From the NCBI RefSeq assembly GCF_000230975.2, contig NC_021172.1, positions 2,790,001-2,854,000 on the forward strand: a stretch of 64,000 nucleotides of DNA. The letters run 5' to 3'. The stretch's first letter is position 1, and each line of letters opens with the position of its first letter. The notes under the pieces are model-generated. The model saw only the letters and a program-made list of their open reading frames with translations, was not told the DNA's origin and made no database searches. Of this stretch, positions 1-64,000 are shown one piece after another. The stretch is from Hyphomicrobium denitrificans 1NES1 (lineage in GTDB: Bacteria; Pseudomonadota; Alphaproteobacteria; Rhizobiales; Hyphomicrobiaceae). Made by a program: the position numbers and the translations under genes.

Positions 1-118
1 TGAATCCAGGATTGCTGCAGCAAGATGCATTCGTTAGCGTCGCATCGATGTAGAACCTGCACGCGTCCAAACGCGCTGGCAGCACCGGCCGTTGGATCAA
101 ATTTTCGGGGCAGCAGAC

Positions 119-1744
119 GTGTCGAACCCTTTTGAACAAAACCTTGCGAAAAACTCCGCCAACTATCAGCAGCTGACGCCGCTCTCGTTCCTGGCCCGTA
201 CGGCCATTGCAGCGCCTAATCACACCGCGATCATTCACGGCAAGGCGCGCATCTCGTACGCCGATTTCTACAAGCGCTGCCGTCAGCTCGCGAGCGCGCT
301 TTCGATGCGCGGCATCGGTCCGGGCGATACGATTTCAGTTGTGCTCGCGAATACGCCCGCGATGCTCGAAGCGCACTTCGGCGTGGCGATGACGGGTGCC
401 GTTCTCCATACGATCAACACGCGACTCGATGCGGCCGTCGTCGCGTTCCAACTCGATCATGCGGGCACGAAGCTGCTCATAACCGACCGCGAATTTTCGG
501 CTACGGTGAAGGCGGCGCTGGCGCTCGCGAAAATCCAGCCCATCGTCATCGACTATGACGATCCGGAATTTCCGCAGACGGGCGAAGCGCTCTCCGCGGA
601 GGATTACGAAGCCTTCGTTTCGGGCGGCGACCCCAATTTCGACTGGCGCTGGCCGGAAGATGAATGGGAAGCGATCTCGCTCAACTATACGTCGGGCACG
701 ACGGGCAACCCGAAAGGCGTCGTCTATCACCACCGTGGCGCGGCGCTGATGTGTTATGCGAACACAATCTCGACCGGAATGACGCGGTTTCCCGTGTATC
801 TCTGGACACTGCCGATGTTCCACTGCAACGGCTGGTGCTTTCCCTGGTCGGTGACGCTGGCGCAGGGCACGCATGTTTGCCTTCGCTGGGTGCGGGCCAA
901 GGCCATGTATGACGCCATCGTCGACCATAAGGTGACGCATCTTTCGGGCGCGCCGATCGTGATGGCCACGCTGCTCAACGCAGCGCCGGACGAGAAGCGT
1001 CCGATCTCGCACGTCGTTGCCTTCAATCATGCTGCCGCGCCGCCGCCTGCCGCCGTGATCGCGGCGATGACCGACGCCGGCTTCGAGCTGACGCATCTCT
1101 ACGGCCTGACCGAAACCTATGGTCCCGCGACGATCAACGAGTGGGATCCGTCGTGGAATGATCTTTCGGCGCCGGAGCGGAGCGCCAAGCGCATTCGCCA
1201 AGGCATTCGCTACGTCGCGCTCGAAGGGCTGACCGTGATGGATCCCGAGACGATGACGGAAGTTCCGGCCGACGGTGAGACGCTCGGTGAAGTCATGTTC
1301 CGAGGCAACATCGTCATGAAGGGATACCTCAAGAACGAGAAAGCGACCGAGGAGGCCTTTGCCGGGGGTTGGTTCCATTCCGGCGATCTCGGCGTGCTAC
1401 ATCCCGACGGCTACATTCAGCTCAAGGATCGCTCCAAGGACATCATCATTTCGGGCGGCGAGAACATCTCGTCGATCGAGGTCGAGGAGGTCCTTTACAA
1501 GCACCCGAGCGTCGCGTTCTGCGCGGTCGTCGCCAAGCCCGACGAGAAGTGGGGCGAGACGCCGTGTGCCTTCATCGAGCTTCGCGCGGGCGCATCGGCC
1601 ACAGAGGCCGAAATCCTCGAATGGTGCCGGCAGGGGCTGGCGCGCTACAAGGTTCCGCGCCATGTGGTATTTGCCGAAGTCCCGAAAACGTCGACCGGGA
1701 AGATTCAAAAGTTCAAACTTCGGGAAATGGCCAAGGATGCGTGA
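119..1744 (+). CDS. Acyl-CoA synthetase (AMP-binding, fatty/short-chain acid:CoA ligase)
   Basis: Activates a carboxylic acid to its CoA thioester through an acyl-adenylate. The protein shows the ANL superfamily motifs in order: the phosphate-binding loop YTSGTTGNPKG near residue 190, the YGLTET motif near 345, the WFHSGDLG hinge near 425 and the catalytic C-terminal lysine in STGKIQK close to the end. It is about 541 aa, the normal length for this family. I prefer the GTG at 119 because family members typically begin MSNPFEQ. A TTG at 92 would add nine residues with no better ribosome binding site. It stands alone, followed by a convergent gene. Substrate (medium-chain acid, methylmercaptopropionate or similar) cannot be told from the sequence. 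Confidence 0.9.
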   Translation: MSNPFEQNLAKNSANYQQLTPLSFLARTAIAAPNHTAIIHGKARISYADFYKRCRQLASALSMRGIGPGDTISVVLANTPAMLEAHFGVAMTGAVLHTINTRLDAAVVAFQLDHAGTKLLITDREFSATVKAALALAKIQPIVIDYDDPEFPQTGEALSAEDYEAFVSGGDPNFDWRWPEDEWEAISLNYTSGTTGNPKGVVYHHRGAALMCYANTISTGMTRFPVYLWTLPMFHCNGWCFPWSVTLAQGTHVCLRWVRAKAMYDAIVDHKVTHLSGAPIVMATLLNAAPDEKRPISHVVAFNHAAAPPPAAVIAAMTDAGFELTHLYGLTETYGPATINEWDPSWNDLSAPERSAKRIRQGIRYVALEGLTVMDPETMTEVPADGETLGEVMFRGNIVMKGYLKNEKATEEAFAGGWFHSGDLGVLHPDGYIQLKDRSKDIIISGGENISSIEVEEVLYKHPSVAFCAVVAKPDEKWGETPCAFIELRAGASATEAEILEWCRQGLARYKVPRHVVFAEVPKTSTGKIQKFKLREMAKDA

Positions 1745-1798
1745 CGCGGGCGGCGCCCATTCTAGACGCCGCGCGCTGTGCAGGTACCGGGCGGGTTG

Positions 1799-2071
1799 TT
1801 ACTTCACGAACACCCGCTTCTGACATTCAAGCCAATGCGCGATCACGCTCCGGTCGTGGAACTGGATCGCGCCGCAGTTCTGGCAGACGATCATCAGCAC
1901 GTTGACCGGCGCTGTCGAATTCGGGTCGGCGCGCTGGCAGGTCAGCGTGTGGACGTCGACATCGCATTGCGAGCGAAAGCGCCCGCAAACCGGGCAACCG
2001 GTGATGTGCTTGCCGAACAGGAAGCGATCGACTTCAGCTTTCGAAATTGGCTGCGTACAGGTTTCTGTCAT
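1799..2071 (-). CDS. Small zinc-ribbon-like hypothetical protein
   Basis: A 90-residue protein with two CxxC pairs (CPVC near residue 26 and CQNC near residue 64) plus further Cys and His residues, which suggests one or two zinc-binding ribbons. I do not recognise the family and assign no function. The reading frame is open for another 52 codons upstream, but the ATG at 2071 follows a GGTGAT stretch and begins the region with a compact, protein-like composition, so I use it. It is convergent with the acyl-CoA synthetase gene, with 54 bases between the two stops. Confidence 0.55.
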   Translation of the reverse strand: MTETCTQPISKAEVDRFLFGKHITGCPVCGRFRSQCDVDVHTLTCQRADPNSTAPVNVLMIVCQNCGAIQFHDRSVIAHWLECQKRVFVK

Positions 2072-2306
2072 CAGAATCACCGTGTGACAAGCCGCTATGC
2101 TATAAGGGTAAGATGAGATGCCATGACTGACAAGAAGAGCAGCCGTTTGCAGGCAAAGAATTGATTGCGTCAGTCGGCTGAGTATAGACGCCACGCCATT
2201 TTGTGCAGAGGCGATATTGCGATGCAAAGTTCTACGGACGTCGATCGTCCGATGAGCGATCTATGGAAGACGTCCCATCATCTTAGCGATGCAGATCGTA
2301 GTAGCT

Positions 2307-2336
2307 TTGCGATCGTGCGACCTATTCAATTATAAC
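2307..2336 (+). promoter_or_regulatory. Candidate sigma-70 type promoter for the peroxidase gene
   Basis: TTGCGA at 2307 and TATAAC at 2331 are separated by 18 bases, in an AT-rich stretch about 90 bases before the chosen start of the catalase-type peroxidase. This rests on inspection only. Confidence 0.35.
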
Positions 2337-2428
2337 AATTGAAGGCTATGGAACGAAGGCGCTTTGACAACGGATCGGCGCCGTCGTCCATCTGCAACAA
2401 TCGCCACAGCAACGTGAAGGATCGCACC

Positions 2429-3409
2429 ATGATCTTCAAACGGCTCGTTCCTGCCGCGATTTTGGTCGCGGCTTTGTCGATTCCGCCCTCGACGTCCGCT
2501 CATGCGGAGGCGGATGCAGAAAGTCTGGTCGATGCTCTGAATGCGATCTTCGGCAAACACGATGGTCTTCGTGCCGCGCACACTCACGGATTCTGCGTCA
2601 AAGGCAGCTTTACGCCGACGGCCGAAGCGGCAAGTCTGTCCAAAGCCCCGCATTTCAATTCCAAAACGCCGGTCAACGTCATCGGGCGCTTTTCGATGGG
2701 CGGCGGAGCGCCCGATGCTTCGAACGCGCAGAAGGATAATGTGCGCGGCCTAGCCCTGCATTTCGACATCGGCGGCGGCAACACGACCGATCTCGTCATG
2801 ATCTCGGCGCCGGTCTTCGTCGCCAAGGACCCGGATCAATTCCTGACGCTACTCACGACCGTCGCGACGAAGGACAAAGACAAAATCGGTGCATTCTTCA
2901 AAGCCAACCCGAACGCGACGCGGCAAGCCGAATGGCTCAACGCACGGCCGGTCCCGGCGAGCTATGCGACCGTCAACTACTGGGGCGTTCACGTCTTCAC
3001 GCTCACAAATGCCGAAGGAAAGAAGCAGGTCATCAAGTACAAGGCGCTGCCGGTCGGCGGCGAAGTCGGCCTGTCGGATGATGAAGCAAAGGCGAAGGAC
3101 CCTGATTTCTATCGTCCGGAACTCAAGGAGCGGCTTGCGAAAGGTCCGGCTGAGTTCACGCTGACGGCGATCCTTGGAGAACCGGGCGATCCGGCCGACG
3201 ACCCGACCGCGTTCTGGCCGGAGGATCAGCGCAAATCCGTGACGCTCGGGACAATCTCGATCACCGACTTTGAAGACGACAAGACGTGCGATGCCGGGAT
3301 TTTCGATCCGACGAACATCGCCGACGGCATTGAAGGCCCGGCGAACGACAAGATCTTTCCGATGCGCTCCGCCGCCTACGGCGTCTCGTTCGCGCGACGC
3401 ACGAAGTAA
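2429..3409 (+). CDS. Periplasmic catalase-family peroxidase (SrpA-like)
   Basis: A small heme catalase-fold protein expected to use or decompose peroxide. The N-terminus is a clear signal peptide (MIFKRL, a hydrophobic core, then SAHAEA), so it should be exported to the periplasm. The distal histidine region is RAAHTHGFCVKGSF, where the catalytic His sits in the usual place of the HAKG motif. The C-terminus (MRSAAYGVSFARR) matches the heme-ligand tyrosine region of SrpA-type proteins. About 326 aa is the usual length of this short family, well below full catalases. The ATG at 2429 follows a GTGAAGGA ribosome binding site. In-frame codons back to 2339 are probably untranslated. Confidence 0.88.
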   Translation: MIFKRLVPAAILVAALSIPPSTSAHAEADAESLVDALNAIFGKHDGLRAAHTHGFCVKGSFTPTAEAASLSKAPHFNSKTPVNVIGRFSMGGGAPDASNAQKDNVRGLALHFDIGGGNTTDLVMISAPVFVAKDPDQFLTLLTTVATKDKDKIGAFFKANPNATRQAEWLNARPVPASYATVNYWGVHVFTLTNAEGKKQVIKYKALPVGGEVGLSDDEAKAKDPDFYRPELKERLAKGPAEFTLTAILGEPGDPADDPTAFWPEDQRKSVTLGTISITDFEDDKTCDAGIFDPTNIADGIEGPANDKIFPMRSAAYGVSFARRTK

Positions 3410-3431
3410 GGCGCGATCATCGCAGTACTGT

Positions 3432-3460
3432 GTCATCCTCGGCATAAAGCCGAGGATGAC
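3432..3460. repeat. Perfect 12-bp palindrome (REP-like), probable bidirectional terminator
   Basis: GTCATCCTCGGC and GCCGAGGATGAC form a perfect inverted repeat around the loop ATAAA. It lies between two convergent genes (stops at 3409 and 3476), as expected of a palindromic unit serving both as transcription end. The right arm recurs in a degenerate copy at 33786-33798, so it belongs to a dispersed family. Confidence 0.75.
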
Positions 3461-3475
3461 GAATACGCGGCATGC

Positions 3476-4012
3476 TCAAGCTTTCGCCTCGTGCGACTTG
3501 AGCCCAGCAAGATAGTGCTCGAGGTGTTCGAGCGTGCCGGTCCAGCCTTGTGTCATGCTTCCGCGACCCTCGTCGAAGGTCTTGCGCTCTGCATTGCTTT
3601 CGTTGATCGGCACCCAGCTGATCGTGACCTTGGTGCGGCCCGATCCTGCGTCTTCGAACAGAAACGTCGACAGCATTTCGAGCGGCCATTCCGGGTTTAG
3701 CGGATGACGCCGGATGCCGCCCCTTTCGTCGGAAAACGAATTGACGAAGACGATACGTTCAGGCGCTGCGACTTCGCGATAGACGAACTTGCCCCACATT
3801 GCGCTGCCATCGGGAGCCTGAAAGCCATAGTGGTATTCGCCCCCGGGTCGTAGATCCATCGTGGATGCAATGACTTTGAAGCCCTTCGGACCCCACCAAT
3901 GCTTCAAGCGCTCGACTTCGGTGAAGGCCTTGAAAACGAGTTCGCGCGGCGCGTCGAATGTGCGTGAGATGACGAACGGCTCGATGTTCGGTTTTTCTCG
4001 GGCTTCCGTCAT
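3476..4012 (-). CDS. SRPBCC / AHSA1-domain protein
   Basis: A 178-residue START-like (Bet v 1-type) domain of the activator-of-Hsp90-ATPase C-terminal family (COG3832). The N-terminus FDAPRELVFKAFTEVERLKHWW is the standard opening of this family (given here as its leading residues only), followed by the GGEYHYGF strand and the C-terminal helix GWTGTLEHLEHYLAG. Such proteins bind small hydrophobic ligands, but no substrate can be named. It lies downstream of the ArsR-SRPBCC pair at 4177-5002 on the same strand and probably arose by duplication of that partner. Confidence 0.88.
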   Translation of the reverse strand: MTEAREKPNIEPFVISRTFDAPRELVFKAFTEVERLKHWWGPKGFKVIASTMDLRPGGEYHYGFQAPDGSAMWGKFVYREVAAPERIVFVNSFSDERGGIRRHPLNPEWPLEMLSTFLFEDAGSGRTKVTISWVPINESNAERKTFDEGRGSMTQGWTGTLEHLEHYLAGLKSHEAKA

Positions 4013-4036
4013 GGCGTGCTCCTCGTGGTCGTGAAC

Positions 4037-4147
4037 TCATTCGGCCCGCCAGTTGCTGAAGTGATGGCGATCCTTGAAGGCTTCGAATACCAGCTCGCGC
4101 GGCGCAATGATGAGGCGCGCGACGTCGTGATTCGCGATGTGCTCCGG
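4037..4147 (-). pseudogene. Decayed SRPBCC/AHSA1 gene fragment
   Basis: Between the two intact SRPBCC genes, about 35 codons in one minus-strand frame are bounded by stops on both sides and have no start. They read LIIAPRELVFEAFKD followed by NWRAE. This matches the N-terminal APRELVF(K/E)AF segment of the intact neighbour. It looks like the remnant of a third tandem copy. Confidence 0.6.
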
Positions 4148-4176
4148 TCAAAAACAGCGGTTAAGATGTGCTTCCC

Positions 4177-4668
4177 TCAGGAGGGCCCGGCCATGTGCGT
4201 GAGATGCTCGCCGAGTTGATCAAAACATTCTCTCCACCCGGCGGCCATTCCGTCCCGCGACACGGTCGAATCGAAGTCTTCCTGCAGGAACGTCATCTTC
4301 GTTTTCTCATCCACGTCCTCGAAGGCGACGCTGATCAGCGTCTCGTGGCCGGGCATTCCGGATTCATCGAGCCACGCGTGTGTCAGCACGATGCGTTTGC
4401 CCTCGATGATCTCAATATAACGGCCCTGCACGCGATGATCTTCGCCGTCGGCAGCGAGCATCCGGGCATACCAGCTGCCTCCTTCACGGAAATCGGTACG
4501 CGCCGCAGGGATCGTATATCCCCTCGGAGCCGACCATTTGCTGAGGTGATCCGGAGTCGACCACATTTGATAGACGAGCATGCGCGGCGCATCGTAAACA
4601 CGCACGATCTCAATGGCCGGCGCTTTCCTTTGCTCAGTACGCTGCTCACTTACTCTTGTTTGGGCCAC
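4177..4668 (-). CDS. SRPBCC / AHSA1-domain protein partnered with ArsR
   Basis: A START-like domain protein of about 163 aa. The AHSA1 signatures are VYDAPRMLVYQMW near the N-terminus and GWRECFDQLGEHL at the C-terminal helix. The start is taken as the GTG at 4668, preceded by GGAGAAG at a good distance. This makes it overlap the end of the ArsR gene by 23 bases, so the two are translationally coupled. ArsR plus an AHSA1 protein is a very common bacterial pair, in which the regulator controls its own operon. The ligand is unknown. Confidence 0.87.
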   Translation of the reverse strand: MAQTRVSEQRTEQRKAPAIEIVRVYDAPRMLVYQMWSTPDHLSKWSAPRGYTIPAARTDFREGGSWYARMLAADGEDHRVQGRYIEIIEGKRIVLTHAWLDESGMPGHETLISVAFEDVDEKTKMTFLQEDFDSTVSRDGMAAGWRECFDQLGEHLTHMAGPS

Positions 4669-5002
4669 GAATCTTCTCCGTTGCTTGCAGCTCGCGCAGG
4701 TACGCATCGAGCCGATTGAAACTTTGCTCCCAGAATTTCCGGTATTGCTCGATCCAGCCGTCGACGTCCTTCAGGGGCGTGGGTTCGAGACGGCACGGCC
4801 GCCATTGTGCCGCGCGTCCGCGCACGATGAGACCGGCTCGCTCGAGCACTTTGAGATGCTTCGAGACGGCGGGAAGACTCATATCGAACGGCTCTGCCAA
4901 CTCTGAGACCGACGTTTCACCGAGGGCCAGGCGCGCCAGAATCGCGCGCCGAGTCGGATCGGCAAGAGCCGCAAAGGTCTCGCTGAGGCGGTCGACGGGC
5001 AT
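4646..5002 (-). CDS. ArsR/SmtB-family transcriptional regulator
   Basis: A 118-residue winged-helix repressor: ALADPTRRAILARLALGE (helices 1-2), then the recognition region [22 protein letters not shown], then the wing. It lacks the classic CxC metal site of ArsR/SmtB sensors, so it probably does not sense metal. This is typical of the subgroup paired with SRPBCC proteins. It is first gene of an operon with the overlapping SRPBCC gene and probably with the one at 3476. An imperfect inverted repeat 26 bases upstream is the likely operator. Confidence 0.9.
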   Translation of the reverse strand: MPVDRLSETFAALADPTRRAILARLALGETSVSELAEPFDMSLPAVSKHLKVLERAGLIVRGRAAQWRPCRLEPTPLKDVDGWIEQYRKFWEQSFNRLDAYLRELQATEKIRGPNKSK

Positions 5003-5027
5003 CGGTATTTATCCTTCAAATTAAATA

Positions 5028-5042
5028 ACTTGTCGGTTAAGT
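5028..5042. promoter_or_regulatory. Candidate ArsR operator
   Basis: ACTTGTCGGTTAAGT has inverted ACTT/AAGT ends in an AT-rich stretch directly upstream of the arsR-type gene. A site there would overlap the promoter and give autorepression. Confidence 0.4.
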
Positions 5043-5178
5043 AAGAGCACTGTCGGTGAAAGCCCGGTTTCAAACGTATGGCGTCGATGCCAAGACGGAC
5101 TCAGGCGATACCGAGATGGGGGAGGTAAGAATTCTTCGCCAAGCGCTCTGGGGCAAAACAATATGGAATTCCTGCGAC

Positions 5179-5208
5179 CAAAAACATAAAAGCCCCGCGC
5201 GGCGGCTT
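5179..5208 (-). terminator. Intrinsic terminator for the minus-strand DUF465 gene
   Basis: Read on the minus strand, AAGCC-GCCGCGCGG-GGCTT forms a GC-rich stem, followed by TTTATGTTTTT. It lies 57 bases past the stop codon of the gene at 5265. Confidence 0.6.
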
Positions 5209-5264
5209 GCAACAGCTCCGCAGGCAGGGCTCTGAATCTGAAATTGTTGCTCTTCTTTGCCGAA

Positions 5265-5441
5265 CTAGTGGCGCGTTTCGCGCCTCAACCGTTCCATCTC
5301 GTCTTTTAGTTTCAACTTCTCTTGCTTCAATCGCCGGATCTCGATGTCGTCCGAACCTGGACGTGCGACCACTTGATCGATCCGTTCTTCAAGGGCCCGG
5401 TGCTTTTCCGCGAGTTCTGCAAGATGAGCCGTAATCGCCAT
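5265..5441 (-). CDS. YdcH-family (DUF465) small coiled-coil protein
   Basis: A 58-residue, highly charged protein predicted to be one long helical hairpin. Heptad-like stretches are AHLAELAEKHRALEERID and IRRLKQEKLKLKDEMERL, the latter being the conserved KxxKLxLKD core of DUF465. Two adjacent ATGs follow GGAGG. The second (5441) has the better six-base spacing. No biochemical function is established for the family. A related gene is read divergently at 5694. Confidence 0.8.
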   Translation of the reverse strand: MAITAHLAELAEKHRALEERIDQVVARPGSDDIEIRRLKQEKLKLKDEMERLRRETRH

Positions 5442-5693
5442 CATTTGCCTCCAAAAGAGATTGCAGATGTAGGAATCCTGCCACACGTCAGGCAGGTTGT
5501 CCAACGCCTGCGAGTCCGGACTCGGCAGATTTGAACTTCATTGCGCCGCAATCATCGGGGGGCGCGTTAGAGATTTGTGAAATAATTTCACGCGATTAGA
5601 TTCATTCTTTGGCATCTTGCGTTTGCCAGTTGCCAGATCAAAAGCAATCGCCCAAAACGCTGCCAGCGGCCGGGCGGGGGTAGGGCATTTGCG

Positions 5694-5900
5694 ATGGAGC
5701 GGCGTGACGAACGCGAGCTCAGGGAAGAGTTGGTAAACTTGCGGGCCGAGCACAGAAAGCTCGACTGCGAGATCCTGTCTCTTGAAGATAATCCTTTGGC
5801 TGACCAACTCCTTGTCAAACGGCTGAAGAAAAAGAAGCTCGTCCTCAAAGACCGCATCACGCAGATCGAAGACAAGCTGCTTCCCGATATCATCGCCTAA
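5694..5900 (+). CDS. YdcH-family (DUF465) small coiled-coil protein
   Basis: A 68-residue charged helical protein. Its C-terminal half (KRLKKKKLVLKDRITQIEDKL) carries the same LKxxKLxLKDxI core as the divergent gene at 5265, and the N-terminal half is a second amphipathic helix. It is transcribed away from its paralogue and toward the exonuclease/ligase pair. Function unknown. Confidence 0.8.
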   Translation: MERRDERELREELVNLRAEHRKLDCEILSLEDNPLADQLLVKRLKKKKLVLKDRITQIEDKLLPDIIA

Positions 5901-5957
5901 GCGGTTCGATCCCTAAGACCGGCGGGACGGACCGCGGGTCTTGTGCGTTGGTACTGT

Positions 5958-6977
5958 ATGACTTCGCTTTCTCCCCCCGTCGACACCTGGCTCTACCCGA
6001 GCGAGGCTGGTCTTTATTGCGAGCCCGGCGGATTTTACATCGACCCGCACCGCTCGGTTGACCGCGCCCTCATCACGCACGGCCATAGCGACCATGCGCG
6101 CTCGGGGCATGGCGCGGTGCTCGCGACACGTGAAACCATCGATATCATGAAGGTCCGCTACGGCGAGCATTCGGCCGGAGCCTTCGAAGCGCAAGCGCTC
6201 GGTGTGCCGATCTCGATCAACGGCGTCGGCGTGCGTCTCGTGCCTGCAGGACATATTCTCGGCTCGGCGCAAGTGGTCATCGAATGGGCGGGCAAGCGCG
6301 CCGTTATCTCGGGCGATTATAAGCGCGCAGCCGATCCGACGTGCGCGCCGTTCGAGCTGGTGCCGTGCGATGTTTTCGTCACCGAGGCGACGTTTGCACT
6401 GCCCGTGTTCCGTCACGAAAAAGCGGAGCATGAGGTCGAGAAGCTCCTGGGCTCGATGGCTGCGGAACCTGATCGCACGCATCTGATCGGCGCCTATAAT
6501 CTCGGCAAATGCCAGCGCATGATCCGCGTCATTCGCGATGCGGGTTATACCGATCCGATCTATCTGCACGGCGCCGTCATTGCGCTGACCGAGCTTTACC
6601 AAAGGCTTGGCGTCGATCTCGGAGACGTACGACCGGCGACAACGGAAGATGCCAAGTCGCTACGCGGCGGCATCGTCATGTGCCCGCCGTCAGCGCTCGG
6701 AGACCGGTGGGCGCGACGCTTCGGCGATCCGGTCAATGCGTTTGCGAGCGGCTGGATGCGTGTGCGCGGCCGGGCGCGGCAACACGGTGTCGAGCTACCG
6801 CTGATCGTTTCCGATCATGTCGATTGGCCGGAACTGATCGCAACCGTGACGGAAGTCGGCGCGGAAGAAATCTGGGTGACGCACGGGCGCGAGGATGCAC
6901 TTGTCCATTACCTCGCGGCGCTCGGCCTCAAAGCCCGCGCGCTAGCATTGGTCGGCCGCGACGAAGAGGCCGAATAG
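5958..6977 (+). CDS. Ligase-associated DNA exonuclease (metallo-beta-lactamase fold)
   Basis: An MBL/beta-CASP-type nuclease expected to process DNA ends together with the adjacent ATP-dependent ligase. The metal site HGHSDHA appears near residue 36. Further metal-ligand regions are GHILGSAQV and SGDYKRAADPT, and the C-terminal part has a VSDHVDW motif. About 339 aa is normal for the family. The ATG at 5958 gives the expected MTS...GLYCEPGGFYIDP start. The GTG at 5943 is an alternative. The stop is two bases before the ligase start codon, so the two are surely co-transcribed. Confidence 0.9.
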   Translation: MTSLSPPVDTWLYPSEAGLYCEPGGFYIDPHRSVDRALITHGHSDHARSGHGAVLATRETIDIMKVRYGEHSAGAFEAQALGVPISINGVGVRLVPAGHILGSAQVVIEWAGKRAVISGDYKRAADPTCAPFELVPCDVFVTEATFALPVFRHEKAEHEVEKLLGSMAAEPDRTHLIGAYNLGKCQRMIRVIRDAGYTDPIYLHGAVIALTELYQRLGVDLGDVRPATTEDAKSLRGGIVMCPPSALGDRWARRFGDPVNAFASGWMRVRGRARQHGVELPLIVSDHVDWPELIATVTEVGAEEIWVTHGREDALVHYLAALGLKARALALVGRDEEAE

Positions 6978-6979
6978 TC

Positions 6980-8980
6980 ATGCGCGCCTTCGCTCGCCTG
7001 CTCGATTGCCTCGTCTACACGCAAAGCCGCAACCGCAAGATCGCACTGCTCGGCCACTATTTCCGGTCGGCGCCCGATCCTGATCGGGGATGGGCTCTGG
7101 CGGCGCTAACGGACGGAGTCCCAATTCGCCTGCCGTTGCGGCGCATGCTGAGCGATCTCGTCGGCCGTTTCATCGATCCGGTTCTTTATCAATTGTCTCG
7201 CGATTACGTTGGCGACACGGCTGAGACCGTTGCGCTGCTGTGGCCGGATCATCCGGTGGACTTTTCGCCGGTACAGACAGGCACCCCCACAGGCACCCCC
7301 ACCCCTGACCCCTCCCCGCAAGGCGGAGGGGAATTGAGCGGTGGCCGCTCATCTCGTTCGGACGAAAATCATCAACCGCGCCAAGGTGCTCGCACCGCCT
7401 CAGGGAAGGCACGGGGTGAGAGGGCAATAGGAGCACCGGTGCAGCTGTCGCTTGATCTTACCCCCACCCCTAACCCCTCCCCGCGAGGGGGAGGGGAATT
7501 AAGCGGAGGCTCCTTCCTTCATGCTGTGGATGGGGACGTTCGACAGCAGGATGGTACTCGCTCCGCTTCTCCCCTCCCCTCGACGGGGAGGGGTCGCGGG
7601 TGGGGTGATGTGGGGCACAATTCCGGTGCGGAGCCCGCGCATCTGTCGCTTGGCAATGTCATCAACGAGATGTCGAGCGGGACGACGGCGGAACGCACAG
7701 AGCGTCTTGGTTTGCTTCTGAACGAACTTGATGCGTCGGGCCGTTGGGCACTCCTGAAACTTCTTGGCGGAGCGCCGCGTGTCGGCGTTTCGGCGCGTCT
7801 CGCCCGCACCGCGCTTGCAGCGAGCTACCGCCGCGACCTGTCCGAGATCGAGGAAGTCTGGCACGCGCTGGAGCCGCCTTATCTCGACCTTTTCGCGTGG
7901 CTCGATGGCAAAGCGGAACGTCCCGATCCCGGCGCGAAGCCCGTGTTCCGCCCCGTGATGCTCGCGCATCCCATCGAGGAGGAAGATTGGCCCAAACTCG
8001 CGCCCGAAGATTTCGTCGCCGAATGGAAATGGGACGGCATCCGCGTGCAGATCGCAGCGCGCGGTGGCGACGTGCGGATGTTCTCGCGCCAGGGCGACGA
8101 TATTTCGCCAGCGTTCCCTGAAATCCGAAGCGCCTTCCACGGCCACGACTGCGTCGTCGACGGCGAACTCCTGATCATGCGCGATGGCGAGATCGCGCCT
8201 TTCAATGACTTACAGCAGCGCCTCAATCGCAAAGCGGTCACGGCGAAAATGATGGCAGGATACCCGCCGCATGTCCGGCTCTACGACCTTCTGTTCGACG
8301 GGCACGAGGATCTGCGCGCGTTGCCGTTCAGCGAGCGGCGGGCGCGCCTTGAGACCTGGCACGCGAGGCACCATCCGCGGCTGACCGACGTTTCGCCGCT
8401 CGTCGCATTCGAAACATTCGAGGACCTCAACGTGCTTTGGTCATCATCGCGAGCCGAGGGCATCGAAGGCTTGATGCTGAAGCGTCGCGATAGTGTCTAT
8501 CAGGCGGGGCGCATCAAGGGCCAATGGTTCAAGTGGAAGCGCGCGGCACTGACACTCGATTGCGTTCTGATGTACGCGCAGCGCGGGTCCGGCAAGCGCT
8601 CGTCCTACTATTCGGACTACACGTTCGGAGTCTGGCAAGACGACGAGGAAGAAGGGCGCCAACTGGTACCCGTCGGCAAGGCCTATTGCGGTTTCACGGA
8701 CGAAGAACTCTTGGAGCTCGACCGCTGGATCAGGAACAATACGGTTGAAACGTTCGGGCCTGTCCGCGCCGTCGAGCCGGGCATCGTGTTCGAAGTCGCG
8801 TTCGACGCGGTGCACTCCTCGACGCGGCACAAATCAGGCGTCGCGATGCGGTTCCCCCGCATTCATCGCATTCGCTGGGACAAACCTGCGGCCGAAGCCG
8901 ACACTCTGGAGACGGTTAAGCGTCTCTTGAACGCCGGAAATGGCACTGGCGAAGTCACCTTACCGACTGCCGACGGTTGA
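6980..8980 (+). CDS. ATP-dependent DNA ligase carrying an in-frame repeat insertion
   Basis: Seals nicks through a lysyl-AMP intermediate. The adenylylation motif KWDG places the catalytic lysine at about residue 350. N-terminal domain motifs (LLDCLVYTQSRNRKIALL, DYVGDTAETVALLWP) and the later RVGVSARLARTALA segment match the bacterial ligases that pair with an MBL exonuclease. At 666 aa it is roughly 115-130 residues longer than I expect. The excess lies at about residues 95-214, exactly in the linker between the ALLWP motif and the LSLGNVINEM helix. It is the translation of three palindromic repeats and the DNA between them. All three are open in this frame, so the gene appears intact. It follows the exonuclease by two bases. 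Confidence 0.9.
   Translation: MRAFARLLDCLVYTQSRNRKIALLGHYFRSAPDPDRGWALAALTDGVPIRLPLRRMLSDLVGRFIDPVLYQLSRDYVGDTAETVALLWPDHPVDFSPVQTGTPTGTPTPDPSPQGGGELSGGRSSRSDENHQPRQGARTASGKARGERAIGAPVQLSLDLTPTPNPSPRGGGELSGGSFLHAVDGDVRQQDGTRSASPLPSTGRGRGWGDVGHNSGAEPAHLSLGNVINEMSSGTTAERTERLGLLLNELDASGRWALLKLLGGAPRVGVSARLARTALAASYRRDLSEIEEVWHALEPPYLDLFAWLDGKAERPDPGAKPVFRPVMLAHPIEEEDWPKLAPEDFVAEWKWDGIRVQIAARGGDVRMFSRQGDDISPAFPEIRSAFHGHDCVVDGELLIMRDGEIAPFNDLQQRLNRKAVTAKMMAGYPPHVRLYDLLFDGHEDLRALPFSERRARLETWHARHHPRLTDVSPLVAFETFEDLNVLWSSSRAEGIEGLMLKRRDSVYQAGRIKGQWFKWKRAALTLDCVLMYAQRGSGKRSSYYSDYTFGVWQDDEEEGRQLVPVGKAYCGFTDEELLELDRWIRNNTVETFGPVRAVEPGIVFEVAFDAVHSSTRHKSGVAMRFPRIHRIRWDKPAAEADTLETVKRLLNAGNGTGEVTLPTADG
7296..7340 (+). 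repeat. Palindromic repeat, copy A, inside the ligase gene
   Basis: The core CCCCTCCCCGCAAGGCGGAGGGG forms a stem with flanks ACCCCTGA and AATTGAGCGG (quoted here in parts). It is translated as TPDPSPQGGGELSGG. It is almost identical to copy B over about 49 bases. Confidence 0.85.
7460..7507 (+). repeat. Palindromic repeat, copy B, inside the ligase gene
   Basis: Same orientation as copy A. The stem is CCCCTCCCC-GCG-A-GGGGGAGGGG and the translation is LTPTPNPSPRGGGELSGG. This peptide is the well-known translated signature of a dispersed palindromic repeat in alphaproteobacterial genomes. Confidence 0.85.
7561..7607 (-). repeat. Palindromic repeat, copy C, inverted, inside the ligase gene
   Basis: On the minus strand this reads CACCCCACCCGCGACCCCTC and continues into the same GGGGAGGGG...AAGCGGAG end as copies A and B. 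In the ligase frame it is translated as SPLPSTGRGRGWGDVG. Confidence 0.8.
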
Positions 8981-9078
8981 TATCCGGCAAGTTGCCGCAG
9001 CAAAGCCTTGTAAACAGGGCGTTGCTCCTGTACCGACGCGCTTTCCCTTAATTACGGTTTTCGTTATTTCAGATGCGT

Positions 9079-9126
9079 AAGTAGCGGGAATCGCTACTGC
9101 GCGGATGAAAGCCTCACCATTGTGAG
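9079..9126 (+). promoter_or_regulatory. Two hairpins in the purE leader
   Basis: AGTAGCG-GGAAT-CGCTACT (9079-9097) and CTCAC-CATTT-GTGAG (9112-9126) are both perfect stems. The second lies directly against the GGGACCT ribosome binding region of purE. They may tune purE expression. No known riboswitch is recognised. Confidence 0.35.
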
Positions 9127-9135
9127 CCGGGACCT

Positions 9136-9630
9136 ATGAGCAAAGCCAAGCCGCTTGTCGGCATCATCATGGGCAGCCAGTCGGATTGGCCGACCATGAA
9201 GCACGCTGCCGATATTCTGACTGAGCTCGGTGTCGCTTTCGAAACGAAGATCGTCTCGGCGCACCGGACACCGGAACGGCTTTACTCTTTCGCAAAGAGC
9301 GCGAAGGCGAATGGCCTCAAGGTTATTATCGCCGGGGCGGGCGGCGCGGCGCACCTGCCGGGCATGACCGCGTCCATGACGACGCTTCCCGTTCTCGGCG
9401 TGCCGGTCGAGAGCAAAGCACTCAAAGGGCAGGATAGCCTTTATTCGATCGTGCAGATGCCGGCCGGCGTGCCGGTCGGAACGCTCGCCATCGGCGAAGC
9501 GGGTGCGAAGAATGCCGGGCTGCTCGCGGCTCAGATTTTAGCGCTGGCGGATAACGCACTGGCGGGACGGCTCGATGACTGGCGCCGCCGACACACGTCG
9601 GAAGTCGCCGAGACGCCGACGCAAGGATGA
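9136..9630 (+). CDS. purE: N5-carboxyaminoimidazole ribonucleotide mutase
   Basis: Converts N5-CAIR to CAIR in de novo purine synthesis. The class I PurE signatures are all present: [16 protein letters not shown] near residue 9, SAHRTPERL near 43, [13 protein letters not shown] near 67 and the GVPV and [14 protein letters not shown] segments. At 164 aa it is a standard length. The stop overlaps the purK start by four bases (ATGA), so the two enzymes that replace one another's CO2 chemistry are translationally coupled. Confidence 0.97.
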
Positions 9631-10727
9631 CACGGAACGCAATGACTGCACTTCTCCCCGGCTCGACCATCGGAATCCTTGGCGGCGGACAGCTCGGCCG
9701 CATGCTGGCGATGGCTGCGGCGCGGCTCGGATTCAGATCGCATATTTATGCGCCGGCGAGCGACAGTCCGGCGTTCGAGGTCGCGGCGGAGCACACGATC
9801 GCCGCTTACGAGGATGAAGCGCAGCTCACGGCATTCGCGAAAGCCGTCGATGTCGCGACCTACGAATTTGAGAACATTCCGGTCGGCACCGTCGAATTTC
9901 TGTCGCGGCACATTCCGGTTCGCCCCGGCGCGAAAGCGCTTGCCTGCGCGCAGGACCGGCTCAATGAAAAGACGCTGGCGCGCGAACTTGGCGCGATGAC
10001 TGCCGAATTCGTGGCCGTCGACGATCTTGGCGGGCTCGAAAAGGCGCTTAGCGGCGGTTTTGCCGTTCCATCGGTTCTTAAGACGCGACGCTTCGGCTAT
10101 GACGGCAAAGGTCAGGCAAAAATTCTCGATCGCAAGGATGCGGCAGCCGCGTGGGCTGCGATGCGTGACGCGCCGTCGATCCTGGAATCCTTCGTCAACT
10201 TCCGCGCTGAAGTTTCCATTATCGCCGCGCGCGCGGCTGATGGAACGTTTGCCGCCTTCAGCGTCACTGAAAACGAGCATCGCAACCACATCCTGCACCG
10301 CTCCGTCGCTCCGGCGCGGCTTGCTCCGGACGTTGCGGACGAAGCGGTTACGACGGCGCGCAGTATTGCAGAGCGGCTCGATTATATCGGCGTTTTCGCG
10401 ATCGAATTCTTCGTCGTTCCCGACAACGATCGTGACCGCCTCTTCGTGAACGAGATGGCGCCGCGCGTGCACAATTCCGGACACTGGACGATCGACGGCG
10501 CCATGACTTCGCAATTCGAGCAACATATTCGCGCCGTTGCCGGCTGGCCGCTCGGTTCGACGGAACTCAAGACGACCGGCGCCGAGATGATCAACCTCAT
10601 CGGCAACGACATTCTCACGTGGCCTGACATTGCCGCCGAGCCCGGCGCGTTCTTCCACCACTATGGCAAGAAGGACATCCGCCCCGGCCGCAAGATGGGC
10701 CACGTCAATCGCTTGCTGACGGACTAA
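9627..10727 (+). CDS. purK: N5-carboxyaminoimidazole ribonucleotide synthase
   Basis: Uses ATP and bicarbonate to carboxylate AIR to N5-CAIR, handing the product to PurE. The ATP-grasp protein begins with the dinucleotide-like [13 protein letters not shown] segment. It has the [12 protein letters not shown] loop near residue 155 and the [16 protein letters not shown] signature near 280. At 366 aa it is full length. The start codon overlaps the purE stop. A second ATG five codons in is also possible. It ends 21 bases from a convergent DUF1398 gene. Confidence 0.96.
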
Positions 10728-10748
10728 CGGCGCGTCCCGGATGGGGCA

Positions 10749-11150
10749 TCAACTTGGAAAGTGTTCGACGTGCGTCTCGGCGGTCCGGCCGAAATAGAGC
10801 GCACGGCGGCCGGAGAACGAGACGACGTAGCCGGCGCAGCCTGCAGCTGCGACCTTCCTGCAGAACCCTGCGTAAGTGTAGCCCGGTACCAACTGCTGCG
10901 CTTCCTTGATGGCGGCTTGGATCGGCGCCGGATCGAACGACGCAGAGACGGGAACATCGATCTTGTGCGTCGGAAGGTCGGCGCTGTCGCCGTCGGGCAG
11001 ATAGTAAGTTGCGGCGCCCCGGCGGAAGTCGATGATGTAGCCCTCAAAGCCTTCGGCCATCAAAGTTCCTACAATCTGCGGAAAGTTCATCGTATTGCAT
11101 TCGGCGCCTTCAAGGCAGGCCTTGGCGACGGATATCTTGTGATTGTCCAT
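10749..11150 (-). CDS. DUF1398-family protein
   Basis: A 133-residue cytosolic protein of the DUF1398 type. Features are the N-terminal helix MDNHKISVAKACLEGAE, a FEGYIIDFRRGAATYYLPDG strand pair and the central IQAAIKEAQQLVPGYTYAGFCRKVAAAGCAGY segment (named by its ends). No catalytic function is established. The ATG at 11150 is six bases past GGAGA, better than the ATG two codons upstream. The MarR gene lies upstream on the same strand, so the two may form one unit. Confidence 0.78.
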   Translation of the reverse strand: MDNHKISVAKACLEGAECNTMNFPQIVGTLMAEGFEGYIIDFRRGAATYYLPDGDSADLPTHKIDVPVSASFDPAPIQAAIKEAQQLVPGYTYAGFCRKVAAAGCAGYVVSFSGRRALYFGRTAETHVEHFPS

Positions 11151-11181
11151 GAGCATTCTCCGTTGAGGTGGTGAGTGGCGG

Positions 11182-11646
11182 TCAGTCGATAGGGACCGCG
11201 GTTATCCGGCCGTGCTCGACCATGCGTTTCAGAATCCGTTCGAGACTGTGTCGCTCGGCTTCGGATAGGCAGCCGAAAAACTCGCGATCATTCTGGTCGG
11301 CGAGCGCCGCCAATTCCGGCACCAATTTCTTGCCCTGTGTCGTCAACGCGAGCGTCTGCGCCCGGCCATCGTCCGGATTCGCGTTGCGAACGACCAGCGA
11401 CTTCGCGATCAGCCGGTCTGCCAATTTAGTGATTGCGCCGCGCGTCATCCCGATCTCATCTGCGAGATGGCTCGGTGACGTCGGGGCTTTGTCATAGAGC
11501 GCCCGCATCACGACCCACTCGGCGACCGTCACGCCTTTGGCGTCGAGCTTCGCCGCGAAAGCGTGGGAGACGTGGTTTGAAACGGTGCGCAACCAAAATC
11601 CGAGATGCGCCGACAGATCGGAAACGCGCGAGGCCGATGATGACAT
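11182..11646 (-). CDS. MarR-family transcriptional regulator
   Basis: A 154-residue dimeric winged-helix regulator: N-terminal dimer helix, then VTVAEWVVMRALYDKAP, the recognition helix region SHLADEIGMTRGAITKLADRL, the wing NPDDGRAQTLALT, and a C-terminal dimerisation helix ending ERILKRMVEHGR. The ATG at 11646 follows AAAGGTG and is preferred over the GTG three codons upstream. A perfect 15-bp inverted repeat lies 15 bases upstream over a promoter-like sequence, so autorepression is likely. The DUF1398 gene just downstream may be a target. Confidence 0.92.
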   Translation of the reverse strand: MSSSASRVSDLSAHLGFWLRTVSNHVSHAFAAKLDAKGVTVAEWVVMRALYDKAPTSPSHLADEIGMTRGAITKLADRLIAKSLVVRNANPDDGRAQTLALTTQGKKLVPELAALADQNDREFFGCLSEAERHSLERILKRMVEHGRITAVPID

Positions 11647-11660
11647 TCGATTCACCTTTG

Positions 11661-11698
11661 TTGACTAGGAAACTAGATGCATTTAGTTTCCTAGTCAA
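11661..11698. promoter_or_regulatory. Perfect palindromic MarR operator over promoter
   Basis: TTGACTAGGAAACTA, an 8-base spacer, and TAGTTTCCTAGTCAA are perfectly complementary. On either strand TTGACT and TAGTTT are spaced 17 bases apart, as in a sigma-70 promoter, so repressor binding would occlude transcription in both directions. Confidence 0.75.
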
Positions 11699-11804
11699 TC
11701 ATATATTTCTACGTCTGCCCTCCTTCACCGAATCTTTGCATAGGCGGGCGGCCCAATTGCCAATCTTCACCGTGTTTGCTAGAAGAGGCCAAGAAATCAG
11801 CGCG

Positions 11805-11830
11805 AGCTCCGGCGGCTAGGCCCCGGAGCT
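11805..11830 (+). other. Leader hairpin upstream of rpsU
   Basis: AGCTCCGG and CCGGAGCT form a stem around a 10-base loop, followed by GGTGTTTTTG. It may be an attenuator or the terminator of a short transcript started at the MarR operator region. Confidence 0.35.
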
Positions 11831-11881
11831 GGTGTTTTTGTGCATCCAACACCGTCATAATTCTACAGAGGATACAACGGC

Positions 11882-12217
11882 TTGCAGGTTCTCGTCCGTG
11901 ACAACAATGTCGATCAGGCTCTGAAGGCGCTCAAGAAAAAGCTGCAGCGCGAGGGCGTCTTCCGTGAGATGAAGCTTCGCGGACATTTCGAGAAACCGTC
12001 GGAAAAGAGAGCGCGCGAAAAGGCGGAAGCCGTGCGCCGCGCCCGCAAGCTGGCTCGTAAGAAACTGCAGCGCGAAGGCCTGTTGCCGAGCAAGCCAGCC
12101 ACAGCGCGCGGCCCGGGTGGCAAGGGCGGTCCGGGTGCTGGCCGTAGCGGCGCAGGTGGTGCAGGCGGTGGTTTCCGCGGCGGCCAGTCGGGTGGCAACA
12201 GCGGCGGCGGGTTCTAA
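11882..12217 (+). CDS. rpsU: 30S ribosomal protein S21, with glycine-rich tail
   Basis: Small-subunit protein that aids initiation. The first 66 residues are canonical alphaproteobacterial S21 ([21 protein letters not shown], then [24 protein letters not shown]; both named in part). The rest, about residues 74-111, is a low-complexity Gly/Arg/Ser tail ending GGNSGGGF, which makes it 111 aa against roughly 70 for the common form. The start is a TTG at 11882 after AGAGGA, because the protein begins QVLVRDNN and no ATG or GTG is available upstream. A terminator follows at 12246. Confidence 0.92.
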
Positions 12218-12245
12218 GGAACCTCGATCGTCGCGTCAGATTTTC

Positions 12246-12276
12246 AAAGGCTCGCGATTTTCGCGGGCCTTTTATT
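12246..12276 (+). terminator. Intrinsic terminator after rpsU
   Basis: AAAGGCTCGCGA, a TTTT loop, then CGCGGGCCTTTTATTT. A stable stem with a T-rich 3' side, 29 bases past the rpsU stop. Confidence 0.75.
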
Positions 12277-12286
12277 TCGCCCGCGT

Positions 12287-13108
12287 TCATTCCGCAGCGG
12301 CTGCCTGAGCCGTGCGTAACTTATCGATCCAGCGGTTGATAATCGCAAATGTCGTGTCGTCATGCACGGCGTGCCCGGCGCCGGGGATAATCACGATGTC
12401 TTTCGGCTCGTTGGCGGCCGCAAAAAGACGCTGGCCCATTCCGACAGGAACAATATCGTCGGCCTCTCCGTGCACGACGAAGACCGGCTCATGCACGTCG
12501 CGGATATGGAGCATCGAATCATAGCGATCCTTGAGCAGCAGGCTCACCGGCAGCCATGGATAGAACTTCGCTGCCAGTTCCACGATCGATGTAAACGGAC
12601 TATCGAGGATTACCCCGGCCACCCTCTTTTCGGACGCGACCTGAACGGCGACGCCCGTCCCGAGCGACTCGCCGTAAAGGATGATGTCTTCCGGGCGCAC
12701 TCCCTCTTGAACGAGAGCATCGTAGGCCAGCTTGGCGTCCGCGACGTTCGCCGCTTCCGACGGTGAGCCGGTCGAACCGCTGTAGCCACGATAGGACATC
12801 ATGAGAATGCCGCGGCCGCGGTTGAGATAACGGCGGATGCTCGCGCTCCTGAATTCCAGCGCGCCGCCGTTGCCGTGGAAATAAAGAAGGGTGGGTTGCC
12901 CAGGCTTGGCCTTACCGTACCAAGCGATGAGTTTTTCGCCATCGGGTGTCGCGATGATGCGCTCGGCGACATCGGGAAGCCCGACCGCTTGGGGGGGTGT
13001 TCGGGATGGCTCCGGAAAATAGATGAACCGGCGTTGCGCGAAATACATCACTGCTGCGGCCACCGCGTAAAGGCTGACAGCACCGACGATAATGATGATC
13101 TTGAGCAA
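12287..13108 (-). CDS. Membrane-anchored alpha/beta hydrolase (ABHD/Bem46-like)
   Basis: A serine hydrolase of about 273 aa. An N-terminal hydrophobic helix (residues 3-24) should anchor it to the inner membrane. Then come the FHGNGG oxyanion region near residue 79, MSYRGYSGSTG, the nucleophile elbow YGESLGTG near 146, DSPFTS, the acid-site region VHGEADDIVP and the catalytic His in PGAGHAVHDD. This is the layout of the Bem46/ABHD13 group. The only start covering the anchor is a TTG at 13108, without a strong ribosome binding site, so the start is uncertain. Substrate unknown. Confidence 0.87.
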   Translation of the reverse strand: MLKIIIIVGAVSLYAVAAAVMYFAQRRFIYFPEPSRTPPQAVGLPDVAERIIATPDGEKLIAWYGKAKPGQPTLLYFHGNGGALEFRSASIRRYLNRGRGILMMSYRGYSGSTGSPSEAANVADAKLAYDALVQEGVRPEDIILYGESLGTGVAVQVASEKRVAGVILDSPFTSIVELAAKFYPWLPVSLLLKDRYDSMLHIRDVHEPVFVVHGEADDIVPVGMGQRLFAAANEPKDIVIIPGAGHAVHDDTTFAIINRWIDKLRTAQAAAAE

Positions 13109-13163
13109 GACGGGGCCTCAGACTGTCTGGGCGCGCCGGAATTTACCTTCGGATCGCCAATAT

Positions 13164-14555
13164 TCACCAGGAACCGTTCCGCACAAGATATCCGATCCGG
13201 TTTCCGCAACGCTCGCGAATGGCTTCGAGCGCCGAAAAGATGTCGAGGCCGTGCATGGGCACGCCGGTCTCCATGACCAGTTGCTGATTCTGTCGTTGCA
13301 ATTCGTGATAGATCGGCTCGGCCGTCTTGTGAAGCATCGCGACAACGGCGACCGTTTTCCTCGGCATGTTCGCTGGAACCCGCGGAAACACCGACGACAG
13401 CGTCTGTTTTGCGCCCTCGGAAAAATGCGAGGCAAACCTGCCGAGAACGGAGACGAGTCTGATCGCGGATGTCTCGTCGAAACGGTAGTTGTAGCGCTCC
13501 ATCCAATCGAACAGCTTATCCATCGTGAAATCCTGCAGCCTGACGTTGGCCGTCTCGCGATAGTCCTGCCATTCAGCGACGAGATCGAAGCTCGATTCCA
13601 TGTCGATGTCGGCGGGCGCAAACGTCATGTCGGTTGCAACGCCGACACGATCCAGGAAATCACGGTTCTTGCAGACAATGCGCGTCGGATACGTCGGCAG
13701 AACGAACCGGCCGCCGCTCGCCTGAGCGAACGCAAGCCTGACGAGCTTCGAGCAGAAAAGATTGCGCGTCTCATCTGTCCGCATCGAGAAATCATAGAGA
13801 ATGCGCTTGCCGCCTCGGACGCGTGAAGCCGCGACGTAATCGAAAATCGATTTCGCGGCGCGCGCCGCGAGGTCGGCATCGCGATTGCGGTAAAGCACGG
13901 CGCGGACGATGTCGTGGTCGAGCGCCTTGCCCAGCGGATTGATGATCGCGCCGTCCTCGATCAGGCTTTCGACCATCCAGTGGTCGCCGCGATCGTCGAT
14001 ATGAACGATGCCGATATGACTGAACTGGCTGTCGACGTCGCCGATGCGCGCAATGGCTGCGCTGTTGTGGGCACGTCCGCGAACAAGGATCACATCACCC
14101 GATCTGAACGCCACCGCCCTGCCATCACGATAGAAGGCATAATTGATCAGCGTGTTATTTTCTTCACCCGTAAAGCCGCGCAGCAGGTAGCCGCTGTCGC
14201 CGGAGTAGGGCCCAATGCTCGCGATTTCGCCGAGCATGTCGGACATATAGCGAAGCACGCGGAAGACGTCGCGGAAGCCCTGGATGGCGGCCGGCGTCAT
14301 CAGGCCCAGCATCTCGTAATGCGCGAGCTTCTCGCGCAGGCCGACGCGCAGGTCGAAAAGCCGGTACATTACGGAGGGCGCAACCCTCGCGATGCTCGCG
14401 ACGTCGTAGTCGTCAAAACGAGCGGCGGCGGCCTGCTCGTAAATGCAGTTCAGGTTGCGCTCAAGAAGCGCCGTGCTCGTGACGGGCGTAGCAGCAAGGA
14501 TCTCAATGCGCTCGAGATCGTTTTCAAATGACGACGACGCCACGGGAGCCAACAC
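13164..14555 (-). CDS. YiiX/YebB-like permuted papain-fold cysteine hydrolase
   Basis: The central region looks like a circularly permuted NlpC/P60-type cysteine hydrolase: SGDVILVRG near residue 153, the catalytic His in QFSHIGIV near 181 and the catalytic Cys in NLFCSKLVRLAF near 268. The His-before-Cys order is diagnostic of the permuted group. Around it are about 145 helical N-terminal residues and about 175 C-terminal residues that I do not recognise. There is no signal peptide, so it is probably cytosolic. The GTG at 14555 is the likely start. The substrate (peptide or lipid amide) is unknown. Confidence 0.7.
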   Translation of the reverse strand: MLAPVASSSFENDLERIEILAATPVTSTALLERNLNCIYEQAAAARFDDYDVASIARVAPSVMYRLFDLRVGLREKLAHYEMLGLMTPAAIQGFRDVFRVLRYMSDMLGEIASIGPYSGDSGYLLRGFTGEENNTLINYAFYRDGRAVAFRSGDVILVRGRAHNSAAIARIGDVDSQFSHIGIVHIDDRGDHWMVESLIEDGAIINPLGKALDHDIVRAVLYRNRDADLAARAAKSIFDYVAASRVRGGKRILYDFSMRTDETRNLFCSKLVRLAFAQASGGRFVLPTYPTRIVCKNRDFLDRVGVATDMTFAPADIDMESSFDLVAEWQDYRETANVRLQDFTMDKLFDWMERYNYRFDETSAIRLVSVLGRFASHFSEGAKQTLSSVFPRVPANMPRKTVAVVAMLHKTAEPIYHELQRQNQQLVMETGVPMHGLDIFSALEAIRERCGNRIGYLVRNGSW

Positions 14556-14675
14556 GCGAAACCCTCGACCACGGAATGCTGCGCTTATACCAGACCAATC
14601 CCGCTGTCGCGCAGGCCATGCAGCGATGGCTGCACACCTGTTGCAGATGGGCCCCGGAACGAGCGCAGAAGCGGA

Positions 14676-16091
14676 CTAATGGGCGAGCGCTTTAACAATC
14701 TCTTCGGTCATTTTCTTGGCGTCGCCAAGAACCATGACGGTATTGTCGCGGTAGAAGACCGGGTTGTCGATGCCGGCATAGCCGGAAGCCAGCGAGCGCT
14801 TATTGAAGAACACGGTTCCGGCTTTCCAGACCTGAAGAACCGGCATCCCGTAAATCGGTGAGGTTTTGTCCTCTTCCGCCGCCGGATTCACCACGTCGTT
14901 GGCGCCGATCACATAAACGGCGTCAGCCTGCGAGAACTCGCTGTTGATGTCCTCAAGCTCGAAGACCTCGTCGTAGGGAACGTTTGCCTCGGCCAACAGC
15001 ACGTTCATGTGACCCGGCATACGGCCCGCCACAGGGTGGATGGCGTACTTCACCTCGACGCCCTTCTTCTTCAGTGCGTCGGCCATTTCGCGAAGTGCGT
15101 GCTGCGCCTGCGCGACCGCCATGCCGTAGCCTGGAACGACAATGACTTTCCCGGCATTGCCGAGCACGTAGGCGGCGTCTTCCGCCGATCCGAGCTTGAC
15201 GGGCTTCTGCTCGCCGCCGCCTGCAGCCGCAGCCGTCTCGCCGCCGAAGCCTCCCGCGATGACCGACAGGAACTGGCGGTTCATGCCTTTGCACATGATG
15301 TAGGACAGAATGGCGCCTGACGAGCCGACGAGCGCGCCGGTGATGATCAGCGCGATGTTGCCGAGCGTGAAGCCGATACCGGCCGCAGCCCATCCCGAAT
15401 AGGAGTTCAGCATCGAGATGACGACCGGCATGTCGGCGCCGCCGATCGGTATGATGATCAGGATTCCGATCAGCAGGGAGAGAAGAACGATCAGCCAGAA
15501 CAGCCATGCCGATCCGGCGGACTGGATGAAACTGTAGATAACGAAGATCAGGATCAGGCCAAGCGCCACATTGACGAGATGGCGCGCCGGAAGAAGGATC
15601 GGCTTGCCGGACATGCGTCCCGAAAGCTTGGCGAACGCGATAACCGAGCCGGTGAACGTAATGGCGCCAATGGCGATACCGAGCGCCATTTCGAACAGGC
15701 TGCCGCCCTTGATGCCGAGCGCGGGATTGGCGGGATCGGCAAGAATTCCGAACGCCGACGGCGCATAAAGTGCGCTCGCCGCCACGAACACCGCTGCGAG
15801 GCCGACCAGCGAGTGGAAGGCTGCGATCAGCTCCGGCATCATCGTCATCGGAATTTCGCGCGCCGTCTTGGCGCCGATGAAACCGCCGATGCCGATACCG
15901 AGAACGATCAAGATCCAGGACGTCGCCGTCGGCGCCGCGAGCCCGAGCGTCGTCAGGATCGCGATCGTCATTCCGACGATGCCGAACAGGTTGCCCCGCC
16001 GCGATGTCGCCGGGCTCGACAAACCTCTAAGCGCCAGGATGAAGAGCACGCCCGCGGCGAGATAGGATAATGCGGCGATATTTGCGGACAT
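14676..16091 (-). CDS. pntB: NAD(P) transhydrogenase subunit beta
   Basis: Proton-translocating transhydrogenase subunit that carries the NADP(H) domain. About nine hydrophobic segments fill residues 1-270. The soluble C-terminal domain has VVPGYGMAVAQAQHA near residue 313, KYAIHPVAGRMPGHMNVLL and the DVVNPAA and GYAGIDNP loops. At 471 aa it is the expected length. It is the last gene of a three-gene pnt cluster on the minus strand, 68 bases after the A2 gene. Confidence 0.96.
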   Translation of the reverse strand: MSANIAALSYLAAGVLFILALRGLSSPATSRRGNLFGIVGMTIAILTTLGLAAPTATSWILIVLGIGIGGFIGAKTAREIPMTMMPELIAAFHSLVGLAAVFVAASALYAPSAFGILADPANPALGIKGGSLFEMALGIAIGAITFTGSVIAFAKLSGRMSGKPILLPARHLVNVALGLILIFVIYSFIQSAGSAWLFWLIVLLSLLIGILIIIPIGGADMPVVISMLNSYSGWAAAGIGFTLGNIALIITGALVGSSGAILSYIMCKGMNRQFLSVIAGGFGGETAAAAGGGEQKPVKLGSAEDAAYVLGNAGKVIVVPGYGMAVAQAQHALREMADALKKKGVEVKYAIHPVAGRMPGHMNVLLAEANVPYDEVFELEDINSEFSQADAVYVIGANDVVNPAAEEDKTSPIYGMPVLQVWKAGTVFFNKRSLASGYAGIDNPVFYRDNTVMVLGDAKKMTEEIVKALAH

Positions 16092-16159
16092 TGGATCGTT
16101 TCCCAGGCCTAGTTCTTCATGCTGCTTTCAAATTCGTCGGACTCGGAGAAGGCGGCGCG

Positions 16160-16555
16160 TCAGCCGTTCTTCTTCGCCGGCGCGTCTTTCTTTTTGTACA
16201 TGGAGAGCATGCGATTGGTGACGAGGAAGCCACCGAAGATGTTCACGGAGGCCATCGTCAATGCGAGAAAGCCGAATATCTTGGCGACGGAACTATCCGA
16301 TGTCGTCAGCGATACACCGACCGCCAGCAATGCGCCGACGACGATGACGGAGGAGATCGCGTTCGTGACACTCATCAACGGCGTATGCAGCGCCGGCGTC
16401 ACCGACCAAACGACGTAGTAGCCGACGAACACCGCGATTACGAAGACCATGAACTCGTAGACCGAGGGGCTGACCAGCCCGCCACCTTCGGAAGCAAAGG
16501 CCGCGGTCGGCAGCAACAGTGCGGCGGCCAGCGCCGACAGAAACGCGCGTTTCAT
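16160..16555 (-). CDS. pntA2: NAD(P) transhydrogenase subunit alpha part 2 (membrane)
   Basis: The membrane part of the alpha subunit, a separate protein in alphaproteobacteria. It contains [20 protein letters not shown], then [19 protein letters not shown] and a final helix [17 protein letters not shown], all standard for the family. I start it at the ATG at 16555, giving 131 aa with a signal-like N-terminus ([15 protein letters not shown]). The ATG at 16615 would add 20 residues and is the main alternative. It lies between pntA1 and pntB. Confidence 0.92.
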
Positions 16556-16712
16556 CGATACAGGTCCCCGTGACGAAGTGGGATGGAAAGCTCGGCGGAC
16601 GGTTTCATTCGACATGTCGTTACCCGCGGTTGTCGCGCTTCGATCAAACATCAATCTCGCGTCCGCTCCCGCGCTCCCGGCTGGAAGGTTAGGATGGGAC
16701 AAATACACTTCT

Positions 16713-17855
16713 TCAGCTTCCCGCGGCTTGCAGGTTCGGATGGACGATCTGGCCGCCTTTGGCGACAAGCGTGCCCTTGACCAGCTCGTCGTCCCAATTG
16801 ACCGCCAGTGTCTTTTCCTTTTTGTCGAACATCGTCCCCTCCAGGAAGGCCAAGAGGTTTTTCGCGTAGAGGCTCGATGCGTTGACGGCGATGCTGCCCG
16901 CCAGATTGAGAGGCGCGAAAATTTTGACGCCGTTCGGCGTTTCGATCGTCTTGCCCGGCTCGGTCAGTTCCGTATTGCCGCCGCGCTCGGCCGCGAGATC
17001 GACGATCACCGAGCCCGGTTTCATGCTCTCGATCATCGCGCGTGAAATAAGTTTTGGAGCCGGTCGGCCCGGAATCAGCGCCGTCGTAATGACGAGATCC
17101 TGATTCTTGACGTGCTGGGCGACAAGCTCGGCTTGCTTGGCCTGATACTCCGCGCTCATCGGCTTGGCGTAGCCCGCTGCCGTCTGCGCCTGCTTGAACT
17201 CGTCGTCCTCGACCGCGATGAACTTGGCGCCCAAAGACTGCACCTGCTCTTTGGTTGCGGGGCGAACATCCGTCGCCGTCACCTGCGCGCCGAGACGCCG
17301 TGCCGTAGCGATCGCCTGCAAGCCCGCAACGCCGACGCCCATGATGAAGGCTTTTGCGGCCGGAACGGTGCCAGCCGGCGTCATCATCATCGGCAGCGCC
17401 TGGCCGAACATCGCTGCGCCGTCGACGACTGCCTTGTAGCCTGCGAGGTTCGCCTGGCTCGAGAGGACGTCCATCGACTGCGCACGCGTGGTTCTCGGCA
17501 TGAATTCCATCGAGAAGACCGTCGCGCCGGCTCCAGCGAGCGCAGCAAGCGCGGCCCGATCGCCGTACGGGTCGATCATCGCTGCGACGATGGCGCCCGG
17601 CTTCAACGCTGCAACATCCTCGATACTCGGGCGTCGGACTGCCAGCAGAATGTCGGCGCCGTAAAGCGCTTCCGAACGAGTTACGATATCTGCCCCTGCG
17701 GCACGATAAGCGTCGTCGGAAAAGCGCGATCTTGCACCAGCACCCGATTCGATACGCACTTTGGCGCCAAGTGCGGTGAACTTCTTCACCGTATCGGGCG
17801 AAACCGCAACACGCGGTTCATCCGCCGATTCACTGGTGACAGCTATCGTGACCAT
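16713..17855 (-). CDS. pntA1: Re/Si-specific NAD(P) transhydrogenase subunit alpha part 1
   Basis: The soluble NAD(H)-binding domain that passes hydride to PntB, coupled to proton entry. The protein has the alanine dehydrogenase/PNT N-terminal domain ([18 protein letters not shown]), the segment [15 protein letters not shown] near residue 125 and the dinucleotide fold [20 protein letters not shown] near 170. At 380 aa it is full length. It is first gene of the pntA1-pntA2-pntB unit and starts at an ATG. The operon supplies NADPH at the expense of the proton gradient. Confidence 0.96.
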
Positions 17856-17961
17856 GTCTCAGCCCAATTGAAGTGATGTCACCGGCCGGAAGCCGGGATC
17901 AGAAAGGGCAGACCCGAGAGAGCCTGCCCCGCATGAATTCACTTGCGTGGCCTGAAGAGCC

Positions 17962-18105
17962 TCAGACCAAGAAGAATTTCATACCGACAAGCACAAGCGC
18001 TCCAATCAAGACGGCTATTTTCGCAAAGCGCACGAAGCCGGCATAAGTTTTTTGATGCTCAGCATAGTCCATGGCCGAGTGGCCGTTCGAAAAATCGACA
18101 CTCAC
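17962..18105 (-). CDS. aa3-type cytochrome c oxidase subunit IV (small)
   Basis: A 47-residue single-span protein: VDFSNGHSAMDYAEHQKTY followed by a transmembrane helix (IAVLIGALVLVGMKFFLV). The MDYAEHxKTY motif before one helix is the hallmark of the bacterial aa3 oxidase subunit IV family (PF07835). The GTG start at 18105 lies eight bases after GGGGAG. It is read in the same direction as, and upstream of, pntA1, and may be co-transcribed with it. No other oxidase subunit is in the window. Confidence 0.8.
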   Translation of the reverse strand: MSVDFSNGHSAMDYAEHQKTYAGFVRFAKIAVLIGALVLVGMKFFLV

Positions 18106-18276
18106 GTTGTCATCTCCCCAGATGCGGACCCAGTAAATCGCTACCCGGTTGGTACCTTAAGACTTGATGTGCTTCAAGTCATTCAGGGTCTGGACTTTTA
18201 GTTCATGCGTCAGTCCGACCCGCACCGTTAGGGTCAGAATGGGTTGCTATAGAGGCCGTTGCGGCCCCAGGGCACG

Positions 18277-20187
18277 CTAGATGGCAACCTGGGTTCCGAC
18301 CTCGACGACCCGGTCGGTGGGGATTTGGAAGTAGGTCGTGGCGTCCTCGGCGCTGGCCGCAAGGGCGATGAACAGACGCTCCTGCCAGCGTGGCAGTTCC
18401 GACTTTGGCGTCTTGCGCAGCGAACGGCGCGACAGGAAGAACGAGGTTGCGCCGATATCGATGTTGCAGTCCTTGCGGCGGGCATGCTCAAGGATTTTCG
18501 GTACGCTTGGAGTTTCCATGAATCCGTATCTGGCCACAATACGGATGAAGTGGTCGGAGACACGTTCGATTGCAATCCGCTCGTGGCGAGCGACCCTCGG
18601 CGTTTCCACGGTGCGGATCGATAGTAGAATATTGCGTTCGTGCATGACGCGATTGTGCTTCAAGTTGTGCATCATAGACGTCGGCGCGGCATAAGGGTCG
18701 CCAGTCAGGAACACTGCCGTTCCGGGTACGCGGTGCGGAGGTTTTGCCTCAAGTTTGCGGACCAGCCAGTCGAGATCGGCCTCGTTGCGCTTCGTCAGCT
18801 TCACCAACAGGCGCGACCCTCTGACCCACGTGAACATGATGATCGCCAACATGCAGGCGATGACGAGCGGCACCCAACCGCCCTCAAGAAGCTTCAATAC
18901 GTTCGCCGAGAAGAATGCCTGCTCGATCAGCAGCAACGGAATGACGACCAAGGCGACGCGCCATAAGGGCCATTCCCAGCACTTCCAGATAACGAAGAAG
19001 GCCATCAGCGTGTCGATGACCATCGCCGCAGTGACCGAAACGCCGTAAGCCGCCGCCAGATTGGACGAGGTGCGAAAAGCGAAGATCACCATAACGACGA
19101 ATACGAACAGCATCCAGTTTACGCGCGGAATATAGATCTGGCCCGCGATGCTCTCAGATGTGTGTTTGATTTCGAAGCGAGGAATAAGGCCGAGCTGGAT
19201 GGCTTGGCGCGTCAATGAGAATGCGCCGGTAATGACGGCCTGACTGGCGATTACTGTTGCGAATGTCGACAGGATCAGCATCGGAACCAGCGCAAATTGC
19301 GGATAGAGACGGTAAAATGGGTTCTCGATCGCGTTCGCGTCGTTCATCACGAGCGCGCCCTGACCGAAATAGTTGAGGACCAGCGCCGGCATCACGAAAT
19401 AGAGCCACGACACCGTGATCGGCCGGCGTCCGAAATGGCCAAGGTCGGCATAGAGCGCTTCGGCTCCGGTGCATGCGAGAAACACAAGCCCCATCACGGT
19501 CAAACCAAGCACGCCGTGCGTATAGACGAATTCGACTCCGTAGAGCGGATTGAGGGCCAAGAGAACGTGCAGGTTGTCGGCAATGTGCATCAGGCCGCCG
19601 AGCGCCAGGATGGCGAACCACACCGCCATGATGGGGCCGAAAAACCGCGCCACCCTCGCCGTACCGTGAGACTGCATCCAGAAAAGTCCCGTCAGTACGA
19701 TCAGGGCCGCCGGAATGACTGCAACTTCGAACTGCGGTGCAACGAGCGTCAAGCCTTCGACGGCCGACAGCACCGAAATGGCCGGAGTGATAACGGCGTC
19801 ACCATAAAAGAACGATGCGCCAGCGATCCCGAAAGCCGCAAGCAGCGGAGCGCTGCGGCGCGCGACGCTCTGGCCGAGTGCCATCAGGGCAAACATGCCG
19901 CCCTCGCCCTTGTTGTCGGCGCGCAGCAGCAGCAGCACGTACTTCACCGTGACGACGAAGGTCATGCTCCAGAAGATCAGCGACAGGACGCCGAGCGTCG
20001 CCTCCGCGACCGTGCCCCGGTGCGACGCCGCCGTGATCGCTTCCTTGAAGGCGTAAAGCGGACTCGTGCCGATGTCGCCAAAGACGACACCGACGGAGCC
20101 TAAAGCCAGAGCCCAGAAGTTCTTGCTGTCATGCCCTTCCACAGCGCCGAAATCAGCGGCCTGGAGAGAGGCTTGCGGTTGTGCCAT
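18277..20187 (-). CDS. kup: KUP-family low-affinity potassium transporter
   Basis: Proton-coupled K+ uptake through the inner membrane. The signature GVVFGDIGTSPLYAFKEA lies near residue 33, followed by about twelve hydrophobic segments (for example FFYGDAVITPAISVLSAVEGL, named in part) and a cytosolic C-terminal domain of about 180 residues. At 636 aa it is normal. The upstream region to the start of pepF transcription is 185 bases. No terminator with a T-run is seen downstream, where an 18186-18221 hairpin lies. Confidence 0.96.
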   Translation of the reverse strand: MAQPQASLQAADFGAVEGHDSKNFWALALGSVGVVFGDIGTSPLYAFKEAITAASHRGTVAEATLGVLSLIFWSMTFVVTVKYVLLLLRADNKGEGGMFALMALGQSVARRSAPLLAAFGIAGASFFYGDAVITPAISVLSAVEGLTLVAPQFEVAVIPAALIVLTGLFWMQSHGTARVARFFGPIMAVWFAILALGGLMHIADNLHVLLALNPLYGVEFVYTHGVLGLTVMGLVFLACTGAEALYADLGHFGRRPITVSWLYFVMPALVLNYFGQGALVMNDANAIENPFYRLYPQFALVPMLILSTFATVIASQAVITGAFSLTRQAIQLGLIPRFEIKHTSESIAGQIYIPRVNWMLFVFVVMVIFAFRTSSNLAAAYGVSVTAAMVIDTLMAFFVIWKCWEWPLWRVALVVIPLLLIEQAFFSANVLKLLEGGWVPLVIACMLAIIMFTWVRGSRLLVKLTKRNEADLDWLVRKLEAKPPHRVPGTAVFLTGDPYAAPTSMMHNLKHNRVMHERNILLSIRTVETPRVARHERIAIERVSDHFIRIVARYGFMETPSVPKILEHARRKDCNIDIGATSFFLSRRSLRKTPKSELPRWQERLFIALAASAEDATTYFQIPTDRVVEVGTQVAI

Positions 20188-20372
20188 TCCGGCGCCTCAA
20201 CCTGTCGAGAAGCTGCGACGCAGCAAAAGTGGCGGGTGTCTACTCCGAGAGGCTGGCAATGGGAAGCGGCAAAATCGACCGCTGCCCACCTGCGACGGGT
20301 TGACAATGCGCGGGCTGCCGGATTCGTTTCCGCCCGCTACCTTATTTCCGGCCGAGCGTGCCTAATCTGCAC

Positions 20373-22220
20373 TCAAGCCATCGTTTCAAGCTCGTCGATC
20401 ATACCCTCGATGACCTTTAACCCCTTGTTCCAAAACTCGGGGTCGCGGGCATCGAGGCCGAACGGCGCCAGCATTTCAGAATGGTGTTTCGACCCCCCTG
20501 CTTTCAAGAGGTCGAAGTATTTCGCGACGAAACCAGGGTGCGCTTCGGCATAGAGGCCATAGAGCGAATTTACGAGGCAGTCCCCGAACGCGTAGGCATA
20601 GACGTAGAAGGGGGAATGAATGAAGTGGGGGACATAGGTCCAGAAAACTTCGTATCCGGGTTTGAGATCGATCGCCGGCCCGAGGCTTTCCGCCTGCACT
20701 TCAAGCCAGATGGCGTTGATCCGGTCGGATGTCAGTTCGCCTTGGCGCCGTTCCTCATGAACCTTACGTTCGAACGTATAGAACGCGATCTGGCGGACGA
20801 CCGTATTGAGCATGTCCTCGACCTTGCCCGCGATCATCGCCTTCTTCTCGCGCTTGTCCTTCGTCTCAGCGAGGATGGCCTTGAACGTCAGCATCTCGCC
20901 GAAGACAGACGCCGTCTCGGCAAGCGTCAGCGGCGTCGGGGCAAGCAGCGGACCCTGGGCGCGCGCCAGCCATTGATGCACGCCGTGCCCCAGCTCGTGT
21001 GCAAGCGTCATAACATCGCGCGGTTTGCCGAGGTAATTCATCATCACGTAAGGATGTACCGACGGCACGGTCGAAGCTGAGAACGCACCCGGCGCCTTGC
21101 CTGGCTTGACCGCTGCATCGATCCAGTTCTTGTCGAAAAACTGCTTTGCGATCGTCGCCATTTCCGGCGCGAAATTTCCGTAAGCCTTCAGCACGATTTT
21201 CTCGGCTTCCGCCCAGCCGATTGTCCGTTCGGGCTTGTCGGGCAGCGGTGCATTGCGATCCCACGACGCCAACTTCTTCTTGCCGAGCCACTTTGCCTTC
21301 ATTGCATAATAGCGGTGCGAAAGTTGCGGATAGGCGGCGCGCACGCTCGACACCAGCGCATCGACGACGGGGGCCTCGACCCGGTTCGCGAGGTTGCGGC
21401 TGTCGGCAACGTCCTTGAAGTTGCGCCAGCGATCGGAAATTTCCTTGTCTTTCGCCAGCGTGTTCGTGATCAGCGTGAACAGCGGCAGATTTGCCTTGAA
21501 AACCTTGCTCAGGGCTTTGGAGGCGGCCTTGCGCTTCTTTTCATCGGGGCTGGAAAGGAAATTCAGTGTCGGCTCAAGCGTCAGCGGCGCTTTTTCGCCT
21601 TTGACCTCGAACTTCAGCGCAGACATCGTCTCGTCGAAAAGACGGTTCCAGGCGCCGCGGCTCGTCTGCGATTTTTCCGTGAAAAGCCGTTCGAGCTTTT
21701 CATCGAGCTGATGGGGCTTTTCCTTGCGAAGGTCGGCAAGCCACGGCTTGAAGCGCTTCAGCTCTTTGTGCTTCGTCGCAGCTTCGAGCGTTTCGTCGTC
21801 GATCTGGTTGAGTTCGAGTTCGAAGAAAATCAGGTCTGTGTAAAGTTTCGTCAGCGCCTCGGAAATGTCGCCATTGAACTTGGCGCGCACCGGATCGGTC
21901 TGATCGAGCACATAATAGAGCCCGGCGTACGATCCGAGCTTGCCGACCAGATCCGACAGTTTTTCATAATCCTTGATCGCACCGGCGAGCTTGCCTTCGT
22001 CTCTGGCGAGGTCGCCAAGGCGGCCTTGGTACGCTGCCTTGATGCGCGTTGCTTCCTTTGCCGCAGCCTTGAGATCGCGTTGAACCTCCGGCGCATCCGG
22101 CGCCTTGTAAAGATCGCTCAGATCCCATTCCGGCATCGCGCCGAGCCGCGAAGCTTTCGTCGCGCGGCCGGCTCCCGATCGCAGTGCAGTCGTCGATTTA
22201 CGGGAAGGTTCGCGGCCCAT
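20373..22220 (-). CDS. pepF: Oligoendopeptidase F (M3 family zinc metallopeptidase)
   Basis: A cytosolic zinc peptidase that cuts short peptides. The HELGH zinc motif lies at about residues 404-408, within TLAHELGHGVHQWLA. The third-ligand region LAETASVFGEML follows about 27 residues later, and substrate-binding YVYAYAFGD lies toward the C-terminus. At 615 aa it fits the M3B group. The N-terminus (residues 1-25) is basic and Ser-rich and may be an overextended start, but no better ATG with a ribosome binding site is obvious. A 347-base divergent region separates it from the sigma-54 regulator. Confidence 0.94.
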   Translation of the reverse strand: MGREPSRKSTTALRSGAGRATKASRLGAMPEWDLSDLYKAPDAPEVQRDLKAAAKEATRIKAAYQGRLGDLARDEGKLAGAIKDYEKLSDLVGKLGSYAGLYYVLDQTDPVRAKFNGDISEALTKLYTDLIFFELELNQIDDETLEAATKHKELKRFKPWLADLRKEKPHQLDEKLERLFTEKSQTSRGAWNRLFDETMSALKFEVKGEKAPLTLEPTLNFLSSPDEKKRKAASKALSKVFKANLPLFTLITNTLAKDKEISDRWRNFKDVADSRNLANRVEAPVVDALVSSVRAAYPQLSHRYYAMKAKWLGKKKLASWDRNAPLPDKPERTIGWAEAEKIVLKAYGNFAPEMATIAKQFFDKNWIDAAVKPGKAPGAFSASTVPSVHPYVMMNYLGKPRDVMTLAHELGHGVHQWLARAQGPLLAPTPLTLAETASVFGEMLTFKAILAETKDKREKKAMIAGKVEDMLNTVVRQIAFYTFERKVHEERRQGELTSDRINAIWLEVQAESLGPAIDLKPGYEVFWTYVPHFIHSPFYVYAYAFGDCLVNSLYGLYAEAHPGFVAKYFDLLKAGGSKHHSEMLAPFGLDARDPEFWNKGLKVIEGMIDELETMA

Positions 22221-22383
22221 GGGATTCCTTTCAGGGACTTGGAGGGTGAGCGGCCGGGAGCGTTAGCATACCTTGGCAGCGAGGCAAATTTGGCTATCGG
22301 GCGCTCAGCACGCAAGACCTTGCCGCTCGCCGTTCCCCGTCTTCGAAGTCACACGACCCCCGGATTCGCCGCCAGCCAACCGG

Positions 22384-22414
22384 TTTTTCAGGGTGTTTTA
22401 ACGCCCCCGAAAAA
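22384..22414. other. Hairpin in the pepF / response-regulator divergent region
   Basis: TTTTTC-A-GGGTG and CGCCC-CC-GAAAAA pair around TTTTAA. The T-rich arm precedes and the A-rich arm follows, so it is not an intrinsic terminator on either strand. The rest of the 22221-22567 gap shows nothing further. Confidence 0.45.
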
Positions 22415-22567
22415 TGCGCCACACGGAAACGTTCCATTTACTCAAATACGGCACTCTCGCCCCTGTTGCGTTATTTGCCGGTCACCGAATGTCAGAAGCT
22501 GGGTCAATTCCGGCTCGGCGGCAGGGGACAGCATCCAGTGTGTCAGTAAATGTAAAGTTGCGTGCCC

Positions 22568-24076
22568 ATGTCCAAGCGTGTTCTGATCGTCGATGACGAT
22601 CCTGCCCAACGGCGTATTCTCGAAGAGACGATCAAGCGTTTCGGTTTCGAAACCAAGACGTGCGGTTCGGGCGAGCAGGCCCTCCAAATTCTCGAATCGC
22701 AAGATCGCGATCCGATTGCCCTGGTGCTCCTCGATCTCGTGATGCCGGGTGTCGACGGCATGGCCGTTCTCGACCGTGTCGGGCACGTCCAGGGGATGCC
22801 GCCAATCATCGTGCAAACTGCCCATGGCTCCATCGAAACGGCCATCAATGCGATGCGCCGGGGCGCCGTCGATTTTGTCGTCAAGCCGGCATCTCCCGAG
22901 CGGCTCGAGGTTTCGATTAAGAGCGCCTTGAAGATCGAAGCCCTTGCGGGTGAAATCAACCGCATCAAGAAAAAGGTCGAAGGAACGCTGACGTTCGGCG
23001 ACCTCGTCATGCGCGGCGAAGCCATGAAGCGAGTGATCTCGCTCGGCAAGCGCGCCGCCGCTTCCAACATTCCGGTTTTGATCGAAGGCGAAAGCGGCGT
23101 CGGCAAGGAGCTGATCGCGCGCGCCATCCAAGGCGAGAGCGATCGTGCAGGCCGGCCGTTCATCACGGTCAACTGCGGAGCCATCCCGGAAAATCTCGTC
23201 GAAAGCATTCTCTTCGGACATGAGAAGGGATCGTTCACCGGGGCCGTCGACAAGCGGATCGGGAAATTTCAAGAAGCCGACGGAGGGACGCTCTTCCTCG
23301 ACGAAGTCGGCGAACTGCCGCTTGACGCACAGGTGAAGCTGCTCCGTGCGCTTCAGGAAGGCGAAATCGATCCCGTTGGATCGAAGAAGCCCGTGAAGGT
23401 CAACTTCCGGCTGATCTCGGCGACGAACCGCGACATGATCCAGTTGGTCAAGGACGGCAAGTTCCGCGAGGACCTTTATTACAGACTGAACGTCTTCCCG
23501 ATCTTCGTGCCGCCGCTGCGCGAGCGCATCGAAGACGTTCCGGAGCTTGCACGTCACTTCGCAGCCCGCTTCGCCGCCGAAGAAGGGAAGCGCGTCGTCA
23601 CGATTTCCGAGCGCGCCATGGCACTTCTGCAAGCCTATTCGTGGCCCGGCAACGTCCGCCAGCTCGAGAACACGATTTTCCGAGCCGTCGTGCTTGCCGA
23701 CGGGCCGGAGCTGACGGTTGCCGAGTTCCCGCAGATCGCCGCCCATGTCGACGGGTTCGATGCGGAAATTCCGGCAGCGCCGGCGACCGTCCAAAAGCAG
23801 CCTGCCTACACGGGCCCGGCGCTCATCGGCGCGGAAAGTACGGTCCCTCATACCGTCGAGATGAAATCGTCGGCATCGGGCAGCTCGCTCGGCATTCAGG
23901 CCGTCGCCGAGGATGGCGAGATCCGTTCACTCGAAGCGATTGAAGCCGACATGATCCGCTTGGCGCTAGGGCGATATCGCGGTCATATGACAGAAGTCGC
24001 CAAGAGGCTGAATATCGGCCGCTCGACGCTTTACCGGAAAATGCAGGAATACGGGCTCGAACCGAGGCCCAACTGA
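22568..24076 (+). CDS. Sigma-54-dependent response regulator
   Basis: An NtrC-class activator of about 502 aa. The receiver domain comes first (VLIVDDDPAQRR; phospho-acceptor Asp in LLDLVMPG near residue 57). The AAA+ domain has Walker A GESGVGKE near 176, the sigma-54 contact loop as GSFTGA rather than GAFTGA near 222, Walker B LFLDEVGE near 242 and YSWPGNVRQLEN. A Fis-type helix-turn-helix ends the protein (VAKRLNIGRSTLYRKMQEYGL). No kinase gene is adjacent. The ATG at 22568 is preferred to a GTG two codons earlier. Targets are unknown. The next genes concern peptidoglycan. Confidence 0.92.
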   Translation: MSKRVLIVDDDPAQRRILEETIKRFGFETKTCGSGEQALQILESQDRDPIALVLLDLVMPGVDGMAVLDRVGHVQGMPPIIVQTAHGSIETAINAMRRGAVDFVVKPASPERLEVSIKSALKIEALAGEINRIKKKVEGTLTFGDLVMRGEAMKRVISLGKRAAASNIPVLIEGESGVGKELIARAIQGESDRAGRPFITVNCGAIPENLVESILFGHEKGSFTGAVDKRIGKFQEADGGTLFLDEVGELPLDAQVKLLRALQEGEIDPVGSKKPVKVNFRLISATNRDMIQLVKDGKFREDLYYRLNVFPIFVPPLRERIEDVPELARHFAARFAAEEGKRVVTISERAMALLQAYSWPGNVRQLENTIFRAVVLADGPELTVAEFPQIAAHVDGFDAEIPAAPATVQKQPAYTGPALIGAESTVPHTVEMKSSASGSSLGIQAVAEDGEIRSLEAIEADMIRLALGRYRGHMTEVAKRLNIGRSTLYRKMQEYGLEPRPN

Positions 24077-24236
24077 GATTCCCGCCCGCGTTGCAGCGCG
24101 GACGGGGGCTGCGTGTGCCCTGGTCCGGTGGGGCGGCCGCACGCAACCGGAGAGCTTCCCTCCCGCCAGACTTCCCCGTTGGCGCGATGTCATAGCCGTC
24201 GAGCCGAAACGAGAGCGAGCCCTTTCGCCCTCGACG

Positions 24237-24266
24237 CAAAAGCCTCGGCTGCATCCGGGGCTTTTG
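24237..24266. terminator. Inverted repeat, possible terminator
   Basis: CAAAAGCCTCGG and CCGGGGCTTTTG pair around a six-base loop, with further T residues after it. It lies 160 bases past the response-regulator gene. Apart from this I see nothing in the 24077-24452 gap but the promoter region of the L,D-transpeptidase gene. Confidence 0.45.
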
Positions 24267-24452
24267 CACTTTTGGGCGAGGTGCCGTTAGCTTGAACCAA
24301 TCCGCCAGTTGCAGCGTTGGCCATCGGAAGTAGCAACACTTTCGCCATAGCTTCATGCAATACAGTTATCTGACCGCCAGACTGGTCAGGCGGCATGTCG
24401 GCGGTTATCAATGAAATGCGCCGACTCCGGCGAGTGGAAGGTAAATTTCGTA

Positions 24453-26441
24453 ATGCGCGTGTCGTGTCTTGTGGCGGTCGGCTTGTTACTGAGCTGCGGT
24501 CCAATTTCAAACGTGTACGCGGCTGCTTCCGACGAAAGTTCGGAAAGTTCGCCCGCCTCCAGCGGCATCGAGACCGCGATGCGCCCCCAAGCTGCTCCCG
24601 CCGAGACGGCGCCAGACAGCCCGGCAGCGGAACCAGCTCAAAGCTCCTCATCTGATGCTTCGGTCAGCGGCAATTCTGCGGCCACACCCCATGTCGCGGC
24701 GGTTGATCACCTCATCTACCTGCCGGTCGGCGCCTATCTCGATGCGAACAAAAGAAAGCTCTTCAGTAAAGTCGATAACGGCGACCGCGAGGCTCTACAG
24801 CAGTTCTATGGCTCGCGCATGGGCGCGACGCTGTGGGTCGACAAAAATGGCTATACTCAAGATGCGCAAAACCTGATCGCAGCCCTGAAGGATGCCGATA
24901 ACTGGGGTCTGCGCTCCCAGGACTACAAGATTCCCGATCTCAAACCGTCGGCCAACGGCGAATATGGCCTCAATGATCTAACCGATGCCGAGACGCAGCT
25001 GTCGCTCGACGCCCTGACTTACGCCCGCGATGCGCGCGGCGGGCGTATCATCAATCCGCCGGAGCAGCTCTCGGGTTATCTCGACCGGAAACCGCAACTG
25101 GTCGAGCCGCACACCGTCATCGAGGCGCTGGCATCGGCGCCGGACAAGGGCGCTTATCTCAAGTCATTGCAGCCCCAAAACAAACAGTTCGAATTGCTGC
25201 GGCAGAAACTTCTGGCACTCAGATCCGGCGCGAATGGCGAAACGGTCAATATTCCGAACGGTCCGAACCTGGCGCCGGGCAAAAGCAGCCCGCAGATCGC
25301 GCTGATCCGCAAGGCACTGAAGGTACCGGCGCCGTCCGTTCAGGCCGACGGAAGGCCGGCCGACGAGACCTATTATGACGACGATCTGGCGCGTGCCGTC
25401 GAAGCCTACAAGGCGAAGAAAGGCATCGAACCGGTCACGCCGACGATCACGGCGGCGGTCCGCCGCTCGTTGAATGGTGACGACGGCATCAGCGAGTGGA
25501 AACTCCTCGCCAACATGGAAGAGTGGCGCTGGATGCCGGAAGATCTCGGCAAGTTCTATGTCGCCGTCAACATTCCGGATTTCAAAGTTCGCGTCGTCAA
25601 GAACGGCGAAGTGGTTTTCGACGAACGCATCGTGACCGGCAGCGTCAACAGGCAGACGCCGATCTTTTCCGATTTGATGCGCACGGTTGTCTTCCAGCCG
25701 CGCTGGAACGTGCCGGATTCGATCAAGATCAAAGAATTGCTACCCGGTCTCAGGGCGGGCGGCGATCCGCTTCGCCGCCAGGGTCTGGTGATGGAGCGCA
25801 ACGGCCGTCGCATCAATGCGTGGAACGTCAACTGGTATCAGACCGATATCCGCAACTTCAACGTCTACCAGCCGCCGGGCGGCGGAAACGCGCTTGGCGT
25901 CGTCAAATTCCTGTTCCCGAACTCGCATGCGGTCTATCTGCACGATACGCCGAGCAAGGGCTTGTTCAACGAGAGCGTCCGGGCGTTCAGCCACGGCTGT
26001 ATGCGCGTGCGCAATCCGGTCCAACTTGCAGAATTAATTCTCGCCCATGACAAGGGTTGGGACAAAGCCACCGTCGACAATCTCGCGGCGAAGGGACCGG
26101 AAGAGAATGAAATCTCGTTGGATCATCCGATCCCGGTTCACATCACCTACTTTACGGCGCACGTCGGCGACGATGGCGAGGTCGAGAGCTTCGGCGACAT
26201 CTACGGCCACGAGAAGCGCATCACACTGGCGCTGCAGGGCAAGTGGAACCAGATCGACAAGACCAAGGAGCCGAAGATCACACCGGACGATATCGGCTTC
26301 GACGAAGATGCCGACAGCCGCCATCGCGGTGACGACGACGATTGGTTCGGGGTCAGCGACAACGACGATCGGCGCCACGGCCGCAAACGCTACGACGGCG
26401 GCCTCAATCACTTCTTCCAAAAGGTTCTCGGCGGCCTCTGA
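24453..26441 (+). CDS. L,D-transpeptidase, YcbB-like (YkuD catalytic domain)
   Basis: Forms or trims 3-3 peptidoglycan cross-links in the periplasm. A signal peptide (MRVSCLVAVGLLLSCG) is followed by an Ala/Ser/Pro-rich linker to about residue 85, then an inserted scaffold-like domain and a peptidoglycan-binding-like segment. The YkuD domain starts near 375, with the catalytic HDTPSKGLF and SHGCMRVRN motifs; the active-site cysteine is about residue 516. The tail is acidic. The ATG at 24453 with GGAAGG upstream is chosen over an earlier ATG at 24411. At 662 aa it is somewhat longer than E. coli YcbB. A strong terminator follows. Confidence 0.9.
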   Translation: MRVSCLVAVGLLLSCGPISNVYAAASDESSESSPASSGIETAMRPQAAPAETAPDSPAAEPAQSSSSDASVSGNSAATPHVAAVDHLIYLPVGAYLDANKRKLFSKVDNGDREALQQFYGSRMGATLWVDKNGYTQDAQNLIAALKDADNWGLRSQDYKIPDLKPSANGEYGLNDLTDAETQLSLDALTYARDARGGRIINPPEQLSGYLDRKPQLVEPHTVIEALASAPDKGAYLKSLQPQNKQFELLRQKLLALRSGANGETVNIPNGPNLAPGKSSPQIALIRKALKVPAPSVQADGRPADETYYDDDLARAVEAYKAKKGIEPVTPTITAAVRRSLNGDDGISEWKLLANMEEWRWMPEDLGKFYVAVNIPDFKVRVVKNGEVVFDERIVTGSVNRQTPIFSDLMRTVVFQPRWNVPDSIKIKELLPGLRAGGDPLRRQGLVMERNGRRINAWNVNWYQTDIRNFNVYQPPGGGNALGVVKFLFPNSHAVYLHDTPSKGLFNESVRAFSHGCMRVRNPVQLAELILAHDKGWDKATVDNLAAKGPEENEISLDHPIPVHITYFTAHVGDDGEVESFGDIYGHEKRITLALQGKWNQIDKTKEPKITPDDIGFDEDADSRHRGDDDDWFGVSDNDDRRHGRKRYDGGLNHFFQKVLGGL

Positions 26442-26468
26442 GAGCTGAGACTTCACGCGATCGCTGAC

Positions 26469-26502
26469 GGGGCTGGCCGGCTATTCGGCCGGCCCCTTTT
26501 TT
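26469..26502 (+). terminator. Strong intrinsic terminator
   Basis: GGGGCTGGCCGG, loop CTATT, CGGCCGGCCCC and then TTTTTT. It ends transcription of the L,D-transpeptidase gene before the DUF882 gene. Confidence 0.9.
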
Positions 26503-26660
26503 CGCGGCCGAGCATCCCCGCCCTTTTATCGCCCCTTCCGGGTCGTTAGATGCGCATCGGATAGTTACTGCGTCTTAAGGGTTCGGGGGTTACCCAATTG
26601 GAGCCGAGCATTGTCGGCCCCAGTCGGGCTTGGGGATTTTGCGTAGGGACGGGGGATTTC

Positions 26661-28202
26661 GTGCTGCTTCGCCGCTCAGGCGTCGTGTTCGGTTTTGCTG
26701 CGCTAGCCGCGGCGGTGTGCCTGCATGCCGACAACATTACTGCGGCCAGCCAACCCAACGAACGCACGATCTCGCTTTATCACATTCATACGCACGAACG
26801 CCTGACGGTCACGTACAAGCGCGACGGGAAGTACATTCCCGAGGCCATGAAGCAGATCAATTGGATCATGCGTGACTGGCGCAAGAACGAGGTGAAGGAG
26901 ATCGCTCCCGCGACGATCGATCTTGCCTGGGAAATGCATGAGGAACTCGGCTCCAAGGAACCGATCAACATCATCTGCGGCTATCGTTCTTCGGGGACCA
27001 ATGAAATGCTGCGCCGAACGGTCGGCGGGCAGGCGAAATTCAGCCAGCACATCACCGGCAAGGCGATCGATATTACGTTCCCCGACATTCCACTCAAAAA
27101 AATGCGCTATTCGGCGCTGATCCGCGAACGCGGCGGCGTTGGGTATTATCCGACCTCCGGCATTCCGTTCGTTCACGTCGATACTGCGAATGTCCGGATG
27201 TGGCCGCGTATGCCGCGCTATGAGCTGGCGCTGCTCTTTCCGAACGGACGTTCGAAATACGTGCCGACCGACGGCCGTCCCATCACGCCCGGCGACGTCA
27301 AGGTCGCGCAGAGCAAGTTCCATGGCCTTGCCGTCCAAGTGGCGGAGTTCTTTCGCGATCGGCTGACACCCGGCTCGTCGCGCACGATGGTGGCTTCCGC
27401 AGAAGTCGGCACAGGCAGCAAACGTCTCGCTGTCGTTGCGTCGCTCGGCGGTTCGACGCGGCGCAATGTCAACCTGACGACGGAGCCCGATCCGGCGCTG
27501 AAGGACCCGAAGCCGTTTGCTCCGGCGCGCGTCGCCTCTCTATCACCGGCCGCCACCGACGGCGGTGCACCCCAGCTCGTGTCGACGCCACGTCTCGTAG
27601 AGCGCCCGTCGCACTTCACACCGACACCGTCGAAAGCCGACCGCAGCAAGCTTGACGCGCTGGTGGCAGCGGCCGCGACGACACCGATCCCGGAACTCGT
27701 CTCCGGTCCGAAACCGGCCGTACGTCCACAAAAGGCGCTTGCAGCCGCAGCGTTGGCTGAATCCGGCCATCCTCCGACGAAAGCTCAGCCGACGGCGCGC
27801 GTCGCCAGCCTCGATCCGGCTGCTGCAGCCAGCGTTTCCGATATGAGTCCCGACAGCCTCGGCAATGGCTGGGCGGAAGCTCCCGCTTTCGACGAGGATC
27901 ACCCGGAAGAACTCGCGTACCGGCCGTTTCCGCTGGCGCCGTTACTGACGGACAATGCGGAGGCGCGCGATGCGCCGCTCGCGGACCTGCAGCGTCCGGA
28001 TGTTGCCGCAACGCTCGACGCCCTCGACGATACGGGCCGCATCGCGCCGATGAAGTTCCGGCCAGGCCAGCAGCTTGCCGAGGAGATGTGGGCGCAGCAG
28101 TTCCAGGGCAAAGCTGTCCATGCCGAAGCCCTGATGGAACTGGCACAACGTCCGCCGCCGGCGGGAATTGAGAACCGCACCGTCCAGACCAGCGCACGCT
28201 GA
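26661..28202 (+). CDS. DUF882 / M15-like murein peptidase-family protein with long tail
   Basis: A YcbK-type (DUF882, peptidase M15 fold) protein, probably acting on peptidoglycan peptides. An N-terminal hydrophobic segment (FGFAALAAAVCL) exports or anchors it. The conserved core is CGYRSSGTNEMLRR, FSQHITGKAIDI and FVHVDTANVRMWP, which supply the zinc-site His and Asp residues. After about residue 260 a tail of about 250 residues, rich in Ala, Pro, Ser and Thr and without recognisable domains, runs to the end. The GTG at 26661 lies six bases past GGGGGA. A TTG at 26598 would add 21 residues. Confidence 0.87.
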   Translation: MLLRRSGVVFGFAALAAAVCLHADNITAASQPNERTISLYHIHTHERLTVTYKRDGKYIPEAMKQINWIMRDWRKNEVKEIAPATIDLAWEMHEELGSKEPINIICGYRSSGTNEMLRRTVGGQAKFSQHITGKAIDITFPDIPLKKMRYSALIRERGGVGYYPTSGIPFVHVDTANVRMWPRMPRYELALLFPNGRSKYVPTDGRPITPGDVKVAQSKFHGLAVQVAEFFRDRLTPGSSRTMVASAEVGTGSKRLAVVASLGGSTRRNVNLTTEPDPALKDPKPFAPARVASLSPAATDGGAPQLVSTPRLVERPSHFTPTPSKADRSKLDALVAAAATTPIPELVSGPKPAVRPQKALAAAALAESGHPPTKAQPTARVASLDPAAAASVSDMSPDSLGNGWAEAPAFDEDHPEELAYRPFPLAPLLTDNAEARDAPLADLQRPDVAATLDALDDTGRIAPMKFRPGQQLAEEMWAQQFQGKAVHAEALMELAQRPPPAGIENRTVQTSAR

Positions 28203-28249
28203 CCCGCAATTAGAAAGCGTACGCCCGGAAGCCGGGTGGCTCGGGTGGC

Positions 28250-29179
28250 TCACGCTTGCATCGCCGTCGCGCCGCGCTTCAGGGATGCTTGGCAAGCGAC
28301 CGAGATCAGCTTCGAGAGAGCCAGAAAATCGTCGCGTCTCGGGCTTGATCGGCGCCAGGCGAGCCCAATCGCGCGCGAGGGCTCCGGATCGACGAAGCGT
28401 ATGACTTTGATTTCGCGGCTGCGCCCTTCGACGCCAACGCAAATCTCCGGCAGCAGCGTAATGCCGAGACCGGCCGACACCATCTCGACAATCGTCGACA
28501 GGCTCGACGCACCGAACGTGTTGACGGCGTCGACCTGCTTCAGGCTGCAATAAGTCAGCGCCTGATCGCGGAGACAATGCCCTTCTTCGAGCAGCAACAG
28601 GCGGTCGCCTTCGACCATGTCCTTCGTGGCGCGCACGCGGCCTGAAAGCTTATTCGATTTCGGCACCGCGAGCAAAAAGCGATCGTCGAAGATCGATAAC
28701 GTTTCGACGTCGGGATTCTTGATCGGCAGTGCCAGTAACAGGACATCAAGCTTGCCTTCGACAAGCTCGTCGGTCAGCGGCTGTGTCTGCGTCTCGCGAA
28801 TGTAGAGTTCGAGATTTGGGTATTTGTCTTTCAGGAGAGGCAGCAGCGGCGGGAGCAGATAAGGCGCGACCGAGGGGATGACGCCGAGGCGCAAAGTGCC
28901 CGAAAGAATGCCGCCGGCGTGCTGCGCGTAATCGATCAGATTTCGCACGTCATTCAACAGCCGCTGCGCGCGAATGGCGATTTCCTCGCCCTTAGGCGTC
29001 AACTTGATGCCGCTTCGCGTGCGCTCGACGAGAGCGATGCCCAAAGAGGCTTCAAGGTCCTGGATCTGCATCGAAAGCGCGGGCTGGGTAACGGCGCACG
29101 CGTCCGCCGCCCTGCCGAAGTGCTGCTCCCGCGCCAGCGCATCGAAGTAGCGCAACTGCTTCAGAGTGACGTGAACCAT
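28250..29179 (-). CDS. oxyR: Hydrogen-peroxide-sensing LysR regulator OxyR
   Basis: A LysR-type activator of peroxide defence. The N-terminal helix-turn-helix is complete (REQHFGRAADACAVTQPALSMQI, named in part). The sensor motif EEGHCLRDQALTYC has cysteines at residues 202 and 211, nine apart as in E. coli Cys199/Cys208, so redox sensing is expected to work. At 309 aa it is standard. No catalase or peroxiredoxin gene lies next to it. The catalase-type peroxidase at 2429 is too far away to infer control. Confidence 0.93.
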   Translation of the reverse strand: MVHVTLKQLRYFDALAREQHFGRAADACAVTQPALSMQIQDLEASLGIALVERTRSGIKLTPKGEEIAIRAQRLLNDVRNLIDYAQHAGGILSGTLRLGVIPSVAPYLLPPLLPLLKDKYPNLELYIRETQTQPLTDELVEGKLDVLLLALPIKNPDVETLSIFDDRFLLAVPKSNKLSGRVRATKDMVEGDRLLLLEEGHCLRDQALTYCSLKQVDAVNTFGASSLSTIVEMVSAGLGITLLPEICVGVEGRSREIKVIRFVDPEPSRAIGLAWRRSSPRRDDFLALSKLISVACQASLKRGATAMQA

Positions 29180-29478
29180 CAGCTTGTCTAATGCCTACGT
29201 CAAGAAATGACGATTTGTTCTTATCACGGGCCGACACTAGATTTCCATCACGGGATGCACGGGAAAGGCATCACTTTTCCGAGCGCACCCGTTGGAATGA
29301 CGGCCGCAAGGTTGTCTCTGCCAGCGCCGCCTGACCCTAGCGCCGAATGGGGCCAAGCGGCGCTGCTTTGTCTTGCGAGCGCCGGGAAAACAGTCGGGCC
29401 GCAGCGACGGATGCCGCGCGGCCCTCTCAATTGCTGATTTCATGTTTGGAGGCTGCTGCCGCAGCCTTGCTGAGCCGT
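29180..29478. other. Intergenic region between oxyR and the gapR-like gene
   Basis: About 300 bases. Overlapping short open frames on both strands have no ribosome binding sites or family features, and I see no structured RNA or terminator. The part next to 29179 must hold the oxyR promoter. Confidence 0.4.
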
Positions 29479-29772
29479 TTACTCCGCCGCGATCATCGCG
29501 TCGACGACATGTTCCGCCGGGGCCTGGTCCAGCATCCCCAGCGCGTACATGTAGACTTCCAGGATGCTTTCTTCTTCCTGGCGCTCCTGGTTCGATTTCT
29601 TGCGCAGGCGCACGATCTGGCGCAGCGCCTTGACGTCGAAACCGACGGCCTTTGCCTCCGTGTACTTATCGCGGATGTCGCTTGCGATCTGCTTCTTTTC
29701 CTCTTCGAGGCGTTCGATCTGCTCGACGAACTGCCGCAATTGGTTTTGCGCCGAGGCCTGAAGCGTACTCAT
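29479..29772 (-). CDS. gapR: GapR-family (DUF2312) DNA-binding protein
   Basis: A 97-residue protein of the UPF0335/DUF2312 family. The Caulobacter member GapR is a nucleoid-associated protein that clamps overtwisted AT-rich DNA and helps replication. Two long helices are visible: QNQLRQFVEQIERLEEEKKQIASD (named in part), then FDVKALRQIVRLRKKSNQERQEEE, the conserved basic core. Full length for the family. The start ATG at 29772 follows GGAG. The gene stands alone. Confidence 0.9.
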   Translation of the reverse strand: MSTLQASAQNQLRQFVEQIERLEEEKKQIASDIRDKYTEAKAVGFDVKALRQIVRLRKKSNQERQEEESILEVYMYALGMLDQAPAEHVVDAMIAAE

Positions 29773-29960
29773 GGAGGCTCCTTGCTGATTTCAAGCTTTG
29801 CCCGAAGCTATCGGCGCGGGTGAAGCGCAGCAAGGCGATAAGCGAAGCAATCCATAGGGATATGTCCGACGATGCGCTTGACGTCACCGATGCCGCATAC
29901 CGACTCACGGCTGAGCGCAGATCGTTCAAAGCCGTGGCTGGCTATCGTCGGCGCAGACGG

Positions 29961-30269
29961 CTAATGGCCGTGCGGGTGGGACTTCTCGAACGCGGCCTGC
30001 TGCTCGGCGGTCGCCTCTTTCTGGTATTTCGCCTGCCACTCGCGATAGGGCATTCCGTAGACGATCTCGCGCGCCTCGTCCTTCGACAGCTCCAGCCCCT
30101 TGGCAGTCGCGGCTTCGGCCATCCAATTCGACAGGCAGTTGCGGCAAAAGCCAGCGAGATTCATCAAATCGATGTTCTGGACATCGGTCCGCGAGCGCAA
30201 ATGTTCGACGAGACGCCTGAAGGCCGCCGCCTCCAGCTCAAGTGTCGTCTGGGCGTCAAATGCCTTCAT
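29961..30269 (-). CDS. DUF1244-family protein
   Basis: A 102-residue cytosolic protein with the conserved DUF1244 core: FRRLVEHLRSRTDVQNIDLM, GFCRNCLSNWM near residue 41 and EAREIVYGMPYREWQAKYQ near 67. The invariant CRNC pair may bind metal. No function is established. It ends with a His-rich HPHGH. Start ATG at 30269 after AAGGAGG. Confidence 0.88.
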   Translation of the reverse strand: MKAFDAQTTLELEAAAFRRLVEHLRSRTDVQNIDLMNLAGFCRNCLSNWMAEAATAKGLELSKDEAREIVYGMPYREWQAKYQKEATAEQQAAFEKSHPHGH

Positions 30270-30446
30270 TGCTGCCTCCTTGCGAGTGTCCCATGCAATG
30301 GGCCCACCCTGAAGATAGGCTTGAACTGGCTCAGCGCACAGGGTTGTTGAACCTTCGATAAGCCTGCGGCCGATGATGCCTTGACGGGCGGAAGGCGATT
30401 GAGCAAATCACACCGACAAACACAATACTAATGGCTGGGGATGCAT

Positions 30447-31742
30447 ATGGCAGACGGAACGACCGGCAGCGTTCGCCAGACACTCGGCGCGCTGTTTGAA
30501 GCCGCCTACACCACAGCGCATCCCTCCACGTGCCTCCCACCGCACCTGCCCGAGGTGCCGGCAGGCGGGCGCATCATCGTCATCGGCGCCGGCAAGGGCT
30601 CGGCTGCGATGGCTGTCGCGGCCGAGGAGCACTACATCGCGACCGGTCAGGCCGAGGGCATCTCGGGGCTCATCTCGACGCGCCATGGGTTCGGGCTGCC
30701 GACGAAGATCATCAAGATCATGGAAGCCGGGCATCCGGTGCCGGACACGAATTCCGTCACCGGCGCGCAGCGCGCCATCGAACTTGCGAAGAGCGCCGGT
30801 CCCAAGGATCTCGTTCTGTGCCTCCTCTCAGGCGGCGCCTCGGCGATCTGGGCAGCGCCCGTTCCCGGCGTCAGCTTCGAAGCCAAGCAGGCGCTCACCA
30901 AACAGCTCCTCAAATCAGGCGCGCCCATTTCCGAGATGAATTGCGTCAGGAAGCATATCTCGCAGATCAAAGGCGGCAAGCTCGCGGCGGCCGTCTATCC
31001 GGCGCAACTGCTAACGCTCGCAATCTCCGACGTGCCCGGCGACAATCCGGATGAAATCGGATCGGGCCCGACGGTCGCCGATCGCTCGACGCTTGCCGAC
31101 GCACGCGCCGTTCTCGCCAAGTGGAATATCACGCCCGATCCTGAGATCGCAAAGGCGCTGGCTGATCCGCAAAACGAAACGCTCAAGACGGGCGATTCGA
31201 AACTTGCCAATTCCAGCTACGCCATCGTTGCCGCTCCAAAAGCATCGCTTGAGACTGCGGGGCGTATTGCCAGTGGACACGGCTATCGCGTCATCATTCT
31301 CGGCGACGACCTCGAAGGCGAAGCTAGAGACGTCGCGCGTAAGCACGCCGAAATGGCGCTCGACGCCAAGCGGCGCGGCGAAAAGATCGCCATCATGTCG
31401 GGAGGCGAGCTAACGGTCACGGTGCGCGGGAACGGCTCCGGCGGACCGAACCAAGAATACGCGCTCGGACTCGCGATCGCCCTCAACGGCACGCCAGGAA
31501 TTTCAGGACTTGCCGGAGATACGGACGGCATCGACGGCGGCGGCGGCAACGCAGGCGATCCTGCTGGAGCGATGGTCTTCCCGGATACCCTGAAGAGGGC
31601 GGAAGCCTTCAACCTCAATGCCGCCAGGATGCTGGAGAACAACGACTCGACGGGCTTCTTCCGCCCTATTGGCGACCTCATCCTGTGCGGACCTACGCAG
31701 ACCAACGTCAACGATTTCCGGGTCATTCTCGTCGATCCGTAG
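30447..31742 (+). CDS. gckA: Glycerate 2-kinase (type II, MOFRL/DUF4147 family)
   Basis: Phosphorylates glycerate to 2-phosphoglycerate. In serine-cycle methylotrophs this enzyme closes the assimilatory cycle. The N-terminal domain has the nucleotide-binding VIGAGKGSAAMAVAAE near residue 43, SGGASA near 130, and LTLAISDVPGDNP and IGSGPTV. The C-terminal MOFRL domain has GGELTVTVRGNGSGGPNQEYAL and AGDTDGIDG (first named by its ends). About 431 aa. The ATG at 30447 lies six bases after GGGG. Another ATG two codons upstream is possible. Older annotation calls such genes hydroxypyruvate reductase (ttuD). Downstream are DUF1036 and pyk on the same strand. Confidence 0.92.
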   Translation: MADGTTGSVRQTLGALFEAAYTTAHPSTCLPPHLPEVPAGGRIIVIGAGKGSAAMAVAAEEHYIATGQAEGISGLISTRHGFGLPTKIIKIMEAGHPVPDTNSVTGAQRAIELAKSAGPKDLVLCLLSGGASAIWAAPVPGVSFEAKQALTKQLLKSGAPISEMNCVRKHISQIKGGKLAAAVYPAQLLTLAISDVPGDNPDEIGSGPTVADRSTLADARAVLAKWNITPDPEIAKALADPQNETLKTGDSKLANSSYAIVAAPKASLETAGRIASGHGYRVIILGDDLEGEARDVARKHAEMALDAKRRGEKIAIMSGGELTVTVRGNGSGGPNQEYALGLAIALNGTPGISGLAGDTDGIDGGGGNAGDPAGAMVFPDTLKRAEAFNLNAARMLENNDSTGFFRPIGDLILCGPTQTNVNDFRVILVDP

Positions 31743-31809
31743 GCCGGGGTCGTCATCGGTTCGCCTCACGGCGCGCCCGACGCGTACCACATGCAGACGG
31801 AGGGCAAAC

Positions 31810-32256
31810 TTGCCGCCACATTTCGTTTCGCGCGCGTTTACGCATCCGCTTGTGCTGTGTCTCAGTCTCCTCCTCTCGGCTACTGTCGCGCACGCCGACC
31901 TGAAATTATGCAATATCACGTCGAGCCGGGTTGGTGTTGCAATCGGCTATCAGGATAAGTCGGGCTGGGCGACGGAAGGATGGTGGAACATCGCTTCGCA
32001 GACGTGCGAAACGCTGCTCAAGGGTGCGCTGCCAAGCCGCTATGTTTACGTTCACGCCGTCGACTACGATCGCGGCGGCGAATGGGGCGGCAAAAACGAC
32101 ATGTGCACGAACGACAAGTCGTTCGCCATCCGGGGGGTTCAGGATTGCGAAAAACGCGGATATAAGCGCACGGGATTTTTTGAAGTCGATACCGGAGAGG
32201 CGAAGGAATGGACCATCCGCCTCACTGATCCGGGGCAAGGAAAAGCGGAAAAATGA
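31810..32256 (+). CDS. DUF1036-family exported protein
   Basis: A small secreted protein of unknown function. A signal peptide (FTHPLVLCLSLLLSATVAHA) precedes a DUF1036 domain with LKLCNITSSRVGVAIGY, GWWNIASQTCETLL, RYVYVHAVD and GWF-type strands and four or five cysteines (LC, TC, MC, DC). The start is a TTG at 31810, five bases after GGAGGG, because the signal peptide begins there and no ATG is available. The stop overlaps the pyk start by four bases. I know of no function, but the arrangement beside pyk implies co-expression. Confidence 0.85.
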   Translation: MPPHFVSRAFTHPLVLCLSLLLSATVAHADLKLCNITSSRVGVAIGYQDKSGWATEGWWNIASQTCETLLKGALPSRYVYVHAVDYDRGGEWGGKNDMCTNDKSFAIRGVQDCEKRGYKRTGFFEVDTGEAKEWTIRLTDPGQGKAEK

Positions 32257-33698
32257 GACGTAACCGGCGGGTCAAGATCGTTGCAACGCTTGGACCCGCG
32301 TCTGCCGCTCCGGAGATGGTGGAGCGTCTTTTCATCGCAGGCGTTGATGTTTTCCGCATCAACATGAGCCACTCATCCCACGATGGCTCGAAGGCGCTCT
32401 ACAATACGGTTCGCGCGTGCGCGGCACGCCACCGTCACCCAATCGGCATCCTCGCCGACCTGCAGGGTCCCAAGTTCCGCATCGGCAATTTCGAAACCGG
32501 ACGCGTGCAGGTCAAAACCGGCTCGATCTTCAAGTTCGACCTCGACGAGTCGCTCGGTAACAGCGAGCGCGTTTACCTGCCTCATCCGCAGATCTTCGAA
32601 GCCATGCAGCCGGGGCACTTGCTGGTGCTCGACGACGGCAAGCTCAGGATGCGCGTCGTCGAAACGTCGAAAGTTCAGATCCACGCGGAAGTCACGACGG
32701 GCGGCATGCTGGCGAGCCGCAAGGGCATTTCTATGCCGGATACGCTTCTGCCCATCAGCCCACTCACGGAGAAAGACAAGGCCGACCTCGCTCATGCCTT
32801 GAAGCTCGGTGTCGACTGGGTGGCGCTGTCGTTCGTGCAGCGCGCCGAGGACATTCATGAAATCCGCAATCTCATCGGCACGCGCGCGGCGATCCTTTCG
32901 AAGATCGAGAAGCCGTCGGCCGTCGCCGATCTCGAAAACGTCATCGCGGCATCCGATGCCATCATGGTGGCGCGCGGCGACCTTGGCGTCGAAATGCCGG
33001 TCGAACGTGTGCCCGGCATTCAAAAGAAGATGACACGCATGGCGCGCGCCGCAGGCAAGCCCGTGATCATCGCGACGCAGATGCTCGAAAGCATGATCTC
33101 GTCGCCGATGCCGACGCGCGCCGAAGTCTCCGACGTCGCCAACGCGGTGTTCGACGGCGCCGATGCGATCATGCTGTCGGCCGAGAGCGCCGTCGGACAA
33201 TACCCGGTCGAAGCGATCCAGATGATGGACAAGATCGCCATCGAGGTGGAACACGATCCCGTCTACGAGGCGATGCTTTATGCGACGCAGACCGAGCCGC
33301 AGCCGACGGGCGCCGACGCCATCGCCGCCGCCGCATCCGCAATCGCCGACACAGTGCAGCTCGGCGCCATCGTCTGCTACACGGCCACGGGTTCGACGGT
33401 TCTGCGCGTGACGCGCGAGCGGCCAGGCATTCCAGTCATAGGGCTAACACCGATCGAGTCGACGGCGCGGCGCCTGGCGCTCGTCTGGGGCGTGCAGACG
33501 ATCCTGACAGGCGACCCCGAGAACCTTTCGCACATGGTGCGCAAGGCCTGCCGCATCGCCTTCGAGGAAGGGCTGGTGAAGGCGCGCGAAGGCGTGCTCA
33601 TCACGGCAGGTATTCCGCTCGGAAGCCCCGGCGCAACCAATATGATCCGTATCGCGTTCGTGGATGAATCCGGCGCGCCAATCGCCGAAGAGGTCTAG
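32253..33698 (+). CDS. pyk: Pyruvate kinase
   Basis: Converts phosphoenolpyruvate and ADP to pyruvate and ATP. The barrel domain has KIVATLGPAS at residue 8, FRINMSHSSHDG near 33, the catalytic loop ILSKIEKPSAV near 215 and MVARGDLGVEMP near 239. The B domain and the C-terminal regulatory domain (CYTATGSTVLRVTRERPGIPV, named in part) are complete. At 481 aa it is standard. Its start overlaps the DUF1036 stop (ATGA), so it is translationally coupled to that gene and probably transcribed with gckA. Confidence 0.97.
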   Translation: MRRNRRVKIVATLGPASAAPEMVERLFIAGVDVFRINMSHSSHDGSKALYNTVRACAARHRHPIGILADLQGPKFRIGNFETGRVQVKTGSIFKFDLDESLGNSERVYLPHPQIFEAMQPGHLLVLDDGKLRMRVVETSKVQIHAEVTTGGMLASRKGISMPDTLLPISPLTEKDKADLAHALKLGVDWVALSFVQRAEDIHEIRNLIGTRAAILSKIEKPSAVADLENVIAASDAIMVARGDLGVEMPVERVPGIQKKMTRMARAAGKPVIIATQMLESMISSPMPTRAEVSDVANAVFDGADAIMLSAESAVGQYPVEAIQMMDKIAIEVEHDPVYEAMLYATQTEPQPTGADAIAAAASAIADTVQLGAIVCYTATGSTVLRVTRERPGIPVIGLTPIESTARRLALVWGVQTILTGDPENLSHMVRKACRIAFEEGLVKAREGVLITAGIPLGSPGATNMIRIAFVDESGAPIAEEV

Positions 33699-33762
33699 CG
33701 CCGGCGCTCTGTCCCTGTTTCATTTGTGCGCCTCCGGCGAGTCTTGCGCTGGATCCCTGGCC

Positions 33763-33798
33763 TTCGACGCGCTGTGCGCGCTTGGCCGAGGATGACGG
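33763..33798 (+). repeat. Degenerate REP-like element
   Basis: GCGC-TGT-GCGC and GGCC...GGCC inverted segments end in GCCGAGGATGACG, which is shared with the right arm of the perfect palindrome at 3432-3460. It sits just upstream of the DUF4336 gene, and a spurious TTG start falls within it. Confidence 0.5.
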
Positions 33799-33814
33799 AA
33801 TCACGGAGGCCGCT

Positions 33815-34570
33815 GTGAGCAACGACCCGCGCCAAGCGACGTACGCGCCGCTCAACACGTTAAAGAGCGTCACGAAAAATGTATGGCTGGTTGATGGGCC
33901 TTTGATCCGCTTTGGCCCGCCTGGGCTGAAGGTGCCGTTTCCGACGCGCATGACGATCATCAGGGTCGGCGCGTCCGATCTTTTCGTCCATTCGCCGACT
34001 GCGCTTACGCCGGAGCTGAAGGCTGAAGTTGCAAACCTGGGGCGTCCGCGATGGCTGATCGCGCCGAACAGGCTGCACTATTGGTGGGTGCCGCAGTGGA
34101 AGAAAGCCTTTCCGGACACGACCGTCTATCTCGCACCGCGCGTGGCCGAACAGGCAGGCGCGCGCATCGACGTCCCGTACTCGGAGCTTGATCGCGACGT
34201 GGGTTATCCGTGGGACGCCGACATCGCGACGCTTACCGTTACCGGCAGCTACATGACGGAAGTCGTGTTCTTCCACCGTGCGAGCCGAACGCTGCTCGTC
34301 GCCGACCTCATCGAAAATTTCGAGCCCCGCAAACTTTCGCTTGGAATGCGGTTTCTGACATGGCTTGGCGGCTGCCTCGATCCAGACGGCAGCATGCCTC
34401 GTGACATGCGCCTCTCGTACGGCAAGCAAAAGCCCGAGCTTCGCGCGGCGATCGAGAAGATGATCGCTTGGAACCCGGAGCGGATCATTCTCGCGCACGG
34501 TCGCTGGTATCAGCGCGACGGGGCGCAGGAACTCAAACGGGCGTTCCGGTGGGTTCTGCAGGCGGGCTGA
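33815..34570 (+). CDS. DUF4336-family protein
   Basis: A 251-residue protein of the DUF4336 family, distantly related to metallo-beta-lactamase folds. Conserved features are VWLVDGPLIRFGPPGLKVPFPTRM (named in part), DLFVHSPTAL, IAPNRLHYWWVPQWKKAFP, LLVADLIENF and IILAHGRWY at the end. It may be a hydrolase, but no activity is established. The GTG at 33815 lies six bases after GGAGG and is clearly better than the TTG at 33782, which lies inside a repeat. No signal peptide. Confidence 0.85.
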   Translation: MSNDPRQATYAPLNTLKSVTKNVWLVDGPLIRFGPPGLKVPFPTRMTIIRVGASDLFVHSPTALTPELKAEVANLGRPRWLIAPNRLHYWWVPQWKKAFPDTTVYLAPRVAEQAGARIDVPYSELDRDVGYPWDADIATLTVTGSYMTEVVFFHRASRTLLVADLIENFEPRKLSLGMRFLTWLGGCLDPDGSMPRDMRLSYGKQKPELRAAIEKMIAWNPERIILAHGRWYQRDGAQELKRAFRWVLQAG

Positions 34571-34598
34571 TACCGTTGCGAAGCGAGCGCCGGGCGCG

Positions 34599-35324
34599 TC
34601 AAATCCCCTGGCCTTCGACTTCCTTCTTCAGTTCGTCTCGCGCCGTCTCGCCGCCCTCGATATTCGGGTGAATCTTCAAAAGCTGGTCGTAGGCTTCGAG
34701 CGCGGCTTTCTTCTCGCCCATCTGCGTCAGGATCTTGGCCATGCCGTCAAGGGCGCGGAAGTGGTTCGGATCGAGTGCCAAAGCGCGCCGCAAGTCGCCG
34801 AGCGCCGCCGGATAATTGTTGAGCCGGTATTCTATGTATGCGCGGTGGCTCCACGCCTCGGCGTAATCGGGCGCCAGATCAACCGCCGCGTCGAGCAGCG
34901 GCAATGCCTTGTCGTTTTCATTCTTCGATGAGAACAGCTCGGCGCGGTCGATCAGCAGATTGACCGTGTCGCCACCGGACAGCCGCCAAAGCCGTTCGAT
35001 GGCCGCACCGATCTCGCCAGCCTGACGATGGTCACCCGTCGTCGCAAGAAAGGCGTAGAGATTGCTGAGGGTCTTCGACGCTTCTTCAGGGGACTTCGGC
35101 CAGGGCATGCCCATCATGCCGGGATCACCCCGTTGGGCCGTTCCGGGCTGCGGCGCCGTCGGTGGAGGTGCCTCACGCTTTGGAGGCGCTTGCGGCGGCG
35201 TAGGTGCCGGGGCCGGCTGTCCGGGAAACGGCTGGGTTTTCAAAAGCTCGTCGTCTGCCGCTGCCGGTACGGTGCCCACAGCCACGGCGAAGCCGATCAA
35301 TAGAATGCGCGCGCAAGCTATCAT
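34599..35324 (-). CDS. Exported TPR-repeat protein
   Basis: A 241-residue protein. A signal peptide (ARILLIGFAVAVGTVPAAA) leads to a Pro/Ala-rich linker, about residues 30-75. Then come at least three tetratricopeptide repeats: VNLLIDRAELFSSKNENDKALPLL, YAEAWSHRAYIEYRLNNYPAAL and FRALDGMAKILTQMGEKKAALEAY (each named in part). It is probably a periplasmic adaptor. No partner is evident. The rpmJ gene lies upstream on the same strand. Confidence 0.87.
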   Translation of the reverse strand: MIACARILLIGFAVAVGTVPAAADDELLKTQPFPGQPAPAPTPPQAPPKREAPPPTAPQPGTAQRGDPGMMGMPWPKSPEEASKTLSNLYAFLATTGDHRQAGEIGAAIERLWRLSGGDTVNLLIDRAELFSSKNENDKALPLLDAAVDLAPDYAEAWSHRAYIEYRLNNYPAALGDLRRALALDPNHFRALDGMAKILTQMGEKKAALEAYDQLLKIHPNIEGGETARDELKKEVEGQGI

Positions 35325-35408
35325 GCCCCGACCCTATCGAGCGGCGGGGAAGCGGTCAAAAAGAGTCTCGTGAATTCACAGTAACGTCCAAAGCGGCCGA
35401 AAACGGCA

Positions 35409-35534
35409 TCAGCCCTGGCGCGCCTTGAACCTGCGATGCGTCTTGTTGATCACGTAGACGCGCCCTTTGCGACGAACGACGCGATTATCGCGGTGCCGCG
35501 AACGGAGGGATTTCAAAGAGTTTCTAACTTTCAT
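35409..35534 (-). CDS. rpmJ: 50S ribosomal protein L36 (zinc-free type)
   Basis: A 41-residue, very basic protein, [18 protein letters not shown] continuing to [17 protein letters not shown] (named in part). Length and sequence match the alphaproteobacterial L36 form, in which the usual Cys/His zinc ligands are missing. ATG start at 35534. It lies 19 bases from the tRNA-Val gene read in the same direction. Confidence 0.95.
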
Positions 35535-35553
35535 AACGACACCGGTTTAAGGA

Positions 35554-35628
35554 TGGTGGGCACTAGAGGGATCGAACCTCTGACCCCTACCATGTCAAGG
35601 TAGTGCTCTACCGCTGAGCTAAGTGCCC
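35554..35628 (-). tRNA. tRNA-Val (anticodon GAC)
   Basis: On the minus strand the acceptor arms GGGCACT and AGTGCCC pair perfectly, followed by discriminator A and an encoded CCA. The D-arm is AGCTCAGCGGTAGAGC. The anticodon stem CTACC/GGTAG holds the loop TTGACAT with anticodon GAC. The T-arm is CAGAGGTTCGATCCCTCT. 75 bases including CCA. Confidence 0.97.
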
Positions 35629-35717
35629 GAAGAAGCGAGCTTCTAGGGGGATTAATCCCTCCCGGTCAAGCCCTGAACGAGGGTTTCTTGGAATGTGCCG
35701 GAGTTGCCGCATGCAGA

Positions 35718-36104
35718 TCAAGCCGCAAGCAGGCGATCCACCTCGCGAACCAGATCCTTGAGGTGGAAGGGTTTCGACAATACCCGGGCTTCCTTGGGCG
35801 GCTGATTCTCGCTGTTGAGAACGACCGCGGCAAAGCCCGTTATGAACATGATCTTGAGATCGGGGTCGATCTCGCTGGCGCGGCGCGCAAGCTCGATGCC
35901 GTCCATCTTCGGCATCACGATGTCCGTCAGCAAAAGCGTGAACGGCTCTCGCTTCAGGCGCTCATAGGCTTCCTCGCCGTTCTCGAAAGCCACGACGTCG
36001 TAATGGGCTTTTTCCAATGCTTTGACGAGAAAACCGCGCATCGAATCGTCATCCTCCGCAAGCAGGATGCGGCGCAGCGGCAGGCTTGAGGGCTTAACAG
36101 GCAT
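35718..36104 (-). CDS. cpdR: CpdR-like single-domain response regulator
   Basis: A 128-residue receiver domain without an output domain. In Caulobacter, unphosphorylated CpdR primes the ClpXP protease for cell-cycle substrates. Receiver motifs are RILLAEDDDSMRGFL near residue 12, the phospho-acceptor Asp61 in LLTDIVMPKMDG, the Thr switch in FITGFAA and the Lys in LSKPFHLKDL. The C-terminus LLAA resembles the double-alanine end of Caulobacter CpdR. The ATG at 36104 is chosen, since the frame upstream lacks receiver character. Divergent from the amidohydrolase gene, a conserved neighbour in this order. Confidence 0.87.
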   Translation of the reverse strand: MPVKPSSLPLRRILLAEDDDSMRGFLVKALEKAHYDVVAFENGEEAYERLKREPFTLLLTDIVMPKMDGIELARRASEIDPDLKIMFITGFAAVVLNSENQPPKEARVLSKPFHLKDLVREVDRLLAA

Positions 36105-36370
36105 GGGAACTCTGAAATGAAGCGGAACTTGAACGTAACCGATACTGCACAGTTCGTCTGGCGCAAACTTGGCCCGAGTTTGGTAAACGGAGCATGAAAT
36201 TGTGGAGAGTTGCACCCAAGTCGCGCCTTACGAACTTCGACAGCGCATTTGGCGTTATTGGCCACCAGAGAGATTAAGTCACGCATGGACTTCCCCATCA
36301 CACGTTGGCAGAGTGTCGTTCCTCTGATCGTCAATTTGTCGCGGAAGCAATCGAAGGTACTCTTTCTCGA

Positions 36371-37270
36371 ATGTCCGAAACCCACCTTCACAGCGTGCCG
36401 TCCGCCTTTTTCCCATCCTTCGATGTCCTCCCGCCGCGCGTGCAAACTGCGCCCTTCGTTTTTTCATCGCCGCATTCGGGCCGGCTCTATCCGCCCGAGT
36501 TTGTTGCGATTTCACGGCTCGACCCGAAAACGCTCAGGCGGTCAGAGGACTGTTTCGTCGATAAGCTATTCTGCCCGGTCGCCGAACTGGGTGCGCCGCT
36601 GATCAGCGCCCGATTTCCGCGCGCCTACCTCGATCTCAACCGCGAACCTTACGAGCTTGATCCGGAACTCGTCGGTGAAGATCTTCCTGCGCATGCGAAC
36701 ACACAATCCATTCGTGTGGCCGGCGGCCTCGGGACGGTTGCCAGGATCGTGGCAGACGGTGAAGAAATTTATCCCAACCGACTGAGCCTCGAGAGCGTGC
36801 TCGATCGCATCGAGCAACTTTATTTTCCATTCCACGCCGAGCTGTCGCGACTTATCGCTCAGACCAACGAGATGTTTGGTTATGCGGTGCTGATCGACTG
36901 CCACTCGATGCCGTCGGCTGCGATGGCACCGGGCGGCGCACTACGGCCCGACATCGTGATCGGTGACCGCTTCGGAGCATCTTCCGACCCGCGCCTGACA
37001 CTGCTCGTTCGCAACGAATTTCAGCGGCGAGGTTTCAAGGTGCAACTGAACCGTCCCTATGCGGGCGGCTACATTACCGAACACCATGGACGTCCTGCCC
37101 ACGGTACACATGCGTTGCAGCTCGAGATCAATCGCGGGCTTTACATGAACGAAATGACGTTCGAGCCGAACAATGGCTATACCGCTCTTGCCAAGGCGCT
37201 CGATGAAATCGTCCGCTGTCTTTTTGCAGAAGTGCCGACCTTACTAGATTTTCGCGCTGCAGCGGAGTAA
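36371..37270 (+). CDS. N-formylglutamate amidohydrolase family protein
   Basis: Predicted zinc amidohydrolase that releases formate from N-formylglutamate, or acts on a similar substrate. Motifs are FVFSSPHSGRLYP near residue 27, the metal site region DLNREPYELDPELV near 84, IDCHSMPSAA near 175 and GGYITEHHGRPAHGTHALQLEINR (named in part) near 235. About 299 aa. The ATG at 36371 gives the expected MSETHLH start, although its ribosome binding site is weak. Nothing else of histidine degradation is nearby, so substrate is not certain. Confidence 0.88.
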   Translation: MSETHLHSVPSAFFPSFDVLPPRVQTAPFVFSSPHSGRLYPPEFVAISRLDPKTLRRSEDCFVDKLFCPVAELGAPLISARFPRAYLDLNREPYELDPELVGEDLPAHANTQSIRVAGGLGTVARIVADGEEIYPNRLSLESVLDRIEQLYFPFHAELSRLIAQTNEMFGYAVLIDCHSMPSAAMAPGGALRPDIVIGDRFGASSDPRLTLLVRNEFQRRGFKVQLNRPYAGGYITEHHGRPAHGTHALQLEINRGLYMNEMTFEPNNGYTALAKALDEIVRCLFAEVPTLLDFRAAAE

Positions 37271-37331
37271 GAGCGCTTTAGGGCGCCATACATTAACGGT
37301 CCCGCGAGCCAGCCCACAGCATTAACCGGCC

Positions 37332-37424
37332 AAGAAAAAGGGCCGTCCGATACTCGAACGGCCCAAGTCTAGGGAGGAAACGCCCAAGGAGGGCTGCGAA
37401 GCGCGAGCGAAAGCTCACATATCG
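37332..37424 (-). ncRNA. Small RNA candidate, copy 1 (anti-Shine-Dalgarno type)
   Basis: On the minus strand: a small hairpin GCCC-TCCTT-GGGC, then the single-stranded GTTTCCTCCCTAGACTT, then a strong terminator hairpin GGGCCGTTCGA-GTA-TCGGACGGCCC followed by TTTTTCTT. A candidate promoter (TTGTCC, 17 bases, TATTTT) would start it near 37424, giving about 90 nt. The exposed CCUCCC can pair with ribosome binding sites. The layout resembles the Rhizobiales suhB/mmgR (alpha-r8) RNA family, but I could not compare it with a covariance model. Confidence 0.6.
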
Positions 37425-37533
37425 CACTGCAAAAATAACGATGCATTGCATCATGGACAAATGCGAATTATGCAGAGCTGGAAGCTAAAAAGCGCGGATC
37501 TCGCATAGCTCACGCCGCCGGCCGGACCGGCAT

Positions 37534-37625
37534 AAAGAAAGGCCGTTCGTAAGAACGGCCCAAGTCTAGGGAGGAAACGCCCAAATTGGGCAGCGATTGC
37601 GAAGAAGCGTGTTCACACAACCGCA
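37534..37625 (-). ncRNA. Small RNA candidate, copy 2 (anti-Shine-Dalgarno type)
   Basis: Paralogue of the RNA at 37332, sharing 32 identical bases that span the CCTCCC segment and half of the terminator. Minus-strand order: GCCCAA-ATT-GGGC hairpin, GTTTCCTCCCTAGACTT, terminator stem GGCCGTTC-TTAC-GAACGGCC, then TTTCTTT. The 5' end is an estimate and no clear promoter is seen. The rest of the 37271-37820 gap holds the AT-rich promoter region of the phosphatase gene (37725-37790). Confidence 0.6.
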
Positions 37626-37820
37626 GGGCAAAGATGATCTGCTTCGGCGGCGCTCGCAATCTCCACGAGTATAGCCATAGCGCATTCGCAAATAGATGTA
37701 TCTAGCGCGCCACAACTTAGGTTACTTGGATATAACTGATTTAATATTGTACTTTGTTCCCAATAGATTTGCTCGCCATGTACCATCATAGGCAAGCACT
37801 TGAAAATACAAGGTGAGCGC

Positions 37821-38633
37821 GTGTCCGGGTCGTTGCCCGCAGCAGATTTCCAAGCCATCGTGCGAGTGGCTCATGAACTGGCCGATATTTCGGGCCCGGT
37901 CGTTCTCAAACACTTCCGCAAAGCCTTACCTGTGGAAAACAAGGCCGGCGGCGGCGCATTTGACCCGGTCACGAAGGCCGACAGGGGTGCAGAGAAGGCG
38001 ATTGTCCAAGCCCTTGCAGCGAAAATGCCCAACGACGGAGTTTTCGGCGAGGAGTTCGGTACGAAAGGGGGCGACAGTCCGTACCAGTGGGTCATCGATC
38101 CGATCGACGGGACGAGATCTTTCATCATCGGGTCGCCGCTGTGGGGCACTCTCATCGGCGTGCTGCGAGACGGAAAGCCGTTTTTCGGACTGATGGATCA
38201 GCCGTTTACGGGCGAACGTTTCTGGTCCGGCGACCGCGCATCCTATCACAGCGTCGGTGGCGGCCGGCCGGCACGTCTCAAGACACGCGCGTGTGCAAAT
38301 CTCGCAGATGCGGTGCTGGCGTCGACACATCCGGACCTGTTCGAAAGCGCAGACCAGGCTGCCGTTCTCGACCGCCTCAAAGCGTCCGCGCGGCTGACCC
38401 GATATGGCGGCGACTGCTATAATTATTGCCTGCTTGCGGCAGGGTTCATCGACATCGTGCTCGAACCGGGCCTCAAGCCCTACGATATCGTCGCGCTCAT
38501 TCCGATCATCGAAAGGGCGGGCGGGCGCGTCACGACATGGACGGGCGGCGCCGCGTCGAGCGGCGGCGACATCATCGCATGCGGCGATACCCGTCTGCAC
38601 GAAGCAGTGCTGACGCTGATCAATAAGGCTTAA
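37821..38633 (+). CDS. hisN: Inositol-monophosphatase-family phosphatase, histidinol-phosphatase (HisN) type
   Basis: A Mg-dependent phosphatase of about 270 aa. Metal-binding motifs are GEEFG near residue 74, DPIDGTRSFIIG near 91 and LKPYDIVALIPIIE near 215 (Tyr-Asp in place of the usual Trp-Asp). The segment RYGGDCYNYCLLAAGFIDIV is characteristic of the HisN subgroup, which dephosphorylates histidinol phosphate, rather than of SuhB proper. The GTG at 37821 follows AAGGTGAG. A TTG at 37800 is less likely. The stop overlaps that of the convergent hydrolase gene by four bases. Confidence 0.87.
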   Translation: MSGSLPAADFQAIVRVAHELADISGPVVLKHFRKALPVENKAGGGAFDPVTKADRGAEKAIVQALAAKMPNDGVFGEEFGTKGGDSPYQWVIDPIDGTRSFIIGSPLWGTLIGVLRDGKPFFGLMDQPFTGERFWSGDRASYHSVGGGRPARLKTRACANLADAVLASTHPDLFESADQAAVLDRLKASARLTRYGGDCYNYCLLAAGFIDIVLEPGLKPYDIVALIPIIERAGGRVTTWTGGAASSGGDIIACGDTRLHEAVLTLINKA

Positions 38634-39598
38634 GCCTTTTCCGACGATGTAGCCGTAATGCCCATGTAGGCATCGAAAGCGGCCCAGAAACGCTGGCGCA
38701 CTGCGTCTGTTTCCTGGAGGATCTCGTGGCGGGACCCCGGCATCAGAATGTGTGCGCCGAACTTCAGGTCGACGGCAAAGTCTTCAATCGCCTGGGTCGA
38801 GACGACTTTGTCGGCTCCGGCCGCGAAAAGCATCATCGGAACGCAGACATATTTCGGATAGTCGGGCCGAAGCAGCATGGCCGTGCTTCTGAGCGCCGCT
38901 CTCAGCCAGCCGACGGTCGGCGAGCCAGTTGCCAGTTCGGGGGCTGCCTCGATGACCGCTTTGTTGCGCGACCAGCGCACATGGTCCGACGTCAGCCGGT
39001 TCGTTTCAAAATCCTTGAAATCGTCCGGCTCGTCGCCTCCGCCCCGGACATACGCTCCGGCGAAGCCAAACAGGCACGCGACGTTCGCATAGATACGCGC
39101 GGCGGCAGGACTGACACCGAGCATATTTTGATGAATTGCGATCATCGGCGCCATGAGAACCATGCGGGCGAATGGGCTCGCCTCGTCCTGCGCATTGCGG
39201 AGAAGGATGTTGCCGCCAAGCGAATGGCCGAGCCCGATCAGCGGTTGAGGCAGCGCCGGCTTGACGATTTCGTCTATGAAGATCGCAAGATCGCGATCGT
39301 ATTCGGTGAAAGCGATAACGTGACCTTTGTGGGGGTTTGAGAGCAGGCGCTCGGAACCTCCCTGGCCTCTCAGATCGAAAGTCGCAACGGCAAAGCCGCG
39401 GCGGCGGAGATCCGCGATTACCTCAAAATATTTTTCGATGAATTCACCGCGCCCTTGCACGATGCAGACCGTGCCGCGAACCGGTCCGCGCGTCGGCTGC
39501 CAAAGTGCGGAACGCAGCTTGAGGCCGTCGTAGCCGTCAAATTCTGCAACCATCGCGCCGCTCGGCACCGGGTTGATCGAGAGTGATACGAGTTTCAT
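38630..39598 (-). CDS. Alpha/beta hydrolase, lysophospholipase/monoacylglycerol-lipase type
   Basis: A cytosolic serine hydrolase of the S33/Hydrolase_4 group, about 322 aa. The motifs are VQGRGEFIEKYFEVIADL near residue 47, ATFDLRGQGGSER, the nucleophile elbow GLGHSLGGNI near 124, and a C-terminal catalytic His in PGSRHEILQE with the Asp in FAAGADKVV just before. The ATG at 39598 lies after GGAGAG and is favoured over one 13 codons earlier. It converges on the hisN-like gene with a four-base overlap. Physiological substrate unknown. Confidence 0.9.
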   Translation of the reverse strand: MKLVSLSINPVPSGAMVAEFDGYDGLKLRSALWQPTRGPVRGTVCIVQGRGEFIEKYFEVIADLRRRGFAVATFDLRGQGGSERLLSNPHKGHVIAFTEYDRDLAIFIDEIVKPALPQPLIGLGHSLGGNILLRNAQDEASPFARMVLMAPMIAIHQNMLGVSPAAARIYANVACLFGFAGAYVRGGGDEPDDFKDFETNRLTSDHVRWSRNKAVIEAAPELATGSPTVGWLRAALRSTAMLLRPDYPKYVCVPMMLFAAGADKVVSTQAIEDFAVDLKFGAHILMPGSRHEILQETDAVRQRFWAAFDAYMGITATSSEKA

Positions 39599-39682
39599 GG
39601 CGCTCTCCGGCTTGCGGCGCGTCTGCGGCGTTAACAAAGTCTAGCGTGCCGCCTAGGCACTTGGCAGCCCATCGACGGGCCT

Positions 39683-39710
39683 CTTGAAGTAGAACTTGCT
39701 CTTCCTACCT
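39683..39710 (+). promoter_or_regulatory. Candidate heat-shock (RpoH) promoter for hsp20
   Basis: CTTGAA at 39683 and CCTACCT at 39704 are 15 bases apart, which approximates the RpoH consensus (CTTGAA and CCCCATnT-like -10). Transcription would start near 39718. Confidence 0.45.
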
Positions 39711-39717
39711 CTTTGTT

Positions 39718-39806
39718 GCGGTTGCCGCGAAGCGGGGCCGCACCAGGAAGAGCCGGACTCGATCGCCGGGCCGGCTCACATGTCGCTTCTCATGGAGGAT
39801 ATGTTC
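39718..39806 (+). promoter_or_regulatory. ROSE-like RNA thermometer candidate in the hsp20 leader
   Basis: The roughly 90-base leader folds into a strong stem (GAGCCGG...CCGGCTC, 39750-39777) and a last hairpin (39778-39804). In that hairpin ACAT...ATGT close a stem whose CTC/GAG inner part buries the GGAGGAT ribosome binding site, with the ROSE-like TCGCTTCTC on the opposite arm. The hsp20 start codon is two bases after it. Confidence 0.55.
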
Positions 39807-40259
39807 ATGCGACACACCGAATTTGCTCCCTTCTATCGTTCTGCCATCGGCTTCGACCGCCTGTTTCAGCTGTTGGATCAGTCGACGGGCTTCGACAGCG
39901 AATCGACCTATCCGCCCTACAATATCGAGCGGACTGGCGAAAATGCGTATCGCATCTCTCTTGCGGTGGCAGGTTTTTCACCCGAGGAGCTAAAAATCGA
40001 GGTCAAGGAACAGACGCTGTCTGTTTCCGGTGAGAAGGCCGCAGAAGCGGAGGGCAAGACCTACCTTCACCGTGGCATCGCAGCCCGGGCTTTCGAGCGG
40101 CGCTTCCAGCTTGCCGATCACGTCGACGTGACGGGCGCCAAGTTCGAGAACGGCCTCCTGCATGTCGATCTCGTCCGCAATGTTCCGGAAAGCAAAAAGC
40201 CGCGGACGATTGCGATCGGCTCCAGTGAGGCAAAGCAGCTTGAGGCTCAGGCCGCCTAG
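39807..40259 (+). CDS. Small heat-shock protein, Hsp20/IbpA family
   Basis: An ATP-independent holdase of 150 aa. The alpha-crystallin domain runs from YPPYNIERTGENAYRI (near residue 37) through the AVAGFSPEELKIEVKEQTLSVSGEK strands (named in part) to ENGLLHVDLVRNVPES. The N-terminus MRHTEFAPFYRSAIGFDRLFQLLD is typical of class A IbpA (named in part). I take the ATG at 39807 because it lies eight bases past GGAGG. Earlier in-frame ATGs would place the ribosome binding site inside the gene. Terminator at 40288. Confidence 0.93.
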   Translation: MRHTEFAPFYRSAIGFDRLFQLLDQSTGFDSESTYPPYNIERTGENAYRISLAVAGFSPEELKIEVKEQTLSVSGEKAAEAEGKTYLHRGIAARAFERRFQLADHVDVTGAKFENGLLHVDLVRNVPESKKPRTIAIGSSEAKQLEAQAA

Positions 40260-40287
40260 CAGACTTTAAACTCGTTGAAAATGCCGA

Positions 40288-40317
40288 GCAGCCGTGTGCT
40301 TTGCACGCGGCTGCTTT
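40288..40317 (+). terminator. Terminator hairpin after hsp20
   Basis: GCAGCCGTGTGC, loop TTT, GCACGCGGCTGC, then TTTGCC. A very stable stem with only a short T-run. Confidence 0.65.
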
Positions 40318-40793
40318 GCCATGCCGGTCCAACACCGCCGGCCTCGTCAATTTATCGCGTGAGCGCGCTGCTCGACTGTCCAAAAACGTCGTTCAAAAGT
40401 TATATGCTTTCCCACTTGTGTGTGGGTCGCAAATCTGTAGAATGAAGCACATAGGTCAGTATTGCTGACCTTTATTGGAACGCCGATGCTGCATTTGAAA
40501 GCACGTCCGCCAGATGCCCGGTCGCCTTCGACGGCGGCCGCGACGAAACGCATGCGTCGAAAATCGACGCGCTGACGGCGACCGCAGCTCGCGTAGCATT
40601 TCGGAACCCCAGACAAACGGTTGTCCAGGGTCGAAATTTCAACCGCGGTCCGTCGAAAAGCGCTCACAGGCGACGCATCAGCCGTCCCCGAATTGAAATG
40701 CAGATCGAGCCCAAATCCGATGGCTCCTGCCAATGAGATAAAAACTTACGAACGTTCATGATCAGAGGCCAGCGATGGCCGCACGAGGCAAAG
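40318..40793 (+). other. Long intergenic/leader region before gltB
   Basis: About 475 bases without a supported gene. Visible elements are hairpin CCCAC-TTGTGT-GTGGG (40411-40426), hairpin GGTCAG-TATTG-CTGACC followed by TTTATT (40454-40476, terminator-like), and GACAA...TTGTC near 40612-40625. The gltB promoter must lie here. A short terminated transcript around 40400-40476 is possible. Confidence 0.4.
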
Positions 40794-43700
40794 ATGAGCG
40801 AAGGCTACCTACCCCCGCTGGAAGATGAAATCGGACCAGAGGGCCGCCCGGCACCTGAGGGGCTTTTCGATCCGGCGCTTGAGCGGGACGCGTGCGGTGT
40901 CGGCTTTATCGCTAATCTGAAAGGCCAGAAGTCGCACTCGATCGTCGAGAGCGCACTCAAAATTCTGGAAAACCTTGAGCACCGCGGCGCAGTCGGAGCC
41001 GATCCGCTGTCGGGCGACGGTGCGGGTATCCTGATCCAAATTCCACATGATTTTCTGGCGGCGGAAACGAAGGCGCTCGGCTTCGAACTGCCGGAGTTCG
41101 GCGATTATGCCGTGGGCCATGTCTTCATGCCGCAAGACGAGCGGTTGAGAGCACACTGCGAACGGGTCTGGGCGCGATGCGTCAAGGAAGAAGGCCTGAA
41201 GCTTCTCGGGTGGCGTTCGGTTCCGGTCGACAACAGCTGCCTTTCCCCGATGGTCCGCGCCAGCGAGCCGGTGCACCGGCAGGTTTTCATCGGACAACCT
41301 CATTCCATCGCGGATCAGGATGAGTTCGAACGGCGCCTTTATATTGTCCGCAAGGTCGTCTCGAACGCGATCCACGATGCCTACAAGGGCCGTGACATCG
41401 GTCACTATACCGTGTCGCTGTCGACGCGGACGGTCGTCTACAAGGGCATGTTCCTGTCATATCAGGTGAAGGTCTATTTCAAGGATCTTTCCGACCCGCG
41501 CCTGACGTCGGCATTGGCGCTCGTCCACCAGCGCTTCTCAACCAATACCTTTCCATCCTGGAGGCTCGCCCATCCCTACCGGATGGTCGCGCACAACGGC
41601 GAAATCAATACACTCCGCGGCAACGTCAACTGGATGGCGGCGCGGCAAGCATCCGTCTCGTCGCCATTGTTCGGCGCAGACATCTCAAAGCTCTGGCCGA
41701 TCTCCTATGAAGGCCAGTCCGATACGGCGTGCTTCGACAATGCACTCGAATTCCTGACGATGGGCGGTTACAGCCTCGCGCACGCGGCGATGATGCTGAT
41801 CCCCGAAGCGTGGGCCGGCAATCCGACGATGGACGCGAAGCGGCGTGCCTTCTACGAATATCACGCCTGTCTGATGGAACCGTGGGACGGCCCGGCGGCG
41901 ATGGCCTTTACGGACGGCCGTCAGATCGGTGCGACGCTCGACCGTAACGGGCTCCGGCCCGCGCGTTATCTCGTGACGAAGGACGACACCGTCATCATGT
42001 CGTCGGAATCGGGCGTGCTGCCGGTCGACGAAGAAAGGATCGTCAAGAAGTGGCGGCTGCAGCCCGGCAAGATGCTGCTGATCGATCTTGAGAAGGGTCG
42101 CATCGTTTCAGACGAAGAATTGAAAGCCGAGATTGCCGCAAGCCATCCTTACGAAACCTGGCTGAAGCGCACGCAGATCAAGGTCGCCGATCTGCCGTTG
42201 CCCGCCAAAGCCGCAGCTTCGGCAAAGTCGAACGTTGCGCTTTTGGATCTGCAGCAATCCTTCGGCTACACGCAGGAAAGCATCAAGTTTCTGCTTTCTC
42301 CAATGGCAGAAAAGGGTGAGGAAGCGATCGGCGCGATGGGCAACGATGCGCCGATCTCGGCGCTGTCGTCGAAGTCGAAGCTTTTGCACACCTACTTCAA
42401 GCAGAACTTCGCGCAGGTCACCAACCCGCCGATCGATTCGATCCGCGAAGAACTGGTGATGAGCCTCGTCTCGTTCATCGGGCCGCGCCCGAACATTCTC
42501 GAACTCGAAGGAACATCGAAGCAAAAGCGCCTCGAGGTCGATCAGCCGATCCTGACGAACGAAGATCTCGAACGCATCCGCGGCATCGGCGCCGTCAAGG
42601 ACAACGACTTCGCGTCGATTACTATCGACATCACCTATCCCGCCGAGAAGGGCGAAGCGGGCATGGGGCCGGCGCTCGACGGCGTCTGCGCGGAAGCCGA
42701 AGAGTTCGTGCGCGCCAAGGAATACAACATCATCATTCTCTCGGACCGTCGCACAGGACCGGATCGCATTGCCATTCCATCGCTGCTCGCGACATCGGCC
42801 GTGCATCATCACTTGATCAAGCAAGGCCTCAGAACGTCGGTCGGGCTTGTGATCGAGACGGGTGAAGCGCACGAGATCCATCAATTCTGCACACTCGCCG
42901 GATACGGCGCGGAAGCGATCAATCCCTATCTCGCGTTCGAGACGCTTTATTCGATGATTCCGGATCTGCCCGAGGGCACAACGCCGGACCTCGTCAAGAA
43001 GCGGTTCATCAAGGCCATCGGCAAAGCCATGCTGAAGGTCATGGCGAAGATGGGCATCTCGACCTACCAGTCCTACTGCGGCGCGCAGATTTTCGATGCC
43101 GTCGGGCTGCGTTCGACCTTCATCGATCGCTACTTCACCGGCACGCATACCCAAGTCGAAGGCGTTGGGTTGCGTGAGATCGCGCGCGAGACCGTCGAGC
43201 GGCACAAGGCAGCTTTCGGCGATGCTCCGGTGCTGGCAAATGCGCTGGAAGTCGGTGGCGAGTATGCCTACCGCGTGCGCGGCGAATCTCACATGTGGCG
43301 GCCATGGACGGTTGCCGATCTGCAGCATGCGGTTCGCGGCACCGATAACGCCGCCGCAATGAGCGGTCGCGTCCCGCAAAAGTTCCGCGACTATTCGAAG
43401 TCGATCAACGACCAGTCCGAACAGTTGATGACGCTACGCGGCATGTTCCGCATTCGCTCGGCGGAAAGCATGGGCCGCAAGCCGATCCCGCTCGACGAAG
43501 TCGAACCGGCGGCCAGCATCGTGAAGCGGTTTGCGACTGGCGCAATGAGCTTCGGCTCGATCAGCCGCGAAGCCCACACAACTCTCGCGATTGCGATGAA
43601 CCGCATCGGCGGGCGCTCGAACACGGGCGAAGGCGGCGAAGAGGCCGATCGCTTCAAGCCCCTCCAAAACGGCGATTCGATGCGCTCCGCGATCAAGCAG

Positions 43701-45518
43701 GTTGCGTCCGGACGGTTCGGCGTGACGACGGAATATCTCGTCAATTCCGACATGATGCAGATCAAGATGGCGCAGGGTGCCAAGCCCGGCGAAGGCGGCC
43801 AGCTGCCGGGCCACAAGGTCGACGCGACGATTGCGAAGGTGCGCCACGCCACTCCGGGCGTCGGCCTGATTTCGCCGCCGCCGCATCATGACATCTACTC
43901 GATCGAAGACCTGGCGCAGCTCATCTACGACCTGAAGAACGTCAACCCGAAAGCCGACGTTTCGGTAAAGCTCGTGTCGGAGGTCGGCGTCGGCACCGTC
44001 GCCGCCGGTGTTGCGAAGGCGCGCGCAGACCATGTGACGATCTCCGGCTTCGAGGGCGGCACGGGCGCTTCACCACTGACGTCTATCAAGCATGCTGGCT
44101 CGCCCTGGGAGATCGGCCTCGCTGAAACGCATCAAACGCTCGTCGGCAATCGCCTCAGGGGACGCATCGCCGTTCAGGTCGACGGCGGCATTAGGACCGG
44201 CCGCGACGTCGTCATCGGTGCGCTGCTCGGCGCCGACGAGTTCGGCTTTGCAACCGCTCCTTTGATCGCGGCGGGCTGCATCATGATGCGCAAGTGCCAT
44301 CTCAACACATGTCCTGTCGGCGTCGCGACGCAGGACCCTGTTCTGCGCGCCAAGTTCACGGGCAAGCCTGAGCATGTCATCAACTTCTTCTTCTTCGTTG
44401 CGGAGGAAGTCCGCGAAATCATGGCACAGCTTGGCTTCCATACGTTCAGCGAGATGATCGGGCAGACCGACCAGCTCGACAAGGATCGCGCCATCGAACA
44501 CTGGAAAGCGCGCGGCCTCGATTTCACGAAGCTCTTCCACAAGCCGAATGCTCCGAAGGGCGTCGCGATCTACAACAGCGAGCGCCAGAACCACGGTCTC
44601 GACAAGGTGCTTGACGTCAAGCTGATCGAAGCAGCGAAGCCGGCTCTCGAAACGAAGAAGGCCATCAAGGCTGAATTCGCTATCAAGAACATCAACCGCT
44701 CAACCGGCGCGATGCTGTCGGGCGAAGTCGCGAGGCGTTACGGCCATGCGGGGCTTCCAGAGGACACAATCTGGCTGTCGCTCAAGGGCACCGCAGGCCA
44801 GGCATTCGGCGCCTGGGCAACGCACGGCGTAACGCTCGATCTGACCGGCGAAGGCAATGACTACGTCGGCAAGGGCCTTTCGGGCGGCAAGCTGATCGTG
44901 CGGCCAGATCCCAAATCCGGCATCACGCCGGAAGACTCGATCATCGTCGGCAACACGGTGCTCTATGGCGCCATCACAGGTGAATGCTATTTCTGCGGCG
45001 TCGCCGGCGAGCGCTTTGCCGTCAGGAATTCGGGCGCTTATGCGGTCGTCGAAGGCACCGGCGATCACGGCTGCGAATACATGACCGGCGGCGTCGTTGT
45101 CGTGCTCGGTCGGACAGGGCGCAATTTCGCAGCCGGAATGTCGGGCGGCATCGCCTACGTGCTCGACGAAACGGGCGACTTCGCAAACAATCTCAACAAG
45201 GACATGGTGCAGCTCGAGGCGCTTTCCGCCGATCCAGGCTCGCTTCAGAAACTTGCGCAGCAGGGCGGCGACGTCGCGATCGCGATTCGAAACGTGATGG
45301 TCGACATGCGCAAACAGGATGCGGAACGGCTTCACACCCTGATCGCACGCCATGCGCACTACACCAACTCGCAGCGCGCGTTGGCCATCCTGAACGACTT
45401 TGCGTCCTATTTGCCGAAGTTCAAAAAGGTCATGCCGATCGAGTATCGCCGCGCGCTGACCGAACTTGCGAAGGCTCGCGAGACGAATCGCGAAGCGGAA
45501 GCAGTGGCGAAAGTGTAA
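40794..45518 (+). CDS. gltB: Glutamate synthase (NADPH), large subunit
   Basis: Ammonium assimilation: transfers the glutamine amide nitrogen to 2-oxoglutarate. The class II amidotransferase nucleophile follows a short propeptide ([15 protein letters not shown]; Cys at residue 34). The central domain is intact. The FMN-binding synthase domain has [15 protein letters not shown] near residue 940 and the 3Fe-4S cysteines in [17 protein letters not shown]. The GXGXG beta-helix domain closes the protein. 1574 aa from the ATG at 40794, five bases after GAGG. An ATG 12 codons earlier is the alternative. gltD follows 45 bases later. Confidence 0.97.
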
Positions 45519-45563
45519 TTGGGTTCGCGACCGGCAAGGAACGAATAGAAAGACGACACAAGC

Positions 45564-47003
45564 ATGGGCAAGCTGACGGGTTTTCTCGAGATCGAACGCG
45601 CCGACCGCACTTACCGGCCGGTCGAGGAGCGATTGAAGCACTGGAAAGAGTTCGTTGAGCCGCTTCCGGAGTCGAGCGTTAAAAGCCAGGCTGCGCGCTG
45701 CATGGACTGCGGAATTCCGTATTGTCACAACGGCTGCCCGGTCAACAATCAGATCCCGGACTGGAACGATCTCGTCTACCGCGGCGACTGGAAGAAGGCG
45801 GCGGAAAACCTCTATTCGACGAACAATTTTCCGGAGGTTACGGGGCGGATCTGCCCGGCACCCTGCGAAGCAGCGTGCACGCTCAATATCGAGGACAAGC
45901 CGGTAACGATCAAAACCATCGAATGCGCGATTGCCGATCGCGCGGCTGAGGAAGGGTGGCTGCATCCGCAGCCGCCGCAAAAGAAGACAGGCAAGAAGGT
46001 TGCGATCATCGGATCGGGTCCGGCAGGGCTCGCCGCGGCTCAGCAGCTTGCGCGTGCCGGCCACGATGTGCACGTTTACGAAAAGAATGCGCGCCCCGGC
46101 GGCCTGCTCGTCTACGGGATTCCAGATTTCAAGATGGAAAAGACCGTTATCGCGCGGCGCATCAAGCAGATGGAGGCCGAGGGCGTCACGTTCCATTGCG
46201 GCATCCACGTCGGGCAGGATCTCTCGGCGAAGTACCTCGAGAGCAAGCATGACGCCGTGCTGATCGCGATGGGCTCGGAGAAGCCGTTCGATTTCTTCGC
46301 TGAATCGCCGGGCCGCGATCTTGACGGTCTGCACTACGCGATGGAATTCCTGCCGCAGCAGAACCGCCGCAACGCAGGCGAACCGCAAAGGCCGAAGACC
46401 AGGGAAATTTCGGCGAAGGACAAGCACGTGATCGTCATCGGCGGCGGCGATACGGGTTCGGACTGCATCGGCACGTCGTTCCGGCAAGGCGCCAAGAGCG
46501 TCACGCAACTCGAAATCATGCCGGTGCCGCCGATGAAGGAGAACAAGGCGCTTTCCTGGCCGCATTGGCCGCTGAAGCTGCGCATCTCATCGTCTCAGGC
46601 CGAGGGTGCTAAGACCGAATACTCGATCTCGACGACAGGCTTCACCGGCGAAGACGGCAAGGTGAAGAAGCTGCACTACACGCGCGTCAATGCGAACCTG
46701 CAGCCGATCAAAGGTACGGAAGGCGCGCTCGATGCCGATCTCGTGCTGTTCGCGATGGGCTTTTCCGGCCCTGCCGAGGACGATGTCATCAAGGAGTTGC
46801 AGCTTCCAGTCGTTGCCCGCGGGCGCTTCAAGGGTCTCGATGCGACGGACCGGGAATATAAGCTTGCGACTTCTCCGAAGCTTTTCTGTGCCGGCGATGT
46901 TCGCCGCGGTCAGTCGCTCGTCGTGTGGGCGATCCGAGAGGGGCGCCAAGCCGCGCACGCGATCGACAAGTTTCTGATGGGCACGACAGCGCTGCCGCGT
47001 TGA
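45564..47003 (+). CDS. gltD: Glutamate synthase (NADPH), small subunit
   Basis: The FAD/Fe-S subunit that feeds NADPH electrons to GltB. N-terminal iron-sulfur cysteines are [14 protein letters not shown] near residue 50 and CPAPCEAAC near 100. The FAD site is [21 protein letters not shown] near 147 (named in part), the NADPH site [14 protein letters not shown] near 291, and the FAD-closing segment [16 protein letters not shown] near 436. At 479 aa it is the expected length. Forms one operon with gltB. Confidence 0.97.
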
Positions 47004-47018
47004 AGCCGGACGCAACGT

Positions 47019-47852
47019 TCACGCGAGACGGAGTGCGACGGCACCGAACGCGATGACGCACGCGGCTGCCAGCCGCGCTGCGCCGATACGTTCTTTCAAC
47101 ACAAAACCTGAGATGACCGTACCGAACAGGATGGACGTCTCGCGGAGTGCCGCGACGACAGCTACCGGCGCGGCTGTCATGGCCCAGAGGACAAGACTGT
47201 AGGCGGCGAGCGTCCCTAGTCCACCAACCAAAACAAGCCGCCAGTCTAACCCTGCGCGGATGAATGCCGTCTTTCCGTGTGCGGCTATGACCCACCCGGC
47301 AAGCGGGATTCCGGTCAGCATAAAAACCCAGAGCGTATAGGCGACCGGCGACCCGGAATGCCGCACGCCGTGCCCATCGATCAGCGTATAGCTTGCAATG
47401 ATCGTCGCATTGCAAAGCGCAATTGCGATGCCTTTGCCGTCGCCGTCCTGCTTGAATCCGACCATGCTCAGAACGCCCAATGAAATGAGGCTGATGCCGA
47501 TCCAGGCGGAGTACGAAAGCGGCTCGTTGAGCGTAAGTGCGCCAACCAGTGCCACGAGAAAAGGTGCCGTTCCTCGCATCAATGGATAGGTCTGACTCAT
47601 GTCGGCGTGGTGGTAGGCGAGCGCGACAAGGGTGAAATAGGCGACGTGGATCAGCGCCGAACCCGCAATGTACGACCAGCTCTCAGACCCAGGCTGGGTA
47701 AGAAACGGCAGCGCGATCGCCGCAAGTAACGCGGCCGACGTCGCGACCATGATGGTCGTCAGGAACTTATCGCCGGCACTCTTTACGAGGGCGTTCCAGG
47801 CCGCATGCAGAAAGGCTGCAAGCAGGACCGCCGCAAAGACGAGGAGCTGCAT
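47019..47852 (-). CDS. EamA/DMT-superfamily membrane transporter
   Basis: A 277-residue inner-membrane protein with about ten hydrophobic segments arranged as two EamA repeats. The first begins VLLAAFLHAAWNALVK and contains YPLMRGTAPFLVALVGALTL. The second contains VLWAMTAAPVAVVAALRETSILFGTVISGFVL (both named in part) and the ending LKERIGAARLAAACVIAFGAVAL. Substrates of this family are varied and cannot be predicted here. Converges with gltD, with 15 bases between the stops. Confidence 0.9.
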   Translation of the reverse strand: MQLLVFAAVLLAAFLHAAWNALVKSAGDKFLTTIMVATSAALLAAIALPFLTQPGSESWSYIAGSALIHVAYFTLVALAYHHADMSQTYPLMRGTAPFLVALVGALTLNEPLSYSAWIGISLISLGVLSMVGFKQDGDGKGIAIALCNATIIASYTLIDGHGVRHSGSPVAYTLWVFMLTGIPLAGWVIAAHGKTAFIRAGLDWRLVLVGGLGTLAAYSLVLWAMTAAPVAVVAALRETSILFGTVISGFVLKERIGAARLAAACVIAFGAVALRLA

Positions 47853-47936
47853 CTCCTTACTTTAACGGGGGAGCGCACGAAGGCCATGGAGCGAAGCCGC
47901 GCATCCAAAACTCAACATCGCGTTTCAAAGGAGAAC

Positions 47937-49271
47937 TTAGCCGCGCGGCACCGGATCGGCGGGTTTTGCGTCCGTGGTCGAGTCGTTCTTCGGCGGCCAC
48001 GATACGTCATCGGCGCGGCCCGGCTTCGGCTGCAGGCGCTCGCCCTTGACGAGCAACCGGAAGTAAGGAGCCTGCGTCGGCGAAAGGCGTCCGCGATCCC
48101 GGTTTCCTGGCGGCGTGATCGAACTCATCAACGTCAGCCCGCCGCCGATCTGGTCGACGACAAGATCGCCACGAGGGCCCGAACCTTCGCGCCGCGCCAT
48201 CAACGCGACGACGGAGGCCGGGATGGGCGGGCGGAGAATGTCGATCGTTTGCGTTTCCTCGCGCCCGTTGCTGCCGATGAGCTTCAGCGTGATTTTGCCA
48301 TTGTCGGCCTTCTGATCGCCCGATGCGGCGCTTGCCGAAGACGGCGGCGTTCCATCGGTCGCCGCGCTCCGAACGACAGGCGCTTTTGCGTTTGCGGAAG
48401 CGCTGTCAGCGACGGGCGACGATGGGGCAGGTGTTTTCACGGAGTTGCCGGGATTGATCTTTTCCTGCTCAGCTTCGGCGCCGAGCAACGGCATGTTGCG
48501 GTTGCTCTTTGCCTGCGTGAGGTCAGACCTCAGCTCCTTCTCGACGAAATGCGCGAGCCTGCGATTGCCGGCGGCCGTAAAATTGATCCCGTCGCGCACG
48601 CGCAGCAGACGTATCGCGCCTTCGAGATCGGGACCGTATGCGGAATAACCGCCGTTTTCATCGGTAAAGCCCTGATAGATGTCTATGTACTTATAGCCGT
48701 TGAGATAGGCGCGCTCGCGGATCACGTCGTTCATGCGCTGCGCCAGCTCGTTAGCATCGCTGCGCGCAAAGTTCGGCAAGCCGACCCAATAGACGCTGGC
48801 GTTCTTGCGCTTGAAGGCGCGCATCAGTCTGTCGATGCGTCGCGTGTATTCGGCGATCCATGCATCGCTGCCGACGGCGATGCGCTTGCCGTCGGGACTG
48901 CGGAACGGGTTGCGATCGTCTTCGCCGATCATTACGACGGCGATGTTAAGCGGTTGCCCGGCAATCTTCTGTTCCAGCGCGACCGTTTTGCCTTCGAAGT
49001 CCCACGTCGAGATGTTGGCGATGGGCGTGATCTGCCGCTGGATGTTGAGACGGGCGTCGGAACCGAACGCCTGCACGAGGCCGCCGAGCAACCCTTCGGC
49101 AAAGCCATCGCCAAAGACGGTGACCTGATAGATGTCGTTGTCCGGGAACGGCGTCAGGAAGGTTGTGCCTTGCTCCATATCCACGGCATTTGCCGGGATC
49201 GCCATGGCAGCGCCCAGCGCGATCGCGATTGCCGCGAGCGAAAGCCGGAGTTTCTGCCAAACATCAACCAT
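47937..49271 (-). CDS. DUF459/SGNH-fold exported protein with degenerate active site
   Basis: A 444-residue protein with a signal peptide (LRLSLAAIAIALGAAMAIPANA). The fold resembles DUF459 SGNH hydrolases, which sit in the envelope, but the expected catalytic blocks are changed. The GDS serine motif reads VFGDGFAEGL near residue 53, the GxND motif reads MIGEDDRNPF, and the DxxH motif reads VRDGINFTAAG. I checked the Gly and Asn codons (GGC, AAT) on the DNA. The C-terminal 170 residues are a Pro/Ser/Ala-rich tail. It lies 107 bases downstream of the MltB gene on the same strand. It may be a binding protein rather than an enzyme. Confidence 0.75.
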   Translation of the reverse strand: MVDVWQKLRLSLAAIAIALGAAMAIPANAVDMEQGTTFLTPFPDNDIYQVTVFGDGFAEGLLGGLVQAFGSDARLNIQRQITPIANISTWDFEGKTVALEQKIAGQPLNIAVVMIGEDDRNPFRSPDGKRIAVGSDAWIAEYTRRIDRLMRAFKRKNASVYWVGLPNFARSDANELAQRMNDVIRERAYLNGYKYIDIYQGFTDENGGYSAYGPDLEGAIRLLRVRDGINFTAAGNRRLAHFVEKELRSDLTQAKSNRNMPLLGAEAEQEKINPGNSVKTPAPSSPVADSASANAKAPVVRSAATDGTPPSSASAASGDQKADNGKITLKLIGSNGREETQTIDILRPPIPASVVALMARREGSGPRGDLVVDQIGGGLTLMSSITPPGNRDRGRLSPTQAPYFRLLVKGERLQPKPGRADDVSWPPKNDSTTDAKPADPVPRG

Positions 49272-49377
49272 TCGTGCGCGTGCCTTCGCCTCTCCGAAAC
49301 GCGATCTCAAAATTCGCGATTCCTGCCGGACCATAGCGCGTCGGCGGTCGCACTCCAACGTCTGGACGTATCCGAGA

Positions 49378-50631
49378 TCAGCGATTTGCCTGGGCATTGG
49401 CGGCGGCAAGCACTGCATCCGATGGCCAGCAATCGATTTTAAGGCGGGTGGCCTTCTGGTAGAGGCCGATCTGTTTACGCGTATTCGAGCCGATCTTGCC
49501 GTCGATCTTGTCCATCGGGTAGCCAAGTTTCTGGAGACGGGCCTGCAGATTGTGGACGGTTGCGGTTCGGGGCTGCTCAAAATCCTTCCACGGCGTCACG
49601 AAGCCGCCGCCGCCCCGGATCCGGTCCGAGAGATTTCCGACGAACAGCGCATAGAGGTCGGATGTGTTGTAGAGCCGGATGACGCGGAAGTTCTGCGCCG
49701 CCAGGAATGCCGGACCATAGGCGCCGCCTGGCATCATCAAATAGGCCTCTTGCTTAAGCTCGTCGCGGGTGAAGGGTTTGCCGTTTGCGGGCTTGAATCC
49801 CATTCGCACCCAGTCGGCAATCGGACGCGCGTCGGGCGGACCTTCGAGCGAGCAATCGGCGTGCGCCGGCGCGATCACCTCGTATCCCCAACGGGTGCCG
49901 CGCACCCATCCCTTACCTTGAAGCTGTCGCGCGGTGAAAGCCAGTGCATCGGCGACAGAGCGCCAGATGTCGATCTTGCCGTCGCCGTCACCGTCGATTG
50001 CATACTGCAAGTATTCCGTCGGCATCGCCTGGGTGAGCCCCACGGCACCCGCCCAGGACGATTTCATGTCCGAGCGCGGAATGCCCATCTGCAGCATTTT
50101 TAGTGCTGCTATCAGCTCGTCGTGAAATCTCTCCTTGCGCTTGCCGGTATAGGCGAGCGTTGCAAGCATACGGATTGCGTCCTTCGGCGGGTGATAGGAG
50201 CCGTAGGCCGTCTCGCGCCCCCAGATCGCAACGAGCGTATAGCGGTCGACGCCGGTCAGCTGTTCGATGCGCTTCAGCGCCGCCTCGTGGTCTTTGAGAA
50301 ACGCGCGACCCTGGACGCCGAGCTTTTCGAGGTACGGAGCCGACAAATAGTCGGCGGCGGTTTTTGTGAACTCGGCCTGCCCGCTATTGTCGATCTTCGG
50401 GCGACCCGGAAGATCGAGATCGGGGATGGAATAATCAGGTTCGACGCCGGCAAAGGCCGCATCGAAGGTCTTGCGGCTGACGCCGGCGGCCTTCGCATCC
50501 GGCCAAAGACTTTCGACAAACGTCCGGAAATCCGTGGCCGGGCGCGCATTGGCCGCCGTACTCAGGACAAAGATCGCGAGGGCAAGGCCGAGCGCTTCGG
50601 CGAAACCGTGGATTGTCCTGCTCAGCCGCAT
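49378..50631 (-). CDS. Lytic murein transglycosylase (MltB family)
   Basis: Cleaves the peptidoglycan glycan strand to a 1,6-anhydro product. A signal peptide (ALGLALAIFVLSTAANA) is followed by the SLT2/MltB domain. The catalytic Glu is in VAIWGRETAYG near residue 136, followed by SSWAGAVGLTQAMPTEYL near 191 and DGDGDGKIDIWRSVADALA. A C-terminal PG_binding_1 domain (HNLQARLQKLGYPMDKIDGKIG, named in part) completes the protein. 417 aa. No lipobox cysteine is seen, so it is probably periplasmic and soluble. The SGNH-like gene follows on the same strand. Confidence 0.93.
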   Translation of the reverse strand: MRLSRTIHGFAEALGLALAIFVLSTAANARPATDFRTFVESLWPDAKAAGVSRKTFDAAFAGVEPDYSIPDLDLPGRPKIDNSGQAEFTKTAADYLSAPYLEKLGVQGRAFLKDHEAALKRIEQLTGVDRYTLVAIWGRETAYGSYHPPKDAIRMLATLAYTGKRKERFHDELIAALKMLQMGIPRSDMKSSWAGAVGLTQAMPTEYLQYAIDGDGDGKIDIWRSVADALAFTARQLQGKGWVRGTRWGYEVIAPAHADCSLEGPPDARPIADWVRMGFKPANGKPFTRDELKQEAYLMMPGGAYGPAFLAAQNFRVIRLYNTSDLYALFVGNLSDRIRGGGGFVTPWKDFEQPRTATVHNLQARLQKLGYPMDKIDGKIGSNTRKQIGLYQKATRLKIDCWPSDAVLAAANAQANR

Positions 50632-50708
50632 CTCGCCGTTGTCCTCCCTGTATCCGATCGGGCTCCGTTCCTGCCCGGATGCTCGGATTTCAGGGCATTT
50701 TTGCGGCT

Positions 50709-51707
50709 TTATCCGGCTGCTGAAGCTTTCAATTGATCGACACCCCGCTCCCAGCGCAGCGCCTGAGCCACGATCTCGTCGAGATTGTCATACTGTGGCT
50801 TCCAACCGAGCTCATTGCGGATCTTGGCCGAAGCCGCGACGATCGCCGCGGGATCGCCAGCGCGGCGCGGCGACAGCACGACTTTGAAATCGTTGCCCGA
50901 GGCGCGCTTCACGGCCGCGATCACCTCGTGCACGGAATAGCCCTTCGAATATCCGCAGTTGAAGATCTCGGAGGCGCCACCGCTGCGCAGATATTTCAAC
51001 GCGACGAGATGAGCGGCGGCAAGGTCGCTCACCTGGATGTAATCGCGAATGCACGTGCCGTCGGCAGTCGGATAGTCGGTCCCGAAGACTTCCATCTGGC
51101 TGCGCTTGCCGATTGCCGTCTCGCACGCGACCTTGATCAGGTGCGTCGCTTTCGGCGTCGACTGGCCTGAGCGGCCCTTGGGATCGGCACCTGCGACGTT
51201 GAAATAGCGCAGCGCGACGAAGCGGAAATCGTGGGCCCGCGATGTATCCGCGAGCATGATTTCGGTCATCAGCTTCGACGACCCGTAGGGTGACATCGGC
51301 GTCAGCGCAGCCGTTTCGGTAACCGGATTTTCCTTCGGGTTGCCATAGACAGCCGCGGTCGAAGAGAAGATGAAATTCTTGACGCCGGTCTCGACGGCCG
51401 TCGCAATCAGACCGCGCGATTTGACAGTATTGTTCAGATAGTAGCCAAGCGGATCGGCGACCGAATCCGGAACGACGATCGAGCCCGCGAAATGGATGAT
51501 CGCGGTTACGCCATGGTCGCGGATCGTTTCCCTGACGACGCCGGTATCGGCAATATCGGCAACGATGAGTTCTGCTCCGGGCGCAACGGCCCAGCGATAC
51601 CCCGTCGACAGGTTGTCGATGACGACCACCTTCTCACCGGCATCCAAAAGCCCCAGAACCATGTGGCTGCCGATGTATCCGGCGCCGCCCGTGACCAAAA
51701 CGCTCAT
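50709..51707 (-). CDS. galE: UDP-glucose 4-epimerase
   Basis: Interconverts UDP-glucose and UDP-galactose for surface polysaccharides. The NAD-binding VTGGAGYIGSHMVLGLLDAG starts at residue 5. The catalytic Ser/Tyr/Lys set is SSTAAVYG near 116 and SPYGSSKLMTE near 141. The C-terminal sugar-binding region has FNCGYSKGYSVHEVI and SPRRAGDPAAIVA. At 332 aa it is normal. Divergent from galU across 194 bases, so the two sugar-nucleotide genes may share regulation. Confidence 0.95.
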   Translation of the reverse strand: MSVLVTGGAGYIGSHMVLGLLDAGEKVVVIDNLSTGYRWAVAPGAELIVADIADTGVVRETIRDHGVTAIIHFAGSIVVPDSVADPLGYYLNNTVKSRGLIATAVETGVKNFIFSSTAAVYGNPKENPVTETAALTPMSPYGSSKLMTEIMLADTSRAHDFRFVALRYFNVAGADPKGRSGQSTPKATHLIKVACETAIGKRSQMEVFGTDYPTADGTCIRDYIQVSDLAAAHLVALKYLRSGGASEIFNCGYSKGYSVHEVIAAVKRASGNDFKVVLSPRRAGDPAAIVAASAKIRNELGWKPQYDNLDEIVAQALRWERGVDQLKASAAG

Positions 51708-51901
51708 AATTTAACGCAACCCTCAAGTTTTATAGACATATCAAATGAGCCCGCCGGCACAGTCTACCCGTGGCGGCAAATTGGCGCTAACTGTCGCCGC
51801 CGCCGCGTTTTCCGCACGGCTGCGCGTTAACGGCAGCCGGCGAGGTTCGATCCTTATCAGACGGGTCTTGCCAGCAGATTTATATTTTTCCGGAGCATGC
51901 A

Positions 51902-52798
51902 ATGAACGCTGCAATCAGGCCCATCCGTAAAGCCGTGTTTCCCGTGGCCGGACTGGGGACGCGCTTCCTTCCAGCAACCAAAGCCGTGCCGAAGGAGATG
52001 CTGACCGTCGTCGACCGGCCTGTCCTGCAGCACGTCGTCGACGAAGCGCGTGCTGCCGGTATCGAGCACTTCATTTTCGTCACCGGACGCAACAAAGGCG
52101 TGATCGAGGATCACTTCGACAATCAATTCGAACTCGAGTCTACGCTCGCGGCACGCGGCAAGACGAAGGAACTCGAAGCGCTGACCCGTGACCTTCCGGA
52201 GGCAGGGCAGACGAGCTTTACCCGCCAGCAGGCACCTTTGGGATTGGGCCACGCCGTTTGGTGCGCGCGCGAGATCGTCGGCAATGAACCGTTCGCTCTG
52301 CTACTTCCAGACATGCTGCATCACGGCCGGCGCCCATGTCTCGCGGATATGATTTCCGCCTATGATAAGAACGGCGGCAATCTCATCGCGGTTGCGCCGG
52401 TGCCGGACGATCAGACGCATCAATACGGCATCGTCGGCGTCAAGGACGCGAAGGCCGACGTTTCGCCAATTACCGGAATGGTCGAGAAGCCGAAGCCCGG
52501 AACGGCGCCGTCCAATCTGCACATCACGGGCCGCTATATTCTGCAGCCGGAGATTTTTGCGCTTCTTGAAAAACAGGAACGTGGCGCAGGCGGAGAAATC
52601 CAGCTTACGGACTCGATGATCCGCCTGATGCAGGACGCCAAGCAGCCATTTCATGCCGTTCGTTTTGACGGCACTATCTACGATTGCGGCTCGAAGCTTG
52701 GTTTCTTGACGGCGAACGTGGCTCTGGCGCTCGAACGCGACGATCTTGCCGGCGACTTCAAGCGCGAGATCCAACGGCTTCTCGACGGCCGTGCATAA
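51902..52798 (+). CDS. galU: UTP-glucose-1-phosphate uridylyltransferase
   Basis: Makes UDP-glucose, the substrate of GalE and a precursor of lipopolysaccharide and exopolysaccharide. The nucleotide-binding motif KAVFPVAGLGTRFLPATKAVPKEM lies at residue 10 (named in part). Further motifs are QQAPLGLGHAVWCA near 104, LLPDMLH near 131, MVEKPKPGTAPSN near 199 and the RFDGTIYDCGSKLGFLTAN end segment. 298 aa, full length. Start ATG after GGAG. Confidence 0.96.
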   Translation: MNAAIRPIRKAVFPVAGLGTRFLPATKAVPKEMLTVVDRPVLQHVVDEARAAGIEHFIFVTGRNKGVIEDHFDNQFELESTLAARGKTKELEALTRDLPEAGQTSFTRQQAPLGLGHAVWCAREIVGNEPFALLLPDMLHHGRRPCLADMISAYDKNGGNLIAVAPVPDDQTHQYGIVGVKDAKADVSPITGMVEKPKPGTAPSNLHITGRYILQPEIFALLEKQERGAGGEIQLTDSMIRLMQDAKQPFHAVRFDGTIYDCGSKLGFLTANVALALERDDLAGDFKREIQRLLDGRA

Positions 52799-52852
52799 GG
52801 CAGCGGTTTCGGGGTCTGTTACGCCTTTGCGCGGAAAAGAACGTCAAGCCGA

Positions 52853-54526
52853 TCAGCGGCGGAGCTTCACTCCGACGTGGACTTCGTCGCCGATGTAGTC
52901 GTTCGGAACGCCGATGCCATCGAAATTGACGTGCTCGTAGCGACCGAAGAGCACCGTGTTGCGATCGGCGTAGTATTCGATTCCCAGGATCTCGCGGAAC
53001 TCGTTGTCGCTGATGACGCCGTCCCCAGAATCCTGATTCGAATAATTGAAGGCCGCCGAGACGACGAGATAGCTTCGCAGCGCGTGGCGGACTTCAACGC
53101 CCGCAGAGCGGTAGAAAGCACCGCCGACATCTGTCGTCGTCGTTTCGGAAACGTCCGACAGCGCGGTGAACAAGATCGACGTCAACGGCGTTACGCGCCA
53201 CGACGCATTGGCGTCGATGATCAGCCCATCGACGGGATGCAATCGTCGATCGGTCGGCGTCTGGATGCCGTATCCGAGGCTGATCTCGCCGCGCACGATC
53301 TCGCCGTTGTTTCCGAACGAAATGCCGAAGCGATAGCGTTGCCCGTTCGACGTGCGATTGATGCCGTCGGATTGGGCCGCTTCCGAATAATCGCGATGAT
53401 TGACGGCAACCTCGAAAAACGGGGAAAGCTCGGGCTTCGGCTCCCACATTGCGCGCGCGGCTTCCTCGTATTGCGTGTAATCGCGATCGCTGTTGTTTGT
53501 GACCACCCCCGCATCTTCGGTCGGACCGTAGCTGTAATCGCTTATGCTGCCGCGAAACTGCAGCGACAGGCGGTTGAAGCGCTGATTATAGGCAGCCTCG
53601 GCTTGATCTTCGATGATCTTGGCGCGCGTGCCGACCGAGCTGGCATCGAGAGCCGAGCGATCCTCAAAAAACTGCTGGCGCGAGATGAGCGCCTGGATGT
53701 TGGCGCGGCTCGTTATGTCGAGGCGACCGCGCGCTTCGAGCTGATAGTCGCGATCATCTTCCGTCTGGTATTCGTTGTAGAAGCTCAAGATGCCCGTGGC
53801 GCTGAATTCCAGCGCATGGCGTGACCAGTTCGAAACGAGTCGAGCCGACGGTACGATGTCGAATGCAACGTCCGATTCTGCCGATGGGGCATGAAAGACA
53901 TTTGAATAGTAGGACGTTCCAAGGTTCAGCTCCGGGAACAGCACGAAGCTCCCGACCCTTATGCCGACCGGATCGTATGGTTCCTGCCGGAAAAGGCGCG
54001 CCGTCGTCCGATTGTCGGTAATCGGATTCAAATCCTCGATCTGGTAAAGCAGCGGATCGCGCCGCGCGGTGCGCTGATCGGAAAGATCAAATTCAGCCGC
54101 GTCGCGAGCACCCGCAGGAGAGACATCGATGCCATCCGGCGGCGTCAGAGGCTCTCCGCTGGTCAGGTTGCCGGGATTGGCTTCCCCCGGCTCACGTGGG
54201 CCGGCGCGGTTCGCGTTCTCGTCGTTGTCGTTTTGGTCCGCCGTAGAATTTGGGTCCACCGGGTCGGTCGCGTCCTCCTGCGCTCCCGGATTGTCGTCGG
54301 AATTTGGCGAGGCTGCACCGGGGGCGGGGTTGCTCCCATCGAGGCCCTGGCTGTCGGGCTCATCCGGGCCAAGCTCAGACGCGTCGGACGCACCGGTTTC
54401 TTCAATGCTGGTTATGTTTTGCCGACCGAAACCCTGGGCATGCGAGAGGCGCGCATCCGCAGGTACTAAAATCAGTACCGCAGCGACCAAGCTCCAATTA
54501 AACCAGGCATGACGCCGGTCGCCCAT
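52853..54526 (-). CDS. Outer-membrane beta-barrel protein (BBP2-like)
   Basis: A 557-residue outer-membrane protein. The signal peptide (FNWSLVAAVLILVPADARLSHA) is followed by about 110 acidic, low-complexity residues rich in Asp, Asn, Pro and Glu. From about residue 165 there is a series of alternating hydrophobic strands typical of a beta-barrel (GSFVLFPELNLGTSYYSNVF, then many pairs, ending YIGDEVHVGVKLRR). The barrel resembles the putative beta-barrel porin 2 family found in polysaccharide clusters. It lies next to galU and galE, which fits an export or envelope role (inference). Function not established. Confidence 0.8.
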   Translation of the reverse strand: MGDRRHAWFNWSLVAAVLILVPADARLSHAQGFGRQNITSIEETGASDASELGPDEPDSQGLDGSNPAPGAASPNSDDNPGAQEDATDPVDPNSTADQNDNDENANRAGPREPGEANPGNLTSGEPLTPPDGIDVSPAGARDAAEFDLSDQRTARRDPLLYQIEDLNPITDNRTTARLFRQEPYDPVGIRVGSFVLFPELNLGTSYYSNVFHAPSAESDVAFDIVPSARLVSNWSRHALEFSATGILSFYNEYQTEDDRDYQLEARGRLDITSRANIQALISRQQFFEDRSALDASSVGTRAKIIEDQAEAAYNQRFNRLSLQFRGSISDYSYGPTEDAGVVTNNSDRDYTQYEEAARAMWEPKPELSPFFEVAVNHRDYSEAAQSDGINRTSNGQRYRFGISFGNNGEIVRGEISLGYGIQTPTDRRLHPVDGLIIDANASWRVTPLTSILFTALSDVSETTTTDVGGAFYRSAGVEVRHALRSYLVVSAAFNYSNQDSGDGVISDNEFREILGIEYYADRNTVLFGRYEHVNFDGIGVPNDYIGDEVHVGVKLRR

Positions 54527-54732
54527 TTGCGAGCGTTCCCATGAAAGAAAATCACGCGAACGCAAACAATTTGACTGAATCACCCTAGAAACGGCTGGTT
54601 AACGAGACTTTAAAATAGGGGGTAAGAGCCGGTCCCGGCGTGGCGGCAGGCACGGGGAATTGCTAAACCAAGCCTGTGTCTTGCGGGCTCGCGTATCGAC
54701 CCGCCTCAACGGGGGAAGGACTCGTTTCACCA

Positions 54733-55764
54733 ATGCCCAAGGTCGTCCCATTCCGCAGCCCCCGGACGAAGCCAACTGGTTCCGGCACGAAGGCAAACGT
54801 CGAAACTTCCGTTGCCTCGGCGGTACGAACGCTCAACCTTGAATCGGAAGGTCTCGTTCAACTCGCCAAAGAGCTTGACGGTCCGCTGGTCGGCCCATTC
54901 GAGGAGGCCATGCGCCGTCTCGTCGCCGTCAAGGGTCGCGTCATTGTCACCGGCATCGGGAAGAGCGGCCACGTCGGCCAGAAGATCGCCGCCACGTTCG
55001 CCTCGACCGGGACACCGGCGTTTTTCGTGCATCCGAGCGAAGCATCGCATGGCGACCTCGGGATGGTCACCCACTCCGACCTTATCCTAGCTTTGTCATG
55101 GTCCGGCGAAACCGTCGAACTCAAACCGATCATCACCTATTCGCGCCGCTTCGCGGTGCCACTGATTGCCATCACCTCACAGGCGAAGTCGGCGCTCGGC
55201 GAACAGGCCGACGTCGTGCTGCTCCTGCCGCGCGCGAAGGAAGCCTGTCCACACGGCCTGGCACCGACGACATCGACGACGATGCAGCTTGCACTCGGCG
55301 ACAGCCTCGCGATCGCGCTTCTCGAAGCTCGCGGGTTTACCGCTCACGATTTCAAGATTTTCCACCCCGGTGGTTCGCTCGGAGCCAACCTCAAGTATGT
55401 CTCCGACATCATGCACAGGGGTGAACGGCTACCGCTGATTAAGAGCGGGGAGTCTATGGCCAATGCCTTGGTCACGATGACCGAAAAAAGCTTCGGCTGC
55501 GTCGGCGTCGTAGACAAGCGCGGACGCCTTATTGGGGTGATCACCGACGGCGACTTGCGTCGCCATATGGGCGCCAATCTGCTTCGGGCCAAAGTCGATG
55601 AGATCATGACGGCGAAGCCGAAAACGATCTCGACGACAATGCTGACATCGGCGGCGCTTGAACTCATCAACGCGTCATCGATCACCGCGCTGTTCGTGGT
55701 CGAGAAGCAGAAGCCCGTCGGTCTCATTCACATCCATGATCTCTTACGTCTCGGGGTCGCGTGA
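54733..55764 (+). CDS. kdsD: KpsF/GutQ-family arabinose-5-phosphate isomerase
   Basis: Isomerises ribulose-5-phosphate to arabinose-5-phosphate, the first step to KDO of lipopolysaccharide. The SIS domain has VTGIGKSGHVGQKIAATFASTG near residue 73 and SHGDLGMVTHSDLILALSWSGET (both named in part). The catalytic histidine region HDFKIFHPGGSLGA lies near 216. Two CBS domains follow (DIMHRGERLPLI; EIMTAKPKTI). About 343 aa from the ATG at 54733. An upstream TTG at 54676 is less likely. It is divergent from the beta-barrel gene, again near sugar-nucleotide genes. Confidence 0.94.
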   Translation: MPKVVPFRSPRTKPTGSGTKANVETSVASAVRTLNLESEGLVQLAKELDGPLVGPFEEAMRRLVAVKGRVIVTGIGKSGHVGQKIAATFASTGTPAFFVHPSEASHGDLGMVTHSDLILALSWSGETVELKPIITYSRRFAVPLIAITSQAKSALGEQADVVLLLPRAKEACPHGLAPTTSTTMQLALGDSLAIALLEARGFTAHDFKIFHPGGSLGANLKYVSDIMHRGERLPLIKSGESMANALVTMTEKSFGCVGVVDKRGRLIGVITDGDLRRHMGANLLRAKVDEIMTAKPKTISTTMLTSAALELINASSITALFVVEKQKPVGLIHIHDLLRLGVA

Positions 55765-55783
55765 CTACATAACCGGCCGACCG

Positions 55784-56830
55784 TTAGATCCAGCCCATCA
55801 GCTCGCGCCGTGCAACCGCTTCGATGACATCGATGCCCTCAGGGCTGTCGTTGAGCGCCGGCAAATAGGCGAATTTCTCGCCGCCGTTCGACTCGAAAAT
55901 ATGCCGGTTCTCGCGATCGAGTTCTTCCAGCGTCTCGAGGCAATCGGCGGAGAAGCCCGGCGCGACGAGCGCAATCTTTTTCGTTCCCGATTTGGCGAGA
56001 CTTTCGACCGTCTTGTCGGTATAGGGCTGCAGCCACGGGTCGGTGCCGAAGCGAGATTGAAACGTCGTCAACCAGCGCTCCTGGGCGATGCCAAGCTTCT
56101 CGCGCAACAGCCGTGACGTCTTCTGGCATTGGCAGTGATAAGGATCGCCCTTCGCGAAATACTTTTCCGGCATCCCGTGGAAAGTCGCGATGATCTTCTC
56201 CGGCTCGAAATCGAGCTTCGCGAGGCTTTGCTGCATCGAACGCGCCAGCGCATCGATGTATGCGGGATCATCGTAATAGGCCGGTGCCGCGCGAACGGCC
56301 GGCTGCCAGCGCATTTTCATCAAGGCACGAAAGGCGTGATCGCAGGCTGTCGCAGTCGTCGCTGCCGCGTACTGCGGATAGAGAGGCAAAAGCAAGATGC
56401 GATCGCAGCCTTGCTCTTTCAGCGCCAGAATACGGCTTTCCGTCGTCGGATTCGCATAGCGCATCGCCCAGTCGACGATAATGCCATTTTGGTCCTTCAA
56501 ACGCTCCGCAAGCTGAATGGCCTGGTTACGGCTGATCGTCTTGATCGGACTTTCGTCTTTCTCGTTGTTCCAGATCGTTGCGTAGTCCTTACCCTTGCGA
56601 CCAGGCCGGACAGTCAGGATGATGAGATTCAGGATCGGCCACCACTTCCATCGCGGCTCCTCGATTACGCGCTCGTCCGATAGAAACTCTTTGAGATAGC
56701 GGCGCATTGACCAGTAATCCGTGCCGTCAGGCGTCCCGAGATTGAGCAACAGGACGCCGATGCGGCCGTGGGCAACCATTTTGTGGTCGCCTCCGTCGGT
56801 AAACATTGTCGATTTCAGCGCTTCGTTCAT
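55784..56830 (-). CDS. hemH: Ferrochelatase
   Basis: Inserts Fe(II) into protoporphyrin IX, the last step of heme synthesis. Motifs: GVLLLNLGTPDG near residue 25, the central LLLPLYPQYAAATTATA near 155, the iron-site FHGMPEKY near 217, the CQCQKTSRLL segment, and the C-terminal VAPGFSADCLETLEELDRENRHIF (named in part) near 290. About 348 aa from the ATG at 56830. An ATG nine codons earlier exists. Converges with the kdsD-type gene with 19 bases between stops. Confidence 0.95.
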   Translation of the reverse strand: MNEALKSTMFTDGGDHKMVAHGRIGVLLLNLGTPDGTDYWSMRRYLKEFLSDERVIEEPRWKWWPILNLIILTVRPGRKGKDYATIWNNEKDESPIKTISRNQAIQLAERLKDQNGIIVDWAMRYANPTTESRILALKEQGCDRILLLPLYPQYAAATTATACDHAFRALMKMRWQPAVRAAPAYYDDPAYIDALARSMQQSLAKLDFEPEKIIATFHGMPEKYFAKGDPYHCQCQKTSRLLREKLGIAQERWLTTFQSRFGTDPWLQPYTDKTVESLAKSGTKKIALVAPGFSADCLETLEELDRENRHIFESNGGEKFAYLPALNDSPEGIDVIEAVARRELMGWI

Positions 56831-56872
56831 CCGCTTACCAGTTCCATGAAACCGCAATGTGAGAATAACGGA

Positions 56873-57922
56873 TCAAGCGCGCCGTTGCGATGGCGCTGCG
56901 GTCGCGGTCTTCGCCGTAAGCCGCGGCTTTGCTACGGCGGGCTTGACGTCGGCGTGGGCCACCGGAGCGTCGAGAGCTGCCAAATGCACGGCTTGAGGTT
57001 CATCTGGACGCGCTCTATGCACGATCTCCAGAGCCCGCATGGCACTACCGAATTTCCAGTACGCCTCCATCCGCTTCATGAAGGCGCGCGGCATCTCGGC
57101 AAAAAGCAGCTCGGCGCGAAATTCTGCTGCCGCGCGTAGCGCTTGCTGCTTATGAAGACACAAGTCGACGATCGCTTCCTTTTGCTCGGAAGATATATCA
57201 TCGGCCTTCACCGTCTCGGCGATCAGGAGCGCCAAATCGTGATCGTCTCCGAGAATTTGCGATAGTTCCCGCGCGACCGCTACCCTGACCGCGAACTCGT
57301 CGGGCCAGGCGCGGGCAAGCAGGCTCATCTGCCGCCAGTGCCACTGTACCGATTTGCGCAGCGTGTGGAAGGTTTCGTCCGTCGGCTCGCTGTAAGCGAT
57401 TTTCAAAGATTTGCGGGCATGGCGATAGCTTTTTGCGAGGCCGCCTTCGAGGGCCGCGAAACCTCGCTTACGAATGCCTGCGCGTGAAAATTTCTTGGCT
57501 TCGCGCAGAAGCATCAGCCGTACCTTTGCAGCAGAACCAGGATCAAGCGGTTGTTGCGCATCGCCTAAGCTCTTCGCAAAATGCGCATTAAGCGGCGCGA
57601 GCGTCAGCGCGCCATCCGGCTCCCTCTCTGCTGTGAGCTTTGCGAGCGTATCGAGCATTACTGCCTGATCGCGGTGACCGGCGAGCAGTTGAGCGATCTC
57701 GCTCAAGGCGTTTAAGCGCTTGCGCGCCTTGTCCTTGCCGAGCGCCGGCGCAGTCAATCGCACCAGTCCTCGCAAACGCTTCAGCGCTTTCCGGCATTCG
57801 TGCACACCTTTCGGTTGCACTTCCGGCGCAGCGAGTTCCTGAAGCGCCACATCGAGCTGCTCGCGCGCAATACGCCGAAAGCCCTTCTCAACCGACTCAT
57901 CGATCTTGAACCTGTACGGCAT
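56873..57922 (-). CDS. CHAD-domain protein
   Basis: A 349-residue all-helical protein with conserved histidines. CHAD domains bind polyphosphate. The repeats show HECRKALKRLRGLVRL near residue 41, HTLRKSVQWHWRQMSLLAR near 186 and LGDDHDLALL near 220. The basic/histidine pattern is intact. The last 60 residues are an Ala/Pro/Lys-rich tail. It stands alone, without the CYTH triphosphatase domain that often accompanies it. Lies 43 bases upstream of hemH on the same strand, so they may be co-transcribed. Confidence 0.9.
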   Translation of the reverse strand: MPYRFKIDESVEKGFRRIAREQLDVALQELAAPEVQPKGVHECRKALKRLRGLVRLTAPALGKDKARKRLNALSEIAQLLAGHRDQAVMLDTLAKLTAEREPDGALTLAPLNAHFAKSLGDAQQPLDPGSAAKVRLMLLREAKKFSRAGIRKRGFAALEGGLAKSYRHARKSLKIAYSEPTDETFHTLRKSVQWHWRQMSLLARAWPDEFAVRVAVARELSQILGDDHDLALLIAETVKADDISSEQKEAIVDLCLHKQQALRAAAEFRAELLFAEMPRAFMKRMEAYWKFGSAMRALEIVHRARPDEPQAVHLAALDAPVAHADVKPAVAKPRLTAKTATAAPSQRRA

Positions 57923-58016
57923 ACGCGCGAGGCACCTTCGTTCAACTGGGAGTTGGGCCTGGATTTAATCCACCGGAACGCGCGCTCCTGTCAAATCGGA
58001 TGGTTGGGCGGGTTGG

Positions 58017-58631
58017 TTAAGACCGTCTGTCGGCTGCCCATTTGAGCCATTCGCGGATGCGGGCGTCCGGATCCGAGGCCGTTACAAAATCGGTGATCAC
58101 GGCCAAGCTGTCGGCACCGGCATCTGCCGCTCCCGTGGCCCTGTCAGGCGTCAAGCCTCCGATGGCCACAAGCGGAAGCGCCCCGATTTTGCTGCGCCAT
58201 AACTTAAGCCGTTCAAGGCCTTGCGGCGCCCAGGGCATGATCTTCAGCTTAGTTCGGTAGATCGGCCCCAGCGCAACATAATCCGGATATACCAACAAGG
58301 CCGTCTCGAGTTCCGTTTCGTCGTGGGTCGAGACCCCGACGCGGATTCCCGCTTTCCTCAGTGCCACAAGGTCGGCAGCCTGCAAGTCCTCCTGACCGAG
58401 GTGAATGAAATCGGCGCCGGTTTCGATGGCCACGTCCCAGTAATCGTTCAGGACCAGTTGGCAGCCGTGTGCCTTGGTGACATCGAGCGCACGGCGCGTC
58501 TGATCGACGATGGCGCCGCGCGTTGCATCCTTGATCCTGAGTTGCACGAGTTTGACGCCGAGCTGCACGATGCGCTCAAGCCAGCCGATGTCCGGGACGA
58601 TCGGATAGAAAGGTGCGAGCTTCACCGGCAT
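58017..58631 (-). CDS. thiE: Thiamine phosphate synthase
   Basis: Joins HMP-PP and the thiazole phosphate to thiamine phosphate. The TIM-barrel motifs are LVQLRIKDATRGA near residue 29, LVLNDYWDVAIETGADFIHLGQEDL near 56 (named in part), VALGPIYRTK and AIGGLTPDRATGA. About 204 aa from the ATG at 58631. A TTG at 58655 would overlap the end of thiG by eight bases and add eight residues. Last gene of the thiS-thiG-thiE cluster. Confidence 0.92.
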   Translation of the reverse strand: MPVKLAPFYPIVPDIGWLERIVQLGVKLVQLRIKDATRGAIVDQTRRALDVTKAHGCQLVLNDYWDVAIETGADFIHLGQEDLQAADLVALRKAGIRVGVSTHDETELETALLVYPDYVALGPIYRTKLKIMPWAPQGLERLKLWRSKIGALPLVAIGGLTPDRATGAADAGADSLAVITDFVTASDPDARIREWLKWAADRRS

Positions 58632-58647
58632 GCGATTCAAATCCGGC

Positions 58648-59463
58648 TCACTCAATATCGAAAAACGGCGTGCCCGCGACCGGTGTCGACGGTACGGCCA
58701 TGTCGCGCGGCGGCATCAGGCCCGCATCGCAGCCGATACGTCCGGCCTCGATGGCCTTGGCGAACGCTTCGGCCATGCGAACGGGATCGGCAGCTTTGGC
58801 GACCGCGGTGTTGAGCAGCACGGCATCGTAGCCAAGCTCCATCGCATGAGCCGCGTGCGAGGGTGCGCCGATACCGGCGTCGATCACAAGCTTCAGATCA
58901 GGGAAGTAGGCGCGCAGGCTCTTGAGCGCCGCGATGTTTGCAAGGCCACGGCCGCTGCCGATCGGTGCCGCCCACGGCATGATGACCTCGCAGCCTGTCT
59001 TCTGCAGGCGCTCGGCCACCGAGAGATCTTCGGTTGTATAGGGAAAGACCTTGAAGCCGTCGGCGGTGAGCACGCGCGCGGCTTCAACGAGCCCGAACAC
59101 ATCGGGTTGCAAAGTATCGTCATTGGCGATGACTTCGAGCTTGACCCAATCCGTACCAAACAGTTCGCGTGCCATTTCAGCCGTTGTGATCGCGTCGCGC
59201 GCCGTGCGGCATCCGGCAGTGTTGGGAAGAATGCGGACCCCGAGACTTTTGATGATGTCGAGAAACCGCTGGCCGATCTTGCCCCCCGCCGCTTCACGAC
59301 GGAGCGAAACCGTCATAACGGACGCGCCCGAGGCTTTGGCGGCTTCGGCCAGTATCGCCGGGGAAGGGTAACCGGCCGTGCCGAGTAAAAGCCGCGACGG
59401 CACAGGCACGCCGTAGAATGACAGCGTTTGCTCCCTATGCAGACTTTGATCTCGAACATTCAT
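58648..59463 (-). CDS. thiG: Thiazole synthase
   Basis: Forms the thiamine thiazole ring from DXP, dehydroglycine and ThiS thiocarboxylate. A 271-residue TIM barrel with [17 protein letters not shown] near residue 25, VSLRRE near 52, [15 protein letters not shown] near 77, the Schiff-base lysine region WVKLEVI near 105 and [27 protein letters not shown] (named in part). Slightly longer at the N-terminus than the E. coli protein. 17 bases separate it from thiS. Confidence 0.94.
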
Positions 59464-59480
59464 GGGTTTGAGATGCTCAC

Positions 59481-59687
59481 TCAGCCGCCCTGGCGCGCGG
59501 AGACGATCTCGACGCTATCGCCAGCTCCGATACGTGTCGTAGCACGCTTCGCCTCGGGTACGAAATGACCGTTCAGCGCGGTCGCGACCTTCGCATCCGA
59601 CAGCTCACGCTCGTCCAGAAGCCCGGCAAGCGTTTGTGCTCGTGTTTCGGACTTCCGGCCATTGACGACAAGTTCAATTTTCGGCAT
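59481..59687 (-). CDS. thiS: Sulfur carrier protein ThiS
   Basis: A ubiquitin-like carrier of 68 residues ending in the required Gly-Gly (SARQGG), which becomes the thiocarboxylate sulfur donor for ThiG. The beta-grasp core reads [20 protein letters not shown] and [12 protein letters not shown] start it at the ATG at 59687. In-frame codons upstream to 59741 have no ribosome binding site. No TPP riboswitch was recognised in the 59688-59862 upstream stretch. The thiO gene that often heads this operon is 3.5 kb away. Confidence 0.9.
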
Positions 59688-59862
59688 CGCGTTCAGCATC
59701 GGCTTGGTCTTCGTGGACCTGCTGGAAGTAGGCCTTTCCACGGCGTTTACTAGAGCATTTCGCGATTTATTACCGTAAACGCGGTGAACGGGTCAAAGTA
59801 CCGCCAATCTGCCGCATTGGCTAAGTTCCCTTTCCCGCTCGCCCGCACCGAGGATGGCCCGG

Positions 59863-62800
59863 ATGTTCACGCAATTGATGTCCTCCCAACGCTTCGCTCC
59901 GTTGTTCTGGAGTCAGTTGCTTGCCGCGCTCAACGACAATCTGCTCAAGAATGCGCTGGCGATGCTCGTTGTCTATCGGCTCGCGATGGAGAACGGTCCG
60001 GCGATCGGCACGCTGGCGGGCGCGGCGCTCATCCTGCCTTTCTTCCTGTTTTCGGCGCTCGCGGGCCAATATGCCGACAAGTTCGACAAGGCGCAGGTTG
60101 CGGCGCGCGTGCGTCTTGCCGAAATTCCCGTCGCGTTTGCGGCTGCGGTGGGATTCCTGCTGCCCTCCGTTCCACTGCTCTTCATTGCGCTGATCCTGTT
60201 CGGCACGCTTAGCGCTTTTTTCGGTCCGGTGAAGTACGGGCTGCTGCCGACCCATCTCGAAATCAAAGAGCTTCCCGCCGGCAACGCGCTGATCGAGGGC
60301 GCGACGTTTATCGCCATCCTGCTCGGCACGATCGGCGGCAACCTTGCATCCGAAGGAGACAGGGAGATCGGCCTCGTCGCCAGCGCGATTGTGGTGATCT
60401 CGATCCTCGGTTGGCTGTGCGCACGACTTATTCCCCCGGCACCCTCTACCGTTCCGGACCTCGTCGTCGATAAGAACATCGTCACGTCGACGAGCACGCT
60501 CATCAGAGATCTGCGCAGCGATAGGCGCATCTGGCAAGGCGCGCTCATTACATCATGGTTCTGGTTGGTCGGCGCAGCCGTTCTGGCGCTCTTGCAGAAC
60601 CTCGTTCCTCACACTCTGAACGGTGCGCCTGCCGTCTACACGCTTGCTCTTTTCACATTTGCCGTCGCGGTCGCCGTCGGCTCGATCGCAGCGGCACGGG
60701 CGAGCCGGAACAGGCCAAATCTGGCGCTGGTGCCTATCGGCGCGCTGCTCATGGGCTTGTTCCTCATCGATTTGGCGCTACTGGCATCGCGGATCACACC
60801 GGCACCGCAGCCGATCGGAGTTTCCGAGCTGCTCGCTTCGTTCAGCGGCATCCACATGCTGATCGATCTCGCGGGCATAGCGTTTGCGGGAGGTCTTTTC
60901 ATCGTGCCTTCGTTCGCGTCGGTGCAGGCGTGGTCGCCGGTCGAACGCCGCTCGCGAGTGATTGCCGGCTGCAATGTGCTGTCGGCGGCATTCATGACGC
61001 TCATAGGACTGGCGATTGCAGCGCTGCAGTATGAAAAAGTTTCCGTCGCGCTTCTTTATGCCGGTATCGGCGTCGCCAATCTCATCGTCGTTGCACTCGT
61101 GCTGCGCGCCTGGGGTGCCGAGGGAGTCAAGGATGTCGGGGTCTTCCTGTTCCGGACTTTTTTCGGCGTCGAAGTCAAAGGACTCGAAAATCTGCCGAAG
61201 CCCGGAGAGAAAGCCGTCATCGCGCCCAATCATGTCAGCCTGCTCGATGCGGGACTGATGCACGCTTTGCTTCCCTCGCACGCGATTTTTGCCGTCGATA
61301 CCGGCATGGCCAATACCTGGTGGGTGAAGCCATTTTTGAAGCTCGCCAAATTCTACGCCATCGATCCGACGCGGCCGCTCGGCATGCGGCACCTCATTCA
61401 GGAAGTCAAAGACGGCTCGTCGCTCATCATTTTTCCGGAAGGTCGCCTGACCGTCACCGGCGGCTTGATGAAGGTTTACGACGGAACGGCGATGATCGCG
61501 GACAAGGCGGATGCACCGGTCATTCCGGTCCGCATCGACGGTCTTGAGCGCTCGCACTTCGGCTACCTGAGCAAAGCGCAAGCGAAAAAAGCGTGGTTCC
61601 CAAAAACGATCGTGACGATCCTGCCGCCGGTCAAATTGAAAGTCGATCCGAACCTGCGCGGCAAGCAGCGGCGACTGGCGGCGGGCGCGGCATTGCAGGA
61701 TGTGATGACGGACTCCGCCGTTCTGACGACGCCGATCGATCAGACGCTGTTTCAAGCTCTCGTTCAAGCTCGGCAGACGCGCGATACAGGCAAGCCTGCG
61801 ATCCAGGACCCGCTCGGCACAAAGCTCACATACAAAAAGCTTATCGTCGGCGCGCAGGTTCTCGGCGCGAAGCTCGCACCGATGCTGCCGCCGGTCGGGC
61901 AATCGGTCGGCGTCCTTCTTCCGAATTCGGCGGGCGTTGCAGTGACGTTCTTCGCCCTTCAAACCATGGGCCGCGTTCCTGCGATGCTGAACTTCACGGC
62001 AGGTGCGGCGAACGTCATCGCAGCCTGCAAGGCGGCGAACGTCACAGTCGTGTTGACGTCGCGAGCGTTTGTCGAGAAGGGGCATTTCGAAGCCCTCGTC
62101 GAGGCGATCAGCACCGTCGCGCATATCGTCTATCTCGAAGACGTGCGCGCGACCGTCACGTTTTCCGACAAAATCAAAGGTTTGGCTCGGGGTGGCAAGC
62201 CGCAGGTCGAGCGCGACTGCAATGCACCTGCTGCGATCCTTTTTACGTCGGGCTCGGAAGGCTTGCCGAAGGGCGTCGTTCTTTCCCACCGCAATCTGCT
62301 TGCCAACTGCGCACAAAGCCTGACGCGCGTCGCGTGCAACGGCAGCGACAAAGTCTTTAACGCGCTGCCTGTTTTTCATTCGTTCGGATTGACCGCGGGC
62401 CTCCTGATGCCGCTTGTCGCGGGCGTGCCTGTGTATCTCTATCCGACACCGCTGCATTACCGCATCATTCCCGAGCTCGTTTACGGCTCGAATGCGACGA
62501 TCCTGTTCGGCACGGACACGTTCCTCTCCGGCTATGCGCGCGTTGCGCACCCTTACGATTTTGCACGCGTGCGCCTCGTGCTCGCCGGAGCCGAAGCGAT
62601 CAAGGATCGCACGCGACTGCTCTACATGGACCGCTTCGGCGTGCGTATTCTCGAAGGATATGGCGTGACCGAAACTGCGCCCGTTCTTGCCATCAACACG
62701 CCGCTCGCCAACAAGGCTGGGACTGTCGGGCGCCTGTCGCCGCTAATGGAGGCGCGACTTGAACCCGTGCCCGGAATCGAGACCGGCGGGCGTCTCTACG

Positions 62801-63309
62801 TGCGCGGCCCGAACGTCATGCTTGGCTATTATCGCGCGGAAAATCCCGGCGTTCTCGAGCCGCCTTCCAACGGCTGGCATGACACAGGCGACATCGTCGA
62901 GATTGATCCGCAGGGATTCATCACGATCAAGGGGCGGGCGAAGCGCTTCGCCAAGATTGCGGGCGAGATAGTATCGCTGTCAGCCGTCGAAGCGTTAGCT
63001 GCAGAGCTTTGGCCGAATTTGATCACGGTCGTCGTCGCGCTCCCCGACGCGCGCAAGGGCGAGCGCCTGGCTCTGCTGACGACAGATCCAACGTGCACGC
63101 GCGAAGCGTTTGTTCAGTTTGCGCGGCGCAAGGGCGCGACGGAGCTGATGGTTCCTGCCGATATTCTCATCGTCGGCAAGATTCCACTGCTTGGCTCCGG
63201 CAAGCCTGACTATGTCGCGGCGCTCGATCTTGCGAAAAAGACGATTGCGGAAAAGCTAGCGTCAAGCGCGGGGGCTGTCGAACAGCGGGCTGTCACGCCG
63301 GCCGTCTGA
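59863..63309 (+). CDS. aas: Three-domain Aas-type acyltransferase/acyl-ACP synthetase with MFS domain
   Basis: A fused lysophospholipid recycling protein of 1148 aa. Residues 1-415 are an LplT-like MFS transporter with about twelve hydrophobic segments. Next is a PlsC acyltransferase domain with NHVSLLDAGLM near 455 and the FPEGRLTV motif near 525. Last is an acyl-activating domain with ILFTSGSEGLPKGVVLSH near 793, GYGVTETAPV and a C-terminal LGSGKPDY lysine. It would import lysophospholipid and re-acylate it in the inner membrane. I use the ATG at 59863, nine bases past GAGG. An ATG three codons upstream also exists. It overlaps the convergent thiO gene end by 48 bases. Confidence 0.93.
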   Translation: MFTQLMSSQRFAPLFWSQLLAALNDNLLKNALAMLVVYRLAMENGPAIGTLAGAALILPFFLFSALAGQYADKFDKAQVAARVRLAEIPVAFAAAVGFLLPSVPLLFIALILFGTLSAFFGPVKYGLLPTHLEIKELPAGNALIEGATFIAILLGTIGGNLASEGDREIGLVASAIVVISILGWLCARLIPPAPSTVPDLVVDKNIVTSTSTLIRDLRSDRRIWQGALITSWFWLVGAAVLALLQNLVPHTLNGAPAVYTLALFTFAVAVAVGSIAAARASRNRPNLALVPIGALLMGLFLIDLALLASRITPAPQPIGVSELLASFSGIHMLIDLAGIAFAGGLFIVPSFASVQAWSPVERRSRVIAGCNVLSAAFMTLIGLAIAALQYEKVSVALLYAGIGVANLIVVALVLRAWGAEGVKDVGVFLFRTFFGVEVKGLENLPKPGEKAVIAPNHVSLLDAGLMHALLPSHAIFAVDTGMANTWWVKPFLKLAKFYAIDPTRPLGMRHLIQEVKDGSSLIIFPEGRLTVTGGLMKVYDGTAMIADKADAPVIPVRIDGLERSHFGYLSKAQAKKAWFPKTIVTILPPVKLKVDPNLRGKQRRLAAGAALQDVMTDSAVLTTPIDQTLFQALVQARQTRDTGKPAIQDPLGTKLTYKKLIVGAQVLGAKLAPMLPPVGQSVGVLLPNSAGVAVTFFALQTMGRVPAMLNFTAGAANVIAACKAANVTVVLTSRAFVEKGHFEALVEAISTVAHIVYLEDVRATVTFSDKIKGLARGGKPQVERDCNAPAAILFTSGSEGLPKGVVLSHRNLLANCAQSLTRVACNGSDKVFNALPVFHSFGLTAGLLMPLVAGVPVYLYPTPLHYRIIPELVYGSNATILFGTDTFLSGYARVAHPYDFARVRLVLAGAEAIKDRTRLLYMDRFGVRILEGYGVTETAPVLAINTPLANKAGTVGRLSPLMEARLEPVPGIETGGRLYVRGPNVMLGYYRAENPGVLEPPSNGWHDTGDIVEIDPQGFITIKGRAKRFAKIAGEIVSLSAVEALAAELWPNLITVVVALPDARKGERLALLTTDPTCTREAFVQFARRKGATELMVPADILIVGKIPLLGSGKPDYVAALDLAKKTIAEKLASSAGAVEQRAVTPAV

Positions 63310-64000
63310 CAAAAACCCGCCCACTGCCTGCGCCAGAACAGGCGCGAGAAGGAAACCGTGACGATAGGTGCCATTCACGCGGATCGTCCTGCCTCCATCT
63401 TCAACGAGGGCGCGCGGAACGTTGTCGGGAAATGCCGGCCTCACGCCTGCACCCATATCGAGAATCGCCGCTTCTCCGAAAGCCGGGTGGAGCGCGTAGG
63501 CTGTACCCAAGAGATCGAGCGCCGACTTCACCGTCATCGGGCTGTCGTCCTCGCGCTCGAGCAGGCTTGCGCCGATGACATAGCGGCCATCGCCTTGCGG
63601 CACGATGTAGATTGACTGACGAGGGTGCAACAGCCGCACCGGCCGCGACAGACCGACATCATGCGACTGAATGAGGATGCGCTCGCCGCGAACACCACGA
63701 AGCAACGGGAGATCCTGCCGCGCGCCTATTCCGCGGCAGTCGATCGCCACGTCCTCGCCGCTGGGCTTGAAGGGCTGGCCGAATTCGGTCGCGACACCCA
63801 ACGTGCGCCCCTCACAAAGCAGCCATTCCAGCGCTTCGGTCGCAACGACATGGGCCTCATCGGGAAAGAAAAGACCTCGCTCGAAGCGCCCGGAGAGATC
63901 AGGTTCGAGCTTCGCGATGCGATGCGCCGCAACGACCTCATGCCGCTCCGTCATCTGCTCGAACCGTGTCAGGTCTGAGCTGTCACGCGGCGGTGCAACG
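63262..64000 (-). CDS. thiO: Glycine oxidase ThiO, 5' part beyond window (partial)
   Basis: The C-terminal 246 residues of an FAD-dependent amine oxidase. The frame is open to the window end (VAPPRDSSDLTRF), so the start lies outside. Features: EPDLSGRFERGLFFPDEAHV, the FAD-contacting DCRGIGAR near the middle, RSIYIVPQGDGRYVIGAS-type strands, GAGVRPAFPDN, and the C-terminal NGTYRHGFLLAPVLAQ characteristic of ThiO. It would make dehydroglycine for the ThiG reaction. The location beyond aas, read toward it, separates thiO from thiSGE. Confidence 0.85.
   Translation of the reverse strand, partial: VAPPRDSSDLTRFEQMTERHEVVAAHRIAKLEPDLSGRFERGLFFPDEAHVVATEALEWLLCEGRTLGVATEFGQPFKPSGEDVAIDCRGIGARQDLPLLRGVRGERILIQSHDVGLSRPVRLLHPRQSIYIVPQGDGRYVIGASLLEREDDSPMTVKSALDLLGTAYALHPAFGEAAILDMGAGVRPAFPDNVPRALVEDGGRTIRVNGTYRHGFLLAPVLAQAVGGFLSDGRRDSPLFDSPRA

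Follow-up and report, generated by a model that had tools for sequence, protein, structure and literature searches.

Tandem alpha-r8 small RNA genes of Hyphomicrobium denitrificans share one seed and probably answer to two inputs

Two suhB/mmgR-type genes lie between FGase and an inositol-monophosphatase-family gene

We analysed a 64,000-nucleotide stretch of Hyphomicrobium denitrificans 1NES1 (NC_021172.1, positions 2,790,001 to 2,854,000; hereafter the window, whose numbering is used throughout), in which two small RNA units, copy A and copy B, follow one another on the minus strand between two plus-strand protein genes:

36305..37270, plus strand: FGase (N-formylglutamate amidohydrolase; Pfam PF05013, E 2.6e-75), convergent neighbour and canonical alpha-r8 locus marker
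37800..38633, plus strand: inositol-monophosphatase (IMPase)-family gene (Pfam PF00459, E 2.6e-50), divergent neighbour, start codon uncertain

Both units are suhB/mmgR/alpha-r8 (RF00519) small RNAs. The original prediction had suggested this membership from the arrangement, and the covariance-model search bore it out with 69.4 bits for copy A (37325-37401, minus strand) and 62.3 bits for copy B (37525-37598, minus strand) against a gathering score of 41. These are the only RF00519 matches above the cut-off in the genome (3.81 Mb, single contig), and at the locus the family matches on the minus strand only. The twin minus-strand units described in that prediction were likewise recovered: a direct repeat of 44 nt with 91% identity (37356-37399 and 37553-37596), whose first 32 bases are identical in both units, recurs with a start-to-start distance of 197 nt. 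SorY (RF02651) scored 29.2 and 20.8 bits, below its gathering score of 111. In S. meliloti the AbcR (alpha-r15) locus lies beside lsrB, and the flanking genes here are FGase and the IMPase-family gene. At the level of Rfam, suhB is the best match of both units; cmscan reports only the best of overlapping clan matches and would hide any weaker related match.

Read in small RNA orientation, a divergent IMPase gene is followed by copy B, copy A and a convergent FGase gene in 22/22 genus loci, and the linkage of FGase to copy A, present in all 22, is the usual alpha-r8 location (PMC12559287, section 7). The IMPase gene had been named as the next gene downstream, which holds for the plus strand only; relative to the small RNAs it lies upstream in divergent orientation, and FGase adjoins their 3' ends. 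A tRNA gene lies at 35557-35628 (minus strand) in the window, and a tRNA near FGase was also seen in 17/17 named loci scanned.

The tandem pair is conserved throughout the genus

We examined 22 genus genomes, one per species, and the tandem pair scored above the RF00519 cut-off in every one, that of H. denitrificans 1NES1 included. At least 50 of the 60 relatives searched carry a match above the cut-off, 50 being the count with the weakest matches omitted; among these 60, G029 gave no RF00519 match. In the 13 of 14 Hyphomicrobiaceae genomes analysed, exact-core copies occur as 7 pairs, 3 triples and 3 single copies, one of the singles (G030) having a second above-cut-off RF00519 match nearby. 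The pair was also present in 17/17 named loci scanned (L055 and L056 left out), including that of H. facile DSM 1565, most of which duplicate genus assemblies and are not independent. As all these genomes are related, no count given here is a set of independent events. One genus genome has a third above-cut-off match of 46.4 bits away from its tandem pair (G019:C1:476239-476311, minus strand).

Both copies keep one unpaired core and differ in the SL1 loop and the 5' hairpin

Read on the minus strand, the locus looks like two complete tandem genes, each with its own predicted promoter, 5' hairpin (SL0), small hairpin (SL1), unpaired core and terminator. The RNA parts are as follows:

37395..37426, minus strand: copy A 5' hairpin (SL0), which holds all 3 pairs changed on both sides; 97.0% of SL0 cells paired
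37382..37394, minus strand: copy A SL1, GCCC-UCCUU-GGGC, with an anti-Shine-Dalgarno loop; invariant in 22/22 genus genomes
37365..37381, minus strand: copy A single-stranded core GUUUCCUCCCUAGACUU with seed UUUCCUCCCU; invariant, unpaired in the consensus fold
37332..37364, minus strand: copy A intrinsic terminator and U-tract; folds, and belongs to the RF00519 match
37593..37624, minus strand: copy B 5' hairpin (SL0), which holds all 5 pairs changed on both sides
37579..37591, minus strand: copy B SL1, GCCCA-AUU-UGGGC, loop without the anti-Shine-Dalgarno sequence; UCCUU loop in 0/22 genus copies B
37562..37578, minus strand: copy B single-stranded core, identical to that of copy A
37534..37561, minus strand: copy B terminator with interrupted U-tract UUUCUUU; folds, and belongs to the RF00519 match

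The layout given in the original prediction (small hairpin, unpaired GUUUCCUCCCUAGACUU, terminator hairpin, U-rich end) stands, except that it lacked the further 5' hairpin of each unit. The core and the GCCC/GGGC stems of SL1 are invariant in both copies over the 22 genus genomes. In the consensus folds of both copies the core is unpaired, the seed 10-mer following a weak hairpin, and a few core bases are weakly paired in the single-sequence fold of copy A. Together with the RF00519 matches, these folds support the predicted minus-strand small RNA genes with an anti-Shine-Dalgarno core. Folding-energy z-scores were -3.7 and -4.1, and 0/200 shuffles were equally stable for either unit. Rho-independent terminators are found on the small RNA strand in both copies, and T-runs follow hairpins on the minus strand only.

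The copy A alignment (17 distinct rows) contains 3 pairs changed on both sides, with 98.6% of cells paired; shuffles reached the observed covariation score in 0/500 cases, the number of both-side-changed pairs in 3/500 and the number of pair types in 34/500. For copy B (21 distinct rows), there are 5 such pairs, 98.8% of cells are paired, and the corresponding shuffle counts are 0/500, 4/500 and 5/500. In the copy B alignment that shows the invariant core, the stretches include promoter sequence, as does a longer copy B form that was folded, and the starts of G001, G003 and G020 were placed 39 nt upstream by hand. When the pairing partner was slid along the alignment, pairing fell to 26-59%. 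The compensatory changes thus offer support rather than proof for the predicted 5' hairpins, as the same alignments gave the structures and kinship inflates the controls. By eye, the 5' hairpin sequences of copies A and B seem unrelated.

The SL1 loop separates the copies completely within the genus, UCCUU being present in 22/22 copies A vs 0/22 copies B. Because all single copies from the family and order (n = 6) carry UCCUU or UCCUUU, copy A looks ancestral and copy B derived. Beyond the genus the loops divide the copies less regularly: UCCUU occurs in both copies of G059, UCCUU or UCCUUU in 2/3 copies of G027, and the UCCUU loop is absent from both copies of G022, G035 and G052. The copy B U-tract (37534-37540, minus strand), unlike that of copy A, is interrupted (UUUCUUU or UUCUUU) in 21/22 genus genomes, which might affect Hfq binding or read-through; the copy B terminator hairpin is intact in 22/22.

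Each copy has its own predicted promoter

Upstream of each unit we found conserved promoter-like elements, which differ between the copies in spacing and in the sequence between the hexamers:

37455..37460, minus strand: copy A predicted -35, TTGTCC; TTG with a 17-nt spacer to the -10, position kept in the genus alignment
37442..37450, minus strand: PhaR/AniA-type operator TGCAATGCA (YGCRNYGCR) in the copy A promoter spacer; sequence match, same position in 22/22 genus genomes
37432..37437, minus strand: copy A predicted -10, TATTTT; start near 37425
37423..37431, minus strand: additional YGCRNYGCR box TGCAGTGCG, located at the start site of copy A and overlapping its 5' hairpin; it anchored the box scan, so its count is by construction
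37654..37659, minus strand: copy B predicted -35, TTGCGA; TTG-N20-CAT/CAC/TAA pattern
37637..37653, minus strand: spacer of the copy B promoter, holding the conserved motif CGAAGCAG and no PhaR box; consensus CGAAgc.GC over 33 sequences
37631..37636, minus strand: copy B predicted -10, CATCTT; start near 37624

Measured from predicted start to U-tract, the copy A RNA would span about 37425 to 37332 (94 nt) and the copy B RNA about 37624 to 37534 (91 nt), in agreement with the size near 90 nt anticipated in the original prediction. For copy B, TTG-N20-CAT/CAC/TAA was found in 33/34 first-of-tandem copies with a leader to SL1 of 31-36 nt; the pattern was set after inspecting the sequences, making the 33/34 partly a matter of choice, while the spacer motif lies outside the pattern. 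G052 does not match it, and G059 matches without the spacer motif. As a sigma-70 element, the copy B -10 (CATCTT) fits poorly. A longer copy B of about 130 nt, starting from GATTGCG, was also considered and was displaced by the TTG-N20-CAT spacing, the leader of about 33 nt and the consensus-fold hairpin. The copy A promoter (TTG-N17, AT-rich -10, leader 28-34 nt) matched its pattern at 28/40 loci; among the 12/40 missed, G002, G005 and G013 show these elements on inspection, separated by 16 nt.

A regulon search of 60 genomes, using the family form of the spacer motif of copy B and allowing one mismatch, was uninformative, returning 41 places vs 35 for the reversed control, at least 4 of the 41 being known small RNA loci. 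Two further elements were noted near the promoters. Some 40-60 nt ahead of the copy B -35, visual inspection shows a block TTGTnGCG-N5-GATACA (37697-37715, minus strand) in most of the 22 genus genomes; it may be part of the copy B promoter or serve the divergent inositol-monophosphatase gene. CTGC-N6-CGCA (37462-37475, minus strand), directly upstream of the copy A -35 and similar across the genus alignment, is a possible site for a further regulator.

A PhaR-type operator marks the promoter of copy A

In Sinorhizobium meliloti the PhaR palindrome is built on YGCRNYGCR, the mmgR promoter carries such a site, and purified PhaR efficiently shifts that promoter (PMC12542648). We therefore compared the occurrence of this box upstream of the two copies. 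Within 100 nt upstream of SL1 it is present in 22/22 copies A and 4/22 copies B of the genus, in 16/16 later or single copies and 0/10 first-of-tandem copies of the family, and in 5/5 and 0/2, respectively, of the order; the count covers exact-core copies, so that G057 contributes none and G030 is represented without its weaker second copy. The background is 405/4849 windows of 100 bp (8.4%), to be set beside the 18% of the 4/22 copies B, in which the box lies over the -35 (G007, G010, G012) or in the leader (G006). Near copy B of H. denitrificans 1NES1 itself, no box was found.

In copy A, the spacer box sits between the -35 and -10 in 22/22 genomes and occurs in several sequence versions. 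The nearer box overlaps the 5' hairpin, so that its conservation could be explained in two ways. In genomes beyond the genus the box sometimes lies elsewhere than in the spacer: it was found only at -95 in G031, and only about -30 from SL1 in G044 and G053. The H. denitrificans 1NES1 genome encodes PhaR, phasin and Hfq. We also scanned phasin genes for the box, using the 22 strongest of 37 phasin matches (15/37 left out; L116, L125 and L135 unparsed), and found it within 130 nt upstream of the gene in 19/19 parsed loci, which supports YGCRNYGCR as a probable genuine operator in the genus; a second, weaker phasin gene of H. denitrificans 1NES1 has no box within 130 nt. As judged by these sequence matches, a putative MmgR-type PhaR/AniA promoter operator is carried by copy A only.

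Candidate targets of the shared core

Pairing of the core with ribosome-binding sites is the most likely action of both RNAs, by analogy, because they carry the same 10-mer as Caulobacter SisA. There, the 10-mer pairs with an mRNA leader to repress the message; repression was lost on mutating either partner alone and regained when the two mutations matched (PMC12559287, section 8). We searched full-complement starts and phasin leaders and found no genus-conserved target for either copy. The AGGGAGGAA core complement precedes an ATG at 5 places in the H. denitrificans 1NES1 genome. The full core complement AGGGAGGAAA precedes starts at 15 places in 10/22 genomes, 3 of them being the small RNA loci themselves; G008, which has the closest FGase (90% identity), has zero such starts. 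Only one gene recurs, in 2/22 genomes (G011 and G019): an arsenate-reductase-like gene, named from its translation and identical over its first 70 residues (L106, G019:C1:1093202; L110, G011:C6:89760), which may be a recently shared gene.

In H. denitrificans 1NES1 itself, full core-complement ribosome sites precede a folD-like gene (L104, G000:C1:3336298-3336314) and a cytochrome c-like gene (L101, G000:C1:2548261-2548275), both names coming from reading the translations. The folD leader forms a predicted duplex of -27.4 kcal/mol with copy A; elsewhere in the genus, neither the folD nor the cytochrome c gene was found to be preceded by the full core complement.

Phasin as a direct target of the copy A loop was considered and rejected, the loop complement CCAAGGAG occurring in 1/19 parsed leaders, that of H. 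denitrificans 1NES1 only; genome-wide in that strain, CCAAGGAG precedes 23 starts vs 7 for the reversed-pattern control. Duplexes of 18 phasin leaders with copy A ranked 7 to 36 against a background of 37 open frames of the window that begin with ATG and have uncertain true starts; 16/18 ranked 20th or lower, the best two being 7th and 12th. Because phasin leaders are mostly poor partners of copy A, a link to PHB on the output side is not supported by these predictions. In S. meliloti, the effect of MmgR on phasin may be direct or indirect (PMC8401924).

One seed, two inputs

We hypothesize that the locus provides one seed under two inputs, and consider it probable that copy A is gated by PhaR and PHB and copy B is not. 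The family, the gene layout, the structures, the conserved promoter elements and the difference in the box were obtained by computation. Each copy would be transcribed from its own promoter into an RNA of about 90-95 nt ending at the intrinsic terminator, and, with Hfq, the unpaired UUUCCUCCCU core would pair with Shine-Dalgarno regions of mRNAs and block translation. Copy A, on the FGase side, would be MmgR-like, with PhaR (AniA) repressing through the operator inside its promoter; when PhaR is drawn onto PHB granules, copy A would rise. Copy B would be independent of PhaR and would use the other conserved operator-like motif at the same promoter position. What we infer for Hyphomicrobium is that the RNAs are expressed, that PhaR and Hfq bind and that targets are repressed.

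The core, identical in both copies of all 22 genomes, together with the similar predicted size and layout, would also suit a dosage duplication, in which the same RNA with the same targets and similar control is kept for more seed per cell. We regard this as unlikely, since the promoter spacers differ consistently and are conserved, the SL1 loops differ in 22/22 genomes, and the 5' hairpin sequences look unrelated on visual comparison. If transcription ran past the copy B terminator to give a dimeric RNA processed into two, the locus would be one transcription unit, in keeping with the interrupted copy B U-tract, but conserved promoter elements also precede copy A and the copy B terminator hairpin is intact throughout the genus, so this reading is highly unlikely. 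That the feature is a plus-strand leader or untranslated-region element instead of small RNAs, which the original prediction held out as its refutation, is hardly credible: nothing was found for it beyond the plus-strand AGGGAGGAAA, which resembles a ribosome-binding site, and the RF00519 matches, the predicted promoters and the T-runs after hairpins are all on the minus strand, the strand that Corbino et al. (2005) also chose for the family (PMC1273637).

Distinct target sets, with copy A pairing through the SL1 loop and core and copy B through the core only, are compatible with the two-input model, and the UCCUU loop, in all genus copies A and no copy B, speaks for them. We hold them doubtful, as phasin leaders are mostly poor partners with CCAAGGAG in one of the 19, the few AGGGAGGAAA starts include 3 at small RNA loci and one gene recurring in 2 genomes, and beyond the genus the loop is found in both copies of G059 and in neither of G022, G035 and G052. 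The "overlapping but distinct target sets" first suggested for the pair did not emerge from the analysis: the core is identical across 22/22 genomes, the promoter differs most, and the search gave no genus-conserved target.

Returning to the model of one seed with two inputs, we give about even chances to a broader form of it for the Hyphomicrobiaceae, in which an ancestral PHB-gated riboregulator was duplicated, the promoter stayed in position and the operator between -35 and -10 was exchanged. The seed would then be made either via PhaR, which reports stored carbon, or via a second regulator reading the conserved CGAA(G/C)CAGGC-like spacer motif, which would amount to an OR gate with two inputs that much of the family has retained. 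With the seed frozen and the promoter spacer differing regularly over 22 genomes, the pair offers a clean test of same targets with different inputs vs different targets.

Comparison with known systems

The family and the type of locus are known, and the promoter split between the copies was not found in print. The literature search gave no link of mmgR or RF00519 with Hyphomicrobium, and no description of a PhaR-free tandem sibling was found in the literature searched; the family phylogeny of Lagares et al. (2016) may list tandem copies in this bacterial family. The suhB element of Corbino et al. (2005) lies upstream of a COG0483 (IMPase-like) gene on the opposite strand, like the pair described here, and comes with a promoter and a terminator of its own; genomes commonly contain several copies (PMC1273637), and the word "tandem" is absent from the text of that paper. 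Some alpha-r8 copies have already been reported to be encoded side by side (PMC12559287).

AbcR1/AbcR2 (alpha-r15) of rhizobia are likewise tandem Hfq-binding siblings with unpaired CU-rich anti-Shine-Dalgarno segments (PMC7143759), but they belong to another family, lie beside lsrB and are longer (114-120 nt). SisA-SisD of Caulobacter crescentus are alpha-r8 RNAs whose UUUCCUCCCU core is identical to that of the copies here; SisA is located beside FGase, like our pair, and the Sis siblings share no promoter motif (PMC12559287, section 7). The other three siblings are elsewhere in the Caulobacter genome, unlike the tandem arrangement here, and the text of PMC12559287 does not mention PhaR.

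MmgR of S. meliloti (alpha-r8, RF00519) resembles both copies in core sequence, SL1 and terminator, and it resembles copy A in the PhaR-type palindrome of its promoter; genes for Hfq and PhaR are also present here. MmgR-type regulation further comprises Hfq dependence and activation by NtrC when nitrogen is limiting. MmgR is a single copy of 77 nt (PMC8401924, PMC12559287), whereas H. denitrificans has two, both carrying an additional 5' hairpin and one of them lacking the PhaR box. Under the model, Hyphomicrobium would share with a plant symbiont the circuit formed by MmgR and PhaR.
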